Notes under the pieces: generated by a model
Seen by the model: only the letters and a program-made list of their open reading frames with translations
The model's database searches: none
Told to the model about the DNA's origin: nothing
Origin: Gemmatimonadaceae bacterium
GTDB lineage: Bacteria; Gemmatimonadota; Gemmatimonadetes; Gemmatimonadales; Gemmatimonadaceae
DNA: 32,900 bases
Assembly (NCBI GenBank): GCA_022843265.1
Contig: JALHNZ010000036.1
Location: forward strand, 1-32,900
Direction of reading: 5' to 3'
Part shown: positions 1 through 32,900 of the stretch, piece after piece
Layout: the number at the start of each line of letters is the position of its first letter
How positions within the stretch are numbered: position 1 is the stretch's first letter
Position numbers and translations under genes: made by a program

Positions 1-524
1 ACGGCGTCGGCGCGTCCGCGACCGCGGCGCACATCGCTCGCCTCGACCTCGACATCGGGGAGTTGGGCGATGAACTGCCCGCCGGTCGCGGGTCGGTGTC
101 CGAGGGCGACGTGCTGTACAAGGCGCAGTGCGCCATGTGCCACGGCCAGCGAGGCGAGGGAATGCTGCCCGCGTTCCCGGCGCTCATCGGACGAGAGCCC
201 GCCGGTGAGGATTTCAAGTTCGCCACTGACCCGAAGCTCGTGCTTACGATCGGCAACTATTGGCCGTACGCCACCACGATTTTCGACTATATCAAGCGCG
301 CCATGCCACTGACCGCGCCGGGCTCACTCACTGACGACCAGGTCTACGCGCTCACGGCCTACCTGCTCGCGGCGAACAAGATCCTTCCCGATACCACCTC
401 ACTCGACGCGGCGGGGCTGCGCGCCGTGCGAATGCCGTATGTGGACCGATTCATTCCGGATGCGCGGCAAGTACCCGCGCCCGCGAAGCAATCCAGTATC
501 TCACCGTCAGGAGAAAACCGCTGA
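1..524 (+). CDS. soxD: SoxD-like c-type cytochrome subunit of sulfane/sulfite dehydrogenase (5' partial)
   Basis: The frame is open to the window edge, so the true start lies upstream; a TTG at 63 is probably not the start because the residues before it (about 'ATAAHIARLDLDIGELGDEL') also look like SoxD. A heme c motif CAMCH lies at about 127-141, followed by the SoxD-type segments 'NYWPYATTIFDYIKRAMP' (the Met is the likely axial heme ligand) and 'LTDDQVYALTAYLLAANKI'. In the family, SoxD is the diheme cytochrome partner of the molybdoprotein SoxC and oxidises the sulfane sulfur bound to SoxY in the periplasm. Only one heme motif is visible; a second could lie upstream. The stop overlaps the ATG of the next gene by one base, so these genes are probably co-translated. 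A related monoheme cytochrome is the main alternative. Confidence 0.75.
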   Translation, partial: GVGASATAAHIARLDLDIGELGDELPAGRGSVSEGDVLYKAQCAMCHGQRGEGMLPAFPALIGREPAGEDFKFATDPKLVLTIGNYWPYATTIFDYIKRAMPLTAPGSLTDDQVYALTAYLLAANKILPDTTSLDAAGLRAVRMPYVDRFIPDARQVPAPAKQSSISPSGENR

Positions 525-1078
525 TGTCGCTCACTGCCACCGCACCCGCTTTGCCTGTCGCCGCCGAGCGCACGGGCAAGCTCCCCCCCTGGGCCTTGCT
601 CGGCATCCTCTTCGGCGTGGTCGGCGTGTTGTCAATCATCGCCTGGGGGCCGATCGGCGTCTCGGGCACCTACCCGCGCATCATCGGCGAGGCGATGCGC
701 GTCGTCTCCCCGGGATACGCCGCCGCAAACCCGTACCTCGTCAAGATGGGGTCGATCCTCGTCCCCGAGACGTTCATCCTGCTTGGCCTCGTGGTGGGCG
801 GCATCCTCGGGGCGCGCTTTGATCGTGTGAAAGCGCCGAAGATCGAGGCCACGTACCCAGCCGCCGCGACCAACCCGTCGAAGCGCTATCGCGACGCGTT
901 CATCGGCGGCATGCTCATCGTGTTCGGTGCACGTATCGCGGGTGGCTGCACCAGCGGCCACATCATCTCGGGCATGACGCAGCTCTCGGTGAGCGGCTTC
1001 ATCTTCGCCGCGGGTGTCTTCGCCACCGGCATAGGCACCGCCAAGCTGCTCAACGCCAGCCGCTTGGGAGGGCGCTGA
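524..1078 (+). CDS. YeeE/YedE family sulfur-compound transporter, first half
   Basis: This 184-residue membrane protein starts at an ATG overlapping the preceding stop, with AGGAG at 509-513 ten bases upstream. It has hydrophobic spans at about residues 20-42, 83-102, 125-142 and 150-172. The motif 'GARIAGGCTSGH' (about residues 136-147) carries the conserved Cys of the YeeE/YedE family (formerly DUF395). In that family, conserved cysteines in TsuA-type proteins relay thiosulfate through the membrane. The protein is about half the length of single-chain YeeE, and the next gene supplies the other half. Beside soxD the pair resembles the SoxT-type transporters of sox clusters. The transported species (thiosulfate, sulfite or sulfide) is inferred from context only. 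Confidence 0.85.
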   Translation: MSLTATAPALPVAAERTGKLPPWALLGILFGVVGVLSIIAWGPIGVSGTYPRIIGEAMRVVSPGYAAANPYLVKMGSILVPETFILLGLVVGGILGARFDRVKAPKIEATYPAAATNPSKRYRDAFIGGMLIVFGARIAGGCTSGHIISGMTQLSVSGFIFAAGVFATGIGTAKLLNASRLGGR

Positions 1079-1080
1079 CC

Positions 1081-1629
1081 ATGAAAAACGTCTACGCGAT
1101 CTTCATCGGTGTTGCCATGGGCCTCCTGATCCAGCGCATCAGGGCCTCGAGCCCTGCGATGATCGCCGCCAACCTGCGGCTCGAAAACCTGTCGGTTATC
1201 AAGTTCATGGCCATGACGATCGCCGTGGGCATGATGTTGCTGTACGCGCTCTCGCTGGTGATACCGGAGGCGCTCAACTTCAGCATCAAGCCCACGTACG
1301 TGGTGGGTGTACTGCTCGGCGGGCTGGTATTCGGTGTGGGCTTCGCGCTCAGCGGCTACTGCCCCGGTACGTGCGCGGTGGGCATCGGCGAGGGTCGGCG
1401 GGACGCGGTGTTCGCGCTGCTCGGCGGCGTGGCCGGCGCGCTGGTGTTCACGCTGGTCTACACCACGCTCATCGAGCCGCTTCTGCCGGTCATGGATCTG
1501 GGCAAGATCACGCTGGCCGACGCCCTGAACGTCCCCATCGTGCCGCTCGCGATGGTGGTAGGCGTGCTGTTCATCGCGCTCATCACGTGGCTGCCCACCG
1601 AGGTCCGGAAGCAAGACGCAGCCGGGTGA
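1081..1629 (+). CDS. YeeE/YedE family sulfur-compound transporter, second half
   Basis: This 182-residue membrane protein begins two bases after the previous stop, with a strong ribosome site GGGAGGG at 1066-1072 eight bases before the ATG. Hydrophobic spans are visible at about residues 1-18, 40-62, 75-97, 103-125 and 155-173. The motif 'ALSGYCPGTCAVGIGEG' is the Cys-containing signature of the C-terminal half of YeeE/YedE proteins and pairs with GCTSGH in the preceding gene. The two proteins probably form one functional permease. The gene is followed at once by a strong intrinsic terminator, so it closes the operon. Confidence 0.85.
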   Translation: MKNVYAIFIGVAMGLLIQRIRASSPAMIAANLRLENLSVIKFMAMTIAVGMMLLYALSLVIPEALNFSIKPTYVVGVLLGGLVFGVGFALSGYCPGTCAVGIGEGRRDAVFALLGGVAGALVFTLVYTTLIEPLLPVMDLGKITLADALNVPIVPLAMVVGVLFIALITWLPTEVRKQDAAG

Positions 1630-1657
1630 TCATCTCGCTGGACCAGCAGGCCACGAC

Positions 1658-1691
1658 AAAGCCCCCGGCGGATCTCTCCGCCGGGGGCTTT
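1658..1691. terminator. Intrinsic terminator between convergent genes
   Basis: A perfect 15-bp stem (1658-1672 with 1677-1691) has a 4-base loop TCTC. The GC core is flanked by AAA on the left and TTT on the right, so it can act in both directions. It separates the YeeE/YedE operon (plus strand) from the FadL-type gene (minus strand). Confidence 0.9.
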
Positions 1692-1704
1692 GGGCATCCG
1701 AGAG

Positions 1705-3024
1705 TTACTTGACGGGGCGGAAGGTGAAGCCCACCAGCATCGACGTGAGCGACAGCGTGTTGCGTACCGAGGTGCCTGGGATGGCCATGGGGCGGTACAT
1801 CGGACCTTCGATGGAATTCTCCAGCGCGTGGTAGGCCGCGACGTTCAGCTCGACGCCCGACGCGATGCCGAAGCCGATGCCGCCGGTGATGTGGTGCTGC
1901 ACCACCGCTGGGGCGGGGATGTTGAACATCGACTGATCGTCCGGGATCGGGTTGCCGGAGAAGTTGTAGCCTCCACGCAGTGTCAGGCGCTCGCCCGCAC
2001 GATACTGCACACCGGCGGCGATCACGGCGATGTTCTCCCAACCGAAGCCCTGCACCGAACCGTCGGCCGCATAGCCCTTGTCCTTGAACCCTTCGGCGCT
2101 GCCGTAGGTCACGTACTTGGCATCGAGCCCCATTTGCAGGCGGTCGGACGGCGCGAGCGCGAGCCCCACGCCGTAGATCGCCGGGACATCCATGCGGAAG
2201 GTCACCGTGCGCGCCTGCCCGAAGTTCGGGAGATTTGGGTTGGCGTGCGTCATCTGAAACTCGAAGTCGCTGAAGACCTGCGGTGAGGTGTACGCGAGCC
2301 CAACGGTCATCGTGGGCGAAAGCACGTATTGCAGGCCAGCCTGAAAGCCGACGCCGAACACCGCATCGGCTGCGGCCGCCGACGGATAAAACGCGCGATC
2401 ATCCATGGTGCCCGGCCGGTTGTCCACCCCTGGATCGAAGTCCGGTGCCGCGATCGGCATCGGATCCACCGCGAGTGACTGCCAGTTGACGTTGGCGGCG
2501 ATGCCGACCCGCAACTTGTCGTTCGCGTTCCACGCGAGCGCCGGCGAGATCTTCAGGAGCTGGAAGTTGGAGTAGACCTGCCCGAAACCATTCGGACGCG
2601 GCATGAGGATGGGGTTTGATGCATCGGCCGCGTAGTTGACGCCGAAGCCACCGATGCCGAGCCCGGAGAGGCCGATCACCAGGCCGTTGGCGAGGCGCGT
2701 GCTGAAGCCGAAGGCGGGGATGGGGCTGAAGTCCGAGTCGCTGGTGGTGCTGCCGGACATGGTGCCGAAGGTGGACGAGACGGAGCGTTCCGGCTTCAGG
2801 AGCTCGAACCCCATCTCGAGGTTGGTGCCCTCGAACGAGGCGAGGCCGGCCGGGTTGGTGTAGAACGAGCCGAGCAGGCTTGCGTTGGAAGCGATGCCGA
2901 TGCCACCGAGGGCGGAGTTCACGGCGCCGACGCCATGCAAGAGGTGTCCGTCGGTGGCGTGTGCGGTGCCGGGCACGCTGACGAGGGTGAAGGCTGCGAG
3001 AGCGACGGGCCACGGGGTTCTCAT
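1705..3024 (-). CDS. FadL/TodX (OMPP1) family outer-membrane transport protein
   Basis: The 439-residue protein has a signal peptide, 'MRTPWPVALAAFTLVSVPG' then 'TAHA', followed by features of the FadL/OMPP1 family: an N-terminal plug-like segment 'GAVNSALGGIGIASNASLL' with 'TNPAGLA', amphipathic beta strands throughout, and a terminal strand ending in 'MLVGFTFRPVK'. I chose the Met at 3024 because AGAGG at 3034-3038 sits nine bases upstream; an in-frame ATG at 3033 lies directly against that site and is less likely. FadL proteins let hydrophobic molecules pass the outer membrane by lateral diffusion. The substrate is unknown. The gene is 51 bases downstream of the unknown exported protein in the same direction and probably shares its transcript. 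Confidence 0.85.
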   Translation of the reverse strand: MRTPWPVALAAFTLVSVPGTAHATDGHLLHGVGAVNSALGGIGIASNASLLGSFYTNPAGLASFEGTNLEMGFELLKPERSVSSTFGTMSGSTTSDSDFSPIPAFGFSTRLANGLVIGLSGLGIGGFGVNYAADASNPILMPRPNGFGQVYSNFQLLKISPALAWNANDKLRVGIAANVNWQSLAVDPMPIAAPDFDPGVDNRPGTMDDRAFYPSAAAADAVFGVGFQAGLQYVLSPTMTVGLAYTSPQVFSDFEFQMTHANPNLPNFGQARTVTFRMDVPAIYGVGLALAPSDRLQMGLDAKYVTYGSAEGFKDKGYAADGSVQGFGWENIAVIAAGVQYRAGERLTLRGGYNFSGNPIPDDQSMFNIPAPAVVQHHITGGIGFGIASGVELNVAAYHALENSIEGPMYRPMAIPGTSVRNTLSLTSMLVGFTFRPVK

Positions 3025-3075
3025 GTTGTGCATCCTCTGAGTGGTGGGGAGGTTCCAGCGAAAAGAGCGTTTCGG

Positions 3076-4131
3076 TCAGCGGCTCGGCGGGATGGGGCCG
3101 CGTGCGGGGTCGAGCGCACCGCTGAGGGCGGGATCGGGCGGGAAGGCGCGTGCGAACGCCTCGTGCAGTGCGTCCGACGTCACGGGGAGGGAGACGGGGC
3201 GACCGGACTCATCGAGGCGCATCAACCAGAAGTGGCGATACGCAGCCGCGCGATTTGGCAGACGACGGTCGAGCAGGGCAGCGCCGCAGCGTACCGCAGC
3301 GAGGCTCGCGCGACGCGCCGCCGAGGGGTCCTCCGTACGCAGGCCGGCCTCACGGGCCGCGCGGGAGACAGCGGGGAAGCAGATCTCGCGGGTGAAAGCC
3401 AGCAGCGGCGCGTCGGCAACGGTGTCGACGGGAAAGCTGCCCACGGCCACCAGATTGTCGGTCCGGTCGGCGGTGGCAGCGAAGAGTCGGCCCTCCGGAC
3501 CGAGGGCGGGCGCGACAACGAGGCGCCCCTCGTCGAGGCGCTCGGCCACGAGCCAGGGCGCGAGCGCGGGGAGGTAGCTGGTGTCGAGGATCGCCTGCCA
3601 CGCCGCTGTGCGTGCTGCCGAGGGCAATGCGGGCCGCGCCGCGATGAGTGCGTCGGCGAGCGCGGGCAACTGCGTGCGGCGTGCCGACGGGGGGAGCGCC
3701 TGACGAAGCACGCCCACCAGCAGTGTCGCACGCGGTACCGGCGCCCCATCGGTGGCCGCGATGCGCAGTGCCTCGGCGAGTGCCCCGCGGTCGGCGGAGG
3801 GATAGTACATCGGCACGAAGTGCAGGATCTCGAACTGGCGCGATGCGCCGAGAGCGCGCGCGAGTTCACCGGACGCGGCGCGGGGCGAGCTGGCGTCGGT
3901 AAAGGCGAAGGCGCCGGCCCCGGGGAGCCTCAGGTCGGCGAGGACCGCGAACCAGGCGAGTGATGCGTCGGGCGTCGCGATGCGCCAGCGAACGCTCGAC
4001 GCGGGCTGCGCGGCAAGCCCGGCTCGGGTCGTGTTTTGGGCGGAAAGCGGCGGCGCGAGGGGTGACAGCAAGAAGAGGGTCACGGCCCAGGCGACGCGAG
4101 CGCTTGCACGGTGCTTCTTTTGTATCTCCAT
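3076..4131 (-). CDS. Exported protein of unknown function upstream of FadL-type porin
   Basis: The 351-residue product has an N-terminal stretch 'RVAWAVTLFLLSPLAPPLSAQ' that fits a signal peptide cut after 'LSA'. The rest is Ala/Arg-rich and looks mostly helical, with motifs such as 'EILHFVPMYYPSADRGALAEAL' and 'YRHFWLMRLDESGRPVSLP'. I recognise no enzyme motif or domain. There are two Cys in the mature part. The start is uncertain: no ribosome site precedes the ATG at 4131, and a TATAGT-like -10 box lies only five bases upstream, so a leaderless mRNA is possible. The start codon overlaps the palindrome at 4130-4149. Its place upstream of the FadL-type gene and divergent from arsR suggests a periplasmic partner of the porin; this is inference. 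Confidence 0.7.
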   Translation of the reverse strand: MEIQKKHRASARVAWAVTLFLLSPLAPPLSAQNTTRAGLAAQPASSVRWRIATPDASLAWFAVLADLRLPGAGAFAFTDASSPRAASGELARALGASRQFEILHFVPMYYPSADRGALAEALRIAATDGAPVPRATLLVGVLRQALPPSARRTQLPALADALIAARPALPSAARTAAWQAILDTSYLPALAPWLVAERLDEGRLVVAPALGPEGRLFAATADRTDNLVAVGSFPVDTVADAPLLAFTREICFPAVSRAAREAGLRTEDPSAARRASLAAVRCGAALLDRRLPNRAAAYRHFWLMRLDESGRPVSLPVTSDALHEAFARAFPPDPALSGALDPARGPIPPSR

Positions 4132-4149
4132 ATGTACTATACTGCATAT
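4130..4149. promoter_or_regulatory. Candidate ArsR-family operator (imperfect palindrome)
   Basis: A 20-base AT-rich imperfect palindrome has outer arms ATATG and CATAT and matches its own reverse complement at 16 of 20 positions. It lies between the divergent arsR gene and the exported-protein/FadL pair and overlaps the ATG of the latter. ArsR/SmtB regulators bind such AT-rich dyads. It also contains TATACT (plus) and TATAGT (minus), possible -10 boxes, so binding would block transcription. Position and symmetry are seen; the function is inferred. Confidence 0.5.
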
Positions 4150-4265
4150 ACGAAACTAGAGAAATCCGCAAGGCTTTTTGTTATTGTTGGGTCTGTCGGC
4201 CACATCAGCGCTTCCGGACGCCTCCCTCCGCTTCGCGGATTCCACTTCTTCCGCCCTTCGTGCCT

Positions 4266-4622
4266 ATGGATCAGAATGCCCGCTCCGGCGCCAAGCGCGA
4301 ACCGACGGCTGAGCTGCTCGCCATGGTCGCCGGTCGTTTCAGAGCCCTGGCCGAGCCGGCGCGCCTTGGAATTCTGCACTCGCTCGAGGCGGGTCCGCTC
4401 ACTGTCACCGAGCTGGTGGAGCGCACCGGTCTCGGGCAGGGTAACCTGTCCAAGCACCTCCAACAGCTTCTCGGCAGCGGCTTCGTGACCCGTCGCCGCC
4501 GCGGGCTGTTCGCGTACTACGCGCTGGCCGACGAGCGGGTGCTGGCGCTCTGCGCGCTGATGTGTGATCGGCTTGAGGACGACCTGCATGCCGCGCGGCG
4601 GGTGATGAGCGGCGAGGGTTAA
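4266..4622 (+). CDS. ArsR/SmtB family winged-helix transcriptional repressor
   Basis: The 118-residue protein starts at ATG 4266; the frame is open far upstream but the ArsR fold begins only here. 'FRALAEPARLGILHSLEAGPLTVTELVERTGLGQGNLSKHLQQLL' (written in the order of helices 2-4) is the classic ArsR helix-turn-helix, followed by the wing 'GFVTRRRRGLFAYYAL'. The only cysteines are Cys96 and Cys100, in the last helix ('LCALMCDRL'). There is no CxC metal site near the recognition helix and no SmtB DxH pattern. The Cys positions also differ from the pair of sulfide sensors such as SqrR/BigR. The ligand may be a thiol-reactive species or a metal bound in the last helix. It probably controls the divergent exported-protein/FadL genes and itself through the dyad at 4130-4149. 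Confidence 0.85.
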   Translation: MDQNARSGAKREPTAELLAMVAGRFRALAEPARLGILHSLEAGPLTVTELVERTGLGQGNLSKHLQQLLGSGFVTRRRRGLFAYYALADERVLALCALMCDRLEDDLHAARRVMSGEG

Positions 4623-4681
4623 GTCGCGCGCGAACGTTGGAGCGACGCGTACAACCAACCTTCCCGGGGCGGCCGCTCCTC

Positions 4682-7309
4682 TTATCGTTCTCGGAGCAGC
4701 CGCGGCCAGTTGATCACCACGTCATCCGGGCGCGACACGTTCTCTGGATCGACGAGGTTCATCAGGAAACGTGTACCGCCGGCCGCGGCGTCGAACGAGC
4801 GATACGCCCGCGGATCGACGCCGAACAGCCGCGAGGGTACACCGGCGGACGGCCTGCCAACAGCGCCGGATGCGATCGGCACGGCCATGATGACGCCGTC
4901 GGGCTGATAGTAGAAGAGCTCCTGACCATCGTCGCGCCAGACTGGATCCGTACCGCCCTCGAGCGACACGCGGATCTGCCACGTGCTTTTCGGAAACTCG
5001 CGCACATACAGTTCGGTGCGCCCTGACGCGTTCGACGTGTACGCAAGCCACCGGCCGTTCGGCGACACGGCAGGCGCGTCCTCCTCGAAGGGTGTCGCGA
5101 GGATGGGCTCACGTGCGCCCGTCGCCACGTCGACCACCCAGAGGTCCATGCCATACGTGTCGTTGCGCTTGGTGTATACCACCTGCCTGCCATCGGGCGT
5201 CCAGCCGCCGACGTTCTGCTCCGTGCGATCGAACGGCACCAGCACGCGCGGCTCGCCGCCGTCGATATCAGCGAGATACAGGTTCGGCGGCCCCTCCCAA
5301 TCGGCGGCGAAGACCACGCGCGTGCCATCGGGAGACAGACGCGGCTGCATCTCGGCGCGGGGCGCTGAGGTCAGCCGCGTTGCCACGTTGCGATCGAGTT
5401 CGGCGATCCAGATGTCCGACGTGCTGAGCCGTGTATCGTTGATCGACACCACCAGTCGCTTGTTGTCCGCCGCGAGCCTTGCATTCCGTTGGCTCTCGGC
5501 CTTGAGAATCGTACCGGTCTGTCGGCCGTCGCGATCGACCCATCGCAACTGCGATGGCGGCGCTCGACGACGGGAGATCAGAAGACCGGTTTGCGATACG
5601 GAGAACGCCGCTCTCCCCATGGGCGAAAAAAAATCGATGTCGTCCAGCAGGCGCATGGGCTCCCCGGACGTGGTGCGCGTGGCGGCATCAAACGATTGCG
5701 CGAACAACGTGCCCTGCCGGACGTACAGAATGAACCCGGAGGCGTAGACACCGCGCGAGTCCGACGGCGCGAGCGCCCGCGTCTCCTCGCTGCCGATCGA
5801 ACCCACCATCAGCGTGGCCACATCGTTCACGGGCTGTGTGAACAGGAAGTGCTCGCCGTCGGGCAGAAACGACGGAAACGCCTTCTCCGGCGTGCGGATG
5901 CGGTCGCGCGTCAACTCCTTGATCTTCGTCAGCGACGACGCCCCAGGCGCGAGGAGAAACCAGCCCTCGTTCTCCGGGTTTTCGGTGATCTCGACGAGCA
6001 TGGTCCCGTTGACCGACCAGCTGCCGGTGGTTCTTCCCTCCGGCACCGCGGTCAGCGTTTGCTGCGGCCCGCCGGCGACCGGCACTTTCTTCAGCTGGCC
6101 TGCGGAGAAGAACGCGATCCACTTGCTGTCGGGCGACCAAAACGGCTCGCGCACACCCTCGGTCCCATCGATCCTGACCGCCTGATCCTCGTCGAGCGCG
6201 CGCAGCAGCAACCCGATGCCGGTGGAGTAGAGCAGATATCGGCCGTCGGGCGACACCACTGGGACGCCGGCAGCGGCGGGCGAAGGAACGGTGACGCGAT
6301 ACGCGAGCGCATTCAGCTCACCGTTTGCTCGACCCAACGCTGCCCACGCACCGAGCGCCACGATAAGGGCGGCCGCCGCGCCGTAGCCGAACCAGCGCAG
6401 TGCTGCTGGGCGTGGCGCAACACCAACGGCACCGTCTTGGCGCGATTCCCTCGCCGCGTCGGCGCTTGCAACGGTAGCGCCAGACTGAACCAGCGCCTCC
6501 GCGAACTTGGCGGCACTACTCCACCGATCCGCCGGCAGCTTGGCCAGCGCCTTGTTCACTGCCGCTTCGACATGCGCAGGAACGGTATCCCGTACAACCG
6601 ACAACCGTTGCGGCCGCTCCGTCATCACCTTGGCCACGATCGCTTGCGCGGTCGCGCCAGTGAATGGTGGTTCGCCGGTGAGCATCTCGTACGTCACCGC
6701 ACCCAGCGCGTAGATGTCAGTGCGTGCGTCCACTGCGCGATCACCCATCGCCTGCTCGGGACTCATGTAGGCCGGCGTACCGAGTGAGAGCCCCGTCTGC
6801 GTGAGGCGCTGTCCGCCGGCCTGCTGCACCGCGAGCGCGATACCGAAATCGGCCACCACTGCGTGTCTGCCCTGCAGCAGAATGTTTTCCGGTTTGATGT
6901 CGCGGTGCACGATGCCCAGCGCGTGTGCCGAGCCCAGCGCGTCCGCGATTTCGCGCGCGATCTGAATGGCATCATCGAGCGGCAGCTGTAGCTCGCGCTC
7001 GAGGCGACTGCGCAGTGTCTCGCCCGCCACGTACGGCATGACGTAGAACAGCAATCCGTCGGCCGCACCACTGTCGAGCAGCGGCAGGATGTGCGGGTGC
7101 TGCAGTTTGGCCGTGGTGCGGATCTCGCTCAGAAACCGTTCGCTGCCGAGCGCCGCGCCGAGGTCGGGGTGCAGCACTTTGATGGCCACGTCGCGCTCAT
7201 GCTTGAGATCGTGCGCGAGGTAGACGGTGGCCATGCCGCCCGCGCCAAGCTCACGCTCGATGCGATACCGGTCGGCGAGCGCCGCGGTGAGTCGTTCGTT
7301 CACGCTCAT
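4682..7309 (-). CDS. Membrane Ser/Thr protein kinase with C-terminal TolB/PD40-type propeller (copy 1)
   Basis: The 875-residue protein has a Hanks-type kinase domain at about 15-275. It shows the P-loop GAGGMATVY (22-30), Lys44 in VAIK, the catalytic loop HRDIKPEN (135-142), DFG (154-156) and SPEQ (183-186), so it should be active. A single membrane span lies at about 306-326. The remaining 540 residues contain repeated 'SPDGR..L.Y'-type blades of a TolB/WD40-like propeller, which would lie outside the membrane and sense a ligand or partner. It resembles the kinase at 16694-19405 along its whole length. No target gene can be named. The ATG at 7309 matches the paralogue's start, but no clear ribosome site is visible. 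Confidence 0.93.
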   Translation of the reverse strand: MSVNERLTAALADRYRIERELGAGGMATVYLAHDLKHERDVAIKVLHPDLGAALGSERFLSEIRTTAKLQHPHILPLLDSGAADGLLFYVMPYVAGETLRSRLERELQLPLDDAIQIAREIADALGSAHALGIVHRDIKPENILLQGRHAVVADFGIALAVQQAGGQRLTQTGLSLGTPAYMSPEQAMGDRAVDARTDIYALGAVTYEMLTGEPPFTGATAQAIVAKVMTERPQRLSVVRDTVPAHVEAAVNKALAKLPADRWSSAAKFAEALVQSGATVASADAARESRQDGAVGVAPRPAALRWFGYGAAAALIVALGAWAALGRANGELNALAYRVTVPSPAAAGVPVVSPDGRYLLYSTGIGLLLRALDEDQAVRIDGTEGVREPFWSPDSKWIAFFSAGQLKKVPVAGGPQQTLTAVPEGRTTGSWSVNGTMLVEITENPENEGWFLLAPGASSLTKIKELTRDRIRTPEKAFPSFLPDGEHFLFTQPVNDVATLMVGSIGSEETRALAPSDSRGVYASGFILYVRQGTLFAQSFDAATRTTSGEPMRLLDDIDFFSPMGRAAFSVSQTGLLISRRRAPPSQLRWVDRDGRQTGTILKAESQRNARLAADNKRLVVSINDTRLSTSDIWIAELDRNVATRLTSAPRAEMQPRLSPDGTRVVFAADWEGPPNLYLADIDGGEPRVLVPFDRTEQNVGGWTPDGRQVVYTKRNDTYGMDLWVVDVATGAREPILATPFEEDAPAVSPNGRWLAYTSNASGRTELYVREFPKSTWQIRVSLEGGTDPVWRDDGQELFYYQPDGVIMAVPIASGAVGRPSAGVPSRLFGVDPRAYRSFDAAAGGTRFLMNLVDPENVSRPDDVVINWPRLLRER

Positions 7310-7683
7310 GTGGGCAACGTCTTACGAAACCGCAACGTCACGTTCGTCGGCATCGCGCACGATCTTCTCCAGCATCTCGCCTCCAGGTAAGCGGAAGCAT
7401 ATCAGCTGTTGCCACGGCATGCGAACCACCCGCAGACCGCCCTTTCGCGCAGTGAACGATTACGCCAAGGAGTCGAGACCCACAAGCAGCTATTCCTCTC
7501 GCCGTCGGCTTGCTCGCCCTCCCGGCGTCGGCGCACCGTCGCCGGCGGACGGTGATCTCGTCGATTTAACGGGTTGCGAGTTGAGGCCGTCGCGATGTCG
7601 CCTGCGTTCGATATTGGAATTGCTCTCGCCGTGATGATTTCCTGGGCCCCACATGTCAGTCAATGACGGCTCGGGAAGTGCCG
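7310..7683. other. Intergenic stretch without a supported gene
   Basis: About 370 bases lie between the kinase start and the stop of the DUF2892 gene, both on the minus strand. Short open frames here lack ribosome sites and recognisable products. No clear terminator, promoter or repeat was found; the kinase promoter must lie here. Confidence 0.5.
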
Positions 7684-8181
7684 CTACTTGCCGGCCGCGC
7701 GGATTGCCTTGCCCGAGAACGGACCGCCAAACAGCGGAGAGAGCACGCAGAAGTCGAAGGTACCGGCCAGCAGGGGGACAGCACCTACGATGGCGACACC
7801 AGTGCCAAAGTCGCTGTCGGCGGCGAGACCACCCGCGATCATGCCGGCACCCGCAACCACGCGCAGAATTCGTCCGGGCGTGCTGGACATGAACTGGGCA
7901 AAGCCACTCGTTTCGAAGCCGTCAGCATGATTGGCCGCTGATGCAGGCACGAGACCGTGTGCCGGCCCCACCTGCTCCAGCAGCCGTGCGTTGCGGCGTT
8001 CACGCTGCGCCGCGTCAAAGGTCCCTGCGCCCTGATACATCAGGGTTGGACGGGCTGCTGACAGAGCCGTAGGCCGTGCTTCCGTGACGAGCGACTGCGC
8101 CGACGCCGAGGCCAACGGGACGATGAACATCGCGAACGCGAAGAGCGAGGTGAAGAACGGGCGAGCGGTACGCATGAGCAT
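7684..8181 (-). CDS. Exported DUF2892 (YgaP-type transmembrane) domain protein
   Basis: The 165-residue protein has an N-terminal signal or anchor, 'FFTSLFAFAMFIVPLASASA'. A polar linker of about 60 residues follows, then a C-terminal DUF2892-like region: 'STPGRILRVVAGAGMIAGGL', then 'GTGVAIVGAVPLLAGTFDFC' and 'VLSPLFG'. In other proteins this small helical hairpin with its 'GxFxxCPL'-type Cys is often joined to rhodanese domains (YgaP) and linked to sulfur or thiol chemistry. Here the rhodanese is absent. The start could be 8181 or the second Met at 8175; neither has a strong ribosome site. The gene stands alone. Confidence 0.75.
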   Translation of the reverse strand: MLMRTARPFFTSLFAFAMFIVPLASASAQSLVTEARPTALSAARPTLMYQGAGTFDAAQRERRNARLLEQVGPAHGLVPASAANHADGFETSGFAQFMSSTPGRILRVVAGAGMIAGGLAADSDFGTGVAIVGAVPLLAGTFDFCVLSPLFGGPFSGKAIRAAGK

Positions 8182-8315
8182 CTCGAGGCGTTGAGGGGAA
8201 CATGAGGCTACCTGCCCTCACTGATGCAGTCGGCCGGCAAAAGGATTCTGCTATGGTGACACCGGCTGGAGATGAACGCGCGAACATTGCGTGTCCAATG
8301 CGAAGGACTTCCGAT

Positions 8316-8477
8316 CTACTTCGCCTGTTGCAGATGCGTGCGAAAAAGGTTGAGCGCTTCACTCGCTGCGCAGGAATGCACAACACCACGTTCCACGCTG
8401 TCCGACGCGCCGAGTGCACGAACAAAATTTCTTCCTCGCCACGTGCACTCCGCACGAAACGCGAAATGTGAGACGCC
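8316..8477 (-). pseudogene. Truncated 3' remnant of the alpha/beta hydrolase gene
   Basis: Read on the minus strand, this encodes the last 52 residues of a hydrolase, from the catalytic-His segment 'VSHFAFRAECTWRGR' to a stop at 8316. It matches 42 of 52 residues of the intact hydrolase C-terminus at 11147-12232. Upstream of 8477 the similarity collapses: nucleophile, acid and signal peptide are all missing, so no enzyme can be made. Ten of the 52 residues differ although only about 12 bases differ in the 147-base core, meaning that most changes alter the protein, as expected in a decaying copy. Confidence 0.75.
8331..8477 (+). repeat. 147-bp direct repeat, copy A
   Basis: Aligns without gaps to 11162-11308 with about 12 mismatches (about 92% identity, counted by eye). 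Both edges are sharp: similarity falls off within a few bases on each side apart from the common stop region. It carries the hydrolase 3'-end remnant. Confidence 0.9.
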
Positions 8478-8618
8478 CGCAGCCCTCGCCAACGCCTGCC
8501 AGCTGCAGGCCGACGCGTTGCTGGTAAGGCGGGCGGTACCTCGCGTGACCGGCGCGGGCTGCGGTCGTCTCACAGGTAGCACGGAGTTCGGCGTGCACGC
8601 CTTCCGTCGGCCCATTGC

Positions 8619-10967
8619 ATGGACCTTCCCGCCTCAGACGCTCGCGTCGCCTCAACCGACATCCGCCACGGGCCCGCGCAGGGAGGGCCGGGGGCACCAT
8701 TGGCACCCACGGCGTCAGCACACGCAACGAAGACGCGCGTGTCTGTGTCGAGATCCCTGCCGCATTGGCTCGCGGCCCTGTTCGTCGGGGCTGCGGACGC
8801 GTCGGAGTACGCCAGGACGCTGCGGCTGGACCGCGATCGCTTCCTCAGCCTGCATCTTCCTCGCGTGTTGCTGCTCGCCGTCGCAATCGCGTGTCTCGCG
8901 TCGTTGAGTGCCGGCGCGTTGTTGTGGGGGCAACTCGACCGTGAGGCCCGACATGACGCGGCCAGCGCATTGCGCTTCGTGGAGCAGCGGCTGGTTGCGA
9001 TCGAAGCTGACATGCGGATGCTCGCACAGGAGGCCGCCGTGGACAGCATGTGGTCGGCGTGTGCCCCGTCGCTCGCCTCACTGCTCGCTCGCGCCAGCAT
9101 CGCGTCAGACGTCGTCCAGCGGTTCGAACTCAGCATCGACGGGTACGACGGCTCGTGCCGCCCGGAAGGACGCGCGTTTGCGCCGCTGTACGAACACGCG
9201 GCCGGCGATCGCCTCTCACTCACATCGACCGGTGAGATTCTCGCGCGCGCTACCGCCACGCTGCGTGTTGACGCCAACGGACACATCATTGCTGCGGTGC
9301 TCGATCCCCGCGCGTTCCGACCGCAACCGGGACATCCCGACAGCCGGATGTACGAAGCCACATCTCGTCTGTCGCTGGTTTCAGGCGATGGCAAGCCGCT
9401 CTTGCTGCTGAATGCAGACCGGGCACCTTCTCCGCATCCCCCGTTGCAGCGCATCCGCGAGCGCTCGACCAGCCAACGCGTCGCCGTCACCGCAGACATC
9501 GAGCGATCCACGTATCTTCGCCTGCTGGGCCGATGGGTCCCGCTTGCCCTGCTACTGGCCGGGCTGCTCACCGCCGCGGTGGTCGCCCTCGCGTGGCGAC
9601 GTGCGCTGCGCCGCTCCCGTCTCTATCATCGCATTGCGCGTGGCTTGCGACGGCGCGAGTTCGAGCCGTTCGTCCAGCCGATCATTGACCTGCGAACCGG
9701 GCAGTGCGCTGGTGTTGAAGTGCTGATGCGGTGGGCCCATCCGCAGCGCGGAATCCTCAACCCGGTCGAGTTCATCGAGGAAGCGGAGCGCACTGGTCTC
9801 ATTGTCGGCATGTCCGACCTGATCATGACGCGCGCCGCACACCGACTCCAGCCGATCGCCGAACAGTTCCCCGCGTTGTACTTCTCGTTCAACCTCACGC
9901 CGCAGCAGCTCGCCCTGCCACAGCTCACGCGTCGACTCGCCGAAATCTTTCGTGCTGATACGTTGCCGCGGGACCGCGTGTTGCTGGAGCTCACTGAGCG
10001 GGAGTTCGTCGATCCGCTGGCGCTTGGCAGTTTGCGTGCGCTGCAGGATGACGGATGGCGCGTGGCGATCGATGACTTCGGGACTGGACACAGCAGCCTC
10101 GCCTCGCTGGAGCGCCTGACGATCGACCGACTGAAGATCGATCGCGCGTTCGTCAGCTCCATCAACGATGCAACGGTGAATCGGCCAGTGCTTGACGCCA
10201 TCATTCAACTCTCAGAGCGGCTGCGGCTGCCCATGATTGCAGAAGGGATCGAGACCCAGGCGCAATGGGACTATCTGGCGGGACGAGGCGTGCAGTTTGG
10301 TCAGGGGTTCCTGATGGGCCGTCCGATGCCGATCGCGGCGTTCCTCGAGTGGCTGTCCGATGACGACACCACCACGCGTACCGTTCCTGAGACGCTGCAC
10401 AGCGCATCTCTTGCGCTGCCTGTCCCCGATGCGGCCGCACAGCAACTCTGGAATGCCATGCGGACACCCGGTGGCCTCGACATTCGTGATCGCATGTTCC
10501 GACTCCGCACGTACCCGCACTGCTTTGTTGGTCGTGAGGCCGTGGACTGGATCGTGCAGCATCATCGGGTTTCGCGCGAGGACGCTGTTCGCATGGGACA
10601 ACATCTCTCGGCGCTCGGACTCGTGTCGCACGTGCTACAGGAACACGACTTCGAAGATGCCGAACTCTTTTATGAGCTCGCGACGCCGCGTGGCGCTTAC
10701 CTGGTCGCCGGGCCCGCCGCCACGGGACTGCGCGCCGCCATGCGCGGCGCCCGCGGCCTGCCACTGCGCGAACACGCGCGCGGACTCATGCGCCACCGCG
10801 AGTGCGCCACGGGTTACGCAATCGTGAGCTGGATCGCGCGCACGCGGCAGGTGTCGCGCGACACAGCCACACGCTGGGCACTGCAGCTCATGCGCGAGGG
10901 CGGGTTGCGGCACGTGTACGATGACACACCGTTTCGAGACGACCAGACGCTGTATCGCATCGCCTGA
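8619..10967 (+). CDS. Membrane EAL-domain c-di-GMP phosphodiesterase with two C-terminal DEP domains
   Basis: The 782-residue protein has membrane spans at about 81-104 and 306-327 enclosing a periplasmic domain. That domain holds separated Cys residues ('WSACAPSL' and 'YDGSCR'), reminiscent of redox-sensing CSS domains (inference). An EAL domain follows at about 345-575. It shows EVLMRW (about 367), the Asn in SFNLTPQQL, the Glu in LELTERE, IDDFGTGHSSL, LKIDRAF and AEGIET, so the residues needed for c-di-GMP hydrolysis are present. Two DEP-like domains close the protein at about 606-686 and 706-782. They share 'VGREAVDWIVQHHRVSREDA' and 'TGYAIVSWIARTRQVSRDTA' cores. There is no GGDEF domain. 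The start is uncertain because no ribosome site precedes the ATG. The gene lies between the two copies of a 147-bp repeat. Confidence 0.9.
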   Translation: MDLPASDARVASTDIRHGPAQGGPGAPLAPTASAHATKTRVSVSRSLPHWLAALFVGAADASEYARTLRLDRDRFLSLHLPRVLLLAVAIACLASLSAGALLWGQLDREARHDAASALRFVEQRLVAIEADMRMLAQEAAVDSMWSACAPSLASLLARASIASDVVQRFELSIDGYDGSCRPEGRAFAPLYEHAAGDRLSLTSTGEILARATATLRVDANGHIIAAVLDPRAFRPQPGHPDSRMYEATSRLSLVSGDGKPLLLLNADRAPSPHPPLQRIRERSTSQRVAVTADIERSTYLRLLGRWVPLALLLAGLLTAAVVALAWRRALRRSRLYHRIARGLRRREFEPFVQPIIDLRTGQCAGVEVLMRWAHPQRGILNPVEFIEEAERTGLIVGMSDLIMTRAAHRLQPIAEQFPALYFSFNLTPQQLALPQLTRRLAEIFRADTLPRDRVLLELTEREFVDPLALGSLRALQDDGWRVAIDDFGTGHSSLASLERLTIDRLKIDRAFVSSINDATVNRPVLDAIIQLSERLRLPMIAEGIETQAQWDYLAGRGVQFGQGFLMGRPMPIAAFLEWLSDDDTTTRTVPETLHSASLALPVPDAAAQQLWNAMRTPGGLDIRDRMFRLRTYPHCFVGREAVDWIVQHHRVSREDAVRMGQHLSALGLVSHVLQEHDFEDAELFYELATPRGAYLVAGPAATGLRAAMRGARGLPLREHARGLMRHRECATGYAIVSWIARTRQVSRDTATRWALQLMREGGLRHVYDDTPFRDDQTLYRIA

Positions 10968-10981
10968 CGAGAGCCGACGCT

Positions 10982-11045
10982 GCAGCGGGTGCGCGATGCT
11001 TGTTGTGCACTGGACACACTAAATCGCGGCGGCGCAGCCCGCTGC
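10982..11045. repeat. Long hairpin after the EAL gene
   Basis: GCAGCGGG at 10982-10989 pairs with CCCGCTGC at 11038-11045, and TGCG (10990-10993) with CGCA (11033-11036) around one bulged base, leaving a loop of about 39 bases. It follows the EAL stop codon, but there is no T-run, so a terminator role is only possible. Confidence 0.35.
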
Positions 11046-11146
11046 TGCAACGTGGTGGTCGGCACCAATCTCCAGTACCATGCAAACACCGGAGAATCGG
11101 CCTTCCTGCAGGACAGCACCCGCAGTGCGAGTGAGCGCACAGCGCT

Positions 11147-12232
11147 TCAGTTGGCGTGCCGCAAATGCGTGCGAAAAAAGTTGAGCGCTTCACTCGCCGC
11201 GCGGGCGTGCACAACACCACGTTCAACGCTGTCCGACGCGCAGAGTGCACGAACAAAAATTCGTCCTCGCCACGTGCACTCCGCAAGAAACGCGTAATGT
11301 GAGACGCCGTGCAGGCGCGTGAGCTGCGCGCCACGCACATACGTGGTCACGACACTTGATGTTCGCTCGTAGGGAACCTGTGCGTCGCGGTCTCCAACGA
11401 GAACATGCACCGGGACACTGATGCCGCGGAGAGTGAGTGTGTCCGCTACCGGCAGGAGTGCGGGCGCCATTGCGAACACTGCGGTGATCCGCGCATCCGG
11501 CGTGAACTCGAGACCGCGAGACTCGGCGGCCCGGAACGCCACGTCGGTACGTCTGATCGAATCGATGTCACGAAGTGTGAAGGGAGCCTCGGGCGGAAGC
11601 ACACACCACGGGACGTTCGGTTCACGCGCGCATTGACGTTGCCACTCCTCGGGCGGCATATGCGCACCGCCAAGTGCGAGCACAGAGAATCCGCCCAGTG
11701 AGAATCCGGCGGCGCCAATGCGGCGGCTGTCAATGCGCGCGCCGAGCACGCTGTCTCGCATCAGAAAATCCACCAGCACCGACAGATCGCGTGCGCGCTC
11801 CCCTGGAAGTATGAATCCACCAAGTCGGTACGTCAGCTCGGTCGCGGTGTTGCCGTGATGGTCTACCCCCGCAACAATGAAGCCCTCGGTGGCAAGCGCC
11901 TCCGCGAGCCACGACAGTTGCGCGGCACTGCCACCCGTGCCGTGTGAAAGCACGATGAGCGCACGCCGCGCGTCGTTCGCAAACGGCGCGTCCAGCGCAC
12001 TATGGCCAAAACGAAAGACGCCCGCTGTCCACGCGGACTCTTCGCTTCCGGCACGCGCCGGATACCACACGCGAGTGACCAACGGACGCCCGACTCGGCC
12101 GTCCCAATCGGTTCGGCTGGAGTCCACGTACTGCCGAGTAACGCGACCGACGGGCTGCACACGGATACTCGCGTCGGTGCACGCGACCGCGAGCATCAGG
12201 AGGAGCAGGGAAGCGGGGCGGTGGCGACGCAT
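11147..12232 (-). CDS. Alpha/beta hydrolase (dienelactone hydrolase/PAF-acetylhydrolase-like), probable lipoprotein
   Basis: The 361-residue protein has a hydrophobic N-terminus ending in LMLAVAC, a weak lipobox with Cys18. The alpha/beta fold shows the oxyanion-region motif 'IVLSHGTGGSAAQLSWLAEAL' (written across strand 3), the nucleophile elbow GFSLGG (Ser178), the acid in VGDRD (Asp283) and the catalytic His in GVSHYAF (His312). The C-terminal tail 'ECTWRGR...ASDSVERGVVH...ALNFFRTHL' is like that of bacterial dienelactone-hydrolase-type esterases. The natural ester substrate cannot be predicted. Its last 49 codons are duplicated at 8331-8477. No ribosome site is obvious at the ATG. Confidence 0.85.
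   Translation of the reverse strand: MRRHRPASLLLLMLAVACTDASIRVQPVGRVTRQYVDSSRTDWDGRVGRPLVTRVWYPARAGSEESAWTAGVFRFGHSALDAPFANDARRALIVLSHGTGGSAAQLSWLAEALATEGFIVAGVDHHGNTATELTYRLGGFILPGERARDLSVLVDFLMRDSVLGARIDSRRIGAAGFSLGGFSVLALGGAHMPPEEWQRQCAREPNVPWCVLPPEAPFTLRDIDSIRRTDVAFRAAESRGLEFTPDARITAVFAMAPALLPVADTLTLRGISVPVHVLVGDRDAQVPYERTSSVVTTYVRGAQLTRLHGVSHYAFLAECTWRGRIFVRALCASDSVERGVVHARAASEALNFFRTHLRHAN
11162..11308 (+). repeat. 147-bp direct repeat, copy B (within the intact hydrolase gene)
   Basis: This is the same sequence as 8331-8477 with about 12 mismatches and no gaps, in the same orientation, with starts 2831 bp apart. Here it is the functional 3' end of the hydrolase, so this is probably the source copy. 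Confidence 0.9.
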
Positions 12233-12646
12233 GCGTGCAGAAATGACGGCTCGCGGAGTGAGAAGAGTTTATGCCGCGGGGGATGAACAACGGGCGATGA
12301 GCGCGTCTCGGTCGGTCTCGCCGTGAGCGCAGTGCCGCGGCGCAGAGATGCGGTGATGCAGTGATCCGGTCGATATTTACATCTATCATCAACGCGCACT
12401 GCTGACGCCGAACGCAATGCGCCTGTAGTGGAGACGGACGGGTTGTTTCAATAAGCTGTCCCCAACGAGGCGCAGAAGAAAGCTCCGATCTCGTCGCGAC
12501 GGAGCGAGCGCATCCGTGCCCCCAAAATGGCCGGGAACGACTGTTGAGCGCTCGCAGTGTTTGTTGCATGCGTGCGACAATCGTCACTATTCCATTATGA
12601 AGCAAGCTCGACAGGTAAGTCGCTGTTTTAGAAGGACTTAAGCGAA

Positions 12647-12696
12647 CTTGGAGACTTGAACAGGATACGGTCTATTTTTTGCAACCAGTCTCCAAG
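12647..12696. repeat. 10-bp inverted repeat around the PEP-CTERM promoter
   Basis: CTTGGAGACT at 12647-12656 is perfectly complementary to AGTCTCCAAG at 12687-12696, with 30 bases between. The arms bracket the sigma-54-like site. They could be a regulator dyad or part of the 5' leader fold. Confidence 0.55.
12669..12682 (+). promoter_or_regulatory. Candidate sigma-54 (RpoN) promoter of the PEP-CTERM gene
   Basis: GG at 12669-12670 and GC at 12681-12682 are exactly ten bases apart, and the -12 element TTTTGCA matches the RpoN consensus well. The -24 element CGGTCT is weaker than TGGCAC. Transcription would start near 12694, about 55 bases before the ATG. PEP-CTERM genes are often driven by RpoN with the PrsK/PrsR system, which supports the call. 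Confidence 0.45.
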
Positions 12697-12748
12697 GACA
12701 CTTCTGCGCGATCGTCCCCTCGCCCCCTCCTCATCTCCCGGACTCATC

Positions 12749-13486
12749 ATGTTCAAGAGAGTAGCGACCGTCGTAGCCGCCATCGCCTTCATCGGCCAGT
12801 CGGCCACCGCTCAGACACCGCCTACCCCAGTGGACATTGAGCTCAAGTTGCTCATCGACGTCTCGGGTAGTGTGAGTACAGCCGAGTACAATTTGCAGAA
12901 GAACGGCTACGTGAATGTCTTTAACAATGCCGGACTCTGGAACACGTTCGCGGGCACTAATCAAACGCTCGCGGTTAGCTACAGTGAGTGGGCTAACTCG
13001 TCGTTACTGCGCACAAACTGGTTCACCATCACCAATGCGAGCTCGGCGGCATCGTTTGCGTCTGCCATCAACTCGTTGGTGGGTCGCGCTTCGGTCGGAA
13101 GCGGCACAGACCTTGGTCAGGCAATCGACTTCGGCATCAATGCGCTCAATACGAACAACTTTGCCGGCACCAAGCGAATCATCGACTTCTCCGGGGATGG
13201 CTGCAGCTCCACTGCCCTGGCGGCGCGCACCAACGCCATCAATGCAAATATTGTCTTGAACGGATTGGCAATCGGAGGCTCGGGAATCGAATCCTGCTAC
13301 GGCACGTACATCACGCCAAATGGCTTTGTCGAAGGTGCCGCTACGTTTGATGACTTCGAGGTCGCACTGGGGCGCAAGATTGGCCGTGAGATCGGTGTTA
13401 TTGATGTTCCCGAGCCGTCGACATTTGCCCTCGTCGCAGTAGGGCTTTTCGGGCTGGTCGGCGCTTCGCGTCGTCGTCGGGCCTGA
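12749..13486 (+). CDS. DUF1194 (vWA-like) PEP-CTERM sorted surface protein
   Basis: The 245-residue protein starts at ATG 12749 with signal peptide 'MFKRVATVVAAIAFIGQSATA'. The frame is open upstream, but the signal peptide fixes the start. The mature part follows DUF1194, a von Willebrand A-like fold. It shows a MIDAS start DVSGSVS, then 'AVSYSEWA', 'GSGTDLGQAIDFG' and 'KRIIDFSGDG'. The C-terminus is a textbook PEP-CTERM signal: 'VPEPSTFALVAVGLFGLVG' then 'ASRRRR'. Such proteins are cut and anchored by an exosortase and usually belong to exopolysaccharide-linked surface systems; no exosortase is in this window. Base use is less GC-rich than in its neighbours. A strong terminator follows. Confidence 0.9.
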   Translation: MFKRVATVVAAIAFIGQSATAQTPPTPVDIELKLLIDVSGSVSTAEYNLQKNGYVNVFNNAGLWNTFAGTNQTLAVSYSEWANSSLLRTNWFTITNASSAASFASAINSLVGRASVGSGTDLGQAIDFGINALNTNNFAGTKRIIDFSGDGCSSTALAARTNAINANIVLNGLAIGGSGIESCYGTYITPNGFVEGAATFDDFEVALGRKIGREIGVIDVPEPSTFALVAVGLFGLVGASRRRRA

Positions 13487-13550
13487 GCACGACGCACCCA
13501 ACTCTCGCTGATCTCGCTACGAGCGGCGCTTCTGACCGCACTCCAGTTTG

Positions 13551-13585
13551 ACGAAGGCCCGCACCGCATCGGTGCGGGCCTTCGT
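13551..13585 (+). terminator. Intrinsic terminator after the PEP-CTERM gene
   Basis: A perfect 15-bp stem (13551-13565 with 13571-13585), core GAAGGCCCGCACC, has loop GCATC and is followed by GCTTT. It isolates the sqr operon from upstream transcription. Confidence 0.88.
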
Positions 13586-13660
13586 GCTTTGATCGACGTC
13601 GGAAACGCCCCCTGTGTTGCTAAAATCGAACACGAACACGATCCACGCGTGTACGTCTTC

Positions 13661-13756
13661 GGGCCCCTCAATCCCCGGGGGCCCCGCGTCATGTTCACGG
13701 CAGGCTGCCTGACGAAGCTCAGGGGAAACCGGACGCGGCCCACGCCGGAACCCTGA
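13661..13756 (+). promoter_or_regulatory. Structured untranslated leader of the sqr operon, class unknown
   Basis: At least three foldable elements lie before sqr. GGGCCCC (13661-13667) pairs with GGGGCCC (13678-13684). GGCA pairs with TGCC around 13699-13709. A two-level hairpin has TCAGGG (13719-13724) pairing with CCCTGA (13751-13756) and CCGG (13729-13732) with CCGG (13745-13748), separated by purine internal loops GAAA and AA. The leader extends to about 13833. It matches no riboswitch class I can recognise. A translation-control or cis-regulatory RNA is possible. Confidence 0.4.
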
Positions 13757-13833
13757 TACCCGCAGGAGGCACGGCGGGGCAATACATGCTGAGTCGGCAA
13801 CTCATGCTGATTCACCCCCTCGTCGGAGCGCGC

Positions 13834-15090
13834 ATGCCGTCCTCTCGCAGGCACATTGTGATTCTCGGTGGTGGCACCGCCGGGACGATCATGGCCAATC
13901 GCCTGGCGCGCCACTACGCGCCCGACCTTGAGGTCGGCGCCATCGACATCAGCGTCGTCGACGAAAACGACCGCCACATCTATCAGCCCGGACTGCTCTT
14001 TTTGCCTTTCGGCATGTACGACGCTGAAGATGTGGTCAAGCCACGCGGCGAGCAGCTGCCGCCCACGGTGCACTACGTGCAGGCGACCATTGCCCACGTA
14101 GACACCGACGCCGCGCTCGTCGTGCTTGAGGGCGGTCGGCAACTGACCTACGACGTGTTGATCATCGCCACCGGCACACGCACCGCGCCGGACGAGACCG
14201 AGGGTATGTCCGGACCCGGTTGGCAGGAGCGCGTCTTCGACTGGTATACGCTCGAGGGGGCCAGCGGGCTGGGAAAAGCGATGGCCACCTTCAATCGCGG
14301 CAATCTGGTCATCTCGATTACGGACATGCCCATCAAGTGTCCGGTGGCCCCGCTCGAGTTCGCTTTTCTCGCCGATTGGTATTTCCAGCAGCGCGGTGTG
14401 CGCGAACAGGTGACGATTTCCTATGTCACACCGCTCGACGCGGCGTTCACCAAACCGGCCGCTGCTCAGGCCTTGGCCCACCTGCTTGAGGAGAAGGGCA
14501 TTCAACTGGTGACCGAGTTCGCCACCGGCAGCATCGATGGCGCGGCCGGCAAGCTCATATCGTTCGATGAGCGCGAAGTGGCCTTCGACCTGCTCGCCGT
14601 CGTGCCCGTGCATACGGGCGCGACATTCCTCCTGAAGGCTCCGGGCCTGGCCAACGCCATGGGCTTCGTCAAGACCGACCCTGCAACGCTGCAGTCGAAG
14701 CACCGGCCCAACATCTTCGCCATCGGAGACGCCACGGACGTACCGGCCTCGAAGGCGGGCTCGGTGGCGCACTTCGAGGCCGAAGTGCTCGAGCAGAACG
14801 TGATCCAGTTCCTGGCCGGTGAACCGCTCACCAACACGTTCGACGGCCATGCCAACTGTTTCATCGAGACCGGTTTTCACAAGGCGCTGCTGATCGATTT
14901 CAACTATGAAACCGAGCCGGTGACCGGTCATTTCCCCTTCAGCGTCGGCCCGCTCTCGCTGCTCAAGGAGAGCCGGCTCAATCACCTCGGCAAGATGGCC
15001 TTCAAGTACGTCTATTGGCACGCGCTCCTGCCCGGCTACGACATTCCGGGCGTTCCCACCCACATGTCCCTCGCAGGCAAGGATCTCTGA
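13834..15090 (+). CDS. sqr: Sulfide:quinone oxidoreductase, type III-like
   Basis: The 418-residue flavoprotein starts at ATG 13834, chosen because GGAG (13825-13828) lies five bases upstream and the FAD fold begins at once with 'RHIVILGGGTAGTIMANRLA'. An in-frame ATG at 13786 would add 16 residues. Two cysteines only are present: 'IKCPVAPLEF' (codon 14338-14340) and 'GHANCFIETG' (codon 14857-14859), the pair expected to form the sulfur-bridging redox site. The FAD-binding 'FAIGDATDVPASKAGSVAHF' and a C-terminal amphipathic region ('SRLNHLGKMAFKYVYWHALL') for membrane docking are seen. The enzyme oxidises sulfide to sulfane sulfur or polysulfide and reduces quinone. It is the first gene of an operon with tusE-like and dsrE2-like genes, so the product may go to protein carriers. 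Subtype is inferred from the Cys pattern. Confidence 0.88.
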   Translation: MPSSRRHIVILGGGTAGTIMANRLARHYAPDLEVGAIDISVVDENDRHIYQPGLLFLPFGMYDAEDVVKPRGEQLPPTVHYVQATIAHVDTDAALVVLEGGRQLTYDVLIIATGTRTAPDETEGMSGPGWQERVFDWYTLEGASGLGKAMATFNRGNLVISITDMPIKCPVAPLEFAFLADWYFQQRGVREQVTISYVTPLDAAFTKPAAAQALAHLLEEKGIQLVTEFATGSIDGAAGKLISFDEREVAFDLLAVVPVHTGATFLLKAPGLANAMGFVKTDPATLQSKHRPNIFAIGDATDVPASKAGSVAHFEAEVLEQNVIQFLAGEPLTNTFDGHANCFIETGFHKALLIDFNYETEPVTGHFPFSVGPLSLLKESRLNHLGKMAFKYVYWHALLPGYDIPGVPTHMSLAGKDL

Positions 15091-15091
15091 C

Positions 15092-15409
15092 GTGTCAACG
15101 AACTCGTATGCTGGCGTCGACCTCGCGCTGGACGGTGAGGGCTTCCTGCAGGACCCGGCCCAATGGACACCGCAGATCGGTGAGGCAATTGCCGCCGCCA
15201 ATGGCATACCGGTGCTGACCGATCGCCACTGGATCGTGCTGCACTTCATGCGCAACACGTTCCTCAGCACGGGCGACGCGCCGTCCATTCGCGGCCTGGG
15301 CAAGGAGTCGGGCGTGCCGGTCAAGGAGCTGTATCAGCTCTTCCCCAAGGGACCGGCCAAGCTCGCCGCGAAGATTTGCGGCATTCCCAAACCGCACGGG
15401 TGCATCTGA
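15092..15409 (+). CDS. TusE/DsrC-family sulfur relay protein
   Basis: The 105-residue protein has a GTG start one base after the sqr stop, with AAGGA at 15079-15083. The family features are 'DGEGFLQDPAQWTPQIGEAI', 'LTDRHWIVLHFMRN' and 'LYQLFPKGPAKLAAKICGIP' followed by 'KPHGCI'. The penultimate Cys104 is the sulfur-carrying CysA. DsrC proteins have a second Cys (CysB) eleven residues earlier; here that position is Ala, but Cys96 sits eight residues before Cys104. It is therefore neither plain TusE nor classic DsrC. With SQR and the DsrE2-like protein it is expected to carry persulfide sulfur in the cytoplasm. Confidence 0.88.
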   Translation: MSTNSYAGVDLALDGEGFLQDPAQWTPQIGEAIAAANGIPVLTDRHWIVLHFMRNTFLSTGDAPSIRGLGKESGVPVKELYQLFPKGPAKLAAKICGIPKPHGCI

Positions 15410-15915
15410 TGACCACAATCCAGAACGCTCCGGTCGAAGGCGCTATCACGCCTGCGCCGATCGAGAAGGTCTCCATCATCGTGTCCAAGGGCTCCCTCGA
15501 GGGGATCTACCCCGCGCTGATCATGGCGAATGGCGCGCGCATGGAGGGGATTGAGGCAAACGTCTTTTTCACCTTCTTCGGCATGGACGCGGTCACGAAG
15601 TCGCGGATGGAGCATATCAAGGTCGCCACCGTCGGCAATCCGGGGCTGCACCTGCCCACGTTCCTCGGCGGTCTGCCCGGCATGTCCGCACTCGTCACGG
15701 CGCAGATGGAAAAGAAAATGGCTACGCTGGACATTCCGCCCATCCCGGAGTTTATCCAGCTGCTGGTGGACTCCGGTGCCAGACTGTTCCTCTGCAAGGC
15801 GTCCGTCGACATGTTCGACCTCAAACGCGAGGACTTCTTCGACGAGATGGAAGGTATCATCACCGTCGGGGATTTTTACCAGATGGCCGCGGGCGGACAG
15901 ATTATCTTCACCTGA
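15409..15915 (+). CDS. DsrE/DsrF-like (DsrE2-type) sulfurtransferase
   Basis: The 168-residue protein starts at an ATG overlapping the previous stop (TGATG), indicating coupling. 'VSIIVSKGSLEGIYPALIMA', 'GIEANVFFTFFGMDAVTK' and 'GMSALVTAQMEKKMATLDIP' are typical of the DsrE2 group. The single Cys129 in 'LFLCKASVDMFDL' is the conserved persulfide-bearing residue. The segment 'FFTFFGMDAV' and the 'LPTFLGGLPGMSALVTA' region are hydrophobic, which may bring it to the membrane near SQR. In sulfur oxidisers such proteins pass sulfane sulfur between rhodanese, TusA and DsrC-like carriers; no tusA or rhodanese gene is visible here. Confidence 0.85.
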   Translation: MTTIQNAPVEGAITPAPIEKVSIIVSKGSLEGIYPALIMANGARMEGIEANVFFTFFGMDAVTKSRMEHIKVATVGNPGLHLPTFLGGLPGMSALVTAQMEKKMATLDIPPIPEFIQLLVDSGARLFLCKASVDMFDLKREDFFDEMEGIITVGDFYQMAAGGQIIFT

Positions 15916-15975
15916 CTCGCGAGGGGCATCCAGTAGTCCGGCAGGATGTCGAGGTCGAACTTTTCCGGGGCACGC

Positions 15976-16686
15976 ATGACCCAGCTCAAAGCGTGGCTCA
16001 CGCTCCTTGTCACGATCACGTTCGTCGCGGCGCCTGCGCTCACCTCGCCGTTTAGCGGCTTCACGCGCGATCAGCTGCCGTATCCGCAGATCGATCCGCC
16101 CGTGCAGCCGGCCGGCTACGCATTCTCCATTTGGGGACTCATTTACGGGTGGCTGCTGGTGTCGGCGCTCTACGGTGTCGTCAAGCGCCGCACCGACACC
16201 GCCTGGGATCGCGCACGCACGCCACTTATCCTGAGCCTCGCATTCGGCACCCCATGGCTGGCCGTCGCCAACCGCAGTGCGATCTGGGCCACGGTGCTGA
16301 TCTTCGCGATGGCCGGTACCGCAATCTGGGCGCTGATGCGAGCGCCCGACGCCGACCGGTGGTGGTTACGGACGCCCGTGGCGCTGTATGCGGGCTGGCT
16401 CACGGCGGCCTCGTTCGTGTCGCTGGCCAGCACGGCCGCTGGCTACGGGCTGCTCACCGGCAGCCTTGGCTGGGCGTTCATCGGTATTGCCATGGCACTG
16501 CTGGTGGCAGTCCTTGTTGAGCGCGCGGCGCCGCGGGCGCCCGCGTACGGTTTAACGGTGATCTGGGCGCTGGTAGGCATCATCGTTGCCAATGGCACCA
16601 ACCCGCTCGGCGTGACACTCTTGGCGGGGGCGGGCATTCTCGTGCTCGGATCCCTGTTGACGTCGCAGCAGCGCGCGCACGCGTGA
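15976..16686 (+). CDS. TspO/MBR-like tryptophan-rich membrane protein
   Basis: The 236-residue protein starts at ATG 15976, 60 bases after the dsrE2-like stop. About seven hydrophobic spans are seen, starting with 'AWLTLLVTITFVAAPAL'. The signature 'PAGYAFSIWGLIYGWLLVSALYG' and 'WWLRTPVALYAGWLTAASF' resemble the longer members of the TspO/MBR (tryptophan-rich sensory protein) family. TspO proteins bind porphyrins and sterols and are linked to oxidative or redox stress signalling. Its link to sulfide oxidation is positional only, and the larger gap leaves room for a separate promoter. It is convergent with the kinase gene, with seven bases between their stops. Confidence 0.75.
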   Translation: MTQLKAWLTLLVTITFVAAPALTSPFSGFTRDQLPYPQIDPPVQPAGYAFSIWGLIYGWLLVSALYGVVKRRTDTAWDRARTPLILSLAFGTPWLAVANRSAIWATVLIFAMAGTAIWALMRAPDADRWWLRTPVALYAGWLTAASFVSLASTAAGYGLLTGSLGWAFIGIAMALLVAVLVERAAPRAPAYGLTVIWALVGIIVANGTNPLGVTLLAGAGILVLGSLLTSQQRAHA

Positions 16687-16693
16687 TGCACGG

Positions 16694-19405
16694 TCATCGG
16701 GCAGGCGCTTTCGCTCGCAACTCGGTAAAGAAGTTCTCCACCATGATGAGCCTTGGACGTTCGGCTTCGGGGCGTCGGCGCAGCATCAGGAAGCGTCCAT
16801 CGCGGGGCGAGACGTCCCACAACCACGCGTTGGGCGCGGCACGATATGGCCGCATCGCGAAGAGTTCCTGCGCCGGTCCCCAGGCGAAGCTTTCGCCGGC
16901 GCGCACCGGCACCGCCATCATCGTCTGTGTCTGTCCGTCCACAGACGAGATGATGGCCGACACCGTTCTCGTGTAGAAGAGTTCGCGACCGTCAGGTGAC
17001 CAGCGCGGTGAGACGCCGCCGTCGGTTGTCACCTGCCATACGGCATCGTTCGTTCCTGGGAACGGCCTGACGTAGATGTTCTGTGCGCCGTCCTCGTTCG
17101 ACGTGTACGCCAGCCAGCGGCCGTCGGGGGAGAGGGCGGGCTGTCGTTCCGTGGCGTTGGAGGAGACGAAGGCGCGCCCGACACTGTCAACGCCCGGACG
17201 GAGCCCGAAGATCTCGGAGCTCTTGGTCTCCGCGCGATACAGCATCCAAGGGCCAGTACGGGCAAAACTGACTTCCCACACGGCCAACGGCTCTGAACCC
17301 ACAATTCGACGCGCGGTTTGCTGACCGTCTACCGAGCGCATCAGGATCTCGTTGGTGCCCGCGCGGTTCGAGAGCCAGGCGACGGAGCGGCCGTCGGGGG
17401 TCCACGCAGGGCGATCGTTGAAGGAGCCCTCACGTTCGAAGAGCGTGGGTGATCCGGATCCGTCGAGCGGGGCAATCCAGATGCGCGAGCGTCCGTCCAG
17501 GTCGTCCGAATAGGCCACGCGCCGACCGTCGGGGGAGATGGCCAGGGCCCCGAATCTCCCGCCCCAATTCGGCTGGGCCGGTGTTTCGATGCCGGTGCGC
17601 GTCACCCAGACGGGATCGACATCCAGCGAGCGCGTACCGGTCTGATACCAGAGCGTGCCGTCGTTGGTGATGTGCAACTCCCCCTCGCCATCAAAGGCGG
17701 CCTGCGGCACGAGCCCTTGCACCATCGGGACCGGATCACCGGTCAGTTCGAGGGATTCGAGGTCGAACGGGGCGGCGAGTAGCGAGCCGTCGGTGGCAAG
17801 GATGAGCAGGTGCCCGCTCGCGGCATAGAGTGCCTTTGTACCGGGAGTCAGTTCACGGTGCGTACCGCTGCCCGGGACGGTCACCGCGATACTGGAGTTC
17901 CCCGTGCCTGTGCCTCGCTGCACGGTGAAGAGAATGCCGCGTCCCTCCGGTAGCGCGACCGGGAACACATGCCCTTCCAGCGGCCCCAGCGTGGTCACGG
18001 ATTCCGGTGCGCCGCCCCGCGTGGCGTGGATGCGCATGAGCCCGTTGCTGATCGGCGAACTTGATGACGCGTACACGTAACCGTCGGCGCTCCACGTGGC
18101 GCCCCAGATGCCCGATCCAGAATCCGCGAGCGTGCGCACCGGGCCTCCCTCGAGCGGGACGGCGTGCAGCGAGGAGCCGTTGGTACTGAGAAAGCCAATG
18201 GAGAGACCGTCGGGCGACTCGAACGGATAGACGGCACCGGTCGTGCCGGGCAGCGCACGCAGCTCGAGCGCATCGCGTCGCCGCACTGCGAGTTGATTCG
18301 CGGAATCCACGACCACCAGGTGCTCACCATCAGCGGTGGGAAGGAAACGACGGAACGCCTCGTTGACCGTGCGAAGCTCGACAATCGGCAGTTCCACAAC
18401 GAACCGTCGCACCGGCCGCGGCGATTCGGGGCGAAGCGCGAGCGCCGCCGCGAGACCGAGCGAGAGCACCGCGACGCCGACCGCCGCGTACAGCGCCGTG
18501 CGAGAGGCGCCTTTCCCTTGACCGCCGCCGGATGTGACGCCATACGCCGCAGCCGCCGTGGAGTTGGCAAAGCCACGATCTGCCAGCGCCTTGGCAAATG
18601 CATCTGCGGTCTCGAAGCGATCAGCGGGCAGCTTCTCCAGCGCCTTCGCCACCGCCGCCGCCACGTGAGGCGGCACGGCCTTCCGCAGCGTCGTCACCTG
18701 CACCGGCTGCTCGGTGATGATCTTCATGATGATCTGCTGCGCCGAGCCGCCGAGATGCGGCGGTTGACCGGTGAGCATCTCAAAAAGCACGCTGGCCAGC
18801 GAATAGAGGTCGCTGCGGCGTGTGATCTCCTTCTCAGCGGTCGCCTGTTCGGGACTCATGTAGTGCGGCGTGCCGAGGCTGAGGCCCGTCTCCGTCATGC
18901 GCCCGCCTGCGGCAGCACTAACCGCGAGCGCAATGCCGAAGTCGGCGACCATCGGGCGGCCATTCGCGAGCAGGATGTTCTCCGGCTTGATGTCGCGATG
19001 GATCACACCGTGCTCGTGCGCGTAGTGCAACGCATCGGCAACTTCGCTGGCAATCTTCACCGCTTCATCCACACCGAGCTGCGTTTCGCGATCGAGTTTT
19101 GCGCGCAACGTCTCGCCGTCGATGAACGGCATCACGTAGAACAGGAAACCGTCGGCGGTGCCGCTATCAAACAGCGGGAGAATGTGCGGATGCTGCAGTG
19201 CCGCCGTGGTCTTGATCTCCACCACGAAGCGTTCGGCGCCGAGTACGGCGGCGAGTTCGGGCTTGAGTACCTTGAGCGCGACTTTGCGGTCGTGCTTGAG
19301 GTCTTCGGCGAGGTAGACGGTGGCCATGCCGCCGGCGCCGAGTTCACGTTCAATGCGGTAGCGGTCTGCGAGTGCGTCAGCCAGCCGTTCGGGTACTGGC
19401 GTCAT
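16694..19405 (-). CDS. Membrane Ser/Thr protein kinase with C-terminal TolB/PD40-type propeller (copy 2)
   Basis: The 903-residue paralogue of the kinase at 4682-7309 has the same order of parts. The kinase domain spans about 17-277, with GAGGMATVY (23-31), Lys45 in VALK, HRDIKPEN (136-143), DFG (155-157) and SPEQ. A Gly/Ala-rich linker is followed by a span at about 303-325 and a propeller of about 570 residues with repeated 'SPDGRRVAYSDD', 'TPDGRSVAWLSN' and 'SPDGRWLAYTSN' blades. Catalytic residues are all present. The C-terminal blades differ from those of copy 1, so the sensed signal probably differs. It is divergent from the DUF305 gene. Confidence 0.93.
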   Translation of the reverse strand: MTPVPERLADALADRYRIERELGAGGMATVYLAEDLKHDRKVALKVLKPELAAVLGAERFVVEIKTTAALQHPHILPLFDSGTADGFLFYVMPFIDGETLRAKLDRETQLGVDEAVKIASEVADALHYAHEHGVIHRDIKPENILLANGRPMVADFGIALAVSAAAGGRMTETGLSLGTPHYMSPEQATAEKEITRRSDLYSLASVLFEMLTGQPPHLGGSAQQIIMKIITEQPVQVTTLRKAVPPHVAAAVAKALEKLPADRFETADAFAKALADRGFANSTAAAAYGVTSGGGQGKGASRTALYAAVGVAVLSLGLAAALALRPESPRPVRRFVVELPIVELRTVNEAFRRFLPTADGEHLVVVDSANQLAVRRRDALELRALPGTTGAVYPFESPDGLSIGFLSTNGSSLHAVPLEGGPVRTLADSGSGIWGATWSADGYVYASSSSPISNGLMRIHATRGGAPESVTTLGPLEGHVFPVALPEGRGILFTVQRGTGTGNSSIAVTVPGSGTHRELTPGTKALYAASGHLLILATDGSLLAAPFDLESLELTGDPVPMVQGLVPQAAFDGEGELHITNDGTLWYQTGTRSLDVDPVWVTRTGIETPAQPNWGGRFGALAISPDGRRVAYSDDLDGRSRIWIAPLDGSGSPTLFEREGSFNDRPAWTPDGRSVAWLSNRAGTNEILMRSVDGQQTARRIVGSEPLAVWEVSFARTGPWMLYRAETKSSEIFGLRPGVDSVGRAFVSSNATERQPALSPDGRWLAYTSNEDGAQNIYVRPFPGTNDAVWQVTTDGGVSPRWSPDGRELFYTRTVSAIISSVDGQTQTMMAVPVRAGESFAWGPAQELFAMRPYRAAPNAWLWDVSPRDGRFLMLRRRPEAERPRLIMVENFFTELRAKAPAR

Positions 19406-19666
19406 CTCAGCAGGAGTGGAGTGGGCGGCGGAACCGGCAAGGATGACGCGAAGCTACCCGCTCGCAACAGGCTCTGCAATGTGACCGATGCGCATTCCAT
19501 ATAGGTAAGACCTACCGCCCCCGCGTGCCGTCCCGCCCGCAGTAAGCCTAGTGCGGTGCGCGCCTGCGTCGTAAGCTTCACGATACGGCCACCCCTCCCC
19601 GTGCCGTGGTTTCCACTTTCGCTCGGCTCGCGTCCGGAGCCGGCACTTCGACCGAGTACAGACGCC

Positions 19667-20281
19667 ATGAAGGTCCAACGCTCGATCCTCGCCGTCGTTC
19701 TCGTTTCTCTGCTCGCCGGCACGTCGTCGGTGGCGTCCGCGCAAGACAGCGGGCACAGCATGCACGGCATGCATATGCCCGAGATTGTCATTCCTGCGGG
19801 CGCGGGCTACACGAAGGCCGATGTTGAGTTCATGCAGGGCATGATCGCTCACCACGCGCAGGCGATCGTCATGGCGCGACTGGCCGAGTCGAACGGCGCG
19901 AATCCGCAGGTGCTCAAGCTCTCGCGGAAAATCGATCAGTCGCAGGTGCCCGAGATTCAGATCATGCAGGAGTGGCTGCGTCAGTACAAACAGTTCGCAC
20001 CGGATACGTCGTCTTGGCAACACATGACGATGACGGGCATGCTGACAACGGCGCAGCTCAAGGAGCTCGAAGTGAGCAAGGGTGTCGAGTTCGATCGCGC
20101 GTTCCTCAAATACATGATCATGCACCATGAAGGCGCGCTGAAAATGGTGGATGATCTTTTTGCGTCGCCAATGGCAGGTCAGGAAGTAGACGTGTCGGTA
20201 TTCGCGAACGATGTCGTGACGGCGCAGACCGGTGAGATCGGCATCATGCGACGCCTGCTCGCCCAGCTCCCGCCGAAGTAA
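19667..20281 (+). CDS. Secreted DUF305 protein
   Basis: The 204-residue protein starts at ATG 19667; the signal peptide 'MKVQRSILAVVLVSLLAG' then 'TSSVASAQ' fixes this start. A His/Met-rich stretch 'DSGHSMHGMHMPE' follows. The DUF305 core is a two-part ferritin-like helical fold with paired motifs 'FMQGMIAHHAQAIVMA' and 'FLKYMIMHHEGALKM'. The His pairs and Met residues suggest metal binding, perhaps copper, in the periplasm. It lies 81 bases upstream of the LVIVD-repeat gene in the same direction, so they may be co-transcribed. A 13-base dyad, TAGGT-AAG-ACCTA, at 19502-19514 upstream could be an operator (weak). Confidence 0.88.
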   Translation: MKVQRSILAVVLVSLLAGTSSVASAQDSGHSMHGMHMPEIVIPAGAGYTKADVEFMQGMIAHHAQAIVMARLAESNGANPQVLKLSRKIDQSQVPEIQIMQEWLRQYKQFAPDTSSWQHMTMTGMLTTAQLKELEVSKGVEFDRAFLKYMIMHHEGALKMVDDLFASPMAGQEVDVSVFANDVVTAQTGEIGIMRRLLAQLPPK

Positions 20282-20362
20282 GGCGCTACGTCGTAGTGCC
20301 CGAATGAACGCGACGTCCACGGCGTCCCGCCCGCCCCATTCCCACCACAGGAGTTTGTTCTG

Positions 20363-22231
20363 ATGCGTGTTGACCGTGGCTTGAATTTTCTCCGGATACT
20401 TCTGCTGGCGTCTCTTGTCGCGCCGAGCATCGCGTCGGCGCAGACGTACCCGACAAGACAGGATCCCCGCTCCAACCTGAAACCCGGGCGCCACGACGCG
20501 GGCACAGCGTTTCTTGGCATGCGGCTGGTGTCGAACACGCATAAACCGCCCGAGCTCGACTCCACGCGCGGGCTGACGTTCGCCAACTCCGACATCGCGT
20601 TCGGCACGCACTACGCTTATCAGGGCAACTTTGCCGGATTCACCATCTGGGACATTACCGATCCCGCCAAGCCCGTCGTTGCGTCGGTCGTGAAGTGCAC
20701 CACGTCGCAGGGCGATCCATCAATCGTCGGGAATCTGCTCTTCATTTCCGCCGAGGGCGCGGGCAATCGCAATGATTGCGGCAGCCAGGGTGTGCAGGAC
20801 CCGAAAGACCACATGGCGGGTGTGCGCATCTTCGATGTTTCAAATGCGAAGGCGCCCAAGCTCGTGAAGAACGTGCAGACGTGCAAAGGCTCGCATACGC
20901 ATACCGTTGTGCCGAGCAAGAAAGATCCGAACATCATCTACATCTACGTGTCGGGACAGTCCAATGCGCGGCCCGAGACGGAACTGGCCGGCTGCAAGAA
21001 CGGCACGGATCCGGACGATCCAACGAACTCGCTATACATGCTCGACATCATCAAGGTCGAGCTCGATCATCCCGAACGCGCCGTGGTAATTCCTGGCGCG
21101 CGGATTTTCTCTGGTCTCGATGTCGATGCAACGTGCAAGCAGTTCTGTGCGCCCACGGATCCGCGTCGCCCCGCAGGCCGCGGCGGACGTCGCGTGCCGG
21201 GTGATACTGCGGCCGAACCGTTGCATACCGGTCCGCGCAACTGTCATGACGTGACCGCGTATCCGGCGCTCAACCTGCTGGCCGCTGCGTGTTCGACGCA
21301 CTCCATTCTCGTAGACATCTCGAACCCCGAAAAACCGTTCCGCATCGATGCGCTGACCGACGAAAACAATTATCAGGGGCGACACACGGCGGCGTTCAGC
21401 AACGATGGCACCAAGATGATGCAGACCGACGAGTGGGGCGGCGGCACGGGCCCGATGTGTCAGGAATCGAGCATGATTGAACTGGGCGGAAACACAGTCA
21501 TCACGCTCGACGCGAAAAAGAAGCAGACGCAGCGTGCCTACTTCAAGCTGCCATCGGCGCAGTCAGCTGAAGAAAACTGCGTGGCGCACAACGGCGGCAT
21601 CATCCCGGTTCCGGGACGCGATCTCTATGTGCAAGCGTGGTATCAGGGCGGCATCAACGTGATGGACTTCACGGACCCGGACAAGGCGATTGAGATCGCG
21701 TATTTCGATCGTGGATCGATCGATCCGCCGGCGCTCGTTGACGTTCCCTCGGCCGCGGCTGAAGCCGCGTTGGCCGCGAGCGGTGGTCGCAGTCGCAACA
21801 CGATTGGCGGATCATGGGGCGCGTACTACTGGAACGGCATGGTGTATTCGTCCGAGATCGACCGCGGACTGGATATCGTTGAGCTGACGCCAACCGCGCA
21901 GCTGTCGGCCAACGAAATTGCGGCGGCGAAGTTGGTCGTGTTGACGGACTACAATCCGCAAAGCCAGCCCCAGATCACGTGGCCGCCGGCGTTCGTTGTT
22001 GTGCGGTCGTACTACGACCAGCTGGTGCGCGGCAAGGGCCTCGCTGCGGACCGTCTTTCGGCGATTGCAACGGCACTCGACGCGGCCGAGATGAAGTCCG
22101 GCGCGGCGCGTGCGAGTGCGCTGAACGCCCTCGCGCGTCAGGTTGATGGTGATGTGAAGGGCGCGACGGACAGCGCGCGTGTGCGCACGATGGCGAGTGA
22201 GATTCGCCGTTTGGCGACGGCATCGAAGTAG
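20363..22231 (+). CDS. Secreted LVIVD-repeat beta-propeller protein
   Basis: The 622-residue protein has a good ribosome site (AGGAG at 20349-20353) and the signal peptide 'RILLLASLVAPSIASA'. Repeats of the LVIVD type are visible: 'GFTIWDITDPAKPVVASVV', 'GVRIFDVSNAKAPKLVKNV', 'SILVDISNPEKPFRIDAL' and 'GINVMDFTDPDKAIEIAYF', each a blade of a surface propeller. Several Cys residues (for example 'KCTTSQGD', 'NDCGSQG', 'TCKQFCAP') may form disulfides. A C-terminal Ala-rich helical part ('ALDAAEMKSGAARASALNAL') follows. The function is unknown; it probably binds ligands or proteins on the outside. It pairs with the DUF305 gene. Confidence 0.85.
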   Translation: MRVDRGLNFLRILLLASLVAPSIASAQTYPTRQDPRSNLKPGRHDAGTAFLGMRLVSNTHKPPELDSTRGLTFANSDIAFGTHYAYQGNFAGFTIWDITDPAKPVVASVVKCTTSQGDPSIVGNLLFISAEGAGNRNDCGSQGVQDPKDHMAGVRIFDVSNAKAPKLVKNVQTCKGSHTHTVVPSKKDPNIIYIYVSGQSNARPETELAGCKNGTDPDDPTNSLYMLDIIKVELDHPERAVVIPGARIFSGLDVDATCKQFCAPTDPRRPAGRGGRRVPGDTAAEPLHTGPRNCHDVTAYPALNLLAAACSTHSILVDISNPEKPFRIDALTDENNYQGRHTAAFSNDGTKMMQTDEWGGGTGPMCQESSMIELGGNTVITLDAKKKQTQRAYFKLPSAQSAEENCVAHNGGIIPVPGRDLYVQAWYQGGINVMDFTDPDKAIEIAYFDRGSIDPPALVDVPSAAAEAALAASGGRSRNTIGGSWGAYYWNGMVYSSEIDRGLDIVELTPTAQLSANEIAAAKLVVLTDYNPQSQPQITWPPAFVVVRSYYDQLVRGKGLAADRLSAIATALDAAEMKSGAARASALNALARQVDGDVKGATDSARVRTMASEIRRLATASK

Positions 22232-22257
22232 TCGCGCGAAGGCCCGGCTGTTTGTAT

Positions 22258-22287
22258 GAATGGCGCCTCTCCCGGGGCGCCATTCTT
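22258..22287 (+). terminator. Intrinsic terminator after the LVIVD gene
   Basis: GAATGGCGCC (22258-22267) pairs perfectly with GGCGCCATTC (22276-22285) across an 8-base loop, and TTGTT follows. It ends the DUF305-LVIVD unit. Confidence 0.85.
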
Positions 22288-22535
22288 GTTGCCACGCATC
22301 GCGGACAGCTCGATCGCCGATCGTCCCGGCGTCGGTCGCTTCCGCGACCACCCGACGGTGATCGAATCCCAACAACGGATCAAACGCTCGGGGCCCGCGG
22401 CCGTCGATGCGCTGACGCGCTTGCTTCGATCTCGTTGAACCTTCCTGCAACGTCCGCGAATAACCGTCCTGGCTTCGCGGTGCTAGTTTGTCGCACCATC
22501 AAACCGCACGGGCACCGTCGACCGGAGAGATAGCA
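22288..22535. other. Intergenic leader of the amidohydrolase gene
   Basis: About 250 bases hold no supported gene. The promoter of the amidohydrolase gene should lie here, but I cannot place -35/-10 boxes with confidence. The ribosome site GGAGAG is just before the ATG at 22536. Confidence 0.5.
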
Positions 22536-24275
22536 ATGACTCAAGGACCCATCACGCGAAAAGAGTTCCTCGGACTGGGCGCGCTGATGGCGGGTGCGCT
22601 GGGCGCCTCAAAGCTGCCCGTGCCGTCCGCGCCCTGGCGCGCCGATCCAGGACCGGCGCTGCCGCAACGCGGCGGCGGCATCGAGGCCGACCTCATCGTG
22701 GTGAACGCGCGCGTACTCACGCAGGACTCGGCGCTGCCGCGCGCTGAGGCGTTCGCGGTGAAGGACGGACGGTTCCTCGCGGTGGGGAGCAATGCCGACA
22801 TCCGAAACCTCGCGACGGCGCGCACGCGTGTCATCGATGCGGCGCAATACACCGTACTGCCGGGCTTCATCGACACACACTGTCATCCACGCGGCGTGTC
22901 GGAGCTCTTCGAAGCCTCGGCGAATGTGCGCACCGTCGCCGAGCTGCAGGCGAATCTGCGCACGCGTGTTGCGACCACGCCGGAGGGCTACTGGATCACC
23001 GGTGCAATGTTCGACGACACCAAGCTCGACAAGCGCCTCACGATTGCCGACCTCGATGCGGTGTCAACGCGGCATCCAATCGCGGTGAATCATCGTGGCG
23101 GGCACACAAGCTGGTACAACAGCAAAGCGTTCGAGCTTGCTGGTGTTACGCGCGACACGCCTGACCCGACCGGCGGGCGTTTCGTGCGCACGGCGAACGG
23201 CGATCTTGACGGCATGGTAGCCGAACTCGCGCGCAGTGTGATTTCGCGCGCTGGTCAGCGCGAGCGGTTCACACCGGAGCAGCAGCGGGCACGCAGCAAC
23301 GAGGGCATGGCGCACATCTCCAAACTGCTCACGGCGGCCGGACTTACGACCGTTCACGACGCCGGTACCGACCGGAACGCGATCCGCGCCTACGAAGACA
23401 CGCGCGCGGCCGGGTCACTGCGGCACCGCGCCTATTTGATGGTGCGCGGCGCGTACACCCAGCTGCGAGACGCCGGCGTGTACACCGGGTTCGGCGACGA
23501 CATGATCCGCATTGGCGGCGTGAAGTACTCGGCCGACGGCTCCGCCTCCGAGCGCACGATGCTCATGAGCACACCGTACGTGGGGACCAACGACTACGGC
23601 ATCGCGACGATGAGCGTGCAGGAAATCCACGAGGCCGTGGACGACGCGCACCGCAACAACTGGCAGGTGGGCATCCACGCCAACGGCGACGTCACGATTG
23701 ACCGTGTGCTCACCGCCTACGAGCGCGCGCTGGCGCAGTGGCCACACCCTGATCGCCGGCACCGGATCGAGCACTGCTCGCTTGTGAATCCGTCATTGAT
23801 CGCGCGCATTGCGAAGACCGGAACGATCCCAACACCGTTCTGGACCTACATCTACTTTCACGGCGAAAAGTGGGCGCAGTACGGCGATGACAAAATGCGC
23901 TGGATGTTCGCGCACCGATCGTTCCTCGACGCCGGCATTCGCGTGCCGGGGGCGTCGGATTACGGGCCCGGGCCGTTCGAGCCGCTCATGGCGATCCAGA
24001 GCATGGTCACTCGGCGCGACTTCCGCGGGAAAGAGTGGGGGCCCAACCAGAAAGTCACCGTTGACGAGGCGCTGCGCATCGCGACCGCGCACGGCTCGTA
24101 CGCGTCGTACGAGGAGCGGACGAAGGGCACGATTACCTCGGGGAAGCTCGCCGACTTCGTCGTGCTCGAGAAGGATCCGCACGACGTGGCGCCCGACGCG
24201 ATCAAGGACATCAAAGTGGCGCGCACAGTGGTCGGGGGACGGACGGTGCATCCGGAGCTCGAAGACGTGCGCTAA
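22536..24275 (+). CDS. Exported amidohydrolase (family 3, YtcJ-like)
   Basis: The 579-residue protein starts at ATG 22536, which follows a GGAGAG ribosome site; the frame is open 48 bases further upstream. The N-terminus 'TRKEFLGLGALMAGALGA' resembles a Tat signal with Arg-Lys in place of Arg-Arg, so export is likely but not certain. Family 3 amidohydrolase features are the small beta domain 'DLIVVNARVLTQDSALPRAE', the metal pair in DTHCHPRG (His115, His117), 'GIHANGD', 'RIEHCS', 'GASDYGP' and the closing 'GKLADFVVLEKDP'. Such enzymes cleave amide or related bonds with one or two metal ions. The substrate is unknown. It is convergent with the GMC gene. Confidence 0.88.
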   Translation: MTQGPITRKEFLGLGALMAGALGASKLPVPSAPWRADPGPALPQRGGGIEADLIVVNARVLTQDSALPRAEAFAVKDGRFLAVGSNADIRNLATARTRVIDAAQYTVLPGFIDTHCHPRGVSELFEASANVRTVAELQANLRTRVATTPEGYWITGAMFDDTKLDKRLTIADLDAVSTRHPIAVNHRGGHTSWYNSKAFELAGVTRDTPDPTGGRFVRTANGDLDGMVAELARSVISRAGQRERFTPEQQRARSNEGMAHISKLLTAAGLTTVHDAGTDRNAIRAYEDTRAAGSLRHRAYLMVRGAYTQLRDAGVYTGFGDDMIRIGGVKYSADGSASERTMLMSTPYVGTNDYGIATMSVQEIHEAVDDAHRNNWQVGIHANGDVTIDRVLTAYERALAQWPHPDRRHRIEHCSLVNPSLIARIAKTGTIPTPFWTYIYFHGEKWAQYGDDKMRWMFAHRSFLDAGIRVPGASDYGPGPFEPLMAIQSMVTRRDFRGKEWGPNQKVTVDEALRIATAHGSYASYEERTKGTITSGKLADFVVLEKDPHDVAPDAIKDIKVARTVVGGRTVHPELEDVR

Positions 24276-24362
24276 GCGCGTCGACAGCGCGTGCCCGCCA
24301 CGCAGACGGCGCCGCGCTCCGCTTCGCGTTGTCCGCAGCAGCGCTTCGTTAGGCAGCGCCAC

Positions 24363-25994
24363 TCACGGATTACGGGCCGCACGCGCCGCGAAGTCCTCGC
24401 CCACGCGCGCCGCGGTCAGCAGGCCGAGCGCCGCGAAGGTGAGCGTTCCGTTGCAGCAACTCGCCGTCACGTTGGTTGGCGCGCCGGCGATGAACAGATT
24501 CTCGTGGTCGTGCGCGCGGCCGTCACGGTCCACGACGCTCGTCGCGGGATCATTGCCCATGCGACATCCACCGCCGGGATGTTCCTGCCCGATGTCGCCG
24601 GCCGCCGATGCATTCGAAATAATCTCGCCATCGCCGGCGCGCGCCATGCGTTGGAAGAGATCGCGAATGGTCTGCTCGGTCCACGCGCGCAGTGCGATCG
24701 ACTCGGGGGCGTCACGGAACTGCAGGCGCGGCATCGGGTCGCCCCACGCGTTCTTTGCGCTCGCGTCCAGCGTGAGTTCACTGTCTCGTGCCGGAAGCAC
24801 GTCGTAGTACGCACGCACACGCGCGGTTCCTTTCACGGTGCGCGCGCGCCAGTCGGTCATCAGCGCGTCGCCAAAGAGCAGCGCGCCCGAGTCGTCGCGC
24901 AGACGCGGCTCCTGTCCAAACGACGACTCCCACACGCGCAGGTCATGACGGATGTACCGATCGAGCGCGCCCGGCCGCATAAACTGCTTCGTGACGAGCG
25001 AGTGCTGCGCGTTCACTCCAGGAAATAGCTTCATCGGCAGACGGATCTGCGCGCCAACATTGCGATGACCGCAGATGTACTTGCCAACAAGTCCGGAGCG
25101 GTTGGCGAGGCCATTGGGATATGCACCGCCAGCCGAAAGCAGCAGCAGATGCGGCGTCCACGTGAAGCCGGCGGCGAGCACGAAGCTCTTCGCTCGGATC
25201 ATCACCTCCTGCGCGGGCGCCTTCGTGGTATTCGCCGTCGCGTGCGTCACGCGTCCCGTGCGCGCATCCGCATGTAACCGACGCACGAGCGTGTCCGTCA
25301 CGAGCCTGATGCGCCCCGAACGTACGAGCGCATCGAACGAGAAGTCGGGCGAGTACTTCGCGCCGCTCGGGCAGATCGGATAGCAGGTATCGCAACGCTG
25401 ACAGACACCTCGCCCCTGATACGGCACCGAGTTCTTCGCGCTCGGCTGACTCCACATCGCGATCCCTGCTTTGCTCGCCCACTCTCGCAGTTGTTGCAGA
25501 TTCTGGCTGAGCGGGAGCGCGGGCATGGGGAATGGCTTGCCGCGCGGATCCATCGCCGCTGGCCCTTGCTCGCCCGCAATGCCCATCCGCTCCTCGGCCT
25601 CCTGATAAAAGGGATCGAGGTCGTCATAGCTGATGGGCCAATCGTCGCCCACACCGTAGAGCGTGCGCAGACGGAAGTCCTCGGGCGAGTAGCGCGGCGT
25701 CACGCCGCCCCAGTGCAGGGCGAGCCCACCGACGTTCATCGACGGCGAAAAGCCGTACGCGGTGCCGAGCGCGTTCTGGTCGTCAATATGATCGTTGGGC
25801 CACGGCGTCTCGCCGTATTCCATCCAGCGCGCGCGCTTGAGTGCGCGCTCGCGCAGTGGAGTCGAGTGCCCACCGGCTTCGACAACAACGATCGTCGCGT
25901 CGCGTTCGGCCGCGAGCTTCTCGGCCATCAGCGCGGCGGTGATGCCGGAGCCGACGATGCAGATGTCGGCTTCAAGGACGCGGGGCGCCCTCAT
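24363..25994 (-). CDS. GMC-family FAD oxidoreductase with Cys cluster (gluconate/glucose dehydrogenase large-subunit type)
   Basis: The 543-residue flavoprotein starts at an ATG that overlaps the stop of the gamma-subunit gene (ATGA). It shows the dinucleotide motif 'CIVGSGITAALMAEKLA', 'MNVGGLALHWGGVTPRY' and the C-terminal GMC block 'EHPGGGCRMGNDPATSVV' and 'NLFIAGAPTNV'. 'GVCQRCDTCYPICPSGA' holds Cys198, Cys201, Cys204 and Cys208. Cys198, 204 and 208 fit the C-x5-C-x3-C motif that binds a [3Fe-4S] cluster in FAD-glucose and fructose dehydrogenases, and Cys201 is extra. It has no signal peptide; the Tat-exported gamma subunit would carry it out as a complex. The substrate is probably a sugar, polyol or similar alcohol (inference). 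The usual cytochrome subunit is not adjacent. Confidence 0.88.
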   Translation of the reverse strand: MRAPRVLEADICIVGSGITAALMAEKLAAERDATIVVVEAGGHSTPLRERALKRARWMEYGETPWPNDHIDDQNALGTAYGFSPSMNVGGLALHWGGVTPRYSPEDFRLRTLYGVGDDWPISYDDLDPFYQEAEERMGIAGEQGPAAMDPRGKPFPMPALPLSQNLQQLREWASKAGIAMWSQPSAKNSVPYQGRGVCQRCDTCYPICPSGAKYSPDFSFDALVRSGRIRLVTDTLVRRLHADARTGRVTHATANTTKAPAQEVMIRAKSFVLAAGFTWTPHLLLLSAGGAYPNGLANRSGLVGKYICGHRNVGAQIRLPMKLFPGVNAQHSLVTKQFMRPGALDRYIRHDLRVWESSFGQEPRLRDDSGALLFGDALMTDWRARTVKGTARVRAYYDVLPARDSELTLDASAKNAWGDPMPRLQFRDAPESIALRAWTEQTIRDLFQRMARAGDGEIISNASAAGDIGQEHPGGGCRMGNDPATSVVDRDGRAHDHENLFIAGAPTNVTASCCNGTLTFAALGLLTAARVGEDFAARAARNP

Positions 25995-26629
25995 GCCTCC
26001 CCCGTGTTAGCAAGCGGAAGTGGCGGGCGTGACGTCTGGGAGAGCAGACGGCAGTTCCCCTTCATGATGCGCGCCCCGTACGCGAGATCGGTCGCCGCGC
26101 TCGACGCGGCCCAATGCGCGAGCAGCGCAACGGCAACATGCGGTGCGGCGAGCGGATTGGTCGGCAGTCGGCTCACGCTGACCCGAGCGAGTTGCGTCTG
26201 TATCACGGCACGGCGAAGCGGCACGCTGAGCCTCGCGAACCCGCGACGATGCTTGCGGCGTGCGAGCAGATCGAGTCCCGCGAGCTGTGCATTCCAACCC
26301 GGCGCCGGATCGCTCGGCGTGTAGGTAATCTCGGCGTCTCCGTAGCCATGCATCTCCTCGGTCACCGGCGCGTAGCGCGCCAGCCACGTCGCGAAGGCGG
26401 CGATGGCCTGTGCCCGCCCGGCATCACCTAGCATCTCGGGGAGGATCGCATCGCCGAGCGCGCGGAGGAGCAGGGGGTCGAGAGCACGCGCAGCCTGTGC
26501 AGCGGGCCGCGGCGCGCGCGACTGCGTTGTCGCAGCGCCCTGCGCGTGCGCATCGGTGGCGCCGAGTCCGGATGCGGCGGCGGCCGCAAGCGCGGCGCGT
26601 TTGATGAAGTCCCTTCGGTCAGTTCTCAC
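25991..26629 (-). CDS. Gluconate 2-dehydrogenase subunit 3 (gamma)-like protein with Tat signal
   Basis: The 212-residue protein is read from GTG 26629, which places a clean Tat signal at the N-terminus: 'RTDRRDFIKRAALAAAAA' then 'SGLGATDAHAQ'. Longer frames upstream lack any signal and are probably untranslated. The mature part has the helical character and 'LRALGDAILPEMLGDAGR' segment of gluconate 2-dehydrogenase subunit 3. These subunits help fold and export the FAD subunit. The stop overlaps the GMC start by four bases, so the two are coupled. It is divergent from the amidohydrolase-PQQ gene, with 77 bases between the start codons. Confidence 0.85.
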   Translation of the reverse strand: MRTDRRDFIKRAALAAAAASGLGATDAHAQGAATTQSRAPRPAAQAARALDPLLLRALGDAILPEMLGDAGRAQAIAAFATWLARYAPVTEEMHGYGDAEITYTPSDPAPGWNAQLAGLDLLARRKHRRGFARLSVPLRRAVIQTQLARVSVSRLPTNPLAAPHVAVALLAHWAASSAATDLAYGARIMKGNCRLLSQTSRPPLPLANTGEA

Positions 26630-26706
26630 GGCGGCATGGTAACTCGCGCTGCAGCGTCGCGCGAGACGCGCCGTAGATTCCCCCGCATCCGCTTTCAGAG
26701 GCTGCA

Positions 26707-29700
26707 ATGCAAATCCGTTTCGGCAGAAACTACTCCCGCGCGTTCCGTCGAGTCGTCGTACTCGCGATCCCGTTCGCGCTCGCGGCTGGCACGCCCGCGC
26801 CGCAACGTGCTCCACTCACCATCCGTGCGGGCACGCTCCTCGACGGACGCGGTGGCGTGCAGCGCGACGTCGTGCTCACCATCGACGGTTCCCGCATCAC
26901 GCGAATCGCGCCGTGGCGCGCGGGCACGGTCGTGACATGGGATCTTTCCGCCAAAACCGTCCTGCCCGGTCTCATCGACACGCACGTTCACATTGACGCT
27001 CACTTCGGCGCCGACGGCCGCGCGAACACACGCGGTGAGACGCCCCAGCAGCGACTGCGCGCGGCGATGGAGAACGCGCAGCTCACGGTTCGCGCCGGCT
27101 TCACGACCGTGCAAAGCCTCGGCGCTGCGATCGACCTTGAACTCCGTCGCGCGATCGCCGACGGGCGCGCCGAGGGACCGCGCATCATCACGTCGGTCGC
27201 GCAGTTCAGCGACACCTCGCGCACGCCTGAGCAGATCCGCGAGTGGGTGCGCGCGACGGCTGCGCGCGGCGCCGATGTCATCAAGATCTTTGCGTCACGG
27301 AGCATCCGGGACGGTGGCGGCCAGACGCTGAGCGACGCGCAGATCGCTGCAGCTTGCGACGAGGCGCGGCGAGCGGGTCTCCGTAGCTGGGTGCACGCAC
27401 ACGCCGCCTCGGCTGTGCGCGCCGCGGCGAACGCAGGATGCACCGGCGTCACGCACGGCACGCGGGTGACGGCCGCTGAACTCGCACTGATGGCACAGCG
27501 CGGGACGTTCTTCGAGCCCAACATTGGCCTCGTCATCCAGAACTACCTCGAGAATCGCGCACGATTCGTCGGTGTTGGCAACTTCACCGAAGAAGGTTTC
27601 CGTTTTATGCAGGACGTCGTGCCACAGAACCTCGCGGTCTTCCGCGAGGCGATGCGCACACCAAATCTCAAGCTCGTGATGGGTACCGATGCCGTCGCGG
27701 GAGGGCACGGGCAGAATGCGCGCGAAATTGTTTATCGTGTGCGCGAGGCCGGTCAGACCAACGCCGACGCGATTCGCGCTGCAACATCGCTCGCCGCCGA
27801 AGCACTTGGCCTTGCCGATAGCATCGGGACTGTCGCGGAGGGAAGAGTCGCAGACCTGATCGCAGTGGATGGCGATCCGCTCGCTGACATTACCGCACTG
27901 CAGCGCATCGCCTTCGTGATGAAAGGCGGCACCGCGGTGCTCGCGCCGGAGCGGCTCGATCGTGCACGCGGTGGTGCAGTGGGGTGGGCTGCATATGGCA
28001 ACGACGCGGGCGGACTCAAGTACTCGCCGCTCGCCGACATCGACCGCACGAACGTGCACGGACTGCGCGTCGCGTTCAGATGGGACGCGAACGAGCGTCC
28101 AGTGCCGGCGAGCGAAGGCCAGAAGCCCGCGCGTCCGGGTCTGTTTCAAGCGACGCCGCTCGCAATCGGCGACACGCTCATCTTTCCCACGCCGTTCAAT
28201 CGCGTGATTGCGCTCGATGCGCGCACCGGCCGTGAACTCTGGCAGTACGACCCACAGCCTTGGAAGACGTACGGCCAGCCAAGCAACGGCACAGGCTTCG
28301 TGCACCGCGGCATCGCAACCTGGACCGATGGTCGTGCGCGGCGCGTATTCATCAACTCGCGCTGGCGCTTGATTGCGCTCGACGCAGCGAGCGGCGCGCC
28401 CATCGCGTCGTTCGGCACCGGTGGGGAGATCGATCTCACCGCCGGTCTCTCGCGCAGCGTGCGTCGTGAGCACTACACCAACACCTCGCCGCCTGTGGTC
28501 TGGGGTGATCTGGTGATTGTCGGCAACGGCGTCGGCGATCGTCTGATGTATCGCGGCGATCCGCCAGGCGATGTGCAGGCGTTCAACGTGCGCACTGGTC
28601 GTCGCGTGTGGCGCTTCAAGACGGTGCCCGAGCCGGGTGAGACAGGCAACGAAACGTGGGAAGACAGTTCGTGGCGCTACAAGGGGCACACCAATGTCTG
28701 GGCGCCGTTCACCGTCGACAGCGCGCGCGGTCTCGTCTTCCTGCCGGTCGGCACACCGAGCGACGATTGGTACGGTGGCGAGCGCAAAGGCGCGAATCTC
28801 TTCGGCGAGTCGCTCGTCGCGCTCGATGCGCGCACTGGTCAGCGCGTGTGGCATTTTCAAGTTGCACACCACGGGCTCTGGGACTACGATCTTCCCGCAC
28901 CGCCTAACCTGATGACGGTGATGCACGAGGGCGTGCGCAAGGACATCGTCGTCGTGCCGACCAAGCAGGGAATGCTCTTCGCATTCGAGCGCGCGACCGG
29001 CGCGCCGCTCTGGCCAATCGAGGAACGCGCGGTCCCAGCGAGCGACGTGCCAGGTGAAGCGGCGTGGCCAACGCAGCCGTTCCCAACGAAGCCCGCGCCG
29101 TTCACGCAACAGGGACTTGGCGTCAATGACTTGATGGATTTCACGCCGGCGCTGCGCGCGGCCGCACTCGCCGAGGTCGCACCCTACCGGCTCGGCCCCA
29201 TCTATGCTCCGCCGTCGTTGCAGGGCACCGTTGCCATGCCAGGCGTGATCGGCGGTGCGGGCTGGGGCGGGGCTGCGGTTGATCCCACTACCGGTTGGCT
29301 CTTCGTGAAGGGCTCCAACGCGCCGGCGCTCTTCCGACTGATAAAGCGCGACGTTGCGAGCGACACGGTGGACTCTCCCTACGTGATTGACCTCCGGAAC
29401 TCGTCGCTCGGCGTCTCGCAGCGCGACAACGCCGAGGGCGCCGAACGCTCGTCGGCGCGTTTGCCGGTGAACAAGCCGCCGTACGGCACGCTCACCGCCG
29501 TAGACATGAACTCCGGCGAGACCATGTGGCAGGTGCCGCTTGGTGACACCCCCGAGGTGCGCGCGCATCCCGCGCTCCGCGGCGCGGTACTTCCCTCGCG
29601 GCTTGGCGTGTCGGGCTCACCCGGCGGACTCGTCACTGGCGGGGGCCTGGTGTTCGCGTCGGGGGGCGGGCGCGTGCTCCATGCAATCGACACGCGCACG

Positions 29701-29850
29701 GGCGTTACGCTGTGGGAGCTCGACCTCGGACAACAGGCGTACTCGAATCCCATGACGTACCGCACGACCGACGGGCGTCAGTTCATCGCGATCGCGACCG
29801 GTGGAGGCTCGACGTCGCGCCTCGTGGTGCTCAGCCTGGATCGCCCCTAG
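26707..29850 (+). CDS. Exported amidohydrolase-PQQ quinoprotein dehydrogenase fusion
   Basis: One unbroken 1047-residue frame begins with AGAGG (26697-26701) five bases before the ATG and a signal segment 'VVVLAIPFALAAG'. Residues about 35-410 are an amidohydrolase. They show DTHVHIDAH (His93, His95), VIKIFAS (Lys193, likely carboxylated), VHAHAAS, GVTHGT (His250) and GTDAVAGGH (Asp328), so all usual metal ligands are present. From about residue 427 a PQQ dehydrogenase propeller follows: 'YGNDAGGLKYSPLADID', repeated 'ALDARTGRELWQY'-type blades, 'GHTNVWAPFTVD' and 'VAHHGLWDYDLPAPPNL', like the active-site region of membrane glucose dehydrogenase. No heme motif is present. It probably hydrolyses and oxidises linked substrates in the periplasm. 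PQQ needs a supply from elsewhere. Confidence 0.9.
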   Translation: MQIRFGRNYSRAFRRVVVLAIPFALAAGTPAPQRAPLTIRAGTLLDGRGGVQRDVVLTIDGSRITRIAPWRAGTVVTWDLSAKTVLPGLIDTHVHIDAHFGADGRANTRGETPQQRLRAAMENAQLTVRAGFTTVQSLGAAIDLELRRAIADGRAEGPRIITSVAQFSDTSRTPEQIREWVRATAARGADVIKIFASRSIRDGGGQTLSDAQIAAACDEARRAGLRSWVHAHAASAVRAAANAGCTGVTHGTRVTAAELALMAQRGTFFEPNIGLVIQNYLENRARFVGVGNFTEEGFRFMQDVVPQNLAVFREAMRTPNLKLVMGTDAVAGGHGQNAREIVYRVREAGQTNADAIRAATSLAAEALGLADSIGTVAEGRVADLIAVDGDPLADITALQRIAFVMKGGTAVLAPERLDRARGGAVGWAAYGNDAGGLKYSPLADIDRTNVHGLRVAFRWDANERPVPASEGQKPARPGLFQATPLAIGDTLIFPTPFNRVIALDARTGRELWQYDPQPWKTYGQPSNGTGFVHRGIATWTDGRARRVFINSRWRLIALDAASGAPIASFGTGGEIDLTAGLSRSVRREHYTNTSPPVVWGDLVIVGNGVGDRLMYRGDPPGDVQAFNVRTGRRVWRFKTVPEPGETGNETWEDSSWRYKGHTNVWAPFTVDSARGLVFLPVGTPSDDWYGGERKGANLFGESLVALDARTGQRVWHFQVAHHGLWDYDLPAPPNLMTVMHEGVRKDIVVVPTKQGMLFAFERATGAPLWPIEERAVPASDVPGEAAWPTQPFPTKPAPFTQQGLGVNDLMDFTPALRAAALAEVAPYRLGPIYAPPSLQGTVAMPGVIGGAGWGGAAVDPTTGWLFVKGSNAPALFRLIKRDVASDTVDSPYVIDLRNSSLGVSQRDNAEGAERSSARLPVNKPPYGTLTAVDMNSGETMWQVPLGDTPEVRAHPALRGAVLPSRLGVSGSPGGLVTGGGLVFASGGGRVLHAIDTRTGVTLWELDLGQQAYSNPMTYRTTDGRQFIAIATGGGSTSRLVVLSLDRP

Positions 29851-29863
29851 CGAAGAGAAGATC

Positions 29864-30722
29864 TCAAGGAATGATCACAACGTTCTTCCCGCGTGAGCGC
29901 CCGCTTTCCTGATACGCAATGGCCTCGCGTAGTTCCGGCACCGCAAACTGCCGGTCGATCACGGAGCGAAGCGTACCCTGCTTGGCCAGCGCAGATAAAT
30001 ACTCGAGATCGGCCTGCGACGTTTCGGAAAACAATCTTTAAACGTTGGCTCGACAAACCAGCCGTAGACGAGTGCGAATGATCACATCGTAGCGCGCTGT
30101 TCCGGTTGTGAAGTCTTCACTCGTGTAGTCGATCGTGACGTTGGCACCGAGAGATCGCACCAGCTCCACGTTGCGCGCGCTCGATACGCCGGTGACATGT
30201 GCGCCGAGGGCCTTCGCGATTTGCACCGCATACGTGCCGACACCGCCCGATGCACCGTTAACCAACACACGCTGACCGGTTGTCACTAAACGCGCCCGTG
30301 CTTGCGCCAAACACAGAATCACCGGGCGCAAAGCGTGTCACGTTCGCGCCGACCGCTTCAACAACGCCGGCAAAATGCACCTCTGACGGTCGGCCCATGC
30401 CGCTCGACAATCGCATGATGTACGGTTTGCCGCGCATGTAGTGCCAATCGAGCGGGTTGGTCGCGGCAACATGCACGCGCACCAGCACGCTGCTGTCGGA
30501 AAGCGCAGGGCGCGCAATGGTTTCCCAGTGAATGACGTTCGTATCACCGTAGCAGTGATAGCGTGCGGCCTGCATGGTCGGCGCACCAGCGGGTGCCGCT
30601 TCTCTCGCTGTCGCATCCATCGACGGGCAGGCTGCATCCCGGCTGAGCACGAATGCGAATATCAGCACGCTCGCGACAATGATCAGCGCGGCAGCGGTTA
30701 GACGTTTGCGTTGTTTGGTCAT
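29864..30722 (-). pseudogene. Decayed MDR-family NAD(P)-dependent alcohol dehydrogenase/quinone reductase
   Basis: Pieces of one MDR protein lie in order but in different frames. The first runs from ATG 30722 ('MTKQRKRLTAAALIIVASVL', a membrane anchor) through 'SVLVRVHVAATNPLDWHYMRG' to '[12 protein letters not shown]'. At about 30281-30292 it jumps to '[20 protein letters not shown]' (the nucleotide-binding site), losing about 45-50 codons. After 'YDVII' (30077-30091) about 50 codons are missing. A short part 'SSQRLKIVF' follows, then a frameshift near 30042 into 'DLEYLSALAKQGTLRSVIDR' and the end 'GRSRGKNVVIIP' at 29864. Three lesions rule out a working enzyme. Sizes of the losses are estimated from memory of the family. 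Confidence 0.85.
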
Positions 30723-30855
30723 GCAACGGCGTGCGCCGCCGCGCGCAACACGGTTTCGAAACAGGGACAAGACGAGCGGGACGTCGCAGTACGTATGATC
30801 TGTTGTGCTGCGGCTTAAACTTTGCGGCGCCGTTGGTTGGTCACCGCGCAATCAG

Positions 30856-32232
30856 TCAGTAGGCGTAACCAAAAATGATGTTCATTTCGTCGGTACTGAG
30901 GAGCCCGAATCCGACGGCCCTATCGGTCACGTTGTTGTACGTCACCACCGAAAGCAGTGTGTCTCCAACCTCCAGCACCAATGGCGTCGCGAAGTTGGTG
31001 AAGCCGGGATGCTCCCAGTCGGTGTTCACGTAGAGGCTCGATTCCGTGCCGTTTGCGCGACGCAACCGGATTTCAAAACGCTCACCGAGCGCGTGCATGT
31101 GCGACGTCAGCCCGAAAATGCTGGTACGCGTCGACATACGAAACTCTGTCCGTATCGTCGTGCGCTGTTTTGCGGGCAGGAGAAAACTGGTGTTGGCGAG
31201 ATTCAGCGTGCGGGCTTCGAACTGCACCTGACTGCGCGGCACGGTGTACAAGTTGGCCATCGCCTGTCCCGGAAACGGCGCGTCGGACCGATTCACATAG
31301 TGCACGTTCAAGTCGAGTGCAGCGTTCGCCGGCAGTCGCAGCGCAACACCGGGAGGAAAGCGATAGTCGAACTCTGGCGTCATGGCGCCGGCGAAGTACA
31401 CGTGGCACGCCATCGCGAGCATGTTGATGAGAATGGGCGCGCCATCAGGGCTGCGGATATCGCGCACCTGATTCGGCGTCGGCCGCGGCGTACAGGGAAA
31501 TCCTGTGCGCTTTTCATCGAAGGTGTAGAGCAGCAAGTGATGACTGCCCGGGCGCATGCGTGTTTCGATTCGCGTGACGAAAAGCTCGCTGGTGTTGCCG
31601 AGTGTGCGATACAGAAACAGTTCGCGTTCGTTGCGCGGTGGTACGGGGAAACTGTCGACGGTGAGTTGCACCCCGGCACCTGGGGCGGGAGGCGCAAGCG
31701 GCGTAAAGCTCGCGACCTGCATCCGCGCGTCTGCCAGGATCGCGGTATCGACGACGTTTCCTGTGCGCGGCGCACCGGCTTCGATCCACCGGCGCACGTA
31801 CTCAAGCTGCCCCATGGAGATTCCGCGCGTCGTGCCCATGGGCATGAGGTTGCCGTAGTCGCGGCTGTGATGCCCCGGAATCCAGGCCAGCTTGTGGAAG
31901 AGCAACGAGCTATCGGCGCGGAACGGCTTGACGCGCGCCAGGCCATCGGCCTTTGCCATCGGATGAAGCGAAGCAACGCCCACGAGCTGCTGATAGCTGG
32001 AATCCGCGGTGAGCACGAGCCCCGACTGCCGCGCATCACTGCTGCCACTGCGGTGGCAACTGGCACAGCTCGGATCAATGATCGTGCGCTGTATCCGAGC
32101 GAAGGTGCCGTCAGCCAATGCGTCCGTCGTACCGACAGGCTTGTCGGCGCCGCACGCGAGCGTGCCGAGGGTCAGCAGGACCAGCACAGCGCGGGAACGC
32201 GTGGTGGCTACCACGACTGCGCTCGGCCCCAA
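30856..32232 (-). CDS. Cytochrome c / copper type II monooxygenase-like (PHM-type) fusion protein
   Basis: The 458-residue protein has a hydrophobic N-terminus ending LTLGTLACG (possible lipoprotein Cys27). A cytochrome c domain carries the heme motif CASCH (56-60) and a likely axial Met in NLMPMG. Residues about 185-458 resemble the copper type II ascorbate-dependent monooxygenase (peptidylglycine monooxygenase-like) fold. They contain GSHHLL (His231, His232), LNVHYVN (His311), TSHMHALG (His378, His380) and DEMN (Met450), matching the three-His and His-His-Met copper sites of the family. A heme-fed copper oxygenase or redox enzyme in the envelope is likely; the substrate is unknown. The frame opens at TTG 32232; a GTG at 32214 is an alternative start. 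Confidence 0.82.
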   Translation of the reverse strand: MGPSAVVVATTRSRAVLVLLTLGTLACGADKPVGTTDALADGTFARIQRTIIDPSCASCHRSGSSDARQSGLVLTADSSYQQLVGVASLHPMAKADGLARVKPFRADSSLLFHKLAWIPGHHSRDYGNLMPMGTTRGISMGQLEYVRRWIEAGAPRTGNVVDTAILADARMQVASFTPLAPPAPGAGVQLTVDSFPVPPRNERELFLYRTLGNTSELFVTRIETRMRPGSHHLLLYTFDEKRTGFPCTPRPTPNQVRDIRSPDGAPILINMLAMACHVYFAGAMTPEFDYRFPPGVALRLPANAALDLNVHYVNRSDAPFPGQAMANLYTVPRSQVQFEARTLNLANTSFLLPAKQRTTIRTEFRMSTRTSIFGLTSHMHALGERFEIRLRRANGTESSLYVNTDWEHPGFTNFATPLVLEVGDTLLSVVTYNNVTDRAVGFGLLSTDEMNIIFGYAY

Positions 32233-32254
32233 CGTCGCGTTACCATGACACCTG

Positions 32255-32491
32255 TCAGTCGCGAGACCAGATGATATCCATACCCTCGCGTCCGGTCATC
32301 GCGACGCGCAGCATGTCCGTGAGCGAGGCCGGCGCGCCGTCTGCTTCCAACAGCTCGATGGTGCCGAGGCTGATGTAATAATCCTGGTCGCGCACCGATT
32401 CTTCTTCGAGGGAAGCCACAAGCGCCGCGAGCTCCTCTTCGGTGAGCGTTGCCAGCTGGGCCCCGGATGTTTTGTCGCGCAGTGTGATCAT
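32255..32491 (-). CDS. Small conserved protein of unknown function
   Basis: The 78-residue acidic protein starts at ATG 32491 and ends 22 bases before the monooxygenase-like gene, in the same direction. It contains 'LTEEELAALVASLEEES', 'DQDYYISLGTIELLEADGA' and a closing 'REGMDIIWSRD'. Similar small proteins occur widely in bacteria without a known role. No signal peptide or membrane span is seen, so it should be cytoplasmic. Confidence 0.7.
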   Translation of the reverse strand: MITLRDKTSGAQLATLTEEELAALVASLEEESVRDQDYYISLGTIELLEADGAPASLTDMLRVAMTGREGMDIIWSRD

Positions 32492-32552
32492 GGGTCAGTG
32501 TCGGTGTGGATGAACAGCGCGCTTGCGTGACGCTGCGTGAATATAGCAAGGC

Positions 32553-32900
32553 CTACGGGTAGGCGGTCGCGTCGCGCGTCTGCCGCAAAGCCTGCACCAC
32601 GCGTTCGATGCGCGCGTGCGCGTCATTTGCGACCTCGACCAATTCGTTGGCCAAGCCACCCGGGGTTGCCCCGAGCATAGCGCGCGGGTCGACGAGGCGC
32701 ACGGTTGATTGCGTGTCGCTCACCCACTCCACCGTCACATTGCAAGGGAGCAGCAAACCAATGGCGGGATCGGCGGTGACGGCGGCGAAAGCCAGCGGCG
32801 GATTGCAGGCGCCAAGAATCACGTACGGCCGGAACTCTCGGCCGAGCTTGTCGCGAAACGCGGCCTGCAGATCGATCTCCGTTAGCACGCCAAATCCTTC
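32553..32900 (-). CDS. DUF302 family protein (5' partial)
   Basis: The frame is open to the window edge, where it reads 'GFGVLTEIDLQAAFRDKLG', so the start lies outside. 'FRPYVILGACNPPLAFAAV', 'IGLLLPCNVTVEW' and 'VDPRAMLGA' are hallmark segments of DUF302, including its two conserved Cys. The function is unknown; the Cys pair suggests thiol, sulfur or metal chemistry. It is the upstream gene of a same-strand group with the small protein and the cytochrome/copper protein, 61 bases apart from the former. Confidence 0.85.
   Translation of the reverse strand, partial: EGFGVLTEIDLQAAFRDKLGREFRPYVILGACNPPLAFAAVTADPAIGLLLPCNVTVEWVSDTQSTVRLVDPRAMLGATPGGLANELVEVANDAHARIERVVQALRQTRDATAYP

Follow-up and report, generated by a model that had tools for sequence, protein, structure and literature searches.

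A putatively exported fusion of an amidohydrolase with a PQQ-type dehydrogenase in the Gemmatimonadaceae

The Cog1228-type amidohydrolases used for comparison here are single-domain proteins of about 400 residues: the L-Arg/Lys carboxypeptidase Cc2672 (3mtw), the Xaa-Pro dipeptidase 2qs8, the Zn Arg carboxypeptidase 3be7, and the ochratoxin-hydrolysing ADH3 (8ihq); the activities known in the Cc2672/ADH3 family are release of the C-terminal amino acid from dipeptides and from N-acyl amino acids (PMC11342369). Relatives such as the ochratoxinase of A. niger form octamers (PMC11342369). Among quinoproteins, the closest described relative considered is E. coli Gcd, in which an N-terminal membrane domain precedes the propeller. 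A different redox system, the FAD glucose dehydrogenase of the direct-electron-transfer type, has a “hitchhiker” partner, and a Cys cluster is expected in hitchhiker-type FAD dehydrogenases (PMC6719666). PqqU, whose signature is Y/F/W99, R304, and R365, is reported to be widespread in Gemmatimonadetes (PMC12124388). A literature search, not an exhaustive one, found no paper describing the fusion of amidohydrolase and PQQ propeller reported here, or its gene set.

The window, that is, the whole stretch of Gemmatimonadaceae DNA that was analysed (32,900 nt), includes the fusion gene and a divergent pair of redox genes:

26707..29850, + strand: fusion gene, amidohydrolase plus PQQ propeller, 1047 aa; a single open frame, full-length in five other genomes
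26707..26805, + strand: likely Sec-type signal peptide, residues 1–33, from hydrophobicity and an Arg-rich start
26806..27948, + strand: amidohydrolase domain, residues 34–414 (PF01979; 3mtw match; metal residues invariant in six fusions)
27949..27984, + strand: linker, residues 415–426, between the domain matches; low pLDDT, varying among fusions
27985..29847, + strand: PQQ-type propeller, mGDH-like, residues 427–1047 (PF01011 complete; alignment with E. coli Gcd; quinoprotein Z score)
28867..28899, + strand: HHGLWDYDLPA, residues 721–731, with putative catalytic Asp726 (Gcd Asp466) and Asp728, from the alignment with E. coli Gcd
25991..26629, − strand: gluconate-2-dehydrogenase-subunit-3-like hitchhiker protein with Tat signal RRDFIK, from its translation, start, and position
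24363..25994, − strand: GMC oxidoreductase (PF00732/PF05199) without a signal of its own, with Cys cluster C198/C201/C204/C208

A sequence-only reading of this DNA had proposed that one uninterrupted frame joins a complete amidohydrolase to a complete PQQ propeller, and the full Pfam profiles bear this out, as do five more genomes. Amidohydro_1 (PF01979) matches residues 84–411 over profile positions 1–345 of 345 (E 4e-38), and the PQQ propeller profile (PF01011) matches residues 427–1027 over positions 1–595 of 595 (E 1e-192). The N-terminus has an Arg-rich start followed by a hydrophobic stretch, disordered in the AlphaFold2 model; the most hydrophobic 19-mers of the chain begin at residues 10–16, a propeller strand (1026) aside, and no transmembrane stretch past the N-terminus stood out in hydrophobicity across the whole chain. 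The signal peptide suggests a periplasmic location. The only cysteines are Cys217 and Cys245, and the chain has no CxxCH haem c motif of the kind that would mark a quinohaemoprotein alcohol dehydrogenase.

The amidohydrolase half superimposes on 3mtw with Z 51.8 and rmsd 1.9 over 371 residues, and it resembles the Cog1228-type comparators generally (fold Z 48–52, 29–37% identity, all metal residues in common), differing from them in its added C-terminal propeller. The five metal ligands listed in the earlier reading (His93, His95, Lys193, His250, and Asp328) are all present, but that list left out His230; the full set (HxH, Lys, His, His, Asp) is invariant in the alignment of all six fusions. 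Against the NCBIfam equivalog for Xaa-Pro dipeptidase (NF051886) this half scores 227 bits, below the cut-off of 500. Overall it appears to be of a prolidase, carboxypeptidase, or N-acyl-amino-acid hydrolase type, which gives a candidate activity.

The propeller half has a structural Z of about 35 against quinoproteins and is 30% identical to E. coli Gcd over 599 columns. Residues H533, R534, D611, W665, D726, D728, and K753 align with Gcd His262, Arg266, Asp354, Trp404, Asp466, Asp468, and Lys493, which we take to be PQQ-site or catalytic residues (a literature search on their roles gave nothing). The HHxLWDxDLPA active-site region pointed out previously is found as HHGLWDYDLPA, and Asp726, Asp728, and Lys753 occur in 28 of 28 homologous propellers aligned. 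There are differences from Gcd as well: Asn355 and Asn607 are replaced by Arg and Lys, and the amidohydrolase takes the place of the N-terminal membrane domain. The mGDH model TIGR03074 gives 433 bits against a cut-off of 832.65, with the match starting at profile position 154 of 783. The suggestion that both active sites are intact agrees with the conservation of the amidohydrolase metal residues and PQQ-site residues in these sequence comparisons. By these comparisons the fusion is a genuine, predicted exported two-enzyme protein with both sets of site residues in place, and both halves are presumably active.

Five more full-length fusions, 74–88% identical and free of internal stops, turned up when 395 genomes of the phylum were searched, and the whole chain aligns across the six species, including the junction. 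The frame break near the junction that the sequence-only reading had named as possible counter-evidence was not found in any of the five genomes, and a frame-error artefact is ruled out, since independent genomes encode the same full-length chain without a stop. Pairwise dN/dS (Nei-Gojobori) is 0.07–0.42 for the amidohydrolase half and 0.07–0.23 for the PQQ half, well under 1 in both, which argues that both are kept under purifying selection. The fusion is thus a real, small, conserved enzyme class. It is found in 6 of 179 Gemmatimonadaceae species genomes (~3%), the same six as in the phylum search, so that the expectation of numerous matches in related genomes is borne out only weakly: fused homologues exist, but they are few. 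The six fall in three genera, with one, four, and one species; other members of the same genera are without it, making the distribution patchy. None was seen among 396 genomes of Acidobacteriota. One of the six (L042, in G302) is in a genome classified under a different genus, is closest to a g2 fusion, and has no GMC gene nearby; this placement could reflect horizontal transfer or a misplaced contig of an incomplete assembly.

Such a rare and patchy distribution is what might be expected of two unrelated enzymes joined by chance and merely tolerated. That the fusion has been kept through divergence to 74% identity, with purifying selection on both halves, and that genes of the two families repeatedly stand side by side in other genomes (see below) make this very improbable.

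The history of the two halves was followed in separate trees. In both, the fusions group as a single clade (99% SH-aLRT) whose internal branching order agrees; the method was a quick one, with branch support taken from brief searches and some of the deeper branches unsettled. The result fits a single fusion event followed by joint descent. On the amidohydrolase tree the sister clade (96% SH-aLRT) consists of proteins of the same family, Gemmatimonadaceae, that also have a C-terminal beta-propeller, but of the FG-GAP/UnbV type:

L049:4416–7073, − strand, and L050:3695–6388, − strand: amidohydrolase plus FG-GAP/UnbV_ASPIC propeller, about 885 aa; also in L051, L052, L053, L104, and L112

By this reconstruction, the amidohydrolase lineage is one that has carried two different propellers. 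The nearest unfused amidohydrolases (Acidobacteria, Sphingomonas) end 8–12 aa past the domain. On the PQQ tree, solo genes stand closest to the fusion, and next comes a clade with a neighbouring amidohydrolase. One PQQ gene, L016, was considered as a possible fission product of the fusion and rejected, its N-terminus being a signal peptide with no amidohydrolase remnant.

Amidohydrolase and PQQ genes occur as separate neighbours at L054, L057, L099–L103, and L109, and in the Acidobacteriota at L118 and G444 (L023, L025, and L027–L029 denote the genes also labelled L057, L099, L100, L102, and L103, with the neighbouring amidohydrolase present). A GMC gene and its hitchhiker often accompany such separate genes. 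The order in L118 is amidohydrolase, PQQ, hitchhiker, GMC; in G444 the amidohydrolase and PQQ genes are divergent. L118 was also considered as a full-length fusion, and rejected because its two genes lie 138 bp apart and are read in different frames. Recurrence of the separate pair in several lineages of two phyla supports the functional link between the two enzymes that had been suggested from the fusion. The amidohydrolases of these pairs are spread over several subclades of the tree, none of them that of the fusion, so the association seems to have had more than one origin. Direct joining of an ancestral neighbour pair is not supported, given this difference in subclade and the sister position of the FG-GAP-fused amidohydrolases. 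Downstream of the separate pairs in L057 (7848–9463), L099, L100, L102, and L103 are two mutually similar neighbour genes to which no family was assigned.

The hitchhiker gene in the window is divergent from the fusion, with 77 bp from start to start. It has no Pfam match above threshold, and its name therefore rests on its position and Tat signal. Together with the GMC gene it adjoins five of the six fusions (the window and four of the other five). The pair resembles the FAD glucose dehydrogenase with hitchhiker in the CxxCxxCxxxC cluster of the GMC protein and the Tat signal of its partner; it differs in lying outside the fused chain, as neighbours. Many other separate amidohydrolase genes adjoin a GMC and hitchhiker pair without a PQQ gene. 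All these loci, the separate amidohydrolase-PQQ pairs included, were selected for their similarity to the query, and frequencies among them do not represent a random sample. In three Acidobacteria loci (L135, L137, L138), two amidohydrolases of the same family as the fusion half are in tandem next to a GMC gene. Peptidase genes (S9 or M28) adjoin the module repeatedly. In four species of one genus (L038, L039, L040, L041) the fusion is surrounded by genes for an S9 peptidase, an aminotransferase, HPPD, and homogentisate dioxygenase. The window has a second, different amidohydrolase (Amidohydro_3; 22488–24275), convergent with the GMC gene, and a 197-aa frame (30258–30851), perhaps truncated, in which a GroES-like alcohol dehydrogenase domain is represented by its N-terminal part alone. 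A link to Zn alcohol dehydrogenases was considered and rejected: one adjoins the PQQ gene only in L045 and L046, and the ADH_N frame of the window does not match it.

The fusion, together with the repeated gene neighbourhood, would fit a direct hand-off, in which the product released by the amidohydrolase goes straight to the active site of the propeller and is oxidised there at once, just as it would fit functional coupling in general. An AlphaFold2 model was built from 47 sequences (mean pLDDT 82.1, pTM 0.63). The amidohydrolase is confidently modelled and the propeller moderately so, while residues 416–436 have pLDDT under 50; with this low-confidence linker and pTM, the model fixes no relative placement of the two sites. 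In the alignment of the six fusions, linker length and sequence both differ. Direct hand-off, the main mechanism put forward in the sequence-only reading, seems rather unlikely.

If the propeller is to work as a dehydrogenase it should be supplied with PQQ. In a profile search, pqqC was absent from the six fusion genomes and two others, using a model that does detect the gene elsewhere in this phylum (its cut-off is exceeded in 34 of 298 genomes); pqqE and pqqB likewise gave no match above cut-off in the fusion hosts. PQQ loading would therefore depend on uptake. With E. coli PqqU as query, each of the six genomes has a near-full-length TonB receptor (E 1e-68 to 1e-78), and in six of six the top receptor carries F99, R304, and R365, the residues of the published PqqU signature, which four second-best receptors lack. 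The presence of this importer in all hosts makes it plausible that the fusion propeller is loaded with scavenged PQQ. More widely, pqqC was found in none of about 73 genomes bearing close propellers and in 34 among the rest of the 298, a descriptive count that ignores relatedness and assumes the 298 to be the genomes up to G299.

The lack of PQQ biosynthesis genes in the hosts could also be read, along with fusion of the closest amidohydrolase relatives to an FG-GAP/UnbV propeller, as a sign that the propeller is only a binding or scaffold module placing an amidohydrolase on its substrate or partner. The catalytic and PQQ-site residues are, however, invariant in the fusions and the solo relatives aligned, the hosts have the importer, and redox genes flank the fusion; a scaffold role alone is accordingly judged quite improbable.

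Taken as a whole, the evidence is probably best explained by an exported bifunctional amidohydrolase and quinoprotein acting on a shared conjugate or pathway. Several points count against this: the FG-GAP propellers of the sister amidohydrolases, which allow a non-catalytic role; the dependence of PQQ loading on uptake; the difference in subclade between the fused amidohydrolase and those of the neighbour pairs; and the presence of the fusion in just 3% of family genomes. The metal-dependent amidohydrolase half would cleave the amide linkage of a peptide or amino-acid conjugate, and the mGDH-like propeller, taking PQQ imported by PqqU, would oxidise either that conjugate or a part released from it, at an alcohol or sugar group. 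The GMC flavoenzyme, partnered by the Tat-exported hitchhiker, would probably oxidise the same or the next compound. Fusion would couple the two activities by location and stoichiometry rather than by a fixed channel. The substrate common to both halves, like the electron acceptor, is presumed here; a shared substrate or pathway seems the best-supported reading. It is also conceivable, as a speculation on which we would put rather little weight, that amidohydrolases of this lineage serve as a modular scaffold to which different C-terminal propellers have been added (PQQ here, FG-GAP/UnbV in the sister clade). On that view the PQQ form would be bifunctional, combining oxidation and hydrolysis to break down a conjugate of an amino acid or peptide that has so far not been recognised among the substrates of quinoproteins.

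Fusions show which enzymes cooperate. Here the fusion, along with the separate neighbours in two phyla, ties a family of peptide/amide hydrolases to a PQQ dehydrogenase and to a flavin dehydrogenase pair, in soil bacteria that seem to obtain their PQQ by uptake instead of synthesis. This linkage offers a way, open to testing, of finding substrates for the many quinoproteins that have none assigned.
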